Shown piece by piece: positions 1 through 64,000 of a stretch of 64,000 nt of DNA. Numbering within the stretch: the first letter of the stretch is position 1; the number at the start of each line of letters is the position of its first letter. The notes below the pieces were generated by a model that was not told the origin of the DNA, searched no databases, and saw only the letters and a program-made list of their open reading frames with translations. The position numbers and the translations under genes are program-made. Source of the stretch: Synoicihabitans lomoniglobus. GTDB taxonomy: Bacteria > Verrucomicrobiota > Verrucomicrobiia > Opitutales > Opitutaceae. The stretch covers positions 1,359,501 to 1,423,500 of the forward strand of contig NZ_CP119075.1 of assembly GCF_029023725.1 (NCBI RefSeq), written 5' to 3'.

Positions 1-96
1 AACGAATTGCGACCGATTCGGAGCGGGACGTAAGTTGGCGTTCCTTTTCGTCACAACGTTGGCGAAGTCCTTGTTCACCGACCTATTCCATTTCTC

Positions 97-561
97 ATGC
101 CCATCGCCGTAGGATCCACCGCCCCCACTTTTACGCTCAAGAGCAAGACCGCTGACGGTCTCGTTGATGTCAGCCTCGCCGCCGGCAAGCCGACGGTGTT
201 GCTGTTCTTCCCGTTGGCCTTCACGGGCGTCTGCACGGACGAATTTTGTGACGTAACGGCCGGCTTGGCCGCTTACGCCGACCTCGGAGCCGAAGTTATC
301 GGTATCAGTGTGGACAGTCCTTTCGCGCAGGAAGCGTGGGCCAAGGCCAACAACATCGGCATCACGCTGGCCAGCGACCTCAACAAAGAAGTCATCAAAG
401 CCTACGATGTGGTATTCCCGATGCTGGCCGGGGTGGGCGACACCGCCGCCCGCGCCGCGTTCGTGATCGGATCCGACGGTGTGGTGAAATACGCCGAACA
501 AACCGCCACGCCGAAGGACCTGCCCGATTTTGAAGCCGTCAAAGCGGCGCTCGCCAGCTAA
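97..561 (+). CDS. Peroxiredoxin (AhpC/TSA-redoxin family)
   Basis: Predicted cytoplasmic thiol peroxidase of 154 residues that reduces hydrogen peroxide or organic peroxides. The redoxin fold covers the whole protein. The peroxidatic site is visible as FPLAFTGVCTDEFC, with Cys46 in the Thr-x-x-Cys context of the family. A second cysteine, Cys51, five residues later gives a pattern like BCP/AhpE-type one- or two-Cys enzymes. Length is normal for the BCP/AhpE branch. The ATG at 97 has no Shine-Dalgarno sequence; the upstream bases are pyrimidine-rich (TTCCATTTCTC). It lies 82 bp before the aconitase gene on the same strand and may be cotranscribed with it. Family is confident; which reductant recycles it is unknown. 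Confidence 0.93.
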   Translation: MPIAVGSTAPTFTLKSKTADGLVDVSLAAGKPTVLLFFPLAFTGVCTDEFCDVTAGLAAYADLGAEVIGISVDSPFAQEAWAKANNIGITLASDLNKEVIKAYDVVFPMLAGVGDTAARAAFVIGSDGVVKYAEQTATPKDLPDFEAVKAALAS

Positions 562-643
562 GGCGCTTTCCCCCTGCGGCGGGTCGGGCTGACCGTCTTC
601 CCGCCGCCGCCCCTCCATTCTCCCGATACGACTGACCAAAACT

Positions 644-3460
644 ATGAGCCTCCCGAATCCGTTTAACACCCGGGGCACGTTCGAAGCGAACGGCGCCACG
701 CACTCCCTCTACTCGCTGCCCGCCCTCAAGGCGGCTGGTTACGCGATCGACCGCCTGCCGGTTTCGATCCGTCTGGTGTTGGAGTCGCTGCTGCGCAATT
801 GCGACGGCAAGCGGGTGACGGAAGACGCCGTGGCGACGCTCGCGGGTTGGCAGGCCAAGGCCGAACGCACCGCCGAGGTGCCGTTTGTGGTGGCTCGCAT
901 CGTGTTGCAGGATTTCACGGGAGTGCCGTTGCTCGTCGACCTCGCCGCCATGCGTTCAGCGGTCGACAAGGTGGGCAAGGATCCGAAAATCATCGAGCCG
1001 CTCGTGCCGGTTGACCTCGTGGTCGATCACTCCGTGCAGGTCGACTTCGCGGGTTCCGCCGAAGCGCTGGCCAAGAATCTCGATCTCGAGTTCACCCGCA
1101 ACCGCGAGCGCTATCAGTTCGTGAAGTGGGGTATGCAGGCGTTTGATACGTTCAAGGTCGTGCCTCCGGGCATCGGTATCGTTCACCAGGTCAATCTCGA
1201 GTATCTCGCCCAAGGCGTGCTGAAGGACGGCAATGACACGTATTATCCCGACACGCTCGTCGGCACCGATTCGCACACCACCATGATCAACGGCCTCGGC
1301 GTCGTGGGCTGGGGCGTGGGTGGCATCGAAGCCGAAGCCGGCATGCTGGGTCAGCCGGTCTACTTCCTCACACCCGACGTCGTCGGCGTGCATCTCACCG
1401 GTGCGTTGCAGGAAGGCGTCACGGCCACCGACCTCGCGTTGACCATCACCGAGTTGCTTCGCGCCAAAAAGGTGGTGGGCAAGTTTGTCGAGTTTTACGG
1501 GCCGGGCGCGAAGGCGCTGCCGTTGGTCGACCGCGCCACCATCGCCAACATGGCCCCGGAATACGGCGCGACGATGGGCTTTTTCCCGATCGACGAAGAG
1601 ACCTCGATTTACCTGCGCGGCACCGGTCGCGCCGAGAAGCACGTGGCGCTCTATGAGTCCTACTACAAGGCGCAGGAGCTGTGGGGCATCCCCGAGAAGG
1701 GCCAGATCGATTACTCGGTCGACGTCGAACTCGACCTTTCGACAGTCGTGCCGAGTGTGGCCGGACCGAAGCGTCCGCAGGACCGCATTGTGCTGCCGCA
1801 GCTCAAGGATGCGTTCAAATCACTCTACACGGCTCCCGCATCCGACGGCGGTTTCGGTCGGGCCGCGGACGACTACGGCACCACGGTGGAGGTCTGCCAC
1901 ACGGGCATTGTCAGCGAGTCGGGCGGAGGCAGCCAAGAGACCGCGGAGGCAGGTTCAACCCTCGCTTCGGAACAAGAAATGGGCGACCATCCGACGCCCG
2001 AGCCGGTGATGGCCAGCCACGACCACGGCGGCAAAGTGACCAATGGCAGCGTGCTCATCGCCGCGATCACCAGCTGCACCAACACGTCCAATCCGAGCGT
2101 GATGCTCGCCGCCGGTTTGCTCGCCAAAAAGGCCGTCGCGCGCGGCATGACCGTCAACCCACTGGTCAAGTCTTCCCTCGCTCCCGGTTCCCGCGTGGTC
2201 ACCGACTACCTCAACAAGACGGGACTTGCCCCCTACCTCGACAAGCTTGGTTTCCAGACTGTCGGCTACGGTTGCACGACGTGCATCGGCAACTCCGGCC
2301 CGCTTGATCCCGCGATTGAAAAGGCGGTCGTCGACAACGATCTCGTCGCGGCATCCGTGCTCTCGGGCAATCGCAACTTCGAGGCCCGGGTTCACCAGAA
2401 CATCAAGTCGAACTTCCTCATGTCGCCGCCACTCGTGGTCGCCTTTGCGCTCGCCGGTCGCGTTGATATCGACATGTCCTCCGATCCGATCGCCAAGGAC
2501 GAAAATGGCGTGGATGTTTACCTGAAGGACATTTGGCCGTCCCTCTCCGAGATTCGGGACGAAATGGCTTCCGCCCTCAAACCCGAGGTCTTCAAGGCAC
2601 TCTACAGCGACTTCACCAGTCAGAACCCGAAGTGGAACGAAATCCCGTCTTCGGTGGGCAACGTTTACGAATGGGACCGTGATTCGACCTACATCCAGGA
2701 GCCGCCGTTCTTCACCGACTTCAGCCTCGAACCGGGGGCCATCGCTCCGATCACCGGTGCCCGTCCGATGGGTATTTTCGGTGATTCGGTCACGACCGAC
2801 CACATCTCGCCCGCCGGCGCGATCAAGAAGGACTCTCCGGCCGGTCGTTATCTGGGCGAAAACGGCGTCGAGTTCGTCGACTTCAATTCCTACGGTTCCC
2901 GTCGCGGCAACGACCGGATCATGACCCGCGGCACGTTTGCCAATGTGCGGATCAAGAACCTCATGGTCGCACCGAAGGAAGGCGGCTACACCGTGCTCCA
3001 ACCGGAAGGCACGGAGATGTCGATCTACGACGCCGCGATGACCTACAAGCAGCGCGGCACGCCGTTGATCGTGATCGCCGGCCAGGAATACGGCACGGGT
3101 TCGTCCCGTGACTGGGCCGCCAAAGGCACGAACCTGCTCGGCGTCAAAGTCGTGGTCGCGGAGTCCTTCGAGCGTATTCACCGCAGCAATCTCGTCGGCA
3201 TGGGCGTGCTGCCCCTGCAGTTCAAGGACGGCGCGAGTGCCAAGACGCTCGGGCTCGACGGGACCGAAGTTTACGATGTCGTGGGGCTCACCTCCGACGT
3301 GAAACCGCAACAGGACCTTGTCCTGCGGATCACGCGGGCCAATGGCACCAGCGAAGACGTCACCGTCGCCTGCCGCATCGATACCCCGATCGAGGTCGAT
3401 TACTACCAGCACGGCGGCATTTTGCCCTACGTGCTGCGACAAATCATCGCTCGTAATTGA
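644..3460 (+). CDS. acnA: Aconitate hydratase (AcnA type)
   Basis: Cytoplasmic [4Fe-4S] enzyme of the TCA cycle interconverting citrate and isocitrate. The 938-residue product has the aconitase/IRP architecture: three N-terminal alpha/beta domains and a C-terminal swivel domain (about residues 720-930, containing [16 protein letters not shown]). Cluster ligands are visible as Cys478 (SCTNTSNP) and Cys544/Cys547 ([13 protein letters not shown]). It is slightly longer than the usual 890-900 residues because of a Ser/Glu/His-rich insert at about residues 420-460 before the first cluster Cys. It is followed by a strong hairpin at 3468-3504 that probably ends transcription. No Shine-Dalgarno sequence precedes the ATG. 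Confidence 0.97.
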
Positions 3461-3467
3461 TAACTCT

Positions 3468-3504
3468 TAAGAACCGGGGAACGTGTGTCGTTCTCCGGTT
3501 CTTA
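3468..3504 (+). terminator. Hairpin after acnA, terminator-like
   Basis: A 16-bp stem: TAAGAACCGGGGAACG at 3468-3483 pairs with 3489-3504 across a 5-nt loop (TGTGT), with a single G-U wobble. It begins 7 nt after the acnA stop, so it is well placed to terminate acnA. The 3' side ends in TTCTTATATC, a poor U-tract. The stem covers the first possible GTG start (3485) of the next gene, so it may attenuate that gene or show that its true start is further downstream. Confidence 0.7.
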
Positions 3505-4024
3505 TATCGCTGTGTCCTTAAACCCCGAACCACGTTTTCTCGTAAATCCTGACTCCGACCCGATCGCTCTGCGGGTCGAAGGCAAAGCTACGTTCAAAAA
3601 CTGTGCCTGCGTGAAGGATTTCATGGATGAACAAATCGCCGCCGGTAAGCGTCGATTTGTCATGGATTTCGAGAACTGCGTGGGCATGGACAGCACCTTT
3701 CTCGGTGTGATGGCCGGATCGGCCATCCAGTTGCGTAAAACCCAACCGCGCGGCTCCCTGGTCGTCAGCGGGCTGAATGAGCGCAACCGCGAGCTCGTGA
3801 GCAACCTCGGACTCGATCGCTTGCTGACCGTCGACGAACAGGCGAAGGTGCCGCCCACCGCGGCGAATGGCGCCGCGCTGAAAACGGAGGCGTTGAGCGA
3901 TGATTTGGTCGCTGCGCGCACGGTGCTCGACGCGCATCGCAACCTCGTCGAGGCCGATGGCGAAAATGCGGCCAAGTTTCAGGACGTGATCAAACTTTGT
4001 TCCCGCCAACTCGGCGAGGACTGA
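3485..4024 (+). CDS. STAS-domain protein, anti-sigma-factor-antagonist-like
   Basis: A 179-residue soluble protein. The central part (about residues 25-115, from PIALRVEGKATFKNC through GSAIQLRKTQ to LGLDRLLTVDE) matches the STAS fold of SpoIIAA-type anti-anti-sigma factors. The phosphorylatable serine usually found before the second helix corresponds to MDSTFLGVM (Ser/Thr at about 75-76). A C-terminal helical tail of about 60 residues (EALSDDLVAARTVLDAHRNL) is extra to the family. The start is uncertain: GTG 3485 lies in the loop of a terminator hairpin, and GTG 3512 would remove nine residues without harming the domain. No anti-sigma kinase gene is adjacent, so the partner is unknown. Confidence 0.8.
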   Translation: MSFSGSYIAVSLNPEPRFLVNPDSDPIALRVEGKATFKNCACVKDFMDEQIAAGKRRFVMDFENCVGMDSTFLGVMAGSAIQLRKTQPRGSLVVSGLNERNRELVSNLGLDRLLTVDEQAKVPPTAANGAALKTEALSDDLVAARTVLDAHRNLVEADGENAAKFQDVIKLCSRQLGED

Positions 4025-4052
4025 CGCTGCCGGGACCGTCGGCGGCCAACGT

Positions 4053-5021
4053 CTAAGGCTTGGACGCGGACGGCGTTTCGACGTCGTCGTCCATCACAGT
4101 GATCTCACCGATTTCGACCTCGCCGCGTTTGTTGCGCACGAGGCGACCACTGTTCTGACCAAACGAATCGGCGGCGCGCGCGACCATGGTCGCGATATTT
4201 TCGGCGAAACGATGGCCGCGGGTGCGAATACTCATGCGGCTGGTCCACAGCACTTTTTTCTTCTGCTCATCCTTGGCCAGCCGGAAGTCATAGGCCGTGA
4301 GCACGATGTAATAGCGGGCTTCCTCGACCTCGCCCCGCAGCTCGTTGAAGCGGTCCATGCCGATCGGCCCCCCGATGTTTTGCATGCGAGCCATTTCATC
4401 AGTGTAACCTAAAACGCGGGCGTTCTGTTCGTTGCGACGCGTGCGCACGCGGTTTTCCATGCTCATGAGCAGGATGGATCCTTCCAGCTCGGCGGCGGCC
4501 GCCGCCGCCTGTTGGTTTTGCGCGATGGTCTCCGCCCGATTGATGGCGGCCTCCTCCAAGGTCGCGGAGGACGCCGGGGGCGGGATGGCGGCCTGCGCGG
4601 CTTGAATCGAGCTCAACGCATCCCCCAGTTCATTGACGCGGGAATTGAAATTGCCGTCGAAGCCCTCTCCGGTCCGGCCCCAGTGAATCGTGATCAGCAA
4701 GGTGGCGTCCGCCGCATCGAAGGCGAACTGGTAGTTTTGCTCAGCCAAATGTTCCGCGACGATCCCGGCGATGCGGGGATAGTCCTCTTTGCTTTGGGTG
4801 TGGTCCCAAACGGTGCCGTCCAACCGCCCGCCGTAGCCCAAAGCGTAAAATTCCCGCTGCGGATATCCGTCTGCCCCGAGGGGACGTTCATAGTCGGCGC
4901 TGACCCGGGAGTAGTAGGTCACAGGCATCGATTTTTGGGCGACACCGACGGAGGCCCCGAGTCCGCCCAGCAGAGCGAACACGATGCAACGAATTTGGGA
5001 GGCGAGGGGAACTCCAAGCAT
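4053..5021 (-). CDS. Exported protein of unknown function
   Basis: I do not recognise a family with certainty. The 322-residue product starts with a hydrophobic stretch (about residues 8-28) ending at an Ala-Gln site, typical of a signal peptide, so it is likely periplasmic or surface-exposed. The mature part has an N-terminal alpha/beta-looking region with LLITIHWGRTGEG, then an Ala/Gln-rich helical stretch (about residues 150-185) and a basic region (MSIRTRGHRFAENIATMVARAADSFGQ). It ends with an acidic tail. It converges on the STAS gene with 28 bp between stops and diverges from trpB. It could belong to a conserved verrucomicrobial secreted family. Confidence 0.6.
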   Translation of the reverse strand: MLGVPLASQIRCIVFALLGGLGASVGVAQKSMPVTYYSRVSADYERPLGADGYPQREFYALGYGGRLDGTVWDHTQSKEDYPRIAGIVAEHLAEQNYQFAFDAADATLLITIHWGRTGEGFDGNFNSRVNELGDALSSIQAAQAAIPPPASSATLEEAAINRAETIAQNQQAAAAAAELEGSILLMSMENRVRTRRNEQNARVLGYTDEMARMQNIGGPIGMDRFNELRGEVEEARYYIVLTAYDFRLAKDEQKKKVLWTSRMSIRTRGHRFAENIATMVARAADSFGQNSGRLVRNKRGEVEIGEITVMDDDVETPSASKP

Positions 5022-5200
5022 GAACGGGCGGGGTAAACAGCGGGGACGCGGCGGAACCTTGCCCCTAACCCCGAAGGATAGGCCAGCCCTTCACGACGTC
5101 ACGAAGACCGATGCTAAAACTGTAGGGCAAGGGCGTCGCCGGAGTTGAATGGAAATCCGGTTTGCCAGCGCCGCCTGGCTCGGGCCATGTTTCTCGTTCC

Positions 5201-6448
5201 ATGGCCACCTCCGTCGATCCATCCGTTCCCTCCAGCACTGACCGTTTTGCCCAGCCCGATGCGGCGGGTCATTTCGGACCTTATGGTGGCGTGTATGTGC
5301 CTGAGACGCTGATGACGGCGCTGCAGGAACTGGGCGCAGCCTATGAAACCGCCCGCCAAGATCCGGCGTTTGTGGAGGAATTGCGGCATCACTTGAAGGA
5401 GTTCGCGGGACGCCCCACCGAGCTCTATTTTGCCGAGCGTCTCACCGCGCATTGTGGCGGTGCCAAGATTTACCTGAAGCGGGAGGACCTGCTGCACACC
5501 GGGGCGCACAAGATCAACAATGCCATTGGCCAGGCGATCCTCGCCAAACGCATGGGCAAAAAACGCATCATTGCCGAGACCGGCGCCGGCCAACACGGGG
5601 TGGCGACAGCCGCGGTGTGCGCGAAGTTTGGACTGTCGTGCCGGGTTTACATGGGGGCGGTCGACATGGAGCGACAGGCCTTGAACGTGTTTCGCATGCG
5701 TCTCATGGGCGCCGAAGTGATCGGCGTGGAAGCGGGCCAGAAAACGCTCAAGGAAGCGATCAACGAAGCCATGCGCGACTGGGTGACCAATGTGCGCGAG
5801 ACGCACTACATTCTCGGCTCTGCGCTCGGCTCGCATCCGTATCCCATGATGGTGCGTGATTTCCACCGCGTGATCGGGCTGGAAACGAAGGATCAGATCA
5901 TGGCCGCGGAAGGTCGTCTCCCCGACGAGATGATCGCGTGTGTCGGTGGTGGCTCGAACGCCATTGGCTTCTTCTTTGAGTTTTTGGATGACAAAGCGGT
6001 GCGCCTCGTCGGGGTCGAAGCGGGCGGCCGCGGCATCACGCGCGGCGAACACGCGGCGCGTTTCGAGGGAGGTAAACTGGGCGTCCTCCAAGGCTGCAAG
6101 ACCTACATTCTCCAAGATTCGGACGGACAGATCGAGCTGACGCATTCGGTGAGTGCCGGACTCGATTACGCGGCGATCGGTCCCGAGCACGCGTATTATC
6201 GGGACCAAAAGCGCATTGATTTCGCGTATGCCTGTGACGACGAAGTCATGGAAGTCTTCCAACTGGTATCCAAGCTCGAAGGCATCATCCCGGCGCTAGA
6301 GTCGACGCACGCCCTGGTGCACGGCCTCAAGCGTGCGAAAGAAATGGGCCCGGACGAGATCCTGATCATCAACCTCAGCGGCCGCGGCGATAAGGATGTC
6401 AGTCAAGTCCAGCAGATGCTGGACTTGAAAGAGCCAAGTAGCAGGTAA
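5201..6448 (+). CDS. trpB: Tryptophan synthase beta chain
   Basis: PLP enzyme condensing indole with L-serine to make L-tryptophan, normally as an alpha2-beta2 complex with TrpA. Taking the ATG at 5201 gives 415 residues; an upstream in-frame TTG (5162) would add a non-conserved 13-residue leader. The PLP lysine is Lys104 in [16 protein letters not shown], and the phosphate-binding GGGSNAIG loop is present. The family C-terminal motif GRGDKD is followed by a short tail ending LKEPSSR. That tail and the TAA stop lie inside the left inverted repeat of the next gene (6435-6459), so the repeat appears to have replaced the original gene end. No trpA or other trp gene is adjacent. Confidence 0.97.
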
Positions 6449-6459
6449 CAAGTAGCAAG
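6435..6459. repeat. Left inverted repeat flanking the four-helix-bundle gene
   Basis: A 25-bp sequence built from CAAGTAGCAGGTAACAAG plus GTAGCAAG. It matches the reverse complement of 6830-6854 at 22 of 25 positions, and all three differences are transitions. As RNA, 24 of 25 positions could pair (22 Watson-Crick and two G-U). It contains the trpB stop codon and ends directly at the ATG of the four-helix-bundle gene. Confidence 0.8.
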
Positions 6460-6825
6460 ATGGCTGACTCCCCGGAGAACTTGGCTGAACGCACCTATCG
6501 ATTCGCCCGGGATGTGCGTCGCATTGTAAACCTGATGCCATCCTCAACGGCAACGCGGGAGGACATTAAGCAGGTCGTGCGTTCGTCGGGATCGGTGGCG
6601 GCAAATTATCTGGAGGCGCAAGAAGGGCTGAGTCGGAACGACTTTTTCTACCGTATAAAAGTATGCCGTAAAGAGGCTCGCGAATCTCAACTCTGGCTGA
6701 AACTTCTGGCGGAGGATTCCGATCCTTCCACCAGGCCGGAAATAGCGCACCTGATGGATGAAGCCAACCAACTCACGCGCATTTTTGCCTCCATTGCCCA
6801 TAAGCAGGACGATTCCGATGCTTGA
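6460..6825 (+). CDS. Four-helix-bundle protein (S23/IVP family)
   Basis: A 121-residue all-helical protein. It resembles the family encoded by 23S rRNA intervening sequences and related to Avd of diversity-generating retroelements. Recognisable features are the N-terminal YRFARDVRRIVNLMP, the VRSSGSVAANYLEAQEGLS motif, FFYRIKVCRKEARES and a C-terminal helix ending in a charged tail. The molecular role of free-standing members is not established; binding of structured nucleic acid is a reasonable guess. It sits alone between trpB and yicC. Imperfect 25-bp inverted repeats abut its start and lie just after its stop (6830-6854), so gene plus repeats look like a small mobile or inserted cassette. 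No good ribosome-binding site exists other than the repeat itself. Confidence 0.85.
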   Translation: MADSPENLAERTYRFARDVRRIVNLMPSSTATREDIKQVVRSSGSVAANYLEAQEGLSRNDFFYRIKVCRKEARESQLWLKLLAEDSDPSTRPEIAHLMDEANQLTRIFASIAHKQDDSDA

Positions 6826-6829
6826 TCTG

Positions 6830-6860
6830 CTTGTTACTTGTCACCTGTTACTTGTTACTT
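6830..6860. repeat. Right inverted repeat of the four-helix-bundle cassette
   Basis: Positions 6830-6854 are the imperfect inverse of 6435-6459. The following CTTGTTACTT adds another half-unit, so the block reads as tandem TTACTTGT(T/C)AC words. It ends 7 nt before the yicC ATG at 6868, so it forms the whole leader of yicC. Confidence 0.8.
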
Positions 6861-6867
6861 CCTCCCT

Positions 6868-7722
6868 ATGAAGAGTATGACTGGCTTTGGACGGGCCTCC
6901 GTTCCCTTGGGTGATGCGACCGTGGTCGTGCAGGTGAACTCCGTGAATCGGAAGTCGCTGGATCTGTCCATGCGCTTGCCCGACGTGTGGGCATCGTTGG
7001 AGCCCAGCATTGCGGAGGCCGTGCGCGAAGTCGCGTCGCGGGGCAAGGTGCACCTCCAGGTGGGCCTCGAAGCGGCCAGCGGCGACGAAGCCAAGGTCGG
7101 CGCGGCGTTGGACCGACTCCAAAGCATTGCCGACGCCAACGGGATATCATTCCAACCCGATGCCCGCCTGCTGTGGGAAATAGCCAATGACCGGCGAGCC
7201 ACGGCCGAACCCGAATTGGACGAAGCCGTGGAGGTCGCGGTCCTCGAAGCGGCGGAGGAAGCGTTGCGCTCGTTTGCCGCCATGCGCGCTCGCGAAGGTG
7301 AAGCCTTGCTGATCGATTTCCTCACCCGGCTCGATGTGCTGAAGCGCAATGTCGCGGCGGTAGCCGAACGGGCTCCACACGTGCCGGTCCTCTATCGAGA
7401 CGTATTGTTCAAACGGTTACGTGACGCCGATCTGGACCTCGATGTCTCCGATGAACGCGTCCTCAAGGAAGTCGCCTTATTCGCCGATCGTTGCGACATC
7501 ACGGAAGAAATCACGCGATTGAAGAGCCACCTGCAACAACTCGAAACGCTGTTGCGCACCGAAGGTGAAATCGGCCGCAAGGGCGAATTTATCCTCCAGG
7601 AAGTCGGCCGCGAAATTCACACCATCGGCAGTAAGGCCAATGATCTCGAAATCTCGAAAAACGTCATCGAACTGAAGAATGAGCTCGAACGCATTCGCGA
7701 GCAAATGGCCAACGTCGAGTGA
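6868..7722 (+). CDS. yicC: YicC/YloC family endoribonuclease
   Basis: A 284-residue cytoplasmic protein of the YicC family, a stress-linked endoribonuclease implicated in RNA turnover. The family hallmark opens the protein (MKSMTGFGRASV), which fixes the start at ATG 6868. An upstream in-frame TTG lies inside the repeat and adds only repeat-encoded residues. The C-terminal DUF1732 signature is present: DERVLKEVALFADRCDITEEITRLKSH followed by GRKGEFILQEVGREIHTIGSKAND. Length is normal. Its leader is the right repeat of the four-helix-bundle cassette, and its stop lies within a 13-bp hairpin. Confidence 0.95.
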   Translation: MKSMTGFGRASVPLGDATVVVQVNSVNRKSLDLSMRLPDVWASLEPSIAEAVREVASRGKVHLQVGLEAASGDEAKVGAALDRLQSIADANGISFQPDARLLWEIANDRRATAEPELDEAVEVAVLEAAEEALRSFAAMRAREGEALLIDFLTRLDVLKRNVAAVAERAPHVPVLYRDVLFKRLRDADLDLDVSDERVLKEVALFADRCDITEEITRLKSHLQQLETLLRTEGEIGRKGEFILQEVGREIHTIGSKANDLEISKNVIELKNELERIREQMANVE

Positions 7723-7745
7723 AGTGAAAGCGCTTCACTCGACGT
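7712..7745 (+). terminator. Hairpin overlapping the yicC stop
   Basis: ACGTCGAGTGAAG (7712-7724) is perfectly complementary to 7733-7745 with an 8-nt loop. The yicC TGA is within the left arm. There is no U-run after it, since the next bases are AACAAGTAAC. It is therefore either a factor-assisted terminator or a 3'-protecting hairpin rather than a classic intrinsic terminator. Confidence 0.5.
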
Positions 7746-7837
7746 AACAAGTAACAAGAACCAAGTAGCGGGATTCCCTACGAGTAGCCCGCTTGGCGGC
7801 GCGCAGCGGTGGTCAGAAATCCTGTTACTTGTTACTT
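7744..7837. repeat. Short inverted-repeat element between yicC and lspA
   Basis: GTAACAAGTAACAAG at 7744-7758 is matched by its inverse at 7822-7837; 13 bp (7744-7756 with 7823-7835) are perfect. The words are those of the repeats around the four-helix-bundle gene, but the 66 bp inside have no gene. They instead fold as a smaller hairpin (CCAAG..GCGGG at 7761-7772 with CCCGCTTGG at 7788-7796). The right arm holds the lspA stop codon (TAA, complement of 7825-7827). It looks like a non-coding relative of the cassette. Confidence 0.65.
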
Positions 7838-8409
7838 TCCTGCTCCGGCGGATGCCGGAGCGAGTGAATGAGGTAGATGCCGACGCCGATGCAGATGCCG
7901 GAATCGGCGACGTTGAAGGTTGGATACACGTAGCTGCCGAAGTGAAAGTCGAGAAAGTCGACCACGTGGCCGTAGGCAACGCGGTCGATGAGGTTACCGA
8001 CAATGCCGCCGCAGAGCAGTCCGAAGCTGAGCTGCACCATGCGATCGCGCAGGCCGAGGGCGCGGCGCCAAAAATAAATCGCCGCCAGAGTGCTGCCCGC
8101 CAGCAAGGCCAAGAGGGTGCTGCGGCCGGTGAACAGGCTCCACGCCGCGCCGGTATTGCCGACATGGACGAGATAAAAGAACCCGTCTATAATGGTGATG
8201 GCACCGCGTTCCGGTCCGTAGGTGCCGAGCGGCATGCGTTCGACAATCCAAAGTTTGGTGAGCTGATCGAGCACCAGCACCACAATGGCCAAAACCCACA
8301 GTAGCCGGTAGGCACCCAGGCGTTGACCCACGCCGAGCGTGGTCGGTGCCGGGGTATCGGCAGCGACCGCTTCGGGATCAGGCGCGGGGACGCGAGGCGA
8401 TGAGGTCAT
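7825..8409 (-). CDS. lspA: Lipoprotein signal peptidase (signal peptidase II)
   Basis: Inner-membrane aspartic protease that removes signal peptides from diacylated prolipoproteins. Four membrane segments are evident. The catalytic aspartates lie in GNLIDRVAYGHVVDF and FNVADSGICIG (Asp142 and Asp169 counting from ATG 8409). The N-terminal 35 residues are a Pro/Ala-rich cytoplasmic extension. GTG 8421 is an alternative start adding four residues. The last residues (QESNK) and the stop are encoded by the right arm of the 7744-7837 repeat. It is the last gene of the ileS - DksA-like - lspA operon, 38 bp after its neighbour from this start. Confidence 0.96.
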   Translation of the reverse strand: MTSSPRVPAPDPEAVAADTPAPTTLGVGQRLGAYRLLWVLAIVVLVLDQLTKLWIVERMPLGTYGPERGAITIIDGFFYLVHVGNTGAAWSLFTGRSTLLALLAGSTLAAIYFWRRALGLRDRMVQLSFGLLCGGIVGNLIDRVAYGHVVDFLDFHFGSYVYPTFNVADSGICIGVGIYLIHSLRHPPEQESNK

Positions 8410-8447
8410 GATCGATTCCACGGTCAGCGGTCGACCGCGGGAGTCGT

Positions 8448-9638
8448 TCAGTCTTCGTCACCGGAACTGCCCATGGAGCCGCCATCTTCCCCGAAGTCGC
8501 CGAGGAGGCCGGCCTGGGTGCGGACGCGGTGGCGATTGCGTTCGAGTTGTTTTTGCGCGGCGGCGGAATTGCGGGTGAACGGCACGGCGAGGAGGCGCTC
8601 CTTGTCGATGGGTTCCCCCGTCACTTCGCAAATGCCGTAGGTGCCGTTTTTGATGCGAGTGATGGCGGCCTCGATCTCGGACAGGGCTTCCTGTTCGTTG
8701 GCGACGAGAGAAAGGGCGAAATCGCGGTCAAAGGTGTCGGTGCCGGCATCGGCCATGTGTTGACCGTAGGAGGAGAGATCACCGGCGTCGTCCTTGGAGG
8801 AGCGCTTGAGGGTGTCTTCCGAGTGCTGGTCGATCTGGCCGGTGAGATGCTCGCGGAGTTCGAGGAGCAGCTTGTAGTAGCGGCGATATTTTTCCGGCAC
8901 GGACTTGGGATCGTCGTAAGCGGATTTCTTGCCGCCCCCGGGCGTGAAACCGAGGATGTCGGCGAGGGAGGCCGCGGCGACCACCGACGGTTTGGCGGCG
9001 GCGAGGGTGGCCTCGATGACCGCCTTTTTGTCGGCGGTTTTGGCCGCCTTCTTGGTCGCCTCGGCGTCTTCCTTGGCGGAACTCGTCTTGGCGATTTCCT
9101 TCACCTCATCGAGGCTGAAGGCGATCGATTTATTGCTCTTGGAGCGGCCCAGGGCGCGGCTGCGCAGGGCGTCGCGGGCGGAACTTTTTTTAGCCGTTTT
9201 GGCGGTGGGTTTGGCTTTACCGGAGGAACTCACGGGAGTGGATTTTGATTGGGTTGCGGCGGGTGCCGGGACGGCTTTGGCCTTCGATTTTTTGGTCGAG
9301 GGTTTGGGCGCGGTTTGGGAAGTGGAAACAGATTTCGTGCCGGACTTCTTCGCGGCCGGAGTTTTCTTGGCCGCAGCCTTCGGGGCGGGGGTTTTTTTCG
9401 CGGCGGTGGTCTTCTTGGCGGGAGCTTTTTTCACGGAGGTCTTTTTAAGCGGTGCTTTTTTCGCTGTCTTGGGAGCGGCCGGTTTGGGCGCTTTGGTCGA
9501 TGATTTGGCTGCTTTCTTGACGGTTTTTTTGCGAACGGAAGGAGAGACGGCTTTGGGGGAGGATGACTTTTTTACCGCGGCTTTTTTGGCGGGGGGGGTC
9601 TTCTTTTTGGCGGATTTGGTAGGGGTCTTCTTAGCCAT
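8448..9638 (-). CDS. TraR/DksA-type protein with long Lys/Ala/Pro-rich N-terminus
   Basis: A 396-residue protein in two parts. Residues 1 to about 170 are low-complexity Lys/Ala/Pro/Thr repeats (KKTPAPKAAAKKTPAAKK and similar) resembling eukaryotic histone H1 tails and bacterial H1-like proteins, so binding to DNA or RNA is likely. The C-terminal part (about 255-385) is DksA-like: a long coiled coil (YRRYYKLLLELREHLTGQI, DFALSLVANEQEALSEIEAAI) and the zinc-finger region YGICEVTGEPIDKERLLAVPF. Only one of the usual cysteines is kept, so zinc binding is doubtful. A DksA-like gene between ileS and lspA is a known arrangement. Possible roles are RNA-polymerase-linked regulation or nucleoid association. 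Confidence 0.85.
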   Translation of the reverse strand: MAKKTPTKSAKKKTPPAKKAAVKKSSSPKAVSPSVRKKTVKKAAKSSTKAPKPAAPKTAKKAPLKKTSVKKAPAKKTTAAKKTPAPKAAAKKTPAAKKSGTKSVSTSQTAPKPSTKKSKAKAVPAPAATQSKSTPVSSSGKAKPTAKTAKKSSARDALRSRALGRSKSNKSIAFSLDEVKEIAKTSSAKEDAEATKKAAKTADKKAVIEATLAAAKPSVVAAASLADILGFTPGGGKKSAYDDPKSVPEKYRRYYKLLLELREHLTGQIDQHSEDTLKRSSKDDAGDLSSYGQHMADAGTDTFDRDFALSLVANEQEALSEIEAAITRIKNGTYGICEVTGEPIDKERLLAVPFTRNSAAAQKQLERNRHRVRTQAGLLGDFGEDGGSMGSSGDED

Positions 9639-9659
9639 CTTGGGGGGGGATGTTGGGGG

Positions 9660-12497
9660 TTAGCCGAGAGCCTCCGTGCAGCGGGGGCAGGTTTCGCCGT
9701 GGGGACCGGCGGTAAGGGAGGGGACCCAGCGCCAGCAGCGTGGGCAACGAACGTCCTGATGTTTCTGGCAGTGACTCACTTCAATTTTAACGTCCGGTGC
9801 AGCGGCACCGGGCGTGAGTGAGACGCGCGAAACGATAAAGAGTTCAGGAAGAAAATCGCGATATTTGGTCAGCACCGCGGCGGCGGGGCTGGCATCGGGG
9901 ACGGAAACGGTCACGGCGGCATCCAGCGACTTGCCGATCTGACCGGCTTGGCGGGCGGGTTCGATGGCTTCGGTGACTTGGCCACGCACTTTGAGAAGCG
10001 CGGACACTTCGGCGTCGATGGTCGCATCTTTCCAGTCGGCGGGAATGACCGGCCAATCCTGCAAGTGGATCGGATCGGAGGTGAAATCGGTGCCGGTGGT
10101 GGCATGCGCCCAGGCTTCATCGGTGGTGAAACTCAGCACCGGGGCGAGCAGGCGCACCAACGTCTCGAAGATGTGGCGGATGGCGGTTTGCGACGAGCGT
10201 CGTTGTGGATGATTCGCGGGGAAAGTATAGAGACGGTCCTTGAGAATATCGTGGTAGATCGACGAAAGCGTGACGGCGCAGAAGTGATTGCAGAGCTGGA
10301 AAACGCGGTGGAACTCGTAGGCGTCGTAGGCGGTGGTGCAGGCGTCGGCGAGCACCGCCGTTTGGTGCAGAGCCCAACGGTCGAGGGTGTCCATTTCGGC
10401 GACCGGCACGGTGTGTTGCGCGGGGTCGAAATCGAACTGGGTCGAGAGTTGGTAGCGGAGGGTATTGCGGAAGAGCCGATAGGCGTCGCCCGCGATGCCG
10501 AGGATTTTGTCGGACAAGGTGATGTCCTGCGTAAAATCCTGCGAAGCGATCCAGAGGCGGATCACGTCGGCCCCGAACTGGTTGATGTAGTTGTCCGATG
10601 TCGGCGGTTTTTCGTAGGTGCCGCTCTTGGAGATTTTTTTGCCGTCTTCACCGACGATGAAACCGTGGGTGAGCACTGCTTTGTAGGGCGCGTCGCCGCG
10701 GCTGATGATACTCGTCCAGAGGGAAGATTGGAACCAACCGCGATGCTGGTCGCTGCCTTCGAGGTAGAGATCGGCCGGGCGCGACGTGGTGCCCTGGCCG
10801 GTGCCGAGCACGGCGTTGTGGGACGAACCGGAGTCGATCCACACGTCGAGCGTATCCCGACCGCAGGTAAGATCGGCGGCGGCCGGCCAGCCGGCCGGGA
10901 GGGCGACACCGTCGAGGATCTCGGTGGAGGTCGCGTCATACCAGAAGTTGGTGCCGCGGGTGGCGATTTTGTCGGCAACGGCGCGAATCACACCGGCGTC
11001 GATGAACGGGGCTTTGTCGGGGCCGTAAAACGCGATGATGGGCACTCCCCACGAGCGTTGACGGCTGATGCACCAGTCGGGGCGGGCTTCGACGGCACCG
11101 CGGATGCGGGTCTCACCGTGGGTCGGCACCCAGCGCACGCCGCCGATGGCTTCGAGGGCCTTGGCTCGGTGGCCGCCCTGGTCGAGGGAAACAAACCACT
11201 GATCGACGGCACGGAAAATGATGGGCGTCTTTGAGCGCCAGCAATGCGGGTAGCTGTGCGGGTAGCGCGCCTTGGCCAGCAGCGCACTTTTAGCCGCGAG
11301 GAGCTTCAACACCCCGATGTTGGCGGTGGAGGTCTTCTTGGCGGCCATGTCCTCGACGGATTCGAGGGTGCTGAGGCCGACGAGTTCAGCCGGGATTTGG
11401 CCATCGTCAACGTAGCAGCCATCGTCGCCGACCGGGCAATACACCTCGAGTTGGTAGTTGAGACCGGTGATGTAGTCGTCCGCGCCGTGGCCCGGGGCGG
11501 TGTGCACGCAACCGGTGCCACTGTCGGTGGTGACGTATTCCGCCAGCACGACGGGGGAGGCTCGATCGACAAACGGATGGCGGGCGGCGAGATGTTCGAG
11601 CGACTGTCCGACGACTTGGTGCACGACGGGCGCTTCGCCCTCGTGTTTAGCCGACGTCAGCACGCTGTCGAGCAGCGCTTTCGCGACGAGAATACGCTCG
11701 TCCCCGAGGTCCGCGACGACGTAGTCGACTCGCGGATTCAACGCGATCGCCATGTTGGCGGGGATGGTCCACGGCGTGGTCGTCCAGATGACGATCGAAA
11801 GGAGTTTGTCGTTGGGCAGGCCGAATTTCGCGGCCTCGGCGGCCGGGACCGTGAACTTCACCCAAATGGCGGGCGACACGTGGTCTTTGTATTCGATTTC
11901 GGCCTCGGCGAGGGCGGTTTCGAAGGGAATCGACCAGTAAACGGGCTTTTTCGAGCGGTAGACGATGCCTTGATCGACGAAGGAGGCGAAGGTGCGAATG
12001 ATATCGGCTTCGTAGGCGGGCGCCTTGGTTTTGTATTCACTGGCCCAGTCGGCCTGCACGCCAAGGCGCTTGAACTGCTCCTTTTGGATGCCGATCCAGC
12101 GCTCGGAAAACGCGTCGCAGCGAGCGCGGCGCTCGGCGGTGGTCACGTCTTCACCGGAATCCTGGATTTCGCGGGTGACCTTTTGCTCGATCGGCAGGCC
12201 GTGACAGTCCCAGCCGGGCACATACGGGGTGCGGAAACCGCGCATGGTCTTGTAGCGGCAAACGATGTCCTTGAGCGATTTGTTCAGGGCGGTGCCGATG
12301 TGGACGTCACCATTGGTGAAAGGCGGACCGTCGTGCAGGACAAAGGTCGGGGCGTCGGCCCGGAGGCGCTGCATGGCCTGATAGAGGTCGAGCTTGTTCC
12401 ATTGCGCCAAGCGCTCCGGCTCCCGTTTGACGAGATTGGCTCGCATGGGGAAATCGGTTTGAGGGAGCAGCAGGGTGTTTTTCAGGTCAGTCGCCAT
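9660..12497 (-). CDS. ileS: Isoleucyl-tRNA synthetase
   Basis: Class I aminoacyl-tRNA synthetase charging tRNA-Ile. Starting at ATG 12497 gives 945 residues, close to the bacterial norm. The open frame runs 81 codons further upstream, but those residues are Arg/Pro-rich and unlike the family. The HIGH motif is HIGT at residues 66-69 (PPFTNGDVHIGTALNKS), and the KMSKS motif is GKKISKSGTYEK near residue 618. The editing domain includes GTGCVHTAPGHG. The C-terminal zinc finger is present (CQKH, CPRCW, CPRC within the last 40 residues). It is the first gene of the leftward operon with the DksA-like gene (21 bp gap) and lspA. Confidence 0.97.
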   Translation of the reverse strand: MATDLKNTLLLPQTDFPMRANLVKREPERLAQWNKLDLYQAMQRLRADAPTFVLHDGPPFTNGDVHIGTALNKSLKDIVCRYKTMRGFRTPYVPGWDCHGLPIEQKVTREIQDSGEDVTTAERRARCDAFSERWIGIQKEQFKRLGVQADWASEYKTKAPAYEADIIRTFASFVDQGIVYRSKKPVYWSIPFETALAEAEIEYKDHVSPAIWVKFTVPAAEAAKFGLPNDKLLSIVIWTTTPWTIPANMAIALNPRVDYVVADLGDERILVAKALLDSVLTSAKHEGEAPVVHQVVGQSLEHLAARHPFVDRASPVVLAEYVTTDSGTGCVHTAPGHGADDYITGLNYQLEVYCPVGDDGCYVDDGQIPAELVGLSTLESVEDMAAKKTSTANIGVLKLLAAKSALLAKARYPHSYPHCWRSKTPIIFRAVDQWFVSLDQGGHRAKALEAIGGVRWVPTHGETRIRGAVEARPDWCISRQRSWGVPIIAFYGPDKAPFIDAGVIRAVADKIATRGTNFWYDATSTEILDGVALPAGWPAAADLTCGRDTLDVWIDSGSSHNAVLGTGQGTTSRPADLYLEGSDQHRGWFQSSLWTSIISRGDAPYKAVLTHGFIVGEDGKKISKSGTYEKPPTSDNYINQFGADVIRLWIASQDFTQDITLSDKILGIAGDAYRLFRNTLRYQLSTQFDFDPAQHTVPVAEMDTLDRWALHQTAVLADACTTAYDAYEFHRVFQLCNHFCAVTLSSIYHDILKDRLYTFPANHPQRRSSQTAIRHIFETLVRLLAPVLSFTTDEAWAHATTGTDFTSDPIHLQDWPVIPADWKDATIDAEVSALLKVRGQVTEAIEPARQAGQIGKSLDAAVTVSVPDASPAAAVLTKYRDFLPELFIVSRVSLTPGAAAPDVKIEVSHCQKHQDVRCPRCWRWVPSLTAGPHGETCPRCTEALG

Positions 12498-12738
12498 CCA
12501 GAAATAAAGGGTGCGGAGGCTACCCCGGGCGGATGGCGAGTCAAGGACGGCCACCGGGTATTTGCGGGATGGGGGCGGTGGGGACCGTCTCCGCTGCTCA
12601 AACCCATCGCGGTCCCGCCGGTGTCGGAGGGTATTTAACGGGTTGGACGGCCCTCGGTTTGGTGATATTTCGCTCCTCATGGCAGTCGTGCAGATGGTCG
12701 TCATTTTGGCACAACCTTTGCGGCACCGGGCACCATCC

Positions 12739-14352
12739 ATGAACCATTTGAATACCCCGCCGCCTGGCCCGGAGGAGGGGAGCGTGCCGCCGTTTCCGTC
12801 GTCGCTCCAACGCTATCAGAGTATTGTCGAGAATGCCGTCGAAGGTATTTTTCAATCCACCTCTGATGGGCGTTTTCTGCTCGCGAATCCGGCGTTGGCC
12901 CGGCTCTACGGCTATGAATCGCCGTCGGCGTTGGTCGACGGGGTTGAGAATATTTCCAGCAACATCTACGCCGACCCGGCGGTGCGGGAAGAGTTCATGC
13001 GACTCATGGATCTGCGCGGGGAGGTGCGGGGCATGGAGTATCAGGTCCTGCGCAAGGACGGCGAAGTGATCTGGATATCGGAGCACGCGCGGGCCGTTCG
13101 CGACGATCGCGGGCGTCTCCTCTATTATGAGGGGTTCATCGAAGACATCACGGAGCGCAAGCGGATCGAAGAGCAATTGCGGCAGGCCCAAAAAATGGAC
13201 GCGATTGGTCGTCTGGCCGGAGGTGTGGCCCATGATTTCAATAATATCCTGACGGCGATCATCGGTTACTCCGAGATCCTGATGGCCACGCTGCCCGATC
13301 CCAGGTCCCGCAGTCACGCGGAGTGCATTGTGGATGGCTCGCAACGGGCGGCGGCGTTGTGTCGCCAATTGCTCATCTTGAGTCGGCGTCACGCCGTGCT
13401 GCCGCGATCGCTTGATCTCAATCACGTCGTGCGCGACATGCAAAAGCTGTTGGAACGTCTGATGGATGCCAACATCACCCTGGTGACCCGGCTCGATGAG
13501 CAGGAGATGGTGGTCCGGGCGGATTCCACGCAGATGGAGCAGGTGATCCTGAACCTCGCGGTCAACGCCCGCGACGCCATGCCCCAGGGCGGGACCCTCA
13601 CGATTTCGACCCGTGCACTCACTTTGCCCGATGCGACCGTGGTCGGCACCCTGGGCATGCCGGAAGGCACCTATGTCGAGGTGGCGGTGGAAGACACCGG
13701 CACGGGCATGTCACCGGAAGTGCAGTCGCAACTGTTTGAGCCTTTTTTCACCACGAAATCCGAGGGCAAAGGCACCGGCCTCGGGCTGGCGACCTGTTAC
13801 AGTATCGTGCACCAGAACCGCGGGCAAATCATGGTCGGCAGCAAGGAGGGCGCGGGCACCACGGTGCGGTTCTTTCTGCCGACCAGTTACGAGTCGCCGG
13901 GCCGGACCGGTGCCACCGATCCCGGCGTGAGGCCCACCGGGAACGAAACCGTGCTGTTGGCCGAGGATGATCCCACGGTCCGCAATCTCGTGCGGATCAA
14001 TCTGGAGGATCTCGGATACACGGTGCTGACCGCCGAGGACGGCGCGCACGCGCTCGAGCTGGCGAAAGCGCACGGATGCCGACGCATCCAGATTTTGGTG
14101 ACCGATGTGATGATGCCCCGCATGGATGGCAAGGAGTTGGCCTATTGGCTGCGGTTGGTTTCGCCGGAGACGCGCGTCCTGTTCATGTCGGGATACACCG
14201 ATCGTTCGATCATCAGCGCCACCACGCTGCAGCGCGGGGTGGGGTTTGTGCAAAAGCCGTTTGGGCCCAATGCACTGGCCCGCAGGGTGCGCAGTGCCCT
14301 GGATGCCGGATCGGATCGATCGTCGGTCGACCTCGATGCGAGCGTGGGCTAA
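12739..14352 (+). CDS. PAS-domain hybrid sensor histidine kinase with C-terminal receiver
   Basis: A 537-residue predicted cytoplasmic hybrid kinase. Order: PAS/PAC (about 20-140, ending [17 protein letters not shown]); HisKA with phosphorylated His165 in GGVAHDFNN; HATPase with N-box [10 protein letters not shown] (about 272-281), DTGTGM (319-324) and GKGTGLGL (343-350); receiver about 403-525 with Asp410, Asp411 and phospho-acceptor Asp456 (VTDVMMP) and the conserved Lys in QKPFG. There is no transmembrane segment. The ATG at 12739 is preferred because upstream in-frame residues are low-complexity and overlap the ileS leader. Its stop overlaps the hemG stop region by 4 nt, tail to tail. The cognate output protein is not nearby. 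Confidence 0.9.
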
Positions 14353-15722
14353 GCGAGCGCGCGCCGGGCGAGTTTGGCTCCGGCACTCAGGCAATTGGGC
14401 AGCGAGATGCCGTCGCGCACATGCCCGCCGATGAGCAGGCCGGAGTGCTGGTTTTCGCATTGCTCCATGGCTTTCACATAGCGTTCGTAACCCAGGGTGT
14501 ATTGAGGAATGGCGCGGGGCCATTGCCGTAATCGGGCGTAGACCGGCTCCCCGGTGACACCGATCACCGCGGCCAGTTCTGCGCGGGCGATTTTCGTGAG
14601 CTGTTCCTGAGAAGCGGTGCCCAGGTCGCGGCGGTGCACGCCACCCATCATGACGGTCAGCCCGACGTGTCCCGCCGGAGCGCGTCCGGCGAACAGGGAC
14701 GAAGAAAACAATACGCCCAGAATTTGACGGTGCTCCTTCTGCGGCATCAACAGTCCGAACCCATCAAGCGGGTGCGAGACCTGCTCGCGCCGATAGCCCA
14801 AAAAGAGCGCGGATACCGGGGGGTAGTCGATGTCTGCCAAGGCCGCCAGGGGGCACTCGCCCAACGAGCCGATGGAGAGGCGGGCCAGCGCCGCGGCCGG
14901 CAGCGCGAGCAGGACGCGGTCGAACGATTCGGTCTGGGTTTGCTCCGACCGATTCCAGACCAGCTTCCAGCCGTCCGCACTCCGCACGAGACTGTTCACA
15001 CTGGCTCCCAACTCGATCGCGTCCGGGGGCAACTGTTTCGCCAGGGCGAGCGGCAGCATGCCGAGGCCGTCTTGGAAGGAAATGATCGCGGGAGGTCCGG
15101 CCGACTCGCCGCTGGCCCGTCGTTGTTTGGCCGCCTTGATTTGCCCGCGAATGATCGAGCCGGTTTCGCGTTCCATTTTCCACAGGGAGGGAAAGGCATG
15201 TTTGGCGGATAATTTCTCCGGATCGCCCGCGTATACGCCCGAAACGAAGGGGTTGAGACCATAGTCGACAATGTCGTCGCCAAAGTGCGACCGGACGAAA
15301 TCGGCCAAATTCACGTCGGAGCGGCGCACGCGGGGGCGCTTGAGCACTTCGCCGAACAGACGGAATTTTCCGCCAAGAGAAAACAACGAGGAGGTGAGAA
15401 TCCCGGGAGGCGAAGACGGGGCGGCGACGGGGCGACCATTTCGCAGGATGTAGCGGTTGCGCGCGGCGGCCTGAGCGGGGCTGCGGACCTCGTCGAGTCC
15501 AATGTCCTGGATCAGGCGCGTGAGCTCGGTCGAACTTTCCTGGATCGAATTGGGACCCGATTCGACGAGCCAATCCCCGTCCCGCGTGCTATGCACGGGC
15601 CCGCCCACGCGGTCCGACCGTTCGAAGACCCGCACGGCGGCTCCGGCGCGATGCAGGTGGTAGGCGGCGCTCAATCCCGTGACGCCGGCGCCGATGATTG
15701 CTACGCGTCGGGGGGCGCTCAT
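14349..15722 (-). CDS. hemG: Protoporphyrinogen oxidase (HemY-type, FAD)
   Basis: Oxygen-dependent, FAD-containing enzyme that oxidises protoporphyrinogen IX to protoporphyrin IX. The 457-residue protein begins with the dinucleotide-binding fold VAIIGAGVTGLSAAYHLHRAG followed by FERSDRVGGPVHS. It has the amine-oxidase/PPO body (LVESGPNSIQE, FQDGLGMLPLALA) and the C-terminal FAD motif GLLIGGHVRDGISLPNCL. Its ATG overlaps the hemE stop (ATGA), so the two are translationally coupled. With hemE and hemF it provides consecutive steps of haem synthesis. Both hemG and hemY are used as symbols for this non-homologous HemY family. Confidence 0.93.
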   Translation of the reverse strand: MSAPRRVAIIGAGVTGLSAAYHLHRAGAAVRVFERSDRVGGPVHSTRDGDWLVESGPNSIQESSTELTRLIQDIGLDEVRSPAQAAARNRYILRNGRPVAAPSSPPGILTSSLFSLGGKFRLFGEVLKRPRVRRSDVNLADFVRSHFGDDIVDYGLNPFVSGVYAGDPEKLSAKHAFPSLWKMERETGSIIRGQIKAAKQRRASGESAGPPAIISFQDGLGMLPLALAKQLPPDAIELGASVNSLVRSADGWKLVWNRSEQTQTESFDRVLLALPAAALARLSIGSLGECPLAALADIDYPPVSALFLGYRREQVSHPLDGFGLLMPQKEHRQILGVLFSSSLFAGRAPAGHVGLTVMMGGVHRRDLGTASQEQLTKIARAELAAVIGVTGEPVYARLRQWPRAIPQYTLGYERYVKAMEQCENQHSGLLIGGHVRDGISLPNCLSAGAKLARRALA

Positions 15723-16747
15723 TTCCAGTTCGTCACCGTCGCGACCAGAGACTCCATGCAGGCGAGTTTGGCCCGCGGGGTGATGCCGTGGCCGAGGTTG
15801 AAAATATGTCCCGGCAAGTTGCGCATCGATTCGAGCAAACGCGTCGTTTCGCGGGCGACGATCTCGGGTTCGGTCTGCATGAGCACGGGGTCGAGATTGC
15901 CCTGCACGGCGACATTGGCGGGCAGGTTGCGACGCGCGATGGCGAGGTCGCTGGTCCAGTCAATGCTCACGACGCGCACGCCGCTGAACGCCTGGTCGGT
16001 GAGATGGGGCGCCGTGCCCTTGGCGTAGAGAATGATGGGAAAATCGGCCGGCATGGCCGCCACGATCCGTTTGATCCATTGCAGGGAAGCGGCTTCGTAG
16101 TCGGGCCCGGCGATGATGCCGCCCCAGGAGTCGAAGATCTGAATGGCATCGGCCCCGGCTTCGATCTGCATCTTGAAATACGTGATGAGTGCGGCCGTGA
16201 GCTTTTCGAGCAGGGCATCGAACATCGCGCGGTCGGTATAGAACAACAGCTTGATGCGTTCAAAGTCGGAGGAACTGCCACCCTCGACCATGTAGGTGGC
16301 CAGCGTCCAAGGGGAACCGCCAAAGCCGAGCACCGCTTTCGTATCCGCTACTTCCTGACGAATGAGTCGCAGCGCGGCGGGCACGTAGGCGAGTTTTTCG
16401 GGCACGGCGTCGGCCCCGGCCAAGGCATCGATTTGGGCGCGGGTTTCGATGCGATACTCCATGCCGATGCCGCCCTGATCGCGGAAGTGATAGGGCTGCC
16501 CTAACGCCTCCGGGATGGTGAGGATGTCGGAAAAGAGAATCGCGGCATCGAGCGCGTAGCGCCGCAACGGTTGCATCGTGACTTCAAGGGCGAGTTCCGG
16601 CGTGCGCACCATGTGCAGGAACGACGACTTGGCTTTGAGCTCGCGATACTCGGGCAGGTAGCGCCCGGCTTGGCGCATCACCCAGATCGGCGGGCGGTCG
16701 AGCGGTTGGCAGGCGCAGGCGGCGAGGAAACGTTCACGGGAAGTCAT
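15719..16747 (-). CDS. hemE: Uroporphyrinogen decarboxylase
   Basis: Cytoplasmic TIM-barrel enzyme that decarboxylates uroporphyrinogen III to coproporphyrinogen III. The 342-residue product shows the N-terminal signature PPIWVMRQAGRYLPEYR, with the substrate-binding Arg pair. It also has AAILFSDILTIPEALG with the catalytic Asp, GFGGSPWTLATYMVEGG, IQIFDSWGG and the C-terminal NLGHGITP. Length matches the family. It sits between hemF (51 bp upstream) and hemG (4-nt overlap) in a leftward operon. The short gap towards hemF carries an ACCACGGATGG-type repeat. Confidence 0.97.
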   Translation of the reverse strand: MTSRERFLAACACQPLDRPPIWVMRQAGRYLPEYRELKAKSSFLHMVRTPELALEVTMQPLRRYALDAAILFSDILTIPEALGQPYHFRDQGGIGMEYRIETRAQIDALAGADAVPEKLAYVPAALRLIRQEVADTKAVLGFGGSPWTLATYMVEGGSSSDFERIKLLFYTDRAMFDALLEKLTAALITYFKMQIEAGADAIQIFDSWGGIIAGPDYEAASLQWIKRIVAAMPADFPIILYAKGTAPHLTDQAFSGVRVVSIDWTSDLAIARRNLPANVAVQGNLDPVLMQTEPEIVARETTRLLESMRNLPGHIFNLGHGITPRAKLACMESLVATVTNWK

Positions 16748-16767
16748 GGGCGGAGAGTCAGGATTTG

Positions 16768-16848
16768 TTTAACCACGGATGGAGACAGAGAACACGGATC
16801 AGGGGTTGGTTTGAATTTGGGTTCCTTCCGGTTCATCCGTGATTGAAA
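16768..16848. repeat. CCGTGG-type inverted repeat at the hemF 3' end
   Basis: On the minus strand ATCACGGATGAACC (16833-16846) inside the hemF 3' end is followed by TGATCCGTGTTC and CATCCGTGGTTAAAC (16768-16801), so CACGGAT words occur in both orientations. This resembles a dispersed repeat of the general form AACCACGGATGGACACGGAT that I recall from other Verrucomicrobiota and unrelated bacteria. The last 17 or so residues of HemF are encoded within or next to it. Confidence 0.5.
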
Positions 16849-17770
16849 AGTTCAACCAGTCTTGTGGTTTCAAGTAGGTGGTGAGCAGGTCGGCTTCGGG
16901 AGTGCCGAGTTCCGGCTGGTAGTCGTATTTCCAGGAGACGTGGGGCGGGAGGCTCATGAGGATCGACTCCGTGCGACCGCCGCTCTGCAAGCCGAAGAGA
17001 GTGCCGCGATCCCAGACGAGGTTGAATTCCACGTAACGGCCGCGCCGATACAGCTGCCAGTCGCGTTCGCGCTCGCCGCAGGCGGTGGCTTTGCGGCGGG
17101 CGAGGATCGGTTGATAGGCGGGCAGGAAGTGATCACCGACGCTGCGCATGAACGCGAAGCTTTGGTCGAAACCCAGTTCATTGAAGTCGTCGAAAAACAG
17201 ACCGCCCACGCCGCGTGGTTCCTGGCGATGCTTGAGGAAGAAGTAGTCGTCGCACCATTCTTTGAGCTTCGGATAGTAACTGTCGCCAAAGGGCGCGACG
17301 GCGTCGCGCGCGGTGCGGTGCCAATGCACGGCGTCGTCGGTGAATCCGTAGTAGGGCGTGAGGTCGAACCCGCCGCCGAACCACCACACCGGATTTTCGC
17401 CGTCCGGATCGGCGACGAAAAAACGCACGTTGGCGTGACTGGTCGGCACGTAGGGATTGCGCGGGTGGATGACGAGGGAGACGCCCATGGCTTGCCAGGG
17501 TTTACCGGCGATCTCGGGGCGATGGGCGGAGGCGGAGGGCGGGAGTTGGTCGCCAAAAACATGGGAGAACGCGACGCCGCCTTTTTCGATCACCTCGCCC
17601 TCGGTGAGAATGCGGGTGCGGCCACCGCCGCCGGCGGCACGGGTCCATGCATCGGTCGCGAAACGGGCAGAGCCGGTTTCCTCTAGTTCGAGTCCGGCGC
17701 AGATGCGGTCCTGCAAATCGAGCAGGTAGGTGCGGACGGCGGTGAGGTCGGGAGCGGTGGCTTCGGGCAT
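16799..17770 (-). CDS. hemF: Oxygen-dependent coproporphyrinogen III oxidase
   Basis: Aerobic enzyme that oxidatively decarboxylates coproporphyrinogen III to protoporphyrinogen IX. With ATG 17770 the protein has 323 residues; the open frame extends 19 codons further but those are not family-like. Signatures: the GGGGRTRIL start region, [83 protein letters not shown]. The catalytic region ends at TYLKPQDWL, where family members normally stop. Here a further 17 residues ([17 protein letters not shown]) follow, encoded at a repeat sequence. Use of HemF implies haem synthesis with oxygen available. Confidence 0.96.
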
Positions 17771-17854
17771 GAGAGCGGGCCGGTATTGAGTGTGGGAGTG
17801 GGGCCGGGGACAAGACCGGTCCGTCAACGGGAACGGATTCTCGCCGCGAGATGG

Positions 17855-18874
17855 TCAGTCGAGACTCCAATGCGCTGGCGAAGCTGACGCCGGAGGCAAC
17901 TCGCCCTGGTCGCGCAATGAGTTGAGCTCGGCGGGCGACGGTCGCAAGTCGTAGCGCCGAAGCTGGTGGGATGCGCGTTCAACCAGTTTAAAGTATTCGG
18001 TGATCACGGGAAAGGCCTTCGCGTCGGGTTGGTGCAGGAGCTGTTGGAACTCGGGCACGATCCGGTCGCGGATGTCGTCGATCGTGGACGGGGCAAACTC
18101 GAGTGGGAACTGGGCGAAGAGGTTGCCTCCGAGTTTGTGTTCGAGCAGGGCGCGGTAGGGCTCGGGGAGACGGCGTTCCATCAGAACCGGATCATCGAGC
18201 AGAGTCCGCGTGCGACGGAGGTCGTCGCCAAGATCCTTGAGGGCGATTTGATGCTGGGAGACGAGCAGGTCGATCCGGCCGTTGGAACGCACGGCCAAAA
18301 ATGGGGCGGCGGGAAACGCGAGCGGGAACAGGGTGTTGGGGTAGAGCGCCACCTTGAGGTAGGTCTCGGCGACGGTGGCAAAGCGCGGCCACGTCTCCAC
18401 GTTTTCAAAATCAACTTCGTCGATCGGGGCCCACTCCAGCTTGGGTTTCTCGGGAAACACGGTGTCGTTGGCGACGTCGACGTAGTAGTTGCCGATTTGC
18501 AGGGCGTTTTGGAAATAGGACCCCTGCAGGAAAATGAAGACGGGTTTGATCACGACCCCGGCGGCGAGGAGTTCCTGAAAAATGGGATCGCGGGGCAGCC
18601 GCTCTTTCACGGCGTCGCGAATGTGGCGGCAAAACCCGATCGGGTAGCGGGCCCAGTTGATCTCGCCGTAGGCACCGGAGTGAGCGGAGTCGGATGACGC
18701 CGCGGCTTGAATGCGGTCGGCATGGGATGCGTCGACTTCGGCGCGCAAGGCCGCGAGTCGCGAGGTCACGGCCGGGAGCCGCGGTTCGAGGACGCGCTGG
18801 GTGACGCGCCGCTGCTCCGGCGACGCGGTGAGGTCGAGGGAGCGGGCTTGGGCGATGAGGTGACTGATACTCAC
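17855..18874 (-). CDS. Conserved-looking protein of unknown function upstream of hemF
   Basis: A 339-residue soluble protein that I do not recognise. There is no signal peptide or membrane segment. It begins at a GTG and has a helical N-terminus, then INWARYPIGFCRHIRDAVKERLP and VVIKPVFIFLQGSYFQNALQIGNYYVDVANDTV, a compact alpha/beta-looking core. Helices rich in Arg/Leu and a Pro-rich tail follow. It is 84 bp upstream of hemF in the same orientation and could be the first gene of that operon. A role linked to haem is only suggested by position. Confidence 0.65.
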   Translation of the reverse strand: MSISHLIAQARSLDLTASPEQRRVTQRVLEPRLPAVTSRLAALRAEVDASHADRIQAAASSDSAHSGAYGEINWARYPIGFCRHIRDAVKERLPRDPIFQELLAAGVVIKPVFIFLQGSYFQNALQIGNYYVDVANDTVFPEKPKLEWAPIDEVDFENVETWPRFATVAETYLKVALYPNTLFPLAFPAAPFLAVRSNGRIDLLVSQHQIALKDLGDDLRRTRTLLDDPVLMERRLPEPYRALLEHKLGGNLFAQFPLEFAPSTIDDIRDRIVPEFQQLLHQPDAKAFPVITEYFKLVERASHQLRRYDLRPSPAELNSLRDQGELPPASASPAHWSLD

Positions 18875-18943
18875 GAGGCGAGACGCTGGTGAGCACGCGA
18901 AGGGAATCGCAACCCGGAATCCCGGGAGCGAGGCAACTCCGGG

Positions 18944-19543
18944 TCAGGAGGTGCGGCGTCGACGTCGCCAGAATCCGACCATGCTGGCGGCAATGCCGCT
19001 CCACAGCCCGGCGCTGGCGGGTTCCGGCACGGCGGAAAGGGCGCTGATGGTGGCGGTGGCTCCTGGCGTAGCCTGCCAGCCGGCCGAGACCAAGGTGCCG
19101 TCGATGAATTCGGTGTTGAGAAAATTGAATTCCAACCACCCGAAATGGGTGTTGCCGGAGATGTCGAATTGGACCCCCACATATTGGGTGCCGCCACTGA
19201 CGAAGTCGTTAAACGTGCTGTAGGAATTGAAATCCCAGCCGCTGTTGATGGAGTCGCCCAACTCGAAGACTTGGAGTGACCCGAGATTCTCGGCGGAGGC
19301 GTTGGTTCCTAGGCTGTTGAGTCCGGAAGAGAAGGTATTGAAGACCGAGATGTTGAAGTCGGTCACGCTGTCACCGTCGATGTCCAGCTCGAGCACCGAG
19401 TCGTTGTAGTCGCCCAGCGAGATATCGGAGAGGTCCGACAACGTGAGTTGGGCGGTGGCATGGGGAGCGGAGATCATGCCGGCGATAGCGGCGAGTGATC
19501 CGAGAGCAGAATGAGGTGAGCGCATAGAGGTGGTTGATCTCAT
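18944..19543 (-). CDS. PEP-CTERM surface protein
   Basis: A 199-residue exported protein. The N-terminus has a signal peptide ending near APHATAQ (a second ATG at 19525 would give a more compact signal). The mature body is rich in Asp, Asn, Ser and Gly with no Cys. The C-terminus is a complete exosortase sorting signal: VPEPASAG, a hydrophobic helix, then an Arg cluster (WRRRRR). It is predicted to be processed and anchored by an exosortase such as those at 43765-45360 or 49342-51030, 24 kb away. Local neighbours give no function. It diverges from the His-rich membrane protein gene. Confidence 0.85.
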   Translation of the reverse strand: MRSTTSMRSPHSALGSLAAIAGMISAPHATAQLTLSDLSDISLGDYNDSVLELDIDGDSVTDFNISVFNTFSSGLNSLGTNASAENLGSLQVFELGDSINSGWDFNSYSTFNDFVSGGTQYVGVQFDISGNTHFGWLEFNFLNTEFIDGTLVSAGWQATPGATATISALSAVPEPASAGLWSGIAASMVGFWRRRRRTS

Positions 19544-19679
19544 ATCGGGGCGCGGGGGAGAACCTTAAGGAAAAAGTGCGCGGATGGGCCTATTGACGAG
19601 TTTGCTAGAGTTCGCATTGGACAGCGCGGGCCCCTTCCCGATGGATGGGAGGCTTCATCGCTGCCGAATCCATTCTCCC

Positions 19680-20414
19680 ATGAACGACACCGCCCTCGCC
19701 ACCATTGCCGCCACTGGCTTCGCCGTGGCGTTTTTGCATGCGGCGATCCCGACGCATTGGCTGCCCTTCGTGCTGGTGGGACGGGCGCGGGGGTGGACGA
19801 CCTTGCGGACATTGACGATGGTGGCCGGCGCGGGTCTGGGACACGTGGCGCTTACCAGTCTGTTGGGATTGGCGATCGCGTGGTTTGGATTCCGGTTGGA
19901 TGAATCGTTGGGCCATGCGTTCCCCCTCGTGACATCGGGGCTCTTGTTTGCGATCGCGATTTATTACGGCTACCGCCAGTGGACGGGGCGCGGAGTGTGC
20001 CATCATCACCCTCCGGGGAGCGAGCACGCGCCGAGCAAGGCCTGTGATTCACACGAACATGATCATGGTCACACGCATTGGGAAGAGGAGCTGAAGGGCA
20101 CGCCGTTGGTGAAGCCGGATCGGGGCGACTGGGCGGCGGTGAGCGGGTTGTTTGTCATGCTCACGCTCTCACCGTGCGAAGGCTTTTTGCCGATCTATTT
20201 GTCGGGCGTGCAGTTTGGTTGGCGGGGATTCGTGGTGCTCAGTCTCATCCTCGCGCTTGGTGCGGTGGGTGGGATGACGCTACTCACGTGGCTGACGTTG
20301 AAGGGGAGCGAACGGCTACGCATCGAACGCTTTGAACACTATGAAGCGGGCCTGCTCGCGGTGCTTTTTGTCGTGCTCGGCGTCATCGCGTTTGTGCTCC
20401 AGCACGAGCATTGA
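19680..20414 (+). CDS. His-rich integral membrane protein, possible metal transporter
   Basis: A 244-residue protein with about six membrane helices: AAIPTHWLPFVLVG near residues 18-32, a helix pair at about 45-110, and three more after residue 150. The first helix carries HAAIPTHW. The central cytoplasmic or periplasmic loop (about 107-140) has many His and acidic residues (CHHHPPGSEH, HEHDHGHTHWEEE). After the loop comes LTLSPCEGFLPIYLSG. The SPC-x-x-x-LPIYL pattern and His loop recall the LysE/UreH/DsbD-like and RcnA-like transporter superfamilies, so export or insertion of a divalent metal is plausible. The ATG at 19680 is chosen since residues before it are not membrane-like. Confidence 0.65.
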   Translation: MNDTALATIAATGFAVAFLHAAIPTHWLPFVLVGRARGWTTLRTLTMVAGAGLGHVALTSLLGLAIAWFGFRLDESLGHAFPLVTSGLLFAIAIYYGYRQWTGRGVCHHHPPGSEHAPSKACDSHEHDHGHTHWEEELKGTPLVKPDRGDWAAVSGLFVMLTLSPCEGFLPIYLSGVQFGWRGFVVLSLILALGAVGGMTLLTWLTLKGSERLRIERFEHYEAGLLAVLFVVLGVIAFVLQHEH

Positions 20415-20432
20415 GCCATACGGGACAGCCCT

Positions 20433-21461
20433 TCAGTAGGGCAGTTCGAACCGAACCGTCTCGGGTTCTTCGTCTCCGGGGGCTTCATCCGCTGCGTCGT
20501 CGGAGTCCTCGTCGTCGAGGGAGATGGGAGTGAATTGCAGCAGCGGGGCGGGGGCGGGTTCCGGATCAGCGGTGGCGGGGGGGACCGGGGCGGCGGGCTT
20601 TGATTCGGCGGGCATGCGCTGGAAGGGCCCGGTCGGGATTTTGGCAAATGCGTCCTCGATAAGTTCGGCCATCTTGATGTCGCGTTCCTTGGAGGTGGGG
20701 CTGCCCATGATCACGGCAACAATGCGGCGACCGTCGCGTTCGGCGGTGGCCGCGAGGCAGAAACCGGCGGCACGAGTGAAGCCGGTTTTGAGGCCGTCGA
20801 TACCGCGGACTTTGCCGATCAGATTGTTGTGGTTGTCCATCATCACCGGTTTGGCGCGCACGCCGGTGCCGAACGGGCGGCGCTCGATCGAGGAGTAACG
20901 CAGGACGTCGGTTTCCTTGAGCAAGGCGCGGGAGAGTTTGGCGAGGTCGCGTGGCGAAGTCTGGTCGGTTTCATCCAGCCGCCGTGATCGCGGGGGCAGG
21001 CCATGCGGGGACCGCCAGATGGTATCGGTCATGCCGAGGGCGCGGGCGCGGACGTTCATGCGGTCCACGAACTGTTCACGGGTGATGCCGGCGGCGTGGC
21101 TCAACGCGTGCGCGGCGTCGTTGGCCGATTGAATCATGAGTGCATACAGCAGCTCCTCGACCGGGAACACTTCGCGATGTTTCAACCACACCTGGGTGCC
21201 GCCCATGCGGGCGTCGTCGGCGGTGACTTCGACGGGAGTTTGCAACGTGATCTCACCGGCCTGGATGGCGTCGTGAATGACGAGAAACGTCATTAACTTC
21301 GTCACGCTGGCGGGCGGGCTGACGACGTCGGAACGATCCTCGAACAGCACCTCGCCCGTGGTGGCGTTGACGACGATCGCGCCTTTGTAGACCTGGGCGT
21401 GCGAGACGTTGGCGAAGCATATGAGCATACACGCGACCAACAGGTTGCGGAGGTAAGACAT
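20433..21461 (-). CDS. D-alanyl-D-alanine carboxypeptidase (peptidase S11, PBP5-like)
   Basis: Periplasmic penicillin-binding enzyme trimming the terminal D-Ala of peptidoglycan stem peptides. The ATG at 21461 gives 342 residues with a signal peptide (LLVACMLICFANVSHAQ). All active-site motifs are present: Ser52-x-x-Lys55 (PPASVTKLMTF), Ser112-x-Asn114 (QSANDAAH) and Lys225-Thr-Gly (DGLKTGFTRAAGFC). The C-terminus after about residue 285 is a Pro-rich, then acidic tail (DDEDSDDAADEAPGDEEPE) in place of the usual PBP5 beta domain and membrane anchor, so it may be soluble or attached differently. It converges on the His-rich membrane gene with 18 bp between stops. Confidence 0.92.
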   Translation of the reverse strand: MSYLRNLLVACMLICFANVSHAQVYKGAIVVNATTGEVLFEDRSDVVSPPASVTKLMTFLVIHDAIQAGEITLQTPVEVTADDARMGGTQVWLKHREVFPVEELLYALMIQSANDAAHALSHAAGITREQFVDRMNVRARALGMTDTIWRSPHGLPPRSRRLDETDQTSPRDLAKLSRALLKETDVLRYSSIERRPFGTGVRAKPVMMDNHNNLIGKVRGIDGLKTGFTRAAGFCLAATAERDGRRIVAVIMGSPTSKERDIKMAELIEDAFAKIPTGPFQRMPAESKPAAPVPPATADPEPAPAPLLQFTPISLDDEDSDDAADEAPGDEEPETVRFELPY

Positions 21462-21875
21462 TGGTGACAACGGTAGCGCCAAGATGATTTCACTCCGCTG
21501 GCTTCGCGACCGGCTGTAAAGGAAGGATTTTAATTCTGAATTTCGATGTTGGATCGAGTGAATGGCTCCGCCTCTGCGATTAAGGGAGATGATGAGAAAA
21601 TCATAAACAGATCGGGGGTAGGACCTCAGTGGTTTTATGGTAATATTATGAAAAGTGCTGCATGGCAGTAATTTGGGTCGAAAATATATTGTGGCGATTC
21701 AACGAGCCCTGCGTCTGTTTCGTATGCAAATGCCGTTGCCGTTGCCTACTTTACCCTCCGCACGTGCCCACGAAAATTTATCGGGCGAAGGTGTCAAAAA
21801 AGATGAAAAAGGTCGCCGGGCTTCGTCCCTTCGACCCGACGATCACCGATCTTGGACCACCCACGTAATCTTCCC
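21462..21875. other. Non-coding gap upstream of dacA-like and sigma factor genes
   Basis: A 414-bp divergent intergenic region, distinctly AT-richer than its surroundings (around 21590-21700). It must hold the promoters of both neighbours. I see no convincing -35/-10 pair, operator or RNA motif. Two overlapping open frames at 21655-21879 have no recognisable product and look spurious. Confidence 0.5.
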
Positions 21876-22454
21876 ATGAATCATCTTGCTGCCTCCAACC
21901 CGCCCACGACTCCCTCGGCGGGAGAATCCGCAACTTCGAGGGAGCTGTTTCCCTTGCTTTATCATGAGCTGCGTCGAATGGCGGCGGCGAAGATTTCCCA
22001 TGAAAGCGGGGACCAAACCCTGCAGGCGACTGCACTCGTGCACGAGGCTTGGATTCGTTTGTCTGGTAACACTTCCCAATCGTGGGAGAACCGGGCCCAG
22101 TTTTTTGCCACCGCCGCAGTCATCATGCAGCGAATCCTCATCGATAATGCGCGCCGCAAACAAGCGCTGCGCCGAGGGGGAGGTGCGGTTAGAGTAAGTG
22201 CGGATATCACTGGTTTCGATGTCGCCGAGACTCCTGATAACGACTCGTTACTACTGGTGAACGATGCCATGGATGCGCTGGCGGCGCATGACTCCCGTAA
22301 AGCGGATTTGGTGAGATATCGTTACTTCGTGGGACTTTCGTTGGCGGAAGCGGCTGATCTTCTCGGGATTTCTCAGCGCACCGCTGAGCGGGATTGGAGT
22401 TACGCGAGGGCTTGGTTGTTGCGGGAGGTTAATCGGATTAAACAGCTGGAGTGA
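21876..22454 (+). CDS. ECF-type RNA polymerase sigma factor
   Basis: A 192-residue sigma-70-family factor of the ECF-like group common in Planctomycetes and Verrucomicrobia. Region 2 spans about residues 22-95 (LYHELRRMAAAKI, LVHEAWIRLS, RAQFFATAAVIMQRILIDNARRK). Region 4 is the C-terminal helix-turn-helix (LVRYRYFVGLSLAEAADLLGISQRTAERDWSYARAWLLREV). The ATG at 21876 is preferred over the upstream in-frame TTG at 21852. It has no anti-sigma factor gene next to it. Instead it lies 55 bp before a Ser/Thr kinase gene, an arrangement in which the kinase is likely to regulate the sigma factor by phosphorylation. Confidence 0.92.
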   Translation: MNHLAASNPPTTPSAGESATSRELFPLLYHELRRMAAAKISHESGDQTLQATALVHEAWIRLSGNTSQSWENRAQFFATAAVIMQRILIDNARRKQALRRGGGAVRVSADITGFDVAETPDNDSLLLVNDAMDALAAHDSRKADLVRYRYFVGLSLAEAADLLGISQRTAERDWSYARAWLLREVNRIKQLE

Positions 22455-22509
22455 CGGGATCCAAAATGCACTGAGGCCGGAGTGACATCTACAAAGTCAA
22501 TATCGAGGG

Positions 22510-25500
22510 ATGAATACAAAACCGGATGAAATTCTTTTTGCCGAGTTGGTTTCGCTTTATGGCGAAGAACGTGAGGCGCGACTTGATCAAGTGAGTCAGA
22601 ATGATCCGGCTTTGGGTGAACGTCTCCGCAGTTTGCTCGAGTTTCACGATCAGTCCGGCAGTTTTCTGGAAGAGCCTATCTTTGGTCCGTTGACCGCAGA
22701 AGCTCGCGAACAGCCCGGTGACTCTATCGGCAACTATACCTTTGTCCGAAAACTGGGTGAAGGTGGCGGTGGGGTCGTTTTCCTGGCGGAACAGCATCAA
22801 CCGGTCAGGCGTCAGGTAGCGCTAAAGATCATCAGGTTGGGGATGGACACCGGCGCGGTGATTGCTCGCTTCGAACTCGAGCGGCAGACCTTGGCGATGA
22901 TGAATCACGCGGATATCGCCCGCGTGTTTGATGCCGGCACGACTACTGCGGGACGATTGTATTTTGTTATGGAATACGTCGACGGCGTGCCGTTAACGAC
23001 GTTTTGCGATGAACATCGACTCGATCTGAACGCGCGTCTGACCCTTTTCGTCCGCGTGTGCCTCGCCCTGCAGCACGCGCATCAGAAAGGGGTCATTCAT
23101 CGTGATATCAAGCCCTCCAATATTCTGGTCACGATGGAAGGAGAGGTGCCGACTCCCAAAATCATCGACTTTGGCATCGCCAAAGCCACCAGAGGGCAAC
23201 TCGGGGAAAAAAGCTGGGTTACGCGCGTGGATCAACTGATGGGCACGCCGCCCTATATGAGCCCCGAACAGGTGGATTCTCGGGAATGGGACGTCGATAC
23301 TCGAAGTGACGTTTATGCGTTGGGCGTGCTGCTTTACGAAATGCTCACCGGTGCATTGCCCTTCGGTTCGGAGATCTTTCGGAGGAGCGGAATGGAGGAG
23401 ATTCGTCGCATTATTTGTGACCAGACGCCGTCGCGACCATCGCGTCGTTTGGCCACGCTGGCAGCGGACGACGCTCAAACCGTCGCGCAAAAACGGCGCA
23501 CGGGCTCGCTACAACTCAGATCCGTCTTGGTCGGCGATCTCGATTGGATTGTGATGCGTTGTCTCGAAAAAGATCGGGATCGGCGTTACGCGAGTGCGCA
23601 GGAACTGGCGGACGACGTTCGACGCTATCTGCGGCGGGAGCCGGTTTTAGCGCATCCCCCCGCGGTTGCTTACCTGGTCAAACGCTTTGTTGCCCGCCAT
23701 CGCTTCGCTTGTGCGAGTGTCGTGATGGCGGCATTGATCTTGGTCGGTGCCACCGTTGTCAGTGTGCGCCAGACGTTGCGCGCCCGCGACGCGGAGCGCA
23801 TAGCTCGGCGCGAGGCAGCCACTGCAACGGCGGTCAATCAGTTCCTGGTGGAGGATCTGCTGCGCCAAGCCGATAGCAATGTTCAGGCGGATGCGCGCGA
23901 AATGCCGAATCCTGATTTAAAAGTCCGGGAGGCCTTGGATCGCGCGGCGGTCCAAGTCGGTAATCGCTTCAAGGCGCTGCCCATGGCGGAAGCCGGCGTC
24001 CGTTCCGCCATTGGACAATCCTACATCGGCGTCGGTCAGGCGGGGGCCGCGGAACCGCAACTTCGTCGTGCATGGGAACTGCGTCAGGCCGAGTTTGGCG
24101 ACGATCACCCCGATACGTTGGCAGTCGGTTTGCTATTGGCGCGTGCTTTCGTCGACCAAGGTAAATTGGAAGAAGCCGCGACACTGCAGAGTCGGATATT
24201 GGAGACTCAAACCGAGCGTTTCGGCCCGGATTATCCCCGCCGTTATGAAACCATGAACGAGCTGGCTGACTCCTACCATCTGCTGGGGCGCTTCGAGGAG
24301 TGCGCTGCTCTTCAGCAAGACGTCTATGCCCATGGATTGCGCGTCCTAGGCCCGGAGCACCCGGATACGCTCCTCGCAATGAGCAACCTCGGTAACGCCT
24401 ACATGCTGCTCAATCGAGACGACGAGGCGCTGGACCTGCAAACCCGGGCGCTGGCCGCGCGCAAAAGGGTGCTGGGGGAATATCATCCCGCGACGCTCAA
24501 CACCCTCAGCAATCTCGCGGAGACCTATGGTAAATTGGAAAGATTGGAGGAGGCCGAAGTGTTGCAACTCGAACTCCTGGCCAACACCCGCCAGGCGTTG
24601 GGAGACGAACATTTTCAGACAATCGCGGCGCTGATCAACTTGGCGGGAACCTACAACGAACGAGAGAACTACGTGGCGAGTGAACCCCTGTTGGAGGAGG
24701 CGGCCGGGACCGGTCGGCGCGTTCTGGGCGACGAGCATCCGATCACCCTCGCCGCCCTCAATAATCTGGCGATGGTCTACGGGAGAAATGGACGTCCAGA
24801 AGACGCGCTCAAGACGAAGGAGCAATTACAGGCAGTCGTCGCCAAGGTTTTCGGCACCGATCACCCGAACACGCTCATTACCGCCCTCAACCTTGCGAAC
24901 TCCTATTACGATCTGAAGCGCTATGCGGAGGCGATCGCGGTTCTCAATCCACTTCCCGAGGCTCTCATTGCACGCTTCGGCGTGAGCCACGCCTACCGCA
25001 GAAGGGCGCTGGAGCGTTTGGCCGACTCGCATGCTGCGCTCGGCGATATCGCAACCGCGGTAGGTTGGAGACGCCAACAGTTGGCCGCCGCGCGCGAGGC
25101 CGAAAATCTGCCGTCCGGTCACGTGATGGGAGTTGCGACGGTTCTCGCGACCGAATTGCTGGCCGAAAACGAATTTGCGGAGGCGGAGCCGATTTTGCGG
25201 GAGGTGGTCGCGTTCCGGGACCGAGAGGAACCCGACGCCTGGACCACATTCAACAGCCACAGCTTGCTCGGGGAGGCCCTCCTTGGACAGCAACGTTATG
25301 ACGAGGCCGAACCCCGGTTGTTGGAAGGCTTTCGCGGTTTGCGAGACCGTGGGACAACCATTCCCGCCGACTTGCAGTTTCGTCTCGATGAAGCGCGCGA
25401 CCGGGTGGTGCGACTTTACGAGGGCCTGGGGCGCACGGCCGAGGCGGACCGGTGGCGCTCGCTGCCATCGCAGCCCGGTGATGTGGCCGAGCCGACGGCA

Positions 25501-25521
25501 GACGACTCTGCTCAAGGTTAG
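22510..25521 (+). CDS. Transmembrane Ser/Thr protein kinase with C-terminal TPR domain
   Basis: A 1003-residue Hanks-type kinase. Order: short N-terminal helical region; kinase domain about 75-380 with glycine loop LGEGGGGVVFLAE (82-94), Lys106, catalytic HRDIKPSN (Asp199), DFG (220-222) and GTPPYMSPEQ; one membrane helix about 398-418; then about 550 residues of TPR repeats of roughly 42 residues (HPDTLLAMSNLGNAYMLLNRDDEALDL-type units, TPR_10/TPR_12-like). The TPR part is probably extracytoplasmic and senses a ligand or protein. It is likely cotranscribed with the ECF sigma factor upstream. Its last 4 nt overlap the end of a convergent PEP-CTERM gene. Confidence 0.93.
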   Translation: MNTKPDEILFAELVSLYGEEREARLDQVSQNDPALGERLRSLLEFHDQSGSFLEEPIFGPLTAEAREQPGDSIGNYTFVRKLGEGGGGVVFLAEQHQPVRRQVALKIIRLGMDTGAVIARFELERQTLAMMNHADIARVFDAGTTTAGRLYFVMEYVDGVPLTTFCDEHRLDLNARLTLFVRVCLALQHAHQKGVIHRDIKPSNILVTMEGEVPTPKIIDFGIAKATRGQLGEKSWVTRVDQLMGTPPYMSPEQVDSREWDVDTRSDVYALGVLLYEMLTGALPFGSEIFRRSGMEEIRRIICDQTPSRPSRRLATLAADDAQTVAQKRRTGSLQLRSVLVGDLDWIVMRCLEKDRDRRYASAQELADDVRRYLRREPVLAHPPAVAYLVKRFVARHRFACASVVMAALILVGATVVSVRQTLRARDAERIARREAATATAVNQFLVEDLLRQADSNVQADAREMPNPDLKVREALDRAAVQVGNRFKALPMAEAGVRSAIGQSYIGVGQAGAAEPQLRRAWELRQAEFGDDHPDTLAVGLLLARAFVDQGKLEEAATLQSRILETQTERFGPDYPRRYETMNELADSYHLLGRFEECAALQQDVYAHGLRVLGPEHPDTLLAMSNLGNAYMLLNRDDEALDLQTRALAARKRVLGEYHPATLNTLSNLAETYGKLERLEEAEVLQLELLANTRQALGDEHFQTIAALINLAGTYNERENYVASEPLLEEAAGTGRRVLGDEHPITLAALNNLAMVYGRNGRPEDALKTKEQLQAVVAKVFGTDHPNTLITALNLANSYYDLKRYAEAIAVLNPLPEALIARFGVSHAYRRRALERLADSHAALGDIATAVGWRRQQLAAAREAENLPSGHVMGVATVLATELLAENEFAEAEPILREVVAFRDREEPDAWTTFNSHSLLGEALLGQQRYDEAEPRLLEGFRGLRDRGTTIPADLQFRLDEARDRVVRLYEGLGRTAEADRWRSLPSQPGDVAEPTADDSAQG

Positions 25522-26174
25522 GAACTGCCCGACTCCGCGATTCCGGTCTGCGCGATGGGAACGCCGTGTTGCCCGGTGTTGCGGCGGCGACGGCAGCAGA
25601 CCCACCCCAGAACTCCGGCTCCGGCCATCGCTGCGTAGCTCGACGGCTCCGGCACGGCCGAGAGCGAGGCCGACCAATTCACGGTGCCTGCCCCGCTGAG
25701 CGTGCCGAAGTCACCGGATGACATTCCTAGATCGGCTAGTGATTTATCCGCGAAAAATAGCGACCCGGCTATACTTGTGCTAGGAGTAAACCCCGCTGGT
25801 CCGTATATGGAGCCATTGACCGCAAACCCGAATGAATCTCCGCTTGCCGAAGTGGCATCGACGCTCAGCCACGGCAAGTATCCAGAAACTGTAGAAAAGG
25901 CGGTCGACCATTCTTCATTATCCTGGCCCATAGCATAGAAATTAAACTCGGAGATGTTCGAATGTTGACCCGGAGTCGTCCACGACAAACCGGATACCGC
26001 CCAATTACCCGAATAGCTGGCGATGACATCGCCGCCGGTTTGATTGAAAATGATGGTTATCTGCGCACGCGCGGATAACGCGAAGAATAGTGAGATCAAC
26101 AGCAACGCAGCCGCTAGAGGGCGTCGGCTATAACAGGTAGGTGAAACTTGGCAGGGGCGGGATTTAGATTTCAT
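25518..26174 (-). CDS. PEP-CTERM surface protein with an extended tail
   Basis: With ATG 26174 the product has 218 residues. A signal peptide (RRPLAAALLLISLFFALSARAQ) precedes a Ser/Gly/Thr-rich body without known domain. The sorting signal is VPEPSSYAAMAGAGVLGWVCC followed by RRRR. Normally the protein ends within a few residues of the basic cluster. Here 16 more residues (NTGQHGVPIAQTGIAESGSS region) follow, and their codons reach the kinase gene end, overlapping it by 4 nt. The signal also has two cysteines just before the Arg cluster. Sorting by an exosortase is expected, but the tail makes it an atypical substrate. Confidence 0.78.
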   Translation of the reverse strand: MKSKSRPCQVSPTCYSRRPLAAALLLISLFFALSARAQITIIFNQTGGDVIASYSGNWAVSGLSWTTPGQHSNISEFNFYAMGQDNEEWSTAFSTVSGYLPWLSVDATSASGDSFGFAVNGSIYGPAGFTPSTSIAGSLFFADKSLADLGMSSGDFGTLSGAGTVNWSASLSAVPEPSSYAAMAGAGVLGWVCCRRRRNTGQHGVPIAQTGIAESGSS

Positions 26175-26742
26175 GAATGGCGGTGTTGAGTTTTCATTCA
26201 AAGGTCGAGGTCATGTGAATGGGGTTTCCTAGGTTCGTGTGGCGGTTGGTGTCTTAATATAAGATACTACAAGTTAATGTGTTAAACGTTTTGATCTGCT
26301 CGGCCTGCAAGTCGGTTGGGTCTTTGTCGGCCGATGATCGGAGAATGCTATGCACGCCTTCGCCGGGGTTTGTTCGCCGTTCCACTTTACGTAGGTGATT
26401 GGCGAGGGGGGAATGGTGGTGTGCTACTCACGCCCTTGGAAGGGTCGAGGGGAGCATGTCCATTCAACCTACGGTGCTCCAATTGGACGAATTCGCGTAA
26501 AGACTTTTCGCTGCTCCATCTGTTCGGTTTGACGGAGTTTAAAACGATCAACGTCACTGCCGACCGTGGCAGCGGTATGAGTATGAAGGATGGCCGAATC
26601 ATGGGTCTCTGTATCCCAAAGCGGGATTTTGAGACCGAATCCGCCATCAATCCCCAAAAAAAATCCCGGCTCTACCGGGATTTTCCGATCGACCATCGGG
26701 CAATCAGCGATTGCCGGTGGTCACTGGCGGGGGAATAGCGTG
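26175..26742. other. Gap with no credible gene, holding one terminator
   Basis: This 568-bp stretch contains the leader and promoter region of the PEP-CTERM gene to its left and the terminator of the ROK kinase at 26660-26684. The segment around 26220-26300 is AT-rich (TTAATATAAGATACTACAAG), consistent with a promoter region. Open frames at 26316-26738 (+) and 26387-26650 (-) are rich in Arg, Pro and Ser with no domain, so I leave them out. Confidence 0.5.
26653..26684 (-). terminator. Intrinsic terminator of the ROK kinase gene
   Basis: AAAATCCCGG (26660-26669) and CCGGGATTTT (26675-26684) form a perfect 10-bp stem with a 5-nt loop. Read leftwards, the stem is followed by eight U residues, as expected for termination of the leftward gene ending at 26743. 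Confidence 0.88.
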
Positions 26743-27783
26743 TCAGTTCAACGCCGGACGGTGGCGGGCCAGCAAAGCGGCTCCGATCGATTGGGAAAGT
26801 TCGCCGAGCGTGGCGGGCACGAATTGGATGTTCGCGCGTTGCGCGGGGAACAAGTAGGGCAGCGCGGCGTCGCGGATGCCATCGAGATAACGCTTCCGGA
26901 ACTCGGGCGTGGTGGATTCAGGATCGATCAAACCGCCCCCAATGACCACGTAAGCGGGATCGAGAGCGGTGATGAGATTGGCGGCATGGAGACCGAGTGC
27001 CTTGGCTTGGAAGTCGAACATGTCCAAGGCCAGCGGGTCACCGACTTGAGCGCGATCACGCAGCGAGAAACACTGCTGTTTAATCGGCAGCTCGGACTGG
27101 TGCAGCTCGTGATCGGGGTAACGCTTGAGCGTGTCGCGGAGCAGTTGTGGTAAACCGGAAATGGTGGTGTAGGCTTCGATGCAACCCCAGCCCTTGCCGC
27201 AACCGCATTCGTAAACCGGCGCATTGCCGAGCAGGTGCAGTGGTGCGGGCATGTGACCGGCTTCCATGCCGGCGAAGTTGTCACCGCCGAGATGGAGGCC
27301 GTCGGCATTGACGTAGGCGCAGCCGAGACCGGATCCCGGAGCCAGCAGGATGACGCCGACCTTGCGATCACCGCGGACCGCGTGAGCCTCGCCCACGCCG
27401 CCGAGATCCCCGTCGTTGCCGGTGGCCACGAACACCGGACGTCCCGCTTCCGCGCTCAACGCAGCCGTGTAGTCGGCGAGAAAGTTCCAGCCTTCAAAAC
27501 TGGCCGGCAGGTTGGCCGACTTATCGAGCACCCCGTAGGCCTGGTAGGGACCGGGCAGTGCGAGACCAACGCCCCGGACCTGATCCCACGTGATCTCGTT
27601 GTCGACGAGGAATCCGCGCACGCCCTCGACCCAACCCGCGATGACGGCGGCGGTGCCGTCCTTGGAATTGGTGGAGCTTTGGCGCAACTCCTGGGAGATC
27701 ACGGTGCCATCGGCAAAAATGCCGCCGGTTTTCGAAGTGGTCGCACCGCTGTCGGTGCCGATGAAGATGTCAGGTTTAGCCAT
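26743..27783 (-). CDS. ROK-family sugar kinase (glucokinase-like)
   Basis: Cytoplasmic ATP-dependent sugar kinase of 346 residues (start ATG 27783; upstream in-frame residues are hydrophobic but not family-like and overlap a terminator region). It shows the phosphate-1 loop IGTDSGATTSKTGGI, the sugar-site region ATGNDGDLGGVGEAH, APGSGLGCAYVNADG, and the ROK zinc motif CGCGKGWGCIEAY. The C-terminal adenosine motif YVVIGGGLIDPE is also present. Substrate is most likely glucose or a related hexose; fructose or N-acetyl sugars cannot be excluded. It stands alone between two terminators. Confidence 0.88.
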   Translation of the reverse strand: MAKPDIFIGTDSGATTSKTGGIFADGTVISQELRQSSTNSKDGTAAVIAGWVEGVRGFLVDNEITWDQVRGVGLALPGPYQAYGVLDKSANLPASFEGWNFLADYTAALSAEAGRPVFVATGNDGDLGGVGEAHAVRGDRKVGVILLAPGSGLGCAYVNADGLHLGGDNFAGMEAGHMPAPLHLLGNAPVYECGCGKGWGCIEAYTTISGLPQLLRDTLKRYPDHELHQSELPIKQQCFSLRDRAQVGDPLALDMFDFQAKALGLHAANLITALDPAYVVIGGGLIDPESTTPEFRKRYLDGIRDAALPYLFPAQRANIQFVPATLGELSQSIGAALLARHRPALN

Positions 27784-27835
27784 GGGGAAAGGAAGTTGTC
27801 CGGGGAAAAGCGCAAGCAAGGCGAGGCTGACGGGC

Positions 27836-27869
27836 AAAAACAAGCCCCGGTTCGCGAAGAACCGGGGCT
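27836..27869 (-). terminator. Intrinsic terminator of the giant YDG-repeat gene
   Basis: AGCCCCGGTTC (27843-27853) pairs perfectly with GAACCGGGGCT (27859-27869) across a GCGAA loop. In the leftward direction it is followed by GTTTTTG. It lies 34 bp after the stop of the leftward gene at 27903. Confidence 0.85.
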
Positions 27870-27902
27870 GGAGAGGGAGGCACGAGGGAGTTCGTCGCGG
27901 TC

Positions 27903-30900
27903 CTATTCGGGGATTTCGTATATTTCGATGAGGGCGTTGCCGGCGGCCACCGCGGCATCGGCGGCGGAGCTGAGTTCCACGGTGTAGGCTCCCGGGCGCA
28001 GCGTGATGATCAGGGCCGCGTCGGTGCCGCCGGTGGCGAAGCTGAAGGCACCGACGTTGGCGTTGGCGGCGGTGATCTCGGCGGCCGAGGCGGTGCGTTG
28101 ACCGACTTTGACCGGAGCCGGCGTTTCCCAGTTGTCATTGCGAGCGACCACTTGCTCGTTGGCGTCGTAGACGGTGAGCTTGGGATCGGAGAGGACGCCG
28201 GGGACGCCGTAGGCACCGAGACCGGGACCGGCGCCGCGAACCAGCACGCGCTTGGGGCTGTTGCCGGTGACGATGAAGCCGCCCACGAGCACGCCTTCGC
28301 CGCCGACGACGCGGCCGCGCGAGGAGATGTTGATCAGCCGCTGGTATTCGGAGTTGGGATTCTCGGAAGCGTCGTAGATCTCGGCGATGGCCACGCCGGC
28401 GTCACCGTTGTTGGTGACGCGCATGGTGTAGGCGCCCGGAGCGAGTTCGGTGGTGTAAACCGCATCGAGGCTGTCCGCGGCCAACGGGAAGGCGCCGATG
28501 GTGCTCATGGCTTCGGCGGTGGCGTCGTCGCCACCCCAGTTGTCGACTTCGGCCACGACTTCACCGGTGGCGTTGTAAACGGTGACCTGCGGGTCGGGCA
28601 ACGCGGTGGTGAGACCGAACTGGGCCAGGCCCGGTCCGATCGCCCGCAGCAGCACGCGCTTGGACGTATCGCCTCCGATGACGAAGCCAGCGACGAGGGC
28701 GCCGGAGTCGGTGGTGGCGTCAACGTGGGCACGGGTCGAGAGGTTGATCAAGCGGTCGGTGCGCAGCGTGCCGGTGGAGAGGCCGGCGAAGTCGTCCTCG
28801 GTGCCGTCGGGCAGGAGGATGGTGCCGGTGACCGTCGTGCTCGGAGCATCGACGTTGCCGATGATGGTGGCCTGTTGGGCGGTGCTGATGTTGAAGGAGC
28901 CGTTGCTCGCCACGGTGCCGGAGCCGCCGGTGATGAGGCCCGGGGTGACCGCGATCACGTAGACCTTGCCGGTGGTGCCGACGATGGACGTGGTGGTGCC
29001 ATTGGCGGAGTTGAGGCTGTTGGACTCATACAGGCCGGCGATGGTCGCAGTGGGGCCTTCGGGCGGTTCCACCGCTCCGGAGAGGGTGACGCCGAGTTCG
29101 GCGATGGCGAGGTTGAGGACCCCGCCTCGTATCGTGCCGGTGAAGGTATAGGCGAGGTCACGGGCGCTCGCCGGCAGATCCTTGCCCACGCGCTTGCGCA
29201 GCGGATGCGTGGCGAGGCTGGTCGCCGCGGTGACGGGATCGCCGAGGATTTGCAGGTTCAGGGCCGTGATACTGCGGTCCTCGTTCACTTGGAAGGTGAG
29301 GATGTAGTATTGGCCGGTTTGGGTGATCAGACCGAAGAGGGTGCCGATGGTGGAGTCTTCGGGGATTTCCACGGCAAATTCGGTGCCTTCGTTGGTCGTG
29401 CCGAAGTAAATCAACGGACCGGCTTGCGTCACCTCGAAGGTTTGGGTCACCGGGGCGGCGGCGGCAAAGACCGCATCGCCGGCTTGATCGGCGCGCACGG
29501 TGACGGTGCCACTGGCACCGGTCATGGTGACGGTGTTGCCACTGAGCATAACCGGACCACTCACGATGGTGAAGGTGACGGGCAGTTCCGACGAGGCGGT
29601 GGCCTGCAGATCGAAGGCTTCACCGTTGGCCTGGCGGTTGGTCAGGGCATCGAAGGTGATGGTCTGACTTTGCTTGACGATCGAGGTGATCGTGACCGTG
29701 GCGGAAGCCGCGTTGAAGTTGGCGTCCCCGGCCTGGGCGGCGGTGATCGTGATCGGCGCGGTGGACAGCGCGGTGAGGGTCGATCCACTGAGCGTGGCCG
29801 CTCCGGAGGTCACCGCGAAGGTCACCGGGGTGAGTCCGCTGGAGGCGGTGGCGCTCAACTCGGTGGCGATACCGGCGGTGAGTGTGCCAACGGCACCGAT
29901 GGTGACGGTCTGGTTGGCCTTCTCGATGACAAAGTCGTCATCATCGGCTCCCTGGTAGTTGGCGTCCACGATGGTGGCCTCGACGGTGTAGGTGCCGGCG
30001 TTGGTGGGCGCCGTGGCGGCTGCGTTGTAGGTGAGGCTGACCGTCATGCCGCTCGGCGTGGTGGTGACGGTGGGCTCCAACGCGCTGCCGGTGTAGGTCT
30101 GGGTGAGATCGGCGAAGGTGATCGCGCCGAGCGCCTTGGTGATGGCACCGGTGAGGGACGGTTGGCTGACGGTGTAGTTACCCGCATCGGTTCCGGCGAG
30201 GGCAACTCCGGTGACGGTGACCGTGATGCCGGAGCCGGCGGTGGCGTCGCTGTAGGAACCGGTGGCACCGGAACTGTCGAGGGTGACGGTATCGCTGCCC
30301 TGGATACCGGCGAGGCTGGCGCCGCTAAAGTCGAGGGAGGCGACGGTGGTGCCGTCGTAGACCTTGGGGGTGACGGTGGCGCCGATCACCGTGAGGTTGG
30401 TGACGGTGATATCGGCGGTGAGGTCCGTCGGCAACGTGAGGGTGTAGTTGCCGGCATCGGCCCCGGTCAGCGTGGCGCCGGCCAGGGTGACGGATTTGCC
30501 GGTGCCCACGAGTTTGTCGGCGAAGTGGGCGGTGGCTCCGGAGGAGTCGACGGTGACGTCGTCATCGCCCTGGACCCCGACGAGCGTGAGGCCGCTTTCA
30601 TCGATGTCGGCCGTGGTGGTCGCATCGTAGGCTTTGTCGCGGGCGGCCAGACCGGTGAGGGTAATCTCGCGGGCGGTGATGTCAGCGGTGGTGGTGGGTT
30701 GCACGAGCGCGTAGTTTTCCGCGTCGGCCCCGGTGAGGGCGAAGCCGCTGGTGGTGACGGTTTTGCCGGTGCCGATGAGGACGGTGTCGAAGGCCGCCGC
30801 GGCCGCGGAGGAATCGAGGGTGACCGTATCGCCGGTCTCAATACCAACGAGAGAGGCGGCACTGGTATCGAGGGTCGCCAGCGTGGTGTCGTCGTAGACC

Positions 30901-33900
30901 TTGGAGGCCGCCGTGACACCGCTGATGGTCAGTTCCTTGGCACTGATTTCGGCCAGCGCGGTCGGGGAGGTGAGGCTGTAGTTGCCGGCATCGGTGCCGG
31001 TCAGGGTGAGCCCGGTGATGGTGACCACCTTGTCGGTGCCTTTGTCTTCGGTGTCGAAGGTGCCGAGGGCCGCGGTGGTGTTGAGCGTGACGTCGTCGCC
31101 GCCGATGACGTCGTGCAACGTGGCGCCCGTGAGGTCGAGCGTCGCGTCGGTCGTGTTGTCGAAGGGTTTGTCGGCGGCGGTGATGCCGGTGACGGTGACC
31201 GCCTGGGTCGTGATGGAGGCGGTGGCCGTGGGTTGAACCACGGTGTAGTTGGAGGCCTGAGCGCCTCCGAGGCTAAAGCCGGTGATGGTGACGGTTTTGC
31301 CGGTGCCGACGTTTTTGTCGGCAAAGGTGCCGGTGGCGGCGCCGTCGACCGGGGTGACGGCATCGGAGCCGACGATGCCCACCAGGGTGGCCCCGCTCGT
31401 GTTGAGGGTGGCGGTGGTGGTGGCGTCGTAGGTTTTGTTCCCGGCGGTGACACCGGTGATGGTGAGCGCGATGGCGGTGATGTCGGCGGTGGCGGTGGGC
31501 GCGGTGAGGGTGTAGTTGCCCGCGTCGGTGCCGGCGAGGCCGAGGTTGGCGGTCGTGACCGTTTTGCCGGTGCCCACGTTGGCATCGGCGAAGGTGGCGG
31601 TGGCACTCGAGCTGTCGAGGGTCACGGTGTCCGTGCCGAGGATACCGCCGAGGGTGGCGGAGCCGAAGTCGGCCGTGGCGGTGGTGTTACCGTCGTAGGC
31701 CTTGTGCTGGGCGGTGGTGCCCGCGACCGTTAGCGTGGCCGCGGTGATGTCGGCGGTGGTCGTGGGTTGGGTAAGGATGTAGTTGCCGGCGTCGGCTCCC
31801 GCGAGGGCCAGACCGGTGACGGTGACAGGTTTGCCGGTGCCGACGTTTTTGTCGGCGAAGGTGCCGGTGGCGCTGGAGCCATTGATCGTCACCGTGTCGG
31901 AACCGATGACGCCGACTGGCACGGCCGAGCCGGTGTCGAGGACGGCGGTGGTGCCGGCATCGTAGACTTTGTTCGATGCGGTGGTGCCGGTGGTGGTCAG
32001 GGTGGCCGCCGTGATGTCGGCGGTGATTCCGGTGGGTTGGGACAGGGTGTAGTTGCCGGCGTCGGTGCCGGAGAGGGCGTAACCGGTGGCGGTCACGGCC
32101 TTGGCGGTGCCGACGGTCTTGTCGGCAAAGGTGGCGGATATGCCAGCGGTATCGAGGTTCACGGTATCGCTGCCTTGGATACCCACGAGGGCGGGGGTGC
32201 CGCCGAGAGTGGCGGTGGTGGTGGCGTCGTAGGTTTTACCCGCGGCGGTGGCACCGGTGATGGTCAGCGGTGCCGCGGTGATGTCGGCGGTGAGGCCGGT
32301 GGGTTGCGCGACGGTGTAATTGCCCGCGTCGGCGCCGGAGATAGCGTAACCGTGGGCGGTGACCGCTTTGGCGGTGCCGATGGTTTTGTCGGCGAAGACG
32401 CCCGCGGTGTTGGCCGTGGCGAGGTTGACCGAGTCGCTACCCTGGATGCCGACGAGTGTGGGTGTGCCGCCGAGGGTGGCGGTGGTGGACGCATCGTAGA
32501 CTTTATTGCCGGCGGTGGCGCCGGTGATGGTCAACGCCGCCGCGGTGATGTCGGCGGTGAGGCCGGTGGGTTGGGCGACGGTGTAGTTGCCCGCGGCGGT
32601 GCCGGTGAGGGTGACGCCCGTGACGGTGACGCTTTTACCTGTGCCGATGGTTTTGGAGGCGAAGGCGCCGGTGGCGCTGCCGAAGTCGGCAGTCACGTCG
32701 TCCGAGCCCACTTTTCCGACGACGGTTCCGGAGCCGGTGTTGAGGACGGCGGTGGTGGTGGCGTCGTAGGTTTTGCCCGCGGCGGTGACTCCGGCAATGG
32801 TGAGGCCCTTGGCGGCGATGTCGGCGGTGAGGCCGGTGGGCTGCGACAGGGTGTAGTTGCCGGCATCGGTGCTGGCGAGGGCGTAGCCGGTGGCGGTCAC
32901 CACCTTGCCGGTGCCGACGTTGGCATCGGCGAAGGTGGCGGCAATGCCGCCCGTGGCCACGGTGACGGTATCGCTGCCTTGGATACCGACGAGGGTGGGA
33001 GCGCCGCCGAGGGTGGCGGCGGTGGTGGCGTCGTAAGTTTTGCCCGCGGCGGTGACCCCGGTGATGGTCAGCGGAGCCGCCGTGATATCGGCGGTGAGGC
33101 CGGTGGGTTGAGCGACGGTGTAGTTGCCCGCGTCGGCCCCGGAGATGGCGTAGCCGTGGGCGGTGACCGCTTTGGCGGTGCCGATGGATTTGGTGGCGAA
33201 GGAGCCCGCGATGCTGGCCGTGGCGAGGTTGACCGTGTCGCTGCCTTGGATACCGACGAGGGAGGGCGTGCCGCCGAGGGTGGCGGCGGTGGTGGCATCG
33301 TAGACTTTGCCCGTGGCGGTGGCACCGGTGATGGTCAAGGGGGCCGCCGTGATGTCCGCGGTCAACCCGGTGGGTTGACTGATGGTGTAGTTGCCTGCGG
33401 CGGTGCCGGAGAGGCTGACGTTGGCGACGGTGACCGCTTTGGCGGTGCCAATGGTTTTGTCGGCGAAGGTGCCGGTGGCGCTGCCGAAGTCGGCGCTCAC
33501 GTCGTCCGAGCCCACTTTGCCCACGACGGTGGCGGAGGCGGTGTTGAGGGCGGCGGCGGTGGTGGCGTCGTAGGTTTTACCCGAGGCGGAGATCCCGGTG
33601 ATGGTGAGACCTTTGGCGGTGATGTCGGCGGTGAGGCCGGTGGGCTGAGCGAGGGTGTAGTTGCCCGCGTCGGTGCCGGAGAGGGCGTAACCGGTGGGCG
33701 TGACGGTGATGCCGGTGCCGATGTTGGCGGAGGCGAAGGTGGCGGTGGCGCTGCCGCTGCCCAGGGCAATGTCGTCTCCTCCGATGGTGCCGGAGAGGGC
33801 GGCGGAGGTGTTGACCAATGTGGCGGTGGTATTGCCGTCGTAGACTTTACCCGAGGCGGTGACGCCGGTGATGGTCAGCGGAATCGCGGAGATGGCGGCG

Positions 33901-36800
33901 GTGAGGCCGGTGGGCTGGGTGAGGGTGTAGTTGGCCGCGTCGGCGCCGGCGAGCGCGAGGCCGGAGGCGGTGACGGTGATGCCGGTGTTCACGTGTTCAT
34001 CCGCGAACGTGCCGGTGCCGCCGGCGGCGTCGAGGGTCACGGTGTCGCCGGACTCCACGCCCACGAGGGCGTGGCCGGAGGTGTTGAGAGCACCGGTGGT
34101 GGTCGAATCGTAGGCTTTGTTGACTCCGGTCACTCCCGTGACGGTGAGGGGCTTGGCCGTGATGTTGGCGGAGAGCGTCGGTTGGGTGAGGGTGTATTTG
34201 CTCGCATCGGTGCCGGAGAGGGTGAAGCCGGTGGTGTTGAGCGTGATCCCGGTGCCCACGCCGGCGGAGGCGAAGGTGTAGACGGGGGAACCGCCGAGGG
34301 ACACGTCGTCGGAGCCGACGATGCCGGCGAGGACGGCGGTGCCGGAGGCACTGCCGGTGGTGGTCTTGTCGTAGGTTTTGGCGTCGCCGGTGAGGCCGGT
34401 GACGGTGAGCGGCGCGGCGTTAACGGTGATCGTTAGTAGCGCACCGGTGGAGTTACCGGCGGTGTCGCCAACTTGGACGACGTGGTTGCTGGTGGCGATC
34501 GTGGAGGGCGTGCCGCTGAAGACGCCGGTGCTGGCGTTCATGCTCAACCCGGCCGGGAGACCGACGGGGGCGGTGAAGGTGACCGGGCTGCCGCTGGCCG
34601 TCAGCGTGTAGTCGGCCGCGGTGCCGTAGGTGAAGGACGGGCTGGTCGAACTGGTGATCACCGGACCGGTGTTGTCCAAGGTGATAGTCAGGCCGCTGGA
34701 GGCGACGGAGGTGTTGTTGGCGGCGTCGGTGGCCTTGGCTGTGATGGTGTGTTCGCCTTCGGAGAGGGTGGACGTGACGATTGACCAATTGCCACCGGTG
34801 GCCGTGCCACTGCCGATCTGGGTCGTGCCGTCGGTGTCGTAGAGTTTGACCGTGGCACCGGCTTCGGCCGTGCCGGTGATGGTGGGCGTCGTGCCCGTGG
34901 TGATGTTGTCCGAGTTGGACGTGCCGGCGTCCGAGCTGGAGGCAAGGTCCGGCGTCGAGGGCGCGGCCGGCGCGACATCGTCGGAGACGGTGATGGTGAA
35001 GGCCTCCGCGTAGGTGCCGCTGGAGTTGCCGTCGTCGGTCTGAATGCGCACGGCGTAGTCACCCGCCGCGAGGGCGGAGGCGTCGTTCGCCCGCAGGGTG
35101 CTGCCGCTGATGTTGAACGAGCCGTTGTGGGTGGCGCCCGTGCCGGAAACCAAGGTGTAGGTGTGGCTGTCGCCACTGTCGCTGTCCGTCGTCGAGAGCG
35201 TGCCCACCGACGCGTTCGTGCCACCGGACTGGTTCACCGCACTGCTGCTCAACGCGATGTCGGTGGGCGTCGCGTTGCCGGATGCCTGTTTGATATTCAA
35301 CGCGAGGTGAAGATGAGCGCTGCCATTGTGGGTCCAGTCCATGGCGACGGATGAAGCGCCGGGTTTGAATCCGGTGGTGAAGATTCCGTAACCGCTGCTA
35401 AGAGGTATGGGAGAAAGACCGGTGAGGGTCCGGGCGCTACCGGGGGTCAATACAGCCGGAGCGCTGCCGCGATAAACATCGAAGACTTCGAAAACCATGT
35501 CGCCGCTGGTGCTGGTGACAGAGAGCGACGAAGCGGTCGTGCTGGTGGCCTGAGCGGTTTGCAGGCTGGAGGTGGAACTGGACTGGGCCGCGCCGGAAAA
35601 GGCGATGGCGTGGATGAATTGCACGTCGCCCGAGGCGGCGTGAGTCACCACCACGTTACCACTCGTGCTGGAAGCCGAGGTGCCGAGGGGAAGGACCCAA
35701 ATCGAGTCGACGGCGGTGCCGTCCTCTCGTTCGCCCACCTGGGTCATCGCGGTGCCTCCGAAGGTCACCGTGGTTATATCGGTCGATCCGGAATTGGCAG
35801 CCGCGACGAGCAGCAGTCGATCGGAGCCGGCGGGCACGGTGAAGGATTCCAGGGTGCGGTCTCCGGGACGTAGCGAAGTGCGGGGGCTGCCGATGGGTTT
35901 CACACCGGTGGAGGCGTCGTCACTTACGGTGAGGGATGAAATGGTGTCGCCGGTGCCGTAAGGGTTGGCGTTATCGCTGTCCCAATTGGCCGGATTGTTG
36001 AGCGCATAGAGCAGCTCGGTGCGGCTGCCAGAGGTGGGAGCCGTCGATTTATAGCAGGCGTTGTCCCGCTCGCCGTAGTAAGAGGCCGATACGAGCGTGG
36101 AGTCGTCGGCGGTGGAGTTGTAGTCTGAGTCAGTCGTCTCGCGATGGGCAGGATTGGGGAACAGGGAAATGGCAGTGGCACCATTGATCAAACCGGTGGG
36201 GAGGGCGGAGTCAGACACGGCGGTGGGGTCGGTCTGATTCCACGTGGTGGTGGGGTCGTATTTGCCCGGGGCCCAATTGTAGTCGCCATGGATACCAGCA
36301 ATGAAATTGGGGGACGAGGGGGCTGCGCCTGAAGAACTGGTGTAGGCGAGTATTTGATCGCCGGCATATATCGAAAAACCGCTGCCGCTTACCAAAGTCA
36401 TGGAACCTCCACCAGTTACCGTCATGGTGTCGGTCGTTGTTTCTTCCACGTGAACGACCGAGCCTTGAGCCAATCCGCTGCTGGGAGCGTTGTAGCGATA
36501 ATGAGTTTCGGTGTTGGACTGCCAGTCCGAGCCGGACCATCCTTGTTCGGTGAAGTAAATGGCTTCGTTGCTCTCCAACTCCACCAGGGTCACGAAAGAA
36601 AAACCGTCGGTGCCGTCGGTATTGTAACGCACAAAGGCAATATCTCCCGGGACTCGCGTGGGAGTAGGGATGGGGGCAGGCCTAGATGATGAAGCAGGAA
36701 CCGTCAGTGCGCCTTTGTCCGCATCCAAAGTGTCGGCTTCTGCCACCAACGCAGGAGCGAAACAGCACAACAAGATTTGGATGCAGCGCAGAGTTCCCAT
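27903..36800 (-). CDS. Giant secreted protein with 16 YDG repeats
   Basis: From ATG 36800 the product is about 2965 residues, with a signal peptide (CIQILLCCFAPALVAEA); the frame continues to 36929. Parts in order: a surface domain (GDIAFVRYNTDG, YFTEQGWSG); a beta region (LLLVAAANSGSTDITTVTFGG); a cadherin-like and a bacterial Ig-like domain (ITGTAEAGATVKLYDTDG); a putative-Ig segment. Then 16 tandem YDG units of about 88 residues (KxYDxTTxA ... GSDxVxL ... GTDAGNYTLxQPTGLTADI), coded at about 30140-34411. They are followed by an MBG-like unit (LTQTYTGSALEPTV) and Ig-like stretches. Two C-terminal repeats close it (KRVLLRAIGPGLAQFG; KRVLVRGAGPGLGAYG). There is no PEP-CTERM signal, so anchoring or export differs from its neighbours. 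Probably an adhesin or surface fibre; function is inferred. Confidence 0.85.
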   Translation of the reverse strand: MGTLRCIQILLCCFAPALVAEADTLDADKGALTVPASSSRPAPIPTPTRVPGDIAFVRYNTDGTDGFSFVTLVELESNEAIYFTEQGWSGSDWQSNTETHYRYNAPSSGLAQGSVVHVEETTTDTMTVTGGGSMTLVSGSGFSIYAGDQILAYTSSSGAAPSSPNFIAGIHGDYNWAPGKYDPTTTWNQTDPTAVSDSALPTGLINGATAISLFPNPAHRETTDSDYNSTADDSTLVSASYYGERDNACYKSTAPTSGSRTELLYALNNPANWDSDNANPYGTGDTISSLTVSDDASTGVKPIGSPRTSLRPGDRTLESFTVPAGSDRLLLVAAANSGSTDITTVTFGGTAMTQVGEREDGTAVDSIWVLPLGTSASSTSGNVVVTHAASGDVQFIHAIAFSGAAQSSSTSSLQTAQATSTTASSLSVTSTSGDMVFEVFDVYRGSAPAVLTPGSARTLTGLSPIPLSSGYGIFTTGFKPGASSVAMDWTHNGSAHLHLALNIKQASGNATPTDIALSSSAVNQSGGTNASVGTLSTTDSDSGDSHTYTLVSGTGATHNGSFNISGSTLRANDASALAAGDYAVRIQTDDGNSSGTYAEAFTITVSDDVAPAAPSTPDLASSSDAGTSNSDNITTGTTPTITGTAEAGATVKLYDTDGTTQIGSGTATGGNWSIVTSTLSEGEHTITAKATDAANNTSVASSGLTITLDNTGPVITSSTSPSFTYGTAADYTLTASGSPVTFTAPVGLPAGLSMNASTGVFSGTPSTIATSNHVVQVGDTAGNSTGALLTITVNAAPLTVTGLTGDAKTYDKTTTGSASGTAVLAGIVGSDDVSLGGSPVYTFASAGVGTGITLNTTGFTLSGTDASKYTLTQPTLSANITAKPLTVTGVTGVNKAYDSTTTGALNTSGHALVGVESGDTVTLDAAGGTGTFADEHVNTGITVTASGLALAGADAANYTLTQPTGLTAAISAIPLTITGVTASGKVYDGNTTATLVNTSAALSGTIGGDDIALGSGSATATFASANIGTGITVTPTGYALSGTDAGNYTLAQPTGLTADITAKGLTITGISASGKTYDATTAAALNTASATVVGKVGSDDVSADFGSATGTFADKTIGTAKAVTVANVSLSGTAAGNYTISQPTGLTADITAAPLTITGATATGKVYDATTAATLGGTPSLVGIQGSDTVNLATASIAGSFATKSIGTAKAVTAHGYAISGADAGNYTVAQPTGLTADITAAPLTITGVTAAGKTYDATTAATLGGAPTLVGIQGSDTVTVATGGIAATFADANVGTGKVVTATGYALASTDAGNYTLSQPTGLTADIAAKGLTIAGVTAAGKTYDATTTAVLNTGSGTVVGKVGSDDVTADFGSATGAFASKTIGTGKSVTVTGVTLTGTAAGNYTVAQPTGLTADITAAALTITGATAGNKVYDASTTATLGGTPTLVGIQGSDSVNLATANTAGVFADKTIGTAKAVTAHGYAISGADAGNYTVAQPTGLTADITAAPLTITGATAAGKTYDATTTATLGGTPALVGIQGSDTVNLDTAGISATFADKTVGTAKAVTATGYALSGTDAGNYTLSQPTGITADITAATLTTTGTTASNKVYDAGTTAVLDTGSAVPVGVIGSDTVTINGSSATGTFADKNVGTGKPVTVTGLALAGADAGNYILTQPTTTADITAATLTVAGTTAQHKAYDGNTTATADFGSATLGGILGTDTVTLDSSSATATFADANVGTGKTVTTANLGLAGTDAGNYTLTAPTATADITAIALTITGVTAGNKTYDATTTATLNTSGATLVGIVGSDAVTPVDGAATGTFADKNVGTGKTVTITGFSLGGAQASNYTVVQPTATASITTQAVTVTGITAADKPFDNTTDATLDLTGATLHDVIGGDDVTLNTTAALGTFDTEDKGTDKVVTITGLTLTGTDAGNYSLTSPTALAEISAKELTISGVTAASKVYDDTTLATLDTSAASLVGIETGDTVTLDSSAAAAAFDTVLIGTGKTVTTSGFALTGADAENYALVQPTTTADITAREITLTGLAARDKAYDATTTADIDESGLTLVGVQGDDDVTVDSSGATAHFADKLVGTGKSVTLAGATLTGADAGNYTLTLPTDLTADITVTNLTVIGATVTPKVYDGTTVASLDFSGASLAGIQGSDTVTLDSSGATGSYSDATAGSGITVTVTGVALAGTDAGNYTVSQPSLTGAITKALGAITFADLTQTYTGSALEPTVTTTPSGMTVSLTYNAAATAPTNAGTYTVEATIVDANYQGADDDDFVIEKANQTVTIGAVGTLTAGIATELSATASSGLTPVTFAVTSGAATLSGSTLTALSTAPITITAAQAGDANFNAASATVTITSIVKQSQTITFDALTNRQANGEAFDLQATASSELPVTFTIVSGPVMLSGNTVTMTGASGTVTVRADQAGDAVFAAAAPVTQTFEVTQAGPLIYFGTTNEGTEFAVEIPEDSTIGTLFGLITQTGQYYILTFQVNEDRSITALNLQILGDPVTAATSLATHPLRKRVGKDLPASARDLAYTFTGTIRGGVLNLAIAELGVTLSGAVEPPEGPTATIAGLYESNSLNSANGTTTSIVGTTGKVYVIAVTPGLITGGSGTVASNGSFNISTAQQATIIGNVDAPSTTVTGTILLPDGTEDDFAGLSTGTLRTDRLINLSTRAHVDATTDSGALVAGFVIGGDTSKRVLLRAIGPGLAQFGLTTALPDPQVTVYNATGEVVAEVDNWGGDDATAEAMSTIGAFPLAADSLDAVYTTELAPGAYTMRVTNNGDAGVAIAEIYDASENPNSEYQRLINISSRGRVVGGEGVLVGGFIVTGNSPKRVLVRGAGPGLGAYGVPGVLSDPKLTVYDANEQVVARNDNWETPAPVKVGQRTASAAEITAANANVGAFSFATGGTDAALIITLRPGAYTVELSSAADAAVAAGNALIEIYEIPE
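30140..34411 (-). repeat. Tandem array of 16 YDG-coding units, with a higher-order period of three units
   Basis: Units average about 267 bp. Units 4-6 (about 32824-33620) and 7-9 (about 32020-32823) correspond pairwise. Units 4 and 7 share KVGSDDV-ADFGSATG; 5 and 8 share AHGYAISGADAGNYTVAQP; 6 and 9 share the TATGYAL-TDAGNYTLSQP ending. A block of three units was therefore probably duplicated recently. Unit borders are read from the recurring LTITG start. Confidence 0.8.
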
Positions 36801-37394
36801 ATCCTTGGTGCGGGAAGCGCGGTTCCGGGTTCCGGTCCGAGTCCGGGAAGAGAACAGACCCGGGAGGGTGGGAAGCGCTTGGCAGATTGATTGCAGCAGA
36901 GACGAAGGAACGACGGATCGAAGTGACATGGATGGTGAGTTCAGGCGGAGACGTGAAAGAGGATTAAAACGGGAAAGTTGCAGTGCGGCCCGGAAAGCTT
37001 CCGGGCTTACGGCGAGTGATGAAATTTCATTAAATAATCGGTAAGTATAAATACATATACTGCTCGTAATGAGGAAAATAGGGGGTTTTCATGAAGTCCG
37101 ATCATTAAAATGCAAACCCGTTTTTGAACTTAATCGTTTTCCCCTGCTTTAGAGGGGATGCACCGACGTAAGGATGCAGTTCGATGGCAGTTGGGGCGTA
37201 GCTAAAGCGAGGATACGAGAGCGCTGCTACCGCCGATTTGGTCACCAAATTGGTGGCGCACTACATGGATCTACGCAAAAATTTCCGGAACCGCGCGAGC
37301 CGTGGATACGACTCGAACGATCGAGCTCTTCGCGGCTCGAATCACCGGGCGGATATATCCGCTGCAGCCGGAGCGACCGGGAAAAAACGAGCTC
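36801..37394. other. Leader of the giant gene and intergenic region
   Basis: Coding up to 36929 is possible if the giant gene starts upstream of its signal peptide. Beyond that there is no gene. Features seen: a hairpin GCCCGGAA-AGC-TTCCGGGC at 36988-37006; an AT-rich block at 37015-37145 that probably holds the leftward promoter; the palindrome CGGATATATCCG at 37350-37361; and TTTGG/CCAAA around 37237-37249. No riboswitch or tRNA could be matched. Confidence 0.45.
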
Positions 37395-39029
37395 TTACTC
37401 CACCAACTCGATCGGTTGGTCGTGGAGTTTCAGGTCGGGGTTCTTCTCCACAAAGTAGTCCATGGTCCAGTCGTTGGGGAAGAGGATCACGGGGTGATCA
37501 AATTTGTCGCTGCCGAGGTTTACGCCGCCGGGCATGAGTAGGTTCTCGGGCGTGTCGAGCGAGGGATGTGGGGCGATCCAGCGTAGGTGCTCGAAGGGTG
37601 CGGGGGTGAGCCGGGACTTGGCGTTGTATTCAGTTTCCAAGCGCGCTTGCACGACTTCGAACTGCAGGGGGCCGACCGCGGCGAGCAAGGTGGCGCCGGG
37701 GGGCGCGTGGCGCACCTCAAAGGACTGCATGACCCCTTCCAGCAACAGCTGCTCCAAGCCGGCGCGGTATTTTTTCGCATCGGCGGGCGTGGGGTTGGTG
37801 AGCCAGGCGAAGACTTCGGGCGCGAAGCGAGGGATCTCGTCGTAGGCGATGGTGCGGTCTTCGGTGAGGGTGTCGCCGATGCCAAACGCATCGTGGCCCA
37901 CGAGGCCAATCACGTCGCCGGGCCAGGCTTCGTCGACGGTCTCACGGTCTTGACCGAAGAGTTTGTGCGCCGAGGACAGTCGCACGCTTTTACCGGTGCG
38001 CTGATGGGTCACCACCATGTCGCGGGAGAACTTGCCGGAACAGACGCGCACGAACGCGATGCGATCGCGATGCTTGGGGTCCATGTTGGCCTGGATCTTG
38101 AAAACGAAGGCCGAGAATTTTTCGTGGGTCACGGAGACCTCACGGGCATCGGTCGGCGCGGGCATGCCGGGCGAGTTCATCGCGACGGAGTTGCGCGAGG
38201 TCGGGGGAATCGAGTCGTGGAGAAATCCCTGCAGCAGCAGGTCGACGCCGAAGTTGTTCACGGCGGAACCGAAAAACACCGGTGTTTGCTGCCCAGCGTG
38301 GACCGCCGCGAGGTCGAAGGCGTGACCCGCGCCCTCCAGCATTTCCAGTTGTTCGACGGCGGCGGCGTAGTCATCGGGATCGAGCTTTTCCTTCACGATG
38401 GGATCGGACAAGTCGGACACACTTTCGGGCGAGCGGAACGCGCCGCCCGGGGTGCGTTCGAACAGGTGAACGTCCTTGTGTCGCAGATCGTAGACGCCGC
38501 GGAAACTCGGGCCGTTGCCCAAGGGCCAGGTGACCGGCACCGGGGCCAGGCCCAGCACGGATTCGAGTTCATCGATCAAGGCGAGCGGATCGAGGGTGGG
38601 GCGGTCGCACTTGTTGATGAAAGTGAAAATCGGCACGCCGCGGCGGCGGCACACTTCGAAGAGTTTGCGCGTCTGCGGCTCGATGCCTTTGGCCGCGTCG
38701 ATCACCATGAGGGCGGCATCGACGGCCGTGAGCACGCGGTAGGTGTCCTCCGAGAAATCTTTGTGACCGGGGGTGTCCAAGAGGTTCACCGCGTGGCCGC
38801 GGTAGTCGAATTGGAGCACGGTGGATGAAACCGAGATGCCACGCTGGCGCTCGAGCGCCATCCAGTCGGAGGTGGTTGAGCGTTGGTTTTTACGCGCGGT
38901 GACGGATCCCGCCAAATGCACCGCGTTGCCGTAAAGAAGAAACTTCTCGGTGAGGGTGGTCTTGCCAGCATCCGGATGCGAGATGATCGCAAAGGTGCGG
39001 CGGCGGGCGATTTCCTGGGCGGGCGTCAT
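37395..39029 (-). CDS. prfC: Peptide chain release factor 3
   Basis: Translational GTPase that recycles RF1/RF2 from the ribosome after peptide release. The protein has 544 residues from ATG 39029, near the usual 525-530. G motifs: ISHPDAGKTTLTEK (G1), LDTPGHKDFSEDTYR (G3), INKCDRPTLDP (G4). The switch region contains NQRSTTSDWMALERQRGISV. The C-terminal RF3 domain includes LLAAVGPLQFEVVQARLETEYN, which distinguishes it from EF-G. The in-frame extension to 39071 is not family-like. It stands alone, converging from the right on the region upstream of the giant gene. Confidence 0.96.
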   Translation of the reverse strand: MTPAQEIARRRTFAIISHPDAGKTTLTEKFLLYGNAVHLAGSVTARKNQRSTTSDWMALERQRGISVSSTVLQFDYRGHAVNLLDTPGHKDFSEDTYRVLTAVDAALMVIDAAKGIEPQTRKLFEVCRRRGVPIFTFINKCDRPTLDPLALIDELESVLGLAPVPVTWPLGNGPSFRGVYDLRHKDVHLFERTPGGAFRSPESVSDLSDPIVKEKLDPDDYAAAVEQLEMLEGAGHAFDLAAVHAGQQTPVFFGSAVNNFGVDLLLQGFLHDSIPPTSRNSVAMNSPGMPAPTDAREVSVTHEKFSAFVFKIQANMDPKHRDRIAFVRVCSGKFSRDMVVTHQRTGKSVRLSSAHKLFGQDRETVDEAWPGDVIGLVGHDAFGIGDTLTEDRTIAYDEIPRFAPEVFAWLTNPTPADAKKYRAGLEQLLLEGVMQSFEVRHAPPGATLLAAVGPLQFEVVQARLETEYNAKSRLTPAPFEHLRWIAPHPSLDTPENLLMPGGVNLGSDKFDHPVILFPNDWTMDYFVEKNPDLKLHDQPIELVE

Positions 39030-39208
39030 GACGAAACCGGCGAGCGTCCGCTGCGGGCGGTTGAGCGTCAAGGTCTGACGAGCGCCGTTGCAGGGGAGAA
39101 GCGGCCAGGGGGGCGCTTTAGGGCGAGATTTTTTTACAATTTGCTAGCAGCCATCTCGGTAGACGCGCTCAAGTATGCGGTTAGAGTGTCGTTAGTAGAA
39201 ACCCCTAC

Positions 39209-39376
39209 ATGAACGTTCTTCTGATACTTTTCGGCGTCTATCTCATCATTGCGGCCATCATTGGTGTGATGTTAAAACGTGCGCCCCAAGGATATGAAGA
39301 TGCGACCGGTTTTCACAACGGGCAGAGACCCTTGTTGGCGGAGCCCGAAAAGAATGATGCCGGCAAGATTCGGTGA
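39209..39376 (+). CDS. Small single-pass membrane protein (predicted)
   Basis: An open frame of 55 codons, too short for most gene lists. The product begins MNVLLILFGVYLIIAAIIGV, a clean membrane helix, followed by MLKRAPQGYEDATGFHNGQRP and a polar tail ending DAGKIR. The positive-inside pattern (Lys-Arg after the helix) suggests N-out/C-in topology or a cleaved signal. There is no Shine-Dalgarno sequence, as for most genes here. It is 180 bp upstream of prfC in the opposite direction and 141 bp before rlmI. Function unknown; existence is supported only by its composition. Confidence 0.5.
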   Translation: MNVLLILFGVYLIIAAIIGVMLKRAPQGYEDATGFHNGQRPLLAEPEKNDAGKIR

Positions 39377-39517
39377 AATCGGGACAAGCGGGGGGATGGT
39401 GGCCCGCTCGCGGTAGCGCTTTCTTTCCCAAATGGTGCGGTGCGTTCCTCGCACGGTGAAAGGGGTGGGCGGATTTGGAGCTTCCTTTGGCGGCGGGGCC
39501 GTTGATGATCCGCGCCC

Positions 39518-40708
39518 ATGTCCGAAGCGCCATTCATCAAACTAAAAGCTAATGCCAAGGGTCGCGTATTGGCGGGACATCCGTGGATCTTCGCCAATGA
39601 AGTCGAGGAGCTCCTCGCTGCCGACTACGACGGCCAAGTCGTGGAAGCCCGAGACCGCCGCGGACGGATGCTGGGCAGTGGCATTTACAACAGCCGATCT
39701 CAAATCATTTGGCGGCGACTGGCGGCGGGCTCGATTTCCCTCGATGGCGGCTATTTGCGGACGCGGTTGAGCGATGCCGTGGAGCGGCGGGCGACGGCAG
39801 GAAACGCTTCGTTCCGCCGTTTGGTGTGGTCGGAATCCGACGGGCTGCCCGGTGTGGTGGTCGATCAATTTGGCGACACCCTGGTCATGCAGGTGCAGAC
39901 GTTGGCGATGGAAACCCACCGCGACGAAATCGCGCGAATCCTGTTGGATCTGACGGGAGCGGTGGAGGTGATCCATCGTGACGATGCTTCAATCCGACGC
40001 TTGGAAGGGTTGGATCGCGGAGTGTCGACGCGGTCGGGCACGGAGTGGGAGCCGCGTTGGATGACGATCGATGGTTTCGATTATTGGCTCGATCTGATGT
40101 CGGGCCAGAAAACCGGATTCTACCTGGATCAACGCGAGCAACACGCCCACTTAGGCAAGCAGGTGGCGGCCATGGTCGCCGCCGGGCGTCGGCCGCGGGT
40201 GCTCGATGCGTTTTGCAATCAAGGCGCGTTCGCGCTGCATGCCGCCCGGGCGGGCGCGGCCGAAGTGTTGGGGTTGGACAGCGCGGCCGACGCCATCGCC
40301 CAAGCGCGACTCAATGCCGAGCGCAACGGGTTGACGCATACCACGTTTGAGGAGGCCAACGTCTTCGACTGGTTCACGGCCAACCGCACGGCGACTTGGG
40401 ATGTGGTCGTGCTCGATCCACCGCCGTTTGCCAAGTCGCGCAAAGCCCTGGCCGGGGCCCTGCGCGGTTACAAGGAGCTGAACCTGCGCGCCCTGCAATG
40501 TCTGGCCCCGGGCGGCATTCTCGCGACCTACACCTGTTCGCATCACATGCAGGATGCGGAGCTGCGACAAGTGCTGGCCGGAGCGGCGGCAGACGCGCGG
40601 CGACAGGTGCGGGTGGTGGAGTTCTGCCACCAACCCGCGGATCACCCGGTCATGCTGACGATGCCGGAGAGCGAATATCTGCGCGGCTACATCGTGCGGG
40701 TCGATTGA
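39518..40708 (+). CDS. rlmI: Class I rRNA methyltransferase, RlmI-like
   Basis: A 396-residue SAM-dependent methyltransferase of the RlmI/RlmK family, which makes 5-methylcytosine in 23S rRNA (C1962 in E. coli). An N-terminal PUA domain (about 5-80, LKANAKGRVLAGHPWIFANEVEEL) is followed by the EEHD-like linker and a Rossmann domain. Key motifs: GQKTGFYLDQREQHAHLG, VLDAFCNQGAFALHAARAGA (SAM loop), VVLDPPPFAKSRKA near residue 300, and the catalytic cysteine region LATYTCSHHM. Length is normal. Target specificity is inferred from the family. Confidence 0.92.
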   Translation: MSEAPFIKLKANAKGRVLAGHPWIFANEVEELLAADYDGQVVEARDRRGRMLGSGIYNSRSQIIWRRLAAGSISLDGGYLRTRLSDAVERRATAGNASFRRLVWSESDGLPGVVVDQFGDTLVMQVQTLAMETHRDEIARILLDLTGAVEVIHRDDASIRRLEGLDRGVSTRSGTEWEPRWMTIDGFDYWLDLMSGQKTGFYLDQREQHAHLGKQVAAMVAAGRRPRVLDAFCNQGAFALHAARAGAAEVLGLDSAADAIAQARLNAERNGLTHTTFEEANVFDWFTANRTATWDVVVLDPPPFAKSRKALAGALRGYKELNLRALQCLAPGGILATYTCSHHMQDAELRQVLAGAAADARRQVRVVEFCHQPADHPVMLTMPESEYLRGYIVRVD

Positions 40709-40717
40709 TCGATCCGT

Positions 40718-41851
40718 TTACGATGAAACGCCATTTATACGGCGGCGACGACGACGCTCCAACACGATGGCGGCAAAAGCAGCCATCACGCCGACGAGTG
40801 CCCAGGTGCGCGGTTCGGGCACGGGGGTAAAACTCACGGTCGAATCGAACGGCATGAAGTGAAGCTCAGCGCCATTATGGCTGAAACTGTTCACCACGAT
40901 CTGGCCCTCGGGCGCGACGTTGCCGCTGTTGGAAAGATCGATCAATGGCGCGAGCACGGAACCGTAGAAACGGGCGCCACCGCCGAGTGAGACGGAATCG
41001 GCCATGTTCGGGTTGGAGTCGGGGGTGATATTCCAGAGCAACTGATCGTTGTTGGTGCCGGCGTTGAAATTGATGCCATTAAAGATCGTTTTCCCGGTCG
41101 CATTCAAAACATTGATCACGTAGGTGACGTCGGTGGGCACATCGATTTTTACCTGACTGACGCGCTCCGTGTTTTGATTCCACTGCCCGTTGTGGTTGGC
41201 GTCGTAGAGCACGCCGTTGAAGTCGTTCATATCGAGATTGAACACGACCACGCCGCTGGTCTGACCGTTGGCGGAAAAGGTGAGCGTCTGACCGGAGATC
41301 GCGATCAATCCGTTGGCGGCAGTGGCCGCGAGTGTCGCGGAAGCTTGGGCGAGCTCAGCTTGGATACTGGCGAAATTAAAGTTCTGCGGGGTGGGGTTGG
41401 TCCGGGGATCAACCGCGCCCAGCGGGTTGTTGGTATTGCTGGTGCTCAGCGTGCCACCGCCGCCGGTCAGGCGTTTTTGGGTGCCGTCCCAGGTCCAACT
41501 GCCGGTGAGGCCCGGGAGCGATGCGTAACCGTTTTCCAGATGAACGTAGTTCCTCATGGTGAGGTTGCCGGCGACATACAGGGACGGGTCGGAAGAGTTG
41601 CCGTAGAGGTTGGCTTTTTGCGCGATGGAGCCGCCGTCGAGGTGAAGATTTCCACCCACCGCAATCGGTCCCCACGTATCTCCGTAGTTGGTCAGCGACG
41701 CGTTGTTGAACGAAATGAGTCCGTAGTTCCGCATCGCCTGGTCCACCGTGTAGACAGCATTGTTGACGGCGACCTGGCCGCTCACACCCAGGACCCCGGC
41801 GAGTAGCACAGAGTAGACCGTGGCGGCGAATTTGTAGGGAGTTGTCCTCAT
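40718..41851 (-). CDS. Choice-of-anchor-A PEP-CTERM protein (unit 1)
   Basis: A 377-residue exported protein from ATG 41851. The signal peptide (YKFAATVYSVLLAGVLGVSGQ) is followed by a choice-of-anchor-A domain: YGLISFNNASLTNYGDTWGP, IAVGGNLHL, PSLYVAGNL, then GINFNAGTNNDQLLWNITPD and GSVLAPLIDLSNSGNVAPEGQ. The C-terminal sorting signal is VPEPRTWALVGVMAAFAAIVL plus RRRRRR. Its closest relative in the window is the product of 46318-47463, with which it aligns over its full length. It is the likely dedicated substrate of the exosortase at 43765-45360; both flank a helical-repeat protein gene. The in-frame extension to 41893 lacks a signal-like start. Confidence 0.92.
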   Translation of the reverse strand: MRTTPYKFAATVYSVLLAGVLGVSGQVAVNNAVYTVDQAMRNYGLISFNNASLTNYGDTWGPIAVGGNLHLDGGSIAQKANLYGNSSDPSLYVAGNLTMRNYVHLENGYASLPGLTGSWTWDGTQKRLTGGGGTLSTSNTNNPLGAVDPRTNPTPQNFNFASIQAELAQASATLAATAANGLIAISGQTLTFSANGQTSGVVVFNLDMNDFNGVLYDANHNGQWNQNTERVSQVKIDVPTDVTYVINVLNATGKTIFNGINFNAGTNNDQLLWNITPDSNPNMADSVSLGGGARFYGSVLAPLIDLSNSGNVAPEGQIVVNSFSHNGAELHFMPFDSTVSFTPVPEPRTWALVGVMAAFAAIVLERRRRRRINGVSS

Positions 41852-41956
41852 TTGGATGCTTGCGACATTTCGCCTGAATTTGGCCAATGTCAAAGCGGTC
41901 CGACGTGATATTAATACGTATTTCGGGTGCTCACGCCGACCGATGATTTCAATTTA

Positions 41957-43675
41957 TCAGGGGCGTTTGGTTTGGCCAGTAAGCAACGCATTTTCCACCG
42001 GCAGAGTTTGTAATCGAGCGAGGGCGGGAAAGTCGCGCACCGGCTCGGTCGAGCCAGTGATGACAGCCGCCCAGAAGGCCGAGTCGGGATTGTAATAAAC
42101 GCCCTCGCCGGCTTGAGCCAGCAGGGACCGGGCTTCGGCCTCGCGACCTTGGCGCCACCGCCAACCCGCCAACGCGGCGGTGGTGCGGGGGCTGGCGGGC
42201 AGTTGTTGCAGGTAGGATTCGGCCCGGGCGTCCAGCGCGGCGCGCGCGTCCGGCAGGGCGCTGCCCAGACGCAGCCATTGGCTGACGACATTGAGGTCCT
42301 CGGGTTGGCGCTGGACCCAGCGATCATAGAGTTCCCACAGTTTTTTCGTTTCGCCCTGAGTCAGCCATTGGTCGCGCAAAATGGAAAACGCCCAGAATGA
42401 CTGCGGGGATTGATCGATTGCCTTGTTTACGGCGGCTTCCACCCACGCGGGTTTTCCCCACAGGAGTGCGATCCGGGCGAGCACGCGAAGCGATCCGGGC
42501 CGACGGTCGGTCGCGGCCGTGGCGATGGCCTCGGTCCATGCGACCTGGCACGCGGTGGTGCGTTGGCGAATTTCCAATTGGCGGGCGCTGAGGGCGAGCA
42601 CGAGGGTTTGGCTGGAGATCGGTCCGAACGTGCCCTGGAGCAGGAGCTCGGTTGCCGTGTCGAAGTCGTTGAGACGAAGGGCCAGTTCGGTGGTCACTTC
42701 CCGCACCGCCACGTGGAGTCTGGTTTCGGCCGGCAGCACTTTGAGCCAACCCATGGCATCGGTGCCGCGGCGGATGTCGCTCAGCCACGACGCCAGCAAG
42801 GCGGCATCGCCCGGTTGAGTGCGGGAGGCCAGTTGCAGGGCCGCAATCATCCGGTCGAGGTCGCTCGCACCCGTTGCGCGGATGGGCAGGGGCGGGAAGC
42901 GTTGTATCACTCTTTCCACTACGTCGGCCGCGCGACGACCGTCGTGATCGCGGGCGGCGTCCTTGAGGAGCTCGAGGGCGGCGCGGACTCGTTGATCGGG
43001 GTTGGAGAGCAGTTCGTCGAGGGTGGCGCGACCGGTGGCGCGATCCTCTGACCGCGGGCTCCAGAGCTGCGCGGCGGCGAGGTCGAAACGGGCGGTCGCG
43101 TCCTGCGGATCCAACGTGATCACCTCGGCGAGATGAGACTTCATGTTTTCCACATCGCCGAGGTAGAGCGCGAGCGTGCCGGCGATGCGTTGGTAGGTCG
43201 CGTCGCGTCGGGCGACGGTATCGGGAACGGCCTCGAGCGCTTGCTGACCCAGGGTAATCTCACCGAACCGCAGGGCGTCGGCGGCGAGTTCCACCTGCGC
43301 CTCGTGGTCGCGGGGGGTCAAGGCAATGACCTGGCGGCGGGCCGCGATGGCGTTGGGATCGCCCAGTTTGGAAAGATAGCCGGCAACGCTGCGCCAGACT
43401 TCCACATCGGTTGATCCCAGAGTTGAAACCCGGCGAACGGAAAGGAGCAGATTGCGGTAGTCCTGCGCGGCATCGAAGGCCGCGGCTTGGTCGATCGCCC
43501 GTTCCACCCGCCATGTCTTGATGGCAGGCCCGATCCAAAACTTGAACGCCGGCAGTATGATCAGACCCGCGAGCACCAAAACGCCCCCGCCGATGATACG
43601 AGCGTGCGCGCCCCGGGAGAGGTGATTCCAGTGGCTGGCTAACTTGGTCCGGACTTTTTCGAAGGCGACCTTCAT
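41957..43675 (-). CDS. Membrane-anchored helical-repeat (TPR-like) protein of exosortase unit 1
   Basis: A 572-residue protein from ATG 43675. It has a basic N-terminus, one membrane helix (about residues 26-50) and then a long all-helical region of TPR-like repeats, probably extracytoplasmic. After the helix comes WRVERAIDQAAAFDAAQDYRNLLLSVRRVS, matched in the paralogue at 47572-49296 by WRVDRALRQAQAHAEAENYRGLLLSLQRAS. Further repeats include ALRFGEITLGQQALEAVPD and GDVENMKSHLAEVITLDPQDATARFDLAAA. It is divergent from the exosortase gene with 89 bp between, and upstream of the PEP-CTERM gene in the same orientation. Likely a scaffold or chaperone for sorting; inferred from the repeated arrangement. 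Confidence 0.82.
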   Translation of the reverse strand: MKVAFEKVRTKLASHWNHLSRGAHARIIGGGVLVLAGLIILPAFKFWIGPAIKTWRVERAIDQAAAFDAAQDYRNLLLSVRRVSTLGSTDVEVWRSVAGYLSKLGDPNAIAARRQVIALTPRDHEAQVELAADALRFGEITLGQQALEAVPDTVARRDATYQRIAGTLALYLGDVENMKSHLAEVITLDPQDATARFDLAAAQLWSPRSEDRATGRATLDELLSNPDQRVRAALELLKDAARDHDGRRAADVVERVIQRFPPLPIRATGASDLDRMIAALQLASRTQPGDAALLASWLSDIRRGTDAMGWLKVLPAETRLHVAVREVTTELALRLNDFDTATELLLQGTFGPISSQTLVLALSARQLEIRQRTTACQVAWTEAIATAATDRRPGSLRVLARIALLWGKPAWVEAAVNKAIDQSPQSFWAFSILRDQWLTQGETKKLWELYDRWVQRQPEDLNVVSQWLRLGSALPDARAALDARAESYLQQLPASPRTTAALAGWRWRQGREAEARSLLAQAGEGVYYNPDSAFWAAVITGSTEPVRDFPALARLQTLPVENALLTGQTKRP

Positions 43676-43764
43676 CGACAGCACCATTTGAAATTGCGCT
43701 TTGTAAGCAAGGGGCGTCGCGATTTCTGTGGTGACGGTTCCATGAAAGTAGGACCGCTTCACTC

Positions 43765-45360
43765 ATGACATCGTCCCGGGTCACCCGCTTACGAGAGAAC
43801 GAAAACCCCACCGGTCCGTTCGGCGTGGTGGGCTGGGTCGTGGCGTTGTGGGGGCCGTTGTGGTGGCGCTTGCAGGAGGCGTGGTCGGTCGATCCGGAAC
43901 TCATGCACGGATGGGCGGTTCCCGTTCTCGCGGTATATTTGTGGAGTCAGCGGCGGCGGTTTTGGTCGGGAACCGAGTCGGTTTCGGTGCGGGCTTCGCG
44001 ATGGGGGCGTTTCGCGATGGTGACCGGGTTGCTGGGGGTTTGGCTCCTGTTGCCGGTGTTGGAGGTCAATCCGCTGTGGCCCACGGCGCAATGGGCGGCT
44101 GGGCTCTTCGCCGTGGGGGGCAGTATCGGCGTGCTGGCCTGGTCGGGCGGAGGTCGATTGGTCCGACTCGGGCTGTTTCCGTTGGTCTTTGCGCTGACGG
44201 CCTTGGCTTGGCCGAGCATCGTGCGAGAACCCTTGGTGACGGCGTTGACCCGCTGGCACGCCGAGATTGCGGCGGAGATCGTTTCGCTGGCCGGGATGCC
44301 GGCCGTGGTGAGTGGCAATGTGATCGAGGTGAAATCGGGACTGATCGGCGTGGAGGAGGCCTGCAGTGGTCTGCGATCACTTCAGGCGGTTTGGATGTTT
44401 GCGCTCTTTTTCGGGGAGCTGCATCTGCTGGGCCTGGGAGCGCGCGTGCGGATCGTTTTCGTCGCGCTGGCGGCGGCCATGTTTGGCAATGTGGTGAGGA
44501 CGATTTTTCTGACCTGGCAAATTGGCAAAGGCGGCGCGGTCGCCGGGATGGCGTGGCACGACCAAGCCGGCACGGCGGTGTTGCTGTTCACGTTTGTGGT
44601 GATTTTTGCGTATGCGTTCTGGATCGCGCGGCGGACGCCGGACGCTGGACCGGTGGTCGGGGCGGCGACGACGTGGCATTGGCCCCACGTATCCATGGGA
44701 TGGATCGCGATCGTGATCGTGGGTTGGGCGACGTTGGAAATCGGGGTGGCTCGTTGGTTTGAGCGTGAGCATGGGGCGGGGGCAACAGAGCGGTGGGCGT
44801 TTCGAGAAACACTGCCACTTACATGGGAGTCCGCCGTGGTGGCGCCCGCGGTGATCGAAACGTTGTTGTGCACCAGTGCCGAGGAACTGCACTCGACGAC
44901 AGCGGGCGGTCGCAGGGGAGCGTCACTGGCCGGGATATTTCGCTGGGAAAACGATGCGGCGGCGGTCGGCACTCTCATCAATGCCCACGATCCCAGTGTG
45001 TGCATGCCGGCGATCGGGGGGACGTTGGAGGGAATGTCACCGCCCGTGATGGTGCGAATCGCCGGGCGTGATTTGGTTTTTGATGTCTACCGGTTTCGCA
45101 CCCGGGAGCAGGTCCAGATTGTGTTCAACGCGGTGTGGGATGCGACCCGCGGTGAATCCCTCCCGGGGGCGCGGCGTGGACACTCCATGAGCGCCGAACG
45201 TCTTAGTCGGGTGTGGCGGGGACAACGTTATGCGGATCGAGACCGAATCGTATTTGTGCTGCAGGCGGATCGCACCGCAGCCGCGGCCGAGGACTGGTTG
45301 CGGTCGACGGCAGCGGCGCTACTCACGGTGCGGGAGACAAATCCCGGGCCGTCGACTTAG
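43765..45360 (+). CDS. Exosortase fused to an EpsI-like domain (unit 1)
   Basis: A 531-residue inner-membrane transpeptidase/protease recognising PEP-CTERM signals. Residues 1 to about 290 are the exosortase domain with about eight membrane helices. The catalytic triad is Cys200 (EEACSGLRSLQAVWMF), Arg245 (FGNVVRTIFLTW) and His265 (GMAWHDQAGT). After a membrane helix near 310-325, residues about 330-531 form an EpsI-like (DUF3485-type) domain with DPSVCMPAIGG (Cys413) and VYRFRTREQVQIVFNAVWD. In many other bacteria EpsI is a separate protein. Start ATG 43765 has no ribosome-binding site. Tail overlap of 4 nt with the DUF4097-type gene. Confidence 0.93.
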   Translation: MTSSRVTRLRENENPTGPFGVVGWVVALWGPLWWRLQEAWSVDPELMHGWAVPVLAVYLWSQRRRFWSGTESVSVRASRWGRFAMVTGLLGVWLLLPVLEVNPLWPTAQWAAGLFAVGGSIGVLAWSGGGRLVRLGLFPLVFALTALAWPSIVREPLVTALTRWHAEIAAEIVSLAGMPAVVSGNVIEVKSGLIGVEEACSGLRSLQAVWMFALFFGELHLLGLGARVRIVFVALAAAMFGNVVRTIFLTWQIGKGGAVAGMAWHDQAGTAVLLFTFVVIFAYAFWIARRTPDAGPVVGAATTWHWPHVSMGWIAIVIVGWATLEIGVARWFEREHGAGATERWAFRETLPLTWESAVVAPAVIETLLCTSAEELHSTTAGGRRGASLAGIFRWENDAAAVGTLINAHDPSVCMPAIGGTLEGMSPPVMVRIAGRDLVFDVYRFRTREQVQIVFNAVWDATRGESLPGARRGHSMSAERLSRVWRGQRYADRDRIVFVLQADRTAAAAEDWLRSTAAALLTVRETNPGPST

Positions 45361-46190
45361 CGATCGGCCGCTTTGATGGTGATACCGCCGCCGGAAGTGT
45401 CAGCGCGAACGCGGGCACCGCCGCCATTGATTTCACCTTCGGCGTGCGTGCGGGTTTTCTTCTCGGCCCGGAAGGACAGACCGTTGATGTGCACGGAGCC
45501 TCCGCTGGTGTCGGCCAGAAGATCGTAGCCGCCGGCGGGATCGAGCCCGATGGTGATGCTGCCACCGGAAGTGTCGGCATTGATGTCGTCGGCGTCGGGG
45601 CCCACATAGCCGATGGTGATCGAACCACCGGAAGTGTCGGCGCGCAGGCGGCTGAGCGCGTAGCCGACGCGGATCGAGCCGCCGGATGTATCCAAATTCA
45701 TGTGACCAGCGCTACCGTCGACGGAAATCGAGCCACCGGAAGTGTCGGCGATAATCTCGCCGCGGCTGTCGCCATCGACGCGGATCGAACCTCCCGAGGT
45801 GTCGAGGTTGAGATCGGCGTGTGCAGGCGCGATGAGTTTGACGGAGAAGTTCGCGCCGCGGTTTCTCCAGCCGGAGAACCAACCACCGGACTTTTTGTCC
45901 GATCGCACGATCACGCGGACCCGGTCGCCGCTTTGGTCGAGAGTCACGTCGTAGCGTTCGAGGATCTCGTCGGCCTCGGATTCGGAGTTGGTGCGGAACG
46001 TTTGCTGGAGGGTGACGTGGAACTGGTCGTCGGATCCGATTTCAACGTCGATCGAGCCGCCACTGATATCGACTTCGATCGCTGCATCGTCGCCGACGCG
46101 GAATGATTTTTCAACCTCACGAGTAATTTTGGCCGTAAGGAGCGTCGGCACCGCCAGCGCGAGAAGAGGGAGCAGGATTTTACGTAGCAT
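45357..46190 (-). CDS. Exported DUF4097-type protein with DTSGGSI beta-repeats
   Basis: A 277-residue protein from ATG 46190 with a signal peptide (ILLPLLALAVPTLLTA). A short N-terminal region (FRVGDDAAIEVDISGGSID) precedes about eight repeats of (A/L)DTSGGSI plus variable spacers of 15-25 residues. This is the pattern of a right-handed beta-solenoid such as the DUF4097 putative adhesin family. Predicted to be periplasmic or surface-located. It lies between the two exosortase units and overlaps the exosortase-1 stop by 4 nt, tail to tail. It has no PEP-CTERM signal and is not necessarily part of the sorting units. Confidence 0.85.
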   Translation of the reverse strand: MLRKILLPLLALAVPTLLTAKITREVEKSFRVGDDAAIEVDISGGSIDVEIGSDDQFHVTLQQTFRTNSESEADEILERYDVTLDQSGDRVRVIVRSDKKSGGWFSGWRNRGANFSVKLIAPAHADLNLDTSGGSIRVDGDSRGEIIADTSGGSISVDGSAGHMNLDTSGGSIRVGYALSRLRADTSGGSITIGYVGPDADDINADTSGGSITIGLDPAGGYDLLADTSGGSVHINGLSFRAEKKTRTHAEGEINGGGARVRADTSGGGITIKAADR

Positions 46191-46229
46191 GGTGCAGTGT
46201 ATAACCCAGCGAGGGTGGTGAAGGTTGCA

Positions 46230-46256
46230 AAAAAAATCCCGCCAAGGCGGCGGGAT
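46230..46256 (-). terminator. Intrinsic terminator of the second choice-of-anchor-A gene
   Basis: ATCCCGCC (46236-46243) pairs with GGCGGGAT (46249-46256) across a 5-nt loop. On the minus strand it is followed by a run of T (about seven). It lies 62 bp after the stop of the leftward gene ending at 46318 and before the DUF4097-type gene. Confidence 0.87.
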
Positions 46257-46317
46257 CAACTTGGGCCCCTGGCAGGCTTCGTGCGCAACCGACGTTGGCC
46301 GTTGATGCTGAGGTATC

Positions 46318-47463
46318 TTACGAACGTGACCGCACGCGGCGCGAACGGGTCCAGACGACTACCGCACCGAGGGCCATGGCGGAGAGTCCCCACGCGCTGG
46401 GTTCCGGAACGGCGGAAAAGCTGATCGGGCTGTCGAATCCGACGTAGTGCAGTTCGGCGTGGGAGGACTGCGTGTAGTTGGCGGCGACGATCTGGCCGTT
46501 GGGCGCGACGTTGCCGCTGTTGCCCACGTTGACCAACGGGGCCAGCACCGTGCCAAAAAACGACGCGCCGCCGCCGAGTAGAATGGAATCTACGGTCAGG
46601 GGGTCGGCGTCCGGCGTGATATTCCACAGTAGCTGGTCCATGTTCGTGCCGGCGTTGAAATTCACGCCACTGCCCGAAGGACCGAATATCGCGCTGCCGT
46701 TGGTGCCATTGCGCACATTGACGGCAAACACCACATCGTCGGGGACGTTGATGACGATGTTGTCGATCTTTTCGGTATTGAAATCGAAATCACCGTTGCC
46801 GTTGGCGTCGAAGATCCGACCGGAAAACAGGTTCATGTCCAAATCGAACACGACGACTCCTTCGGTAATGCCGTTGGCCGAAAACGTTAGACTGCCGCTG
46901 TCGAGGGCCAGTGATCCGGTGGCGGAAGCGGTCGCGATCGTGGTGGAGATTCCGGTAAACCCGTTGGAAAGAGCCGTCCAGTCCCAGTTTTCGGGGACAG
47001 CGTTGGTGCGAGGGTCAAGGGCGGCGAGCGCATCGCCCTGGCCGTAGGCGTTGGCGGAGCTCAACACCCCGCCGCTACCGTTGCTGAGACGTTGGTCAAC
47101 GGGGGTGTAGGTCCATCCTCCCGCGAGATTCGGCAGCGAGGCGTGTCCACTGTCGAGGTGGAAGGTGCCGTTGGTGGTGAGTTGCCCCCCCACGTAGAGC
47201 GAAGGGTCCGAGCCCGGTTGAAAGAGATCCGGTCGTTGGGCGATGGCCGTGCCGGAGCCGATAAACAAATCGCCCGAGATCGCCATGCCTCCATGTGTGT
47301 CCTGGGAACCGCTGAAAGTCGCGTTCCCCAGACTGATCAAATTGTAGTTACGGAGTAGACCATCCAATTGGCTGATGCTCTGCTCGACCGCGGTTTGCGC
47401 GCGCAGTGAGAAGGCGGCGATAAACGCCAACCCGACTGCGGAAAAATGGGGACATGTCCTCAT
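46318..47463 (-). CDS. Choice-of-anchor-A PEP-CTERM protein (unit 2)
   Basis: A 381-residue exported protein from ATG 47463. The signal peptide (SAVGLAFIAAFSLRAQ) is followed by the same domain as in unit 1: YNLISLGNATFSGSQDTHGG, MAISGDLFIGSG, PSLYVGGQL, GVNFNAGTNMDQLLWNITPD and GTVLAPLVNVGNSGNVAPNGQ. The sorting signal is VPEPSAWGLSAMALGAVVVW followed by RSRRVRSRS. It is equally spaced from its helical-repeat neighbour as in unit 1 (108 versus 105 bp). A terminator follows at 46230-46256. Likely substrate of the exosortase at 49342-51030. Confidence 0.92.
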   Translation of the reverse strand: MRTCPHFSAVGLAFIAAFSLRAQTAVEQSISQLDGLLRNYNLISLGNATFSGSQDTHGGMAISGDLFIGSGTAIAQRPDLFQPGSDPSLYVGGQLTTNGTFHLDSGHASLPNLAGGWTYTPVDQRLSNGSGGVLSSANAYGQGDALAALDPRTNAVPENWDWTALSNGFTGISTTIATASATGSLALDSGSLTFSANGITEGVVVFDLDMNLFSGRIFDANGNGDFDFNTEKIDNIVINVPDDVVFAVNVRNGTNGSAIFGPSGSGVNFNAGTNMDQLLWNITPDADPLTVDSILLGGGASFFGTVLAPLVNVGNSGNVAPNGQIVAANYTQSSHAELHYVGFDSPISFSAVPEPSAWGLSAMALGAVVVWTRSRRVRSRS

Positions 47464-47571
47464 GACGTTATTACCTAGTGGCCGGAGTAAAAAAGTTGTC
47501 AATTGGCGAAACGAAGTATGCAAAAGTTTCGTGTGAAATGGGTGAAGATTGCCTCGATGCGCCCGCCGGGA

Positions 47572-49296
47572 TCAGAGATTTTGCAGGCGCCTGATTTCAT
47601 CGATTTCGGCCGGGAAAAAGGCTCCGGCGGGAATACTCCCGGCGAGGCGCCGGGCGGTGGGAATATCTCCGCGAGCGGCAAACAAGCGAGCGCCGTAGTA
47701 GGCAAATTCCGGTAGTGCCTTGGCGAGGTCGGGGAGAGCGTTCCACTGCGCCAAAGCATCGTCCACCTTGCCCGATTCGATCGAATACATGAGAGCGCAC
47801 AGCTGTTTGAGTGAAGCGGCTCCGCTCGTGGCATTCGCGCGGGCGAGGATGGAGGGATCCGGCGCTGGGGAGGCGATGGCATCCAGTCGGGCGGCCAAAA
47901 TCAGCGGTCTGATGTCGTCGGGAGCACGCTGGCTCCAATCCGCGAGCAGTTGCCGGAGTTTTTCGCGATGGCCGACCAACATGAACTGCCGGGCCAGAAG
48001 TTGCTTCGCCCACGTCTCGTCGGGTTCGCGCGTGATGACATTTTCCAGCGTCGGCACGAGAAAGTCGGTTTCTTTCCATGCCAAGGCGAGTCTTGCCAGG
48101 GTTTGGAGCGATTGAGGCGTGGATTCGGCGCGAGCTTGGGCGAGCAAATCCCTCCAAGTGCGCATGGCGCGATCCGGGCGATTTTGCAACGAGTCCAATC
48201 GGGCCGCCATGGCGAGCACCGCCGTTTCCACGGGCACAGGGCCAAAGGCTCCTTCGATAACCAAGGGCACCGCCGTGCCCCATTTCCGCTCTGCGAAGGC
48301 GAGCTCGGCCACCGCATGACGCACCGCGCCGGGGGCGCGTTTTTCGGCGGGCAGTTCGTCGATCCATTGGAGGGCGTCCTCACCCCGGCGGATCTCCGAC
48401 ATCCACCGAATGAGCACGACGGTGTCCGCCGGATTTGCAACGGCGTGGTGTTGGAGAAACGTGATGAATGCGTCGAGCAATTGCCCGGAATCCACGGGAA
48501 CAGCGGCATTCTCGAGTGCGACCGCGCGACGCATTACGGCGGCGGCGCTCCGGCCGTCCGAACGACGCGCCGCGTCTCGCACGAGGGCGATCAAACTTCG
48601 CACGGTGTAGGGCGATTGTTCCGCGGCGAGTTGGCCCAGGGTCTCTCGCGCGGTGGCAGCGGAGACGGAGTTGGCCTGAGCGAGTTCAATGATCGCGAGG
48701 TTGTAGCGGGCCCCTTGGTTGGTGGGATTGAGTGCCAGCACCTCAGTCAATGACTCGGCGGCGGCCCACGGCTCTCCGAGGCGCAGTGAGATGGCGGCGG
48801 AAAGTTCGTGGTAGACCTCGTCATGCGTCGAGTTGGAGGCGGAGGCGAGGGCGGAGCGCGCGCGTTCGGGTTGATTGAAGCGGAGTGCTTCGGTGGCGAG
48901 TTTTTGATGCACCTGCGCATCGGACGAACCCAGTCGGACCAGGTTTTCGTAGGCGATCATCGCATCGGGGGACCCCAACTCGGCGAGATGGCGGGCGGTC
49001 TCCGTCCAAACCCGGGGCGCTCCGGGCGCCAATTGAGAGGCGCGCTGCAGGCTCAACAGAAGGCCGCGATAGTTTTCCGCTTCGGCGTGTGCTTGCGCCT
49101 GCCTCAGGGCTCGATCGACCCGCCACTCCAGCACCACGGGACGAACCAAGATCCAGACGGGAAACGCCACCATACCGGCGATGGCAATGCCGGTGACCCA
49201 CCACAAACGAGCCCGCTCGCCAGCGGAAAGGCCGCTGAGGTAGGATCTGAATTTCCGCCGCATTCTGCTTCTCAGCTTTTGCATTCGAGTAAGCAT
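47572..49296 (-). CDS. Membrane-anchored helical-repeat (TPR-like) protein of exosortase unit 2
   Basis: A 574-residue paralogue of the protein at 41957-43675. A very basic N-terminus (MQKLRSRMRRKFRSY) precedes one membrane helix (about 30-53), then WRVDRALRQAQAHAEAENYRGLLLSLQRAS and a series of helical repeats such as RSALASASNSTHDEVYHELSAAISLRLGEPWAAAESLTEVLALNP. No catalytic motif is seen. It diverges from exosortase 2 with 45 bp between starts, so both probably share a promoter region. Conserved size and position in both units suggest that it works physically with the exosortase. Confidence 0.82.
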   Translation of the reverse strand: MLTRMQKLRSRMRRKFRSYLSGLSAGERARLWWVTGIAIAGMVAFPVWILVRPVVLEWRVDRALRQAQAHAEAENYRGLLLSLQRASQLAPGAPRVWTETARHLAELGSPDAMIAYENLVRLGSSDAQVHQKLATEALRFNQPERARSALASASNSTHDEVYHELSAAISLRLGEPWAAAESLTEVLALNPTNQGARYNLAIIELAQANSVSAATARETLGQLAAEQSPYTVRSLIALVRDAARRSDGRSAAAVMRRAVALENAAVPVDSGQLLDAFITFLQHHAVANPADTVVLIRWMSEIRRGEDALQWIDELPAEKRAPGAVRHAVAELAFAERKWGTAVPLVIEGAFGPVPVETAVLAMAARLDSLQNRPDRAMRTWRDLLAQARAESTPQSLQTLARLALAWKETDFLVPTLENVITREPDETWAKQLLARQFMLVGHREKLRQLLADWSQRAPDDIRPLILAARLDAIASPAPDPSILARANATSGAASLKQLCALMYSIESGKVDDALAQWNALPDLAKALPEFAYYGARLFAARGDIPTARRLAGSIPAGAFFPAEIDEIRRLQNL

Positions 49297-49341
49297 GCGA
49301 AGAAACCCTAGACAGAGGGCCAGTCGAAATTTTTGGGGACG

Positions 49342-51030
49342 ATGAATTCACCCGAAATGCCATCAAGAACGCGGGGCGAAAGAGTCGACATTTCAAAGGG
49401 AGCGCGACGTCATGCGGCTCGTATTATGCGCGATGAATTCCCGGTAAAGCCTGTCCATCCGACGCCGCCGGATCGACCGCGGTCCTGGCCGCTGGCAATG
49501 CTCGTGGGCGCGGTTTGGCTGCCGCTGTTGACGCGGCTCAGCCTGTCGTGGCGGAGTGATCCCGAGTTGTGGCATGGTTGGGCGGTGCCGTTGGTGGCGA
49601 TGGGGATAGCCCGCGTGCGATGGCAGGAATGGAGCGGGCCGATGCCGGTGAGTCGCCGTGCTCGCCGGCTTGGCGAGTGGGGCTACGGGGTGGCGCTGGT
49701 ATTGAGCTTGGCCTTACTGCCGGTGATCGAAGCCAATCCCGCCTGGCCGAGCGCGCAATGGCTGGGCGCGGGTCTGGCCACGATCGCGACGTTGTCGATC
49801 CTGGCCGCCTGGGGCGGGCGCGATGCTTGGCGAACATTTGGATTTCCTCTTTTCTTCATGCACACGGCGTTGGCGGCACCGGCTTTGGTGAAAGAACCCG
49901 TGATGGATTTTCTGATGCAGTCCAATGCGTTCATCGCGGCGGAAGTATTATCACTGCTCGGGAAAACAGCCGTGGTGCGCGGGAACCTGATCGAAGTTGA
50001 AGCGGGCGTGATCGGGGTCGAGGAAGCGTGCAGTGGTCTGCGATCGTTGCAGGCCGTGTGGATGTTTGCGTGGATGTTTGGGGCGGTGAATCGGCTCAGG
50101 TGGAGCGGGCGTTGGCAGGTGGTGGGTTTTGCGGTGGCCGCCGCTTGGGTGGGAAACCTGGGACGAACCATGGTGCTGACGTGGCGGATGGAAGACGCGG
50201 GAATCGCGGCGGGTGAGGCCTGGCACGATGCGTCCGGTGTCATCGCGCTGGTGCTCACGCTGGGCGCGGTGTTTGCCTTGGCGGTGCGCGTGGAGTCACG
50301 CCAAGTGGTCGCGCCAGAAGTGACGGCGGCGACGACGATCGCGCCTCGGCCGGTGCCGTTGCAGAGGCGATTGAACGTGCGCTCCCGGTGGGTCGCGGTC
50401 GTGGTGGTGCTGGTGGTCGTGACGGAAGCGGCCACGGCGTGGTGGTATGACGCTCCGGGCGAAGCGACGAGGTTTGAACACTGGTATCTACAGGGCGCAC
50501 CCGAGCGCTGGAAGGAGGTGCCGGTGGATGCAGGTGTGCGGGAGGCGCTGGCGTGTTCCGGTGCCGACCAACTGGAACAAACCCCCGCACCGGGGCAGCC
50601 GCGAGGCATGGGATTGGTGATGCGGTGGCAACGGGATCGCACCATGTTTGCGGCGGGAGCGTTGGCCCATGCTCCGACCGTTTGCATGCCCGCGATTGGG
50701 GGAAGGTTGCAGCGCGAACTCCCGTCCGTGGAGGTGCGATTACCGGACGGGGAATTGAGATTTGCTGCCTACGTTTTCCACACCCGCGGGCGCACGCAGC
50801 ACGTCTTCAACGCGGGATGGAATGTGCAAACGGAATCGCCGATCGTCGTAACGAGCGGCGCGGCGGGTAGCAGCATCCGCCGCGAGCGGTTGGCGCGCGT
50901 GGCGCGGCGCACCAAATTTTCGGAGATCGATCGCGTCGTCCTGGTGGTGGAAGACGCGGTCGATGACGATGCGGCGGTGGCGTGGCTTCGTGCGACGGTC
51001 GCAGAGCTGTTGATACGGCGACAAGATTGA
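49342..51030 (+). CDS. Exosortase fused to an EpsI-like domain (unit 2)
   Basis: A 562-residue paralogue of the unit-1 enzyme. From ATG 49342 it has a 45-residue basic/Pro-rich cytoplasmic N-terminus, then about eight membrane helices. The triad is Cys230 (EEACSGLRSLQAVWMF), Arg275 (VGNLGRTMVLTW) and His295 (GEAWHDASGV). The C-terminal EpsI-like domain includes APTVCMPAIGG and AYVFHTRGRTQHVFNAGWN. An ATG at 49426 is an alternative start that would shorten the N-terminus by 28 residues. It converges on enolase, with the enolase terminator in between. Confidence 0.93.
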   Translation: MNSPEMPSRTRGERVDISKGARRHAARIMRDEFPVKPVHPTPPDRPRSWPLAMLVGAVWLPLLTRLSLSWRSDPELWHGWAVPLVAMGIARVRWQEWSGPMPVSRRARRLGEWGYGVALVLSLALLPVIEANPAWPSAQWLGAGLATIATLSILAAWGGRDAWRTFGFPLFFMHTALAAPALVKEPVMDFLMQSNAFIAAEVLSLLGKTAVVRGNLIEVEAGVIGVEEACSGLRSLQAVWMFAWMFGAVNRLRWSGRWQVVGFAVAAAWVGNLGRTMVLTWRMEDAGIAAGEAWHDASGVIALVLTLGAVFALAVRVESRQVVAPEVTAATTIAPRPVPLQRRLNVRSRWVAVVVVLVVVTEAATAWWYDAPGEATRFEHWYLQGAPERWKEVPVDAGVREALACSGADQLEQTPAPGQPRGMGLVMRWQRDRTMFAAGALAHAPTVCMPAIGGRLQRELPSVEVRLPDGELRFAAYVFHTRGRTQHVFNAGWNVQTESPIVVTSGAAGSSIRRERLARVARRTKFSEIDRVVLVVEDAVDDDAAVAWLRATVAELLIRRQD

Positions 51031-51037
51031 GCGGGCA

Positions 51038-51069
51038 CAAAAAAGCCGATCCCGCGGAGGGGATCGGCT
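51038..51069 (-). terminator. Intrinsic terminator of enolase
   Basis: AGCCGATCCC (51044-51053) pairs with GGGATCGGCT (51060-51069) with a 6-nt loop. Leftwards it is followed by TTTTTTGTG. It lies 30 bp after the enolase stop and close to the exosortase-2 stop, so it may act mainly for enolase. Confidence 0.88.
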
Positions 51070-51098
51070 GAAAGTGAAGCCAGGAACTGAGTTCCGGT

Positions 51099-52490
<1,392 letters not shown>

Positions 52491-52587
52491 TCAAACACGG
52501 TGACGCATGGCAACCAACCGCAGGCCCCGTGCTCGATGCGTGGGCCTTTTCGCGCGGGAGCAGCGAACTGCGTCGTTCGCGATCGGG

Positions 52588-53613
52588 CTAATACGGTGGC
52601 CGCGTGAGCCCGAGTTTATCCAATATCCGCCGCAAAGGCCCCGGGGGTTTGGGACGGATCGAGTCGGGCAATTGGTCCAAATTGCCCTGCACGGCGGCAG
52701 TCCGAAGCACGCTCACGCCATTGTAGTTGCGCACCTGAACAATCTCCGGGGTGAGCAGTTTGGTCGGAATCTGATCGAGGTGACCTTCGTAAGCGGCGGC
52801 ATGCAACGGGGTGTCGCCATGATCGTTGCGATGAAGCAAGAGATCGGTGGTGAGGTGTTCGACGGGAATATGACTGAGCTGACCCGTTTCGGCGGCGGCG
52901 TGAATGGCGGTGAAGCCCGTCTTGCTGGAGATCGTCAGGTTATCGTGAGTCAGAAATGAATCGGGAATCTGGCCCAAATTTCCCGCGATGGCGGCGGCGT
53001 GAAGCACCGTATCGCCCGAGTGCGTTTTGCTCAGCAAAACCTCGATCGTGATCAATTCCGATGGCACTTGGTCGAGGTGTCCGTTCAAAGCAGCCACGTG
53101 CACCACCGTCTCGCCGCTGGCGTTGGTGGTGGCCAGCGTGGTGGCGGTGATTTGGTCGCGGGGAAATTTATCGAGCGTGCCTTGCTCGGCGGCTTCGTGC
53201 AGGAGATTTTGGCCGAGGTCGTTGCGAATGGCGATCACTTCGCTCGTCAACAGCCCGGCCGGCAGGTCGCCCAGACATCCATTGCCGGCAGCGACGTGAT
53301 AGACCGTGTAGCCGCTGTTGCTGCGAGTGAGCAGATTATCGTGCGTCAGAAATTCAGCGGGAACTCCGGCCAGTCCGGCGCCGGAGGCGGCGTGATGCAG
53401 GGGCGTGTAACCGGAGTCGTTCCGGAGTAACAGGTTCCGGGGTGTCAGGATTTCGGGTGGCAACTCGCCCAGTCGTCCGTAGCGCGCCGCGGTGTGGAGC
53501 GCCGTGGTGCCCGCCGCGTTGGGCACACTGAAGTCTGCAGCGTTGATTGCTCGCAGTTCTTCGGGTCCCAGCGAACCATCGCGAAGCCCGACATGAAGAT
53601 CGATGGATTGCAT
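52588..53613 (-). CDS. Ankyrin-repeat protein with nine 33-residue units
   Basis: A 341-residue soluble protein. After about 31 residues it consists of nine contiguous units of exactly 33 residues following the ankyrin consensus (GxTxLHxAAxxGxL). The second half is a fixed variant, xx(L/I)PxxxLTxxxLLxR, for example NDHGDTPLHAAAYEGHLDQIP. This LPxxxLT segment replaces the usual ankyrin beta-hairpin and loop and is repeated almost unchanged. A basic tail ends RILDKLGLTRPPY. There is no signal peptide; likely a cytoplasmic protein-protein interaction module. It stands divergent from a receiver-domain gene. Partner unknown. Confidence 0.88.
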   Translation of the reverse strand: MQSIDLHVGLRDGSLGPEELRAINAADFSVPNAAGTTALHTAARYGRLGELPPEILTPRNLLLRNDSGYTPLHHAASGAGLAGVPAEFLTHDNLLTRSNSGYTVYHVAAGNGCLGDLPAGLLTSEVIAIRNDLGQNLLHEAAEQGTLDKFPRDQITATTLATTNASGETVVHVAALNGHLDQVPSELITIEVLLSKTHSGDTVLHAAAIAGNLGQIPDSFLTHDNLTISSKTGFTAIHAAAETGQLSHIPVEHLTTDLLLHRNDHGDTPLHAAAYEGHLDQIPTKLLTPEIVQVRNYNGVSVLRTAAVQGNLDQLPDSIRPKPPGPLRRILDKLGLTRPPY

Positions 53614-53736
53614 ACTGCTAATAGGTTGAAAGCGTCCGATCCGTCATCGTTGCTGGCAAAACAAAAAAATACCCCTGGTTCGTGCGCCGCTTTGAGTTTG
53701 CCAATAGGTAGCAATATTTCTCTCTCTTGATCTCAC

Positions 53737-54159
53737 ATGAGTTCCACCCCTGCAGAATCTCCGACTCCAGCCGCACCTCGTGCCGCCATTCTACTGGTTG
53801 ATGATGAGGAATCACTGCTCGACATCTTTGTTTCCGCCTTGTCGCCGGATTATGAATGCATGACGGCCACGTCGTCGCGGGAAGCGGAATTTATTTTGCG
53901 CAAAAATTCCTTCAAGGTGGTTATCGCGGACCATCTCATGCCCGGCGGCAACGGCATGAGTTTTCTGGTCAGAGCGCGCGAAGAGTATCCCCACATGCAG
54001 CGCGTGTTGGTCACCGGCTACATGAAACCGGAAATGTTGCTCCGGAGCGTGAACGAGGCCGCCCTGTTTCGCTATTTGCTCAAACCGGTGTCGCTGACCG
54101 AACTCGTCAACGTCACGGCCGAAGCGGTCAAGTTGCACGACCTGTCGGTCAAGGGGTGA
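53737..54159 (+). CDS. Single-domain response regulator (receiver) 1
   Basis: A 140-residue stand-alone receiver domain. Acidic pocket residues Asp22 and Asp23 (LLVDDEESLL), phospho-acceptor Asp65 in VVIADHLMPGG, the Thr in VLVTGYMKPE and the Lys in LLKPVSL are all present. A 14-residue Pro/Ala/Ser tail precedes the domain. There is no output domain, so it must act through protein contact, like CheY or phosphorelay proteins. It is followed 13 bp later by a second receiver, probably in the same transcript. No cognate histidine kinase is adjacent; the nearest is the hybrid kinase at 12739-14352. Confidence 0.92.
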   Translation: MSSTPAESPTPAAPRAAILLVDDEESLLDIFVSALSPDYECMTATSSREAEFILRKNSFKVVIADHLMPGGNGMSFLVRAREEYPHMQRVLVTGYMKPEMLLRSVNEAALFRYLLKPVSLTELVNVTAEAVKLHDLSVKG

Positions 54160-54172
54160 GTTCGCACCGATC

Positions 54173-54562
54173 ATGACGGCGGACCACTCTGATTCCGCGA
54201 CACTACCGTCCATTCTGGTGGTCGACGACGAGCCGGATTTGCTGATCGTCATGGCGGCGCGTCTGAAGGACGACTATCACGTGGAAGTCGCCTCGTCTGC
54301 GGCGGAAGCCGATGTGCTGCTCGGCATGCAGCATTTCGATTTGGTGATATCCGATCATTTGATGCCGAACGAGGAGGGGTTGGAGTTTCTCATGCGGGTG
54401 GCGCAGCACTTCCCGGCGACCAAGCGCATTCTCGTGACGGGCTATTTGAATCCGGAACTGATTTCGCGGGCACAGACCCTGGCCGATTTGAGCGGTTATC
54501 TCGTCAAACCCATCGAAGGACAGCAACTGCTCGCGGCCGTGGCCGGAGCGTTGGCCACTTAA
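54173..54562 (+). CDS. Single-domain response regulator (receiver) 2
   Basis: A 129-residue stand-alone receiver. Asp18 and Asp19 (ILVVDDEPDLL), phospho-acceptor Asp61 in LVISDHLMPNEEGL, Thr in ILVTGYLNPE and Lys in YLVKPIEG are visible. It shares the unusual DHLMP and (V)LVTGY(M/L)xPE segments with receiver 1, so the two are likely paralogues from a tandem duplication. The stop region overlaps the end of the convergent uvrA gene by 4 nt. Acts presumably in the same phosphotransfer pathway. Confidence 0.92.
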   Translation: MTADHSDSATLPSILVVDDEPDLLIVMAARLKDDYHVEVASSAAEADVLLGMQHFDLVISDHLMPNEEGLEFLMRVAQHFPATKRILVTGYLNPELISRAQTLADLSGYLVKPIEGQQLLAAVAGALAT

Positions 54563-57500
54563 GCACGGTCAATTTTCTCGCGCAAATACGGCGCCGTGAC
54601 CGAACGCGCCCGCTTCATCAATCCGGCGAGGTTGCCCTGATAGAGCAGCCGTCCGCCGTCGGGACCTCCGGTCGGGCCGAGTTCGATCACGTAGTCGGCT
54701 TCGGCGATCAGATCGAGGTGATGCTCGATCACGACGACCGAATGCCCCTGATCGACCAACGAGTGCAGCAGGTGGATGAGCTTTTCACAGTCGCTCAAAT
54801 GCAGGCCGATCGTAGGTTCCTCCAGCAGGTAAAGGTTGTGCGGTTGCTGGCCGCGGCTGCGTTCGGTGTAGGAGGCCAGTCCGCGCGACAATTCAGCGAT
54901 CAACTTGAGGCGCTGCGCTTCGCCGCCGGAGAGCGATGGCGAGCTCTGGCCAAGAGTCAGGTAGCCCAGGCCGCAGTCGACCATTAGCTGGCAGATGGCG
55001 CCAAGTTGGCTGTGAAAGGAGAAAAATGCCGCCGCTTCTTCGAAGGTCAGTCGCAGCACATCGCCGATGGTGCGATCGTTCCACGTTACGTCATCGAGCT
55101 CCGGGCCGTAGCGCGATCCACCGCAGTCGTCGCAGGGGAGGAACGTGTCCGGCATGAACGCCATTTCGAGTTTGATGCGTCCGCCGCCCGCACAGGTCTC
55201 GCAGCGCCCGCCGGCGGTGTTGAAGGAAAACCGACTGGCGGTGTATCCACGAATCTTGGACTCCGGCAGGGACGCGAAAAATTGTCGGATCAAATCAAAA
55301 ATGCCGAGATAAGTGGCCGGCGTGGAGCGCGGTGTTTTCCCGATGGGCGATTGATCGACTTCGATCACGGTCTTGAATGGCAGCGCTCCGCTGAGCTCAC
55401 CGAACGGGGCACCCTCCATGGCTTCTTCCACGTCGTCAAACGCGCCCATTTTGACCAAGGTGGCGCCGGTGAGGCGGGTCTTTTTGGCCTTGATGGCAGC
55501 GCTCACCGCCGGTCTCAGCACGTCCCGAAACAGCGTCGATTTACCGGCCCCGCTGGGGCCCACCGCCATGACGAGACGTCCGAGCGGCAGATTGAGGTCG
55601 AATCCCTGCAGGTTGCGGAAGCTGACCTTGCTGAGCTTTAACCAATCGGTGGCTCGACCCGGGCCGCGGGGGGCGGGCAGGCTCCGGTAGGCTCCCTTGA
55701 TGGGATGCGCGATACCCTTGGCGAGGAACAGGCCGGTGAGGGATTGGGCGTTGGCTTGGATCTCGGCGGGCGTGCCGGCCGCCAGCAACTCGCCGCCATG
55801 GGTGCCGGCACCGGGACCCAAGTCGACGATGCGATCGGCGTGGAGCATGAGTTCGTCGTCGTGCTCGACGACCAGCAGGGAGTTGCCCTTGTCGCGGAGG
55901 GATTCGAGCGTGGCGATCAGGCGGTCGTTGTCGCGGGCGTGCAAGCCGATGCTGGGTTCGTCGAGCACGTAGAGCACGCCGGCAAGATTGGTGCCGAGTT
56001 GGGCGGCCAGACGAATACGCTGAGCTTCACCGCCCGAGAGCGTGGCGGTGGGCCGCTCCAGCGCGAGGTAACCGAGTCCCACGTGATCGAGAAATTTCAG
56101 GCGTTCCTCAATCTGCGGCAGGATGTCCCGGAGAATAATTTTGCTGCGAGTATCCGATTTTAGGTTACGCAGGTTCTTCAAAACCGCTTCGGCGGTGCCC
56201 CGCAGCAGATCGGGCAAGGAGATGGGCGGCTGGCGTCCCTTCAGGGGCAGTTTCACGGCCCGGGAAACGCGGTTCAAACGGTCGCCCAGGCACTGAGGGC
56301 AGGGCGTTGATGATGCGTCGGATTTTTCGCTTAAGCCGGCCGACAGGTCCGCGATCTCCGGGGGCAGGTCGTCCTTGTCGTTTTTCGCCGCCATCCAGCC
56401 GAAGATGCGTCCGTGTCCGCGGCAGGCCGGGCACCAGCCGCGCGGGGAATTGTGCGAGAAATGTTTGGGATCGAGCTCCGGAAACGATTCGCCGGACTCC
56501 AAGTCGGTGCGCGTGGTGGAAAACCAGGACAGCACTTCGCCGGCGGGGTTGATGAGGAAACAGCCGCCTTTGCCGAGGCGGAGCGCCTCCTGCAAGGCAG
56601 TGCCGAGTTCGGTGGCGGCGAGGGTCTTGAGATCGGCCACCACCACCTCGACATCGTGTTCCTTGTAGCGGTCGAGTTTGGTGAACGCGTCGACGGGAAA
56701 TACGCGTCCGTCCGCACGCATGAGTTCAAACCCATGACGCTCGATCCACTTCGCGATCGGCTCGTGGTGTCCCTTGCGGCCACGAATCAGCGGCGCGCAC
56801 AAATACAGATGTTTGGCGCGGCGGGCCTGGGGGCTGCGCAGCACGCGAGTTAGCAATTGGCGGAGCTGGGCCGGGCTCAGCGGTTCGACCGGTCGGTCGG
56901 AGTCCGGATGATGCTGCACCCCCATGCGGGCGTAGAGCAGGCGCAAATATTGGGCTACTTCAGTAATGGTCGCCACGGTTGATTTGCGGGAGCCGCGCGT
57001 GATGCGTTGCTCGATGGCCACGGTGGGTGGGATGCCGCCCAAGTGATCGATGGCGGGTCGCGGCAACTGCTCCACAAATTGCCGGGCGTAGGCCGACATG
57101 GATTCCATGAAGCGCCGTTGGCCCTCGGCGAACACGATGTCGAAGGCCAACGTGGATTTACCCGAACCCGACACCCCCGTGACCACGATCAATTCGTTGT
57201 GGGGCAGATTCAGGGACAGGTTCTTCAGGTTGTTCTCCCGCGCCCCCACGATCGACAGTCCGGAGGCTCGAACGGGCATCGCAACAGCTGATTCAGCAGC
57301 AAGTAACGGCATTTTGTCACCTATTAGGTGACAAGTGGGATCGAGGGCTTCGCGGAGATACGGGGACGTGGCGGTGGCGGCGCGACCGGTGAGGGCGGCG
57401 ATGGTTTCGGGCGGGGCTTCGGCGATGATGCGACCGCCGTCGGCGCCGGCTTCGGGCCCGATTTCGATGAGCCAATCGGCGGCTTTCAGCACGTCGAGAT

Positions 57501-60240
57501 TGTGCTCAATCACGATCACGCTGTGGCCGCGATCGACGAGTGCCTGCAACACCGCGAGCAAGCGACCGACGTCGTGGCGATGCAGACCGGTGGTGGGCTC
57601 GTCCAGTAAAAGCAGGGCGGATTCATCGGCGGTGGATTCACCCATGGCGCCGAGATATTTGACCAGTTTAAGGCGTTGGGCTTCACCGCCGGAGAGGGTG
57701 TTGAGGGGCTGGCCGAGTGTTAGGTAACCGAGTCCCACGGTATCCAAGGAGCGGAGACGCGAAGCGATGGCGTCCTGCTCGGCAAAGAGTGGCAGGGCGT
57801 CGGAGATCGAAGTCTGCAGGAGCTCGGCCACGGAGCGGCCGTTCCATTTGATCGCGAGCACTTCGGGTTTGAAACGGCGGCCCTCGCACATCGGGCAGGG
57901 GACGAAGACATCGGAGAGGAACTGCATCTCGACGCGTTCGTAACCGAGGCCCTGACAGTGATCGCATCGCCCGTCGCCGGCGTTGAAGGAAAAGCTGGAG
58001 GCCGTGAACCCGGCGGCAGTGGCGGCCGGTTCGCGAGCGAACAGATTGCGGATGCCGTCCCAGGCTTCGCAGTAGAGGGCGGGATTGGAACGCGGGGTGC
58101 GGGAAAGCGGACTCTGGTCCACGAGCACAATCTCGCTGCCGTCGTCGCCGTGGATCGCGTTGATCGCGGCGACGTCTTCGGTTTGTTGAAAACGATGTGT
58201 CAGCAGGCCCTGGTAGATCGCGTGGTTCAGCAGGGTGGATTTGCCCGAGCCGGACACGCCGCTGAGACAGACCAATCGTTGCAATGGCACGGCGAGGGTG
58301 ACGTCGCGCAAGTTGTGTTTGGTAACGCCTTCGAACGTGAGTCGCGGAGTCTGGGCGCTTACCGTCCGGCGCGACGCGGGGGCCGAGATGGTGGCGCGAC
58401 CGGAGAGGTAGCGGCCGGTGATACTGGCTTCAGATTCCAGCATGGCGGGAAGGTTGCCTTCGAAGACCACGTGACCTCCGCGACTGCCGGGTTCCGGGCC
58501 GATTTCAATGAGATGGTCGGCCGCGCGAATCATGGCTTCGTCGTGCTCGACGACGACGACGGTGTTACCCGCATCGGTGAGCGTGCGGATGATGCCGATG
58601 AGCCGGTCGATATCACGCGGATGCAGACCGACACTCGGCTCGTCGAGGACGAACAAGGTATCGACCAACGAAGTGCCGAGGCAGGAGGTGAGGTTGACGC
58701 GTTGGACCTCGCCGCCTGATAGCGTTTTGGACGAGCGATCCAGGGTCAGGTAACCCAGTCCCACCTGTTCCAGATAGCGCAGGCGCGTGACCATGGCGTT
58801 GAACGCGAGTTCGGACTGGCGGTCTCCGGCGGCGGGCGTGTTGGCGTGGAGGCGCTGGAGCAAGTCGCTGACCGGCGTGGTGTAGAGTTCGGGCAGCGTT
58901 TGCCCTTCCCATTTCCAACAGAGGGCCTCGGGTTGCAGGCGCGTGCCGCCGCAGTGCGGACACGGATTGTAGGCGCGAAAACGGGAAAGGAAGACCCGCA
59001 CGTGCATCTTGTAGGTGTTCTTTTCGAGCCAGCCGAAAAAGCCTTTCAGGCCATACCAAGCCTTCGGCCACTCGACGCCGTCTTCGCCGTAACCGGGGGA
59101 ACCGTTGATCACGAAGTTCCGATGCTCCGGCTTCATTTGAGCGAAGGGGATGTTGGTCGGGATTTTCAGTTTCCGGGTGAATTTGAGCAGGTCCTTCTTG
59201 GACTCGCCGTAGACTTGGCCTTCCCAGCATTTGATGGCGCCATCATCGATCGACTTGGTGTGGTCGGGGATGGCCAGGCGGTAATCGATTTCGATGACGC
59301 GACCGAAGCCCCGACAATGCGGACACGCTCCGAGCGGCGAGTTGAACGAAAACAACGCGGGACTCGCCGCGCGAAACGAGCGACCGGAGCCGGGCGCGTG
59401 AAGCCCGCGGGAGTAGTGTCCGGCGGCGACGAAGCTCGGGCCGGAGGAGGCGGATTTGAAGAGGTGAAGCTCGCCTTGGCCGAAATGCAGGGCCGACTCG
59501 GCAGCTTCAAGGAAGCGACCGCGATCGGCATCGCGCAGCGTGACGCGGTCCTGCGCTACGAAGAGGTGATCGACGTCGTCGAGAAGTGAGAGTTTGGCCT
59601 CCAGTTCATCGATCCGATGCGCGGTGAGGTCGGGAGTCGGCACATCGGGCACCAGCACGCGCACATAGGCTTGGCCCCGCAGGTTTTTGAGAATCTCGCT
59701 CCACTTGAGCTTTCCCGGCCGTGTCACTTTGAAGGCCACCACAACTTGCGTATCGGGATGGGCGACGGTCGCTTTGTTCCAGATGGTGGCAGGCGTGTCG
59801 TCGACGACCTCGAGTCCGGTGTCGGGGTCGTAGCATTTCGCCACGTGACTGAACCACACCTTGGCGTAGTCGGTGAGCTCGGTCATGGTTCCGACGGTGG
59901 AACGCGATGTTTTGACCGTGTTGGTCTGCTCGATCGCGATGGACGGGCGGATATTCTCGATCGTGTCGACGGCGGGTTTGTCGAGCAGATCGAGAAATTG
60001 TCGCGTGTAGGCACTGAACGTCTCGACGTAGCGGCGTTGGCCCTCGGCGTGCAGGGTATCGAAGACGAGCGAGCTTTTTCCCGCGCCGCTGAGACCGGTG
60101 ACAACGACGTAGCGCCCCAGCGGGATATCGAGGTCAAACCCCTTCAGGTTGTTCTGACGAACACCACGGAGGCGGATACAATCGGGAGCGGAAGGACGAC
60201 CAGAGGAAACCACCGCTCCACGAAGATCAGCGCCGGACAA
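54559..60240 (-). CDS. uvrA: Double-length excinuclease ABC subunit A
   Basis: A 1893-residue protein made of two complete UvrA copies in one frame, i.e. four ABC ATPase modules, for DNA-damage recognition in nucleotide excision repair. Walker A motifs: GLSGAGKSS (49-57), GVSGSGKST near 662 and near 1022, GPSGAGKST near 1560. The LSGGE signature occurs four times. Zinc-finger Cys pairs appear in both halves ([36 protein letters not shown]). The halves meet at about residue 977 ([10 protein letters not shown]), where the DNA holds a repeat-like hairpin (57314-57334). Start is TTG 60240; GTG options lie just downstream. Chlamydial UvrA is also about double length. It probably follows a DeoR regulator in one transcript, 41 bp away. 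Confidence 0.95.
57298..57334. repeat. Repeat-like hairpin in the linker between the two UvrA halves
   Basis: AGCAAGTAAC (57298-57307) is followed by TTGTCACCTA (57314-57323) and its perfect inverse TAGGTGACAA (57325-57334). The words AAGTAAC, TTGTCACCT and AGGTGACAA are the same as those in the repeats near 6435-6860. On the minus strand the hairpin directly precedes an in-frame ATG (57312-57310) and the start of the second UvrA copy. Confidence 0.6.
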
Positions 60241-60281
60241 AACTCAACCCGCAGTCGAAATTGGGCGAAAATACCTGCGCA

Positions 60282-61052
60282 TCACCCCCTCGGACACAGC
60301 GCGAGCGTGGCGCGGGCGGCGCGCATGGCGGCGGCGACTTCGGCCGGCGGTTCGCTGTCGGTGACGATGGTGTGGTTTTCCGCGAAACCGGTGGCGAGGA
60401 TCGGGGCTTTGCGGCCGAACTTGGAGTGGTCGACGGCGAAGATGCACTGGTCGGCGGCTTCGACCATGCGCTTTTGGGTGGCCGCGATGGGAGGATTGTG
60501 AGCCCACATGCCCTCGGCCGTCACGCCGACGGCACCGAGGATGGCGATATCCGCATGCACGCGTTCGAGCATCTCGTCACAGTGGGGTCCAACCAACACG
60601 CCGATGCGGTTGTGAATCGTGCCGCCGGTGACGATCGTCTCGATGGAACTGACGTCGCTGAGCAACCCGGCGACCGGCAGCGAATTGGTGATGACATTGA
60701 GACGTTTGCCGATGAGTAGCCGGGCCACCGCATAGGGAGAGGTGCCGCCATCGATGATGACGGTCATTCCGGGCAGGACCCGTTCGGCGATGAATCGGGC
60801 CATGACGAATTTCTCGTCCGCATTGCGTTGGTCGCGGGCGATGAAGTCGTATTCGCGGGCCACTTCGTCGGAATCGATCGCGGAAGCCCCGCCGTGATGG
60901 CGCCGCGCGGAGCCGCGGGATTCGAGCTCGTCGAGCGCGCGCCGGACCGTCGATACGGAGATGCGAAACCGGGTGGAAAGGGTGTGTAAATCGGCGTAGC
61001 GGTGGTCGCGCAGGTATTTTTCAATCAATTCGACGCGGCGGCGATTGGTCAT
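60282..61052 (-). CDS. DeoR/GlpR-family transcriptional regulator
   Basis: A 256-residue repressor-type protein. The N-terminal DeoR helix-turn-helix is VELIEKYLRDHRYADLHTLSTRFRISVSTVRRALDELESRG, and the HHGGA linker follows. The C-terminal DeoRC sensor domain contains IIDGGTSPYAVARLL, LNVITNSLPVA, IVTGGTIHNR, ADIAILGAVGV and the late motif FAVDHSKFGRKAP, which binds sugar phosphates in the family. Its ATG overlaps the stop of the glycosyltransferase gene upstream (ATGA). The regulated genes are not apparent; the ROK kinase at 26.7 kb is far away. Confidence 0.92.
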   Translation of the reverse strand: MTNRRRVELIEKYLRDHRYADLHTLSTRFRISVSTVRRALDELESRGSARRHHGGASAIDSDEVAREYDFIARDQRNADEKFVMARFIAERVLPGMTVIIDGGTSPYAVARLLIGKRLNVITNSLPVAGLLSDVSSIETIVTGGTIHNRIGVLVGPHCDEMLERVHADIAILGAVGVTAEGMWAHNPPIAATQKRMVEAADQCIFAVDHSKFGRKAPILATGFAENHTIVTDSEPPAEVAAAMRAARATLALCPRG

Positions 61053-62149
61053 GGGGATGCGGGGGGATTCGAGAGGGTTTGAAAGCGTTCGAGATAGGCG
61101 TCGATTTGTCGCTGCGTCGAAAAATTTTCGTCGGCGAATGACCGGGCGCGCGCCCCCATGCGTTCGCGCATGGAAGTGTTTTCGATCAAGGTAATGAGTT
61201 TGGCCCGAAAGGCTTCGGCATCATCCCTCGGGATGAGATATCCGGTTTCACCGGGCAGAAACGTTTCGCCGACGCCGAGCGCGTCATAGGCGACGGCGGG
61301 CAGGCCGTGGGCCTGGGCTTCGATGAGAAAATTGGACAAGGACTCGCGGCGGGACGCATGCACCGCGATGTCGGCGGCGAGGTAAAACGGCTTCGGGTCC
61401 GAGCTCCAGCCGAGGAACCGCACGCGATCGCTGATCCCGAGTGCCGAGGCGCGATCGCGACAAGCGGCGAGGGCGGGACCGTCGCCGGCCAGCCAGAGTT
61501 GCACATCGAATTCGGGGACCAAGGTCGCCAGGATTTCGACGAGGGCGATGTGGTTTTTCTCGGGCCGAAACATCGCGACATCGAGCATCACCACCGTGGA
61601 GGCGGAAGCCCCGTGGTCGGATCTCAGATCGGAAGGCTCGGTCGACGCGGCGTCGGTGGGTTCAAACACCAGGGCGTTGTGGATGACGGCGATTTGCGCG
61701 GCGGGGACACCATGGTCCGCGACGGCGGCGTCACGTGCGGCGCGACTGTTGGCGATCACCTGGCGGGTTCGCTGTAGGGAGCGTTTGAACAGCCACGGCA
61801 GGGGTTTGCCGGTGCGCAGGGTGGAGACGACGGCGTTGTTTGGCAGGGCGTCCTGCAGGGCGCCGCCGTAGCAATTGGCCATGCGCCCCATGCACAACAC
61901 GATGTCGGGCTGATGTTGCTTGGCGTAGCGCACGAGTCCGGGGGCCCACCAATCGAGGCGTGAATCGCGCTTTTGCAGCGAGTGGATCGTCAAGCGATCA
62001 GGCGGGGCCGGGGGCTGGAGCGGACCGCCCGGACGGAAGGTGACGAGGTGGGTGGCGTGTCCGGCGGAGGCGAAACCTTCGGCAAGGAGCACCGATTGGC
62101 GTTCGGTGCCGCCACTGCGCAGGAAATCTTGCACGACGAGTATTTTCAT
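61049..62149 (-). CDS. Glycosyltransferase, GT-B fold (GT4-like)
   Basis: A 366-residue cytoplasmic or membrane-associated sugar transferase using a nucleotide-sugar donor. The N-terminal domain has LRSGGTERQSVLLAEGFASAGH (acceptor side). The C-terminal donor domain includes MFRPEKNHIALVE, LWLAGDGPAL, RVRFLGWSSDPKPFYLAADIAVHASRRESLSNFLIEAQAHGLP with the EX7E pair (Glu-Ser-Leu-Ser-Asn-Phe-Leu-Ile-Glu), and GETGYLIPRDDAEA. Product is probably a cell-surface polysaccharide or glycolipid. It is the first gene of the leftward set with the DeoR regulator (4-nt overlap) and uvrA. Confidence 0.9.
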   Translation of the reverse strand: MKILVVQDFLRSGGTERQSVLLAEGFASAGHATHLVTFRPGGPLQPPAPPDRLTIHSLQKRDSRLDWWAPGLVRYAKQHQPDIVLCMGRMANCYGGALQDALPNNAVVSTLRTGKPLPWLFKRSLQRTRQVIANSRAARDAAVADHGVPAAQIAVIHNALVFEPTDAASTEPSDLRSDHGASASTVVMLDVAMFRPEKNHIALVEILATLVPEFDVQLWLAGDGPALAACRDRASALGISDRVRFLGWSSDPKPFYLAADIAVHASRRESLSNFLIEAQAHGLPAVAYDALGVGETFLPGETGYLIPRDDAEAFRAKLITLIENTSMRERMGARARSFADENFSTQRQIDAYLERFQTLSNPPASP

Positions 62150-62189
62150 TGCCCGGGCCGGTAAGGGAGGTGGAAGGTCAACAGGACGG

Positions 62190-62627
62190 ATGAATCACCC
62201 AATGTTAATCATGCTGGTGCGTTGGAGCGTTCTGGCGCTGGGCGTCACGATCGCCACCAAAATCGTGCCCGGGATCGAATGCAACGAACCTTCCACGCTC
62301 ATCATCGTGGTCGTGTTGCTGAGCTTTCTCAACGCGGTGCTCAAACCGCTGCTCATGCTCTTCGCGTTACCCTTCATCGTGGTCACCATGGGGCTGGGTA
62401 TCGTGTTGATCAACGCGACTCTTTTCTGGCTGGTCGGCGAACTCGTGAACGGTTTTTCGGTCGCCTCGTTTGGTTCCGCCTTGTTGGGCGCGATCATTGT
62501 GAGTGTGACCAACCTCGTGCTCAACAGCGTGCTGGGCCCGAAAGGGAAGGCGGGCCGGAGCGATCGCAAAGGTGGTGGCCGCGGCCCGGGCAAGCCGCCC
62601 AAGCCCGACGACGTGATCGACGTCTAG
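62190..62627 (+). CDS. Phage-holin-family (PF04020-like) membrane protein
   Basis: A 145-residue protein with four predicted membrane helices (MLVRWSVLALGVTIATKIVPGI; IIVVVLLSFLNAVLKPLLMLFALP; FIVVTMGLGIVLINATLFWLVG; FGSALLGAIIVSVTNLVLNSV) and a basic Gly/Lys/Pro-rich tail. The family is widespread in bacteria and, despite its name, usually not viral; its function is unknown. The start at ATG 62190 follows AGGACGG, one of the few near-Shine-Dalgarno sequences in the window. It is divergent from the glycosyltransferase by 40 bp and 84 bp upstream of lpdA in the same direction. Confidence 0.88.
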   Translation: MNHPMLIMLVRWSVLALGVTIATKIVPGIECNEPSTLIIVVVLLSFLNAVLKPLLMLFALPFIVVTMGLGIVLINATLFWLVGELVNGFSVASFGSALLGAIIVSVTNLVLNSVLGPKGKAGRSDRKGGGRGPGKPPKPDDVIDV

Positions 62628-62711
62628 GCGTCGGGTGGTCGGGCAAGACCGGCGAAACAATTTGACCGGGGATGGGACGCGGGCGACGTTGGCGGCCAAA
62701 TTTTATCAACC

Positions 62712-64000
62712 ATGGCTGAATCCAAAGACTACGATCTCATTGTCATCGGCGGCGGACCGGCGGGTTACGCCGCTGCTATTCGCGCCGGTCAACTCGGCAA
62801 AAAAGTTGCCTGCGTCGAAATGGAAAGTGCGGGCGGCACTTGCCTCAACTGGGGCTGTATTCCGACCAAGGCCCTGCTCAAGAGCGCGGAGCTTTATCTG
62901 AAGATGAAAAAGGCCGACGAATTCGGCATTTCGGCCGGTGAAATCACGTTCGACTTTGCGAAAGTCATGGAACGTTCGCGAGGCGTGGCGGGCCAAATGG
63001 CCAAGGGGATCGAGTTCCTCTTCAAGAAGAACAAGGTCGATTATATCCGCGGCAAAGGACAGGTGAGCGCGCCGGGCATGGTTTCCATCGTCGAAGGCAA
63101 GGACATGGGGCAGTTCCTCAAAGCGAAGAACATCCTCATCGCGACCGGCTGCAAGATGCGCCGTATTCCTGGACTCGAAGTCGATGGTGAGCGCGTGATG
63201 ACTTCACGTGAAGCTCTGGCCAACAAGAAGTTGCCGAAATCCATTGTGATCGTGGGGGCCGGCGCCATCGGCGTGGAGTTCGCGTATTTCTACAACGCCT
63301 TCGGCACCGATGTGACCCTCGTGGAAATGTTGCCGAATGTGCTGCCGATCGAGGACAACGAGATTTCCAAGACGCTCGAGCGTTCGTTCGAGAAGCAAGG
63401 CATCAAGATCCGCACCGGCACGAAGTGTGAGAATTTCCAAGTCGGCAAAGACACCGTGAAGCTCGATCTCGTCAAAGGTGGCGAGAAAGAGGAAATCGAA
63501 GCCGAGGTGGTGCTTTCCGCCATCGGCGTCGTCGCCAACATCGAAGGCGTGCTCGCGGCTAACGTGAAGGTCGCGCTCGATCGCGACTACGTGAAGGTCG
63601 GCGACGACTACCAGACCAACGTCAAAGGCATCTACGCGGCGGGCGACATCATCGGCCCACCTTGGCTCGCCCACATCGCGACGTTTGAGGCCGTGCAGGC
63701 GGTCAATGGCATGTTCGGCCACGGCAAACCCAAGCGCGTCGGTAATTTCCCGGGTTGCACCTATTGCCAGCCCCAGGTTTCCAGCACCGGTCTCACGGAG
63801 CAGGCGGCCAAAGAGAAGAAACTCGACTACAAGGTCGGCAAGTTTCCCTTCACCGCTTCCGGCAAGGCCGTCGCCAGCGGCGCAGCCGAAGGGTTTGTCA
63901 AAGTCATCACCGACAAAAAGACCGGCGAGATCTACGGCGCGCATATTATTGGCGCCGAGGCGACGGAGCTCATTGCCGAGTATGGTTTTGCCATGGATCT
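62712..64000 (+). CDS. lpdA: Dihydrolipoyl dehydrogenase, 3' end outside the window
   Basis: FAD flavoprotein (E3) that re-oxidises dihydrolipoamide in 2-oxoacid dehydrogenase complexes or the glycine cleavage system. The first 429 residues are present; a full enzyme has about 465. Motifs: FAD loop IVIGGGPAGYAAAIRAG, redox disulphide GGTCLNWGCIP (Cys pair five apart), NAD site IVIVGAGAIGVEFAYFY, second FAD motif GIYAAGDIIG. The C-terminal dimer domain has begun (FPFTASGKAVAS, GAHIIGAEATELIAEYG) and the catalytic His-Glu pair would lie beyond the edge. Start ATG at 62712 follows ATCAACC, no Shine-Dalgarno sequence. Confidence 0.96.
   Translation, partial: MAESKDYDLIVIGGGPAGYAAAIRAGQLGKKVACVEMESAGGTCLNWGCIPTKALLKSAELYLKMKKADEFGISAGEITFDFAKVMERSRGVAGQMAKGIEFLFKKNKVDYIRGKGQVSAPGMVSIVEGKDMGQFLKAKNILIATGCKMRRIPGLEVDGERVMTSREALANKKLPKSIVIVGAGAIGVEFAYFYNAFGTDVTLVEMLPNVLPIEDNEISKTLERSFEKQGIKIRTGTKCENFQVGKDTVKLDLVKGGEKEEIEAEVVLSAIGVVANIEGVLAANVKVALDRDYVKVGDDYQTNVKGIYAAGDIIGPPWLAHIATFEAVQAVNGMFGHGKPKRVGNFPGCTYCQPQVSSTGLTEQAAKEKKLDYKVGKFPFTASGKAVASGAAEGFVKVITDKKTGEIYGAHIIGAEATELIAEYGFAMD

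What the first reader, a model, noticed from the sequence alone, without database searches (positions are those of the whole stretch)
6435..6860. Four-helix-bundle gene enclosed by 25-bp inverted repeats, like a free-standing 23S-type intervening sequence
Seen: the gene is bounded by inverted repeats matching at 22 of 25 positions. As RNA 24 of 25 would pair, looping out the whole gene. The repeats abut trpB and yicC and supply the trpB stop. Known: the same protein family is encoded in 23S rRNA intervening sequences, which also form a long terminal stem. Inferred: the protein and the stem may work together, as a mobile cassette or as a protein bound to its own RNA stem.
Basis: partly seen in the sequence, partly recalled or inferred. 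Interest (0 to 1): 0.68.

Follow-up and report, generated by a model that had tools for sequence, protein, structure and literature searches.

The report
Mobile gene boxed by heptamer repeats
A small four-helix-bundle gene in this bacterium is boxed by mirror-image arrays of a 7-letter DNA repeat; relatives in many bacterial phyla carry similarly boxed genes, with the 7-letter word tending to follow the protein lineage, which ties an orphan protein family to orphan intergenic repeats and suggests an unrecognised kind of mobile element.

Summary
The arms are inverted arrays of a 7-nt unit (here AAGTNNC). Inverted arrays flank PF05635/TIGR02436 genes in 26/30, 24/26, 71/77 and 32/40 tested copies, against 0-5 per set in inverted comparison at shifted positions. 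The heptamer 'dialect' follows protein lineage rather than host genome (Mantel r=0.54, p<=0.0002), in about half of pairs even where flanks are unrelated, so gene and arms travel together. Copies sit mostly in sense between co-directional genes (71/83): trpB-yicC, gyrB-gyrA, pheS-pheT. Of 24 relatives with trpB before yicC, 9 are occupied, 11 tight, 2 keep apparent arm remnants. Gene-less hairpins of matching dialect are dispersed, one at window 7744-7835, though some genomes have arrays without the gene. A published 23S rRNA intervening sequence also has heptamers before its ORF. Best reading: an IVS-like mobile cassette whose protein recognises its own arms and sustains gene-less satellites, resembling REPIN/RAYT without a transposase. 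Recognition and movement are inferred. Ten text searches listed no paper making this link.

The parts
5162..6448 (+). trpB; its last codons and TAA stop lie inside the left arm
   Evidence: ORF list; tblastn against relatives places its end at the junction
6435..6459 (+). left arm: tandem heptamers of dialect AAGTNNC, abutting the ATG at 6460
6460..6825 (+). four-helix-bundle gene, PF05635 / TIGR02436, 121 aa
   Evidence: AF2 model pLDDT 91.2; PDB relatives 2rld and 2gsc, weaker Avd 4dwl/8ub7
6830..6858 (-). right arm: the same heptamers inverted (25-nt paired part 6830-6854)
   Evidence: period-7 array 6830-6860
6868..7722 (+). yicC, downstream neighbour, co-directional
   Evidence: used as query
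7744..7765 (+). left arm of a gene-less heptamer hairpin just after yicC, same dialect as the gene-bearing element
   Evidence: relatives compared
7821..7835 (-). right arm of the gene-less hairpin; overlaps the end of lspA (7825-8421, minus) and contributes its stop codon

Best explanation
The feature is one copy of a small mobile element: two inverted arrays of a lineage-specific heptamer enclosing a PF05635 four-helix-bundle gene. Shown: the architecture, its recurrence in most tested family members, linked inheritance of arms and gene, presence and absence at one site, placement mostly in sense between operon genes, and dispersed gene-less arrays and hairpins of the same dialects. Inferred: (1) the protein, whose relatives form rings, binds its own heptamer dialect, as an RNA stem or as folded single-stranded DNA; (2) binding lets the cassette and gene-less satellites spread, with cutting and joining done by another enzyme; (3) in the transcript the arms form a stem that RNase III can cut, as in 23S IVSs, so the insert is tolerated between cistrons.
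For: Inverted score >=17 at the gene in 26/30, 24/26, 71/77 and 32/40 copies, against 0-5 per set for inverted comparison at shifted positions in the same loci and 1-5 per set for direct orientation at the gene. Period 7 best in 75 of 87 loci (8 in 7, 6 in 4, 5 in 1). Arm similarity between different genomes 0.452 for proteins >=60% identical (124 pairs), within a genome 0.047 for proteins <40% identical (94 pairs); Mantel r 0.54, p<=0.0002. Of 72 pairs >=60% identical with no homologous flank found, 47% share the dialect; one lineage sits at gyrB-gyrA, pheS-pheT and elsewhere. trpB-yicC: 9 occupied, 11 with gaps of -1 to 58 bp, 2 with apparent arm remnants, 2 of about 100 bp, 6 of 30 loci without trpB. 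Both neighbours co-directional in 71/83. Dialect arrays in 12/12 carriers and 10/45 non-carriers of the GTAGCGA lineage; AAGTNNC 3-55 hits in 6 carriers, non-zero in 12/51 others. yicC-lspA hairpins of G000 and G002 each match the dialect of their own trpB-yicC gene. A 23S IVS has heptamers before its ORF.
Against: No enzyme is encoded and no target-site duplication was defined. G002, G011 and G030 have 41, 36 and 37 GTAGCGA-type hits without the cognate gene at >=68% identity. Hairpin loops are unrelated in sequence, so gene-less copies are not plain copies of one unit. Not every copy has clear arms: in the complete genomes 2 of 3 copies of G000 and 4 of the 7 G010 copies examined score >=17, and of the nine occupied trpB-yicC sites G001 (16), G007 (12) and G023 (8) do not. 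Own-genome dialect match at junction hairpins is only an average effect (0.50 against 0.36, p=0.004 with two hairpins picked by eye; 0.46 against 0.37, p=0.018 without them), with misses in G007, G008, G010, G023, G024. Dialect following protein could be linkage alone. The window protein is acidic (pI 5.7) although its relatives are basic (median 9.0). Carrier/non-carrier and dialect comparisons are not corrected for phylogeny; all six window-type carriers are one genus.
Confidence: 0.55

Rival explanations
1. Post-transcriptional regulator: the protein binds heptamer stems in mRNA, controls its own transcript, and the dispersed arrays at gene edges are its targets; mobility is incidental.
For: Sense orientation inside operons (71/83); intergenic arrays close to a gene edge (medians 13-14 nt in G010, 10 nt for 9 of 10 in G011); gene-dialect matching; a published suggestion that other intergenic heptamers bind a post-transcriptional regulator (PMC4679880, abstract and passages).
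Against: No shared class of target genes was looked for; junctions differ between close relatives and arrays persist without a cognate gene (G011, G002, G030), odd for a conserved regulon.
Confidence: 0.22
2. Passive intercistronic IVS: a selfish cassette tolerated because RNase III removes the stem; the protein has no role in spread, and arms follow the protein by linkage only.
For: Same layout as a 23S IVS; the authors of PMC4990558 think the IVS protein is probably not made in that host; linkage alone can give.
Against: Few listed copies have internal stops (5 rows in the capped list, 4 in that) and 13 columns are invariant in 34 sequences; some unlinked gene-less hairpins carry the resident dialect, which linkage cannot give.
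Confidence: 0.13
3. Landing pad: heptamer palindromes are an independent repeat and the four-helix gene inserts into them.
For: Array hits outnumber genes in several genomes.
Against: Within one genome different proteins have different dialects, and similar proteins share a dialect across genomes.
Confidence: 0.06
4. REPIN-like element moved by a Y1 (RAYT-type) transposase, the four-helix gene being an accessory.
For: Y1_Tnp found in 35 of 37 genomes with PF05635 and 8 of 20 without.
Against: Within the family Y1_Tnp is about as common without PF05635 (5 of 6) as with it (29 of 31); G024 and G029 have PF05635 elements but no Y1_Tnp hit. Presence was judged by one Pfam model only.
Confidence: 0.1

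Closest known systems
23S rRNA intervening sequence (IVS) with S23p ORF, e.g. the 428-nt element in helix 45 (PMC4990558)
   Same: Same protein family in the loop, long imperfect terminal stem, ORF in sense with the host transcript, tandem heptamers (three copies, two in some strains, plus a degenerate one) directly before the start codon, similar size
   Different: Here between protein genes, not in rRNA; RNase III cutting untested; several copies per genome; gene-less satellites and lineage-specific dialects are not mentioned in the passages and Discussion that I read
REPIN / RAYT (PMC3116915, passages)
   Same: A gene flanked by cognate inverted repeats plus dispersed gene-less inverted pairs in extragenic space; repeat type goes with protein lineage
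   Different: Protein is a four-helix bundle, not a Y1 transposase; repeats are arrays of 7-mers; loops unrelated; many arrays unpaired
Intergenic heptamer repeats (TAACTGA repeats in Beggiatoaceae, PMC4679880, abstract and passages)
   Same: Tandem 7-nt units close to gene edges
   Different: There 169 direct sets and one inverted set with no reported partner gene; 'four-helix', '23S' and 'intervening' do not occur in that text
DGR accessory protein Avd (4dwl, 8ub7)
   Same: Similar fold (TM about 0.7, Foldseek E only 0.07)
   Different: No reverse transcriptase in the element; several carriers have no RVT_1 hit
MITEs / insertion sequences
   Same: Terminal inverted repeats, small gene-less derivatives
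   Different: No transposase, no defined target duplication, ends are repeat arrays that differ between lineages

Membership tests
PF05635 / TIGR02436 (S23p, 23S rRNA IVP) | Profile match over curated cut-off | tested here: met
PF05635 / TIGR02436 (S23p, 23S rRNA IVP) | Four-helix-bundle fold like 2gsc/2rld | tested here: met
   AF2 four helices, pLDDT 91.2; Foldseek 2rld E 2.9e-5, 2gsc E 1.4e-3
PF05635 / TIGR02436 (S23p, 23S rRNA IVP) | Pentameric ring | not tested
   stated for the Xanthomonas protein in a passage of PMC4990558; oligomer not predicted here
23S rRNA intervening sequence | Located inside a 23S rRNA gene | tested here: not met
   lies between trpB and yicC
23S rRNA intervening sequence | Terminal inverted repeats forming a long stem around the ORF | tested here: met
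23S rRNA intervening sequence | Cut out by RNase III | not testable with these tools
   needs RNA
REPIN / RAYT | Y1 tyrosine transposase encoded next to the repeats | tested here: not met
   the only Pfam match of the enclosed protein over cut-off is PF05635
REPIN / RAYT | Dispersed inverted pairs of the cognate repeat | tested here: met
   but many arrays are unpaired (10 pairs and 21 unpaired arrays in the G010 sample, 1 and 16 in G011)
DGR | Reverse transcriptase with template and variable repeats | tested here: not met
   no RT between the arms; the one RVT_1 hit of G000 is at C1:1073401, outside the window; template/variable repeats were not searched for
Insertion sequence / MITE | Target-site duplication | tested here: inconclusive
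   occupied and empty trpB-yicC junctions are too diverged to define ends to the base

The most novel reading that the evidence does not exclude
A widespread class of bacterial mobile element without its own nuclease: a ring-forming four-helix-bundle protein reads arrays of its own 7-nt word, moves or copies a cassette and a population of gene-less hairpins into operon junctions across phyla, and protein and word co-diversify; the 23S rRNA intervening sequences are the members that landed in rRNA.
Probability: 0.4. Interest if true: 0.92.

Novelty: new variant of a known kind. Interest (0 to 1): 0.8.

Why it matters
It joins two orphans: a protein family annotated as 'four helix bundle protein' or '23S rRNA-intervening sequence protein', and intergenic heptamer repeats. 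It gives the family a concrete ligand to test (its own arms, with other dialects as built-in negative controls), offers an origin for 23S rRNA intervening sequences, whose origin and function the paper read here calls unclear, and points to a mobile element that places itself between genes such as gyrB-gyrA and pheS-pheT without encoding a recognisable nuclease.

Tried and rejected
Chance: rejected at family level (shifted and direct controls), though the window pair alone reaches only 3/2000. Direct-orientation comparison at shifted positions gave up to 6 of 28, 3 of 25, 4 of 59 and 4 of 40, somewhat more than inverted shifted in the first set. Random pairing of upstream and downstream flanks as a null was poor because loci share dialects. 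A selected perfect stem is only partly supported: arms of one locus fit each other better than arms of other loci of the same dialect (27.8 against 25.2, and 27.1 against 25.1), but most of the match is the shared dialect, and by eye the variable NN positions do not pair register by register. Retro-mechanism: no RVT_1 hit in carriers G001, G003, G004, G005, G007, G008, G010, G024, G036. Phage or plasmid carriage: 0 of 50,697 phage and 5 of 72,556 plasmid records for one subfamily query. Longest-ORF orientation calls were unreliable in G+C-rich DNA and were replaced by a codon-position caller. Period-7 arrays stand out in G010 (25 against 0-5 at other periods), weakly in G011 (10 against 0-8) and not in G000 (2 against 0-5).

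Choices and dropped rows: the threshold 17 was chosen after the first 30 loci and kept. Loci under 17 were dropped before the dialect tests (55 of 64 kept; 32 of the 40 added, 87). One search tested 26 of 29 loci, 77 of 80, 69 of 80; one search had no called neighbour for 4 of 87. In one search, 30 of the 34 yicC hits were available as loci. In one search I looked at 16 of those 30. The stretches were partly placed on PF05635 copies. The carrier cut of 68% identity was mine; G009, G028 and G052 have copies of 58-62%. In one search the two yicC-lspA junctions were picked because hairpins were seen there; one search repeats the test without them. In one search the arm similarity of pairs of 50-70% identity (0.167) is little above that of control flank sequence (0.136); the clear gap is at 70% and more (0.626 against 0.158).

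Full report
WHAT IS THERE. The window carries trpB, then a 121-codon gene, then yicC. The gene is boxed by a 25-nt inverted repeat (6435-6459 / 6830-6854; 22 of 25 identical, 24 of 25 paired as RNA) and the left arm supplies the trpB stop. The arms are tandem heptamers: GTARCAAGTARCAAG with up to 2 mismatches has 9 hits in 64 kb against 0.08 expected, all around this gene and in a second inverted pair at 7744-7835 between yicC and lspA that encloses no gene. The protein is PF05635 / TIGR02436, a four-helix bundle by AlphaFold2 (pLDDT 91.2); its closest solved relatives are 2rld and 2gsc, then, more weakly, the DGR protein Avd.

THE RULE BEHIND IT. PF05635 occurs in 37 of 57 relatives, up to 15 copies each. 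I scored local matches between the 200 bp before and the reverse complement of the 200 bp after each gene. Score 17 or more: 26 of 30 (best copy in each of 30 genomes; shifted inverted 0-2 of 28, direct at the gene 2 of 30); 24 of 26 copies of the window's own subfamily across the phylum (shifted 0-3 of 23-25, direct 2 of 26); 71 of 77 copies from public contigs whose titles name Verrucomicrobia, Planctomycetes, Patescibacteria, Deltaproteobacteria, Nitrospirae, Omnitrophota and others (shifted 0-3 of 57-73, direct 5 of 77); 32 of 40 further copies that I picked from the list (shifted 5 of 40, direct 1 of 40). The 80 loci are the best of at least 564 and related to each other, so these are not independent trials. 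In the two complete genomes looked at more fully the rate is lower: 2 of 3 copies of G000 and 4 of 7 of G010.

DIALECTS. The best period is 7 in 75 of 87 loci, 8 in 7, 6 in 4, 5 in 1, but the word differs: AAGTNNC here, elsewhere GTAGCGA, GTTGAAA, AGTCAGG, CGAAATC and others. Arm similarity (5-mer cosine) is 0.452 between different genomes when proteins are 60% or more identical (124 pairs) and 0.047 within a genome when proteins are under 40% identical (94 pairs); Mantel r 0.54, p<=0.0002 on different-genome pairs. Three same-genome pairs of 60% or more scored only 0.019. Reverse-orientation comparison stays at 0.017-0.033. In the cross-phylum set both arms use the same variant, CGAA or CTAA, in 63 of 69 loci.

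IT TRAVELS AS A UNIT. Of 127 pairs with 60% or more identity, 72 had no homologous flanking ORF in the 1-3 kb available; 47% of those still share the dialect, against 78% of the 55 syntenic pairs. The GTAGCGA lineage sits between gyrB and gyrA in five genomes, between pheS and pheT in four, and elsewhere in one (gene names recognised by eye from the protein ends, no family search). Among 30 yicC loci, 24 show trpB upstream: 9 with the gene, 11 with gaps of -1 to 58 bp, 2 of about 100 bp, and 2 (G008, G016) of 168-179 bp with heptamer-like remnants, read by eye, but no gene. Arm scores at the nine occupied sites reach 17 in six; G001 (16), G007 (12, array interrupted) and G023 (8) fall short. 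At another junction (L003) G000 has a gene-less hairpin while G001 and G005 carry a gene-bearing element between the same two genes (67-81% identical flanking proteins).

WHERE IT SITS. Both neighbours are co-directional with the gene in 71 of 83 loci (5 +/-, 6 -/-, 1 -/+; 4 more had no called neighbour); adjacent genes in 1.18 Mb sampled from three of these genomes are co-directional in 541 of 848 pairs. So it lies mostly in sense within operons, as expected of an element that lives on read-through transcription or is judged at RNA level.

GENE-LESS ARRAYS. In samples of 383-400 kb, period-7 arrays number 25 in G010 (other periods 0-5), 10 in G011 (0-8) and 2 in G000 (0-5). Many are unpaired: 10 pairs and 21 single arrays in G010, 1 and 16 in G011. 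In 30 loci with the AAGTNNC pattern I found 10 inverted pairs, one holding the gene; six have loops of 13-32 bp, and no two loops are similar. The AAGTNNC pattern gives 3, 6, 47, 55, 36 and 3 hits in the six genomes with the window-type gene and is non-zero in 12 of 51 others; the GTAGCGA pattern is present in 12 of 12 carriers and 10 of 45 non-carriers, within the family 10 of 25. Against this, G002, G011 and G030 have 41, 36 and 37 hits without the gene. At yicC-lspA, G000 and G002 have gene-less hairpins of two different dialects, each that of its own trpB-yicC gene (by eye). At rpoA-rplQ heptamer hairpins or single arms of different dialects are seen by eye in several genomes, though only G000, G002 and G010 reach an inverted score of 14-15 there. 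Own-genome genes match junction sequence better than other genomes' on average (0.50 against 0.36, p=0.004, 14 junctions; 0.46 against 0.37, p=0.018, with the 12 rpoA-rplQ junctions alone), but own genome is best only in G000 and G002, and G007, G008, G010, G023 and G024 fail.

HOW IT MOST LIKELY WORKS. Shown: architecture, linked inheritance, presence and absence, orientation, arrays of matching dialect. Inferred: the protein, whose Xanthomonas relative is a homopentamer (PMC4990558 passage), reads the repeated word along each arm; this would explain a tandem array, a fixed 7-nt step, a word that changes with the protein, and satellites that follow the resident protein. The transcript would fold into a stem that RNase III can cut, so that an insertion between cistrons is tolerated, as in 23S IVSs. 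Who cuts and joins DNA is unknown: reverse transcriptase hits are absent from several carriers, and Y1 transposases are common but not found in two genomes that carry the gene.

KNOWN OR NEW. The 23S IVS of one well-studied bacterium has the S23p ORF in a loop closed by a 28-bp stem, with three tandem heptamers (two in some strains) plus a degenerate one just before the start codon and an RNase III site at the first repeat (PMC4990558, passages and Discussion read). So the window element is laid out like an IVS and its protein belongs to that family, but it is not a 23S IVS because it is not in rRNA. REPIN/RAYT (PMC3116915, passages) is the nearest analogue of gene plus satellites, without membership because the transposase is missing. 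Intergenic heptamers were described without a partner protein (PMC4679880, abstract and passages). My ten text searches listed no paper that by title or abstract start links free-standing PF05635 genes to inverted heptamer arrays; several of these lists were cut (for example 20 of 4,279), and most subscription papers and preprints are outside that library. Recalled, from no call: that such repeats and such genes co-occur in other phyla had seemed familiar to me, but I can name no source.

Noticed in passing
window 7744-7835: Gene-less inverted heptamer pair between the convergent genes yicC and lspA; the right arm contributes the lspA stop codon.
   Followed up: yes
L076 (G007), left arm at trpB-yicC: The heptamer array is interrupted by a short GC-rich palindrome (CCGCCTTCGCC...GGCTACGGCGG), apparently another repeat nested in the arm.
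   Followed up: no
L304, L313, L336: One protein lineage (EKLxxYQxA) has a roughly 6-nt unit (TTATCT-like) with the pyrimidine-rich strand pointing inward, opposite in polarity to most others.
   Followed up: no
G012: The reversed control pattern GAACNNTGAACNNTGAAC has 33 hits in G012 (6 in G008), so this is probably another heptamer dialect.
   Followed up: no
L101-L180: In many loci of the cross-phylum group the inner end of the left arm runs over the start codon, so the first residues of the protein are arm-encoded (by eye).
   Followed up: partly
G000:C1:2622989-2625510: Three Y1_Tnp-like genes in tandem within 2.6 kb.
   Followed up: no
G011: A genome without any detected PF05635 gene still has period-7 arrays and 36 hits of the GTAGCGA dialect, possibly leftovers after gene loss.
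   Followed up: partly
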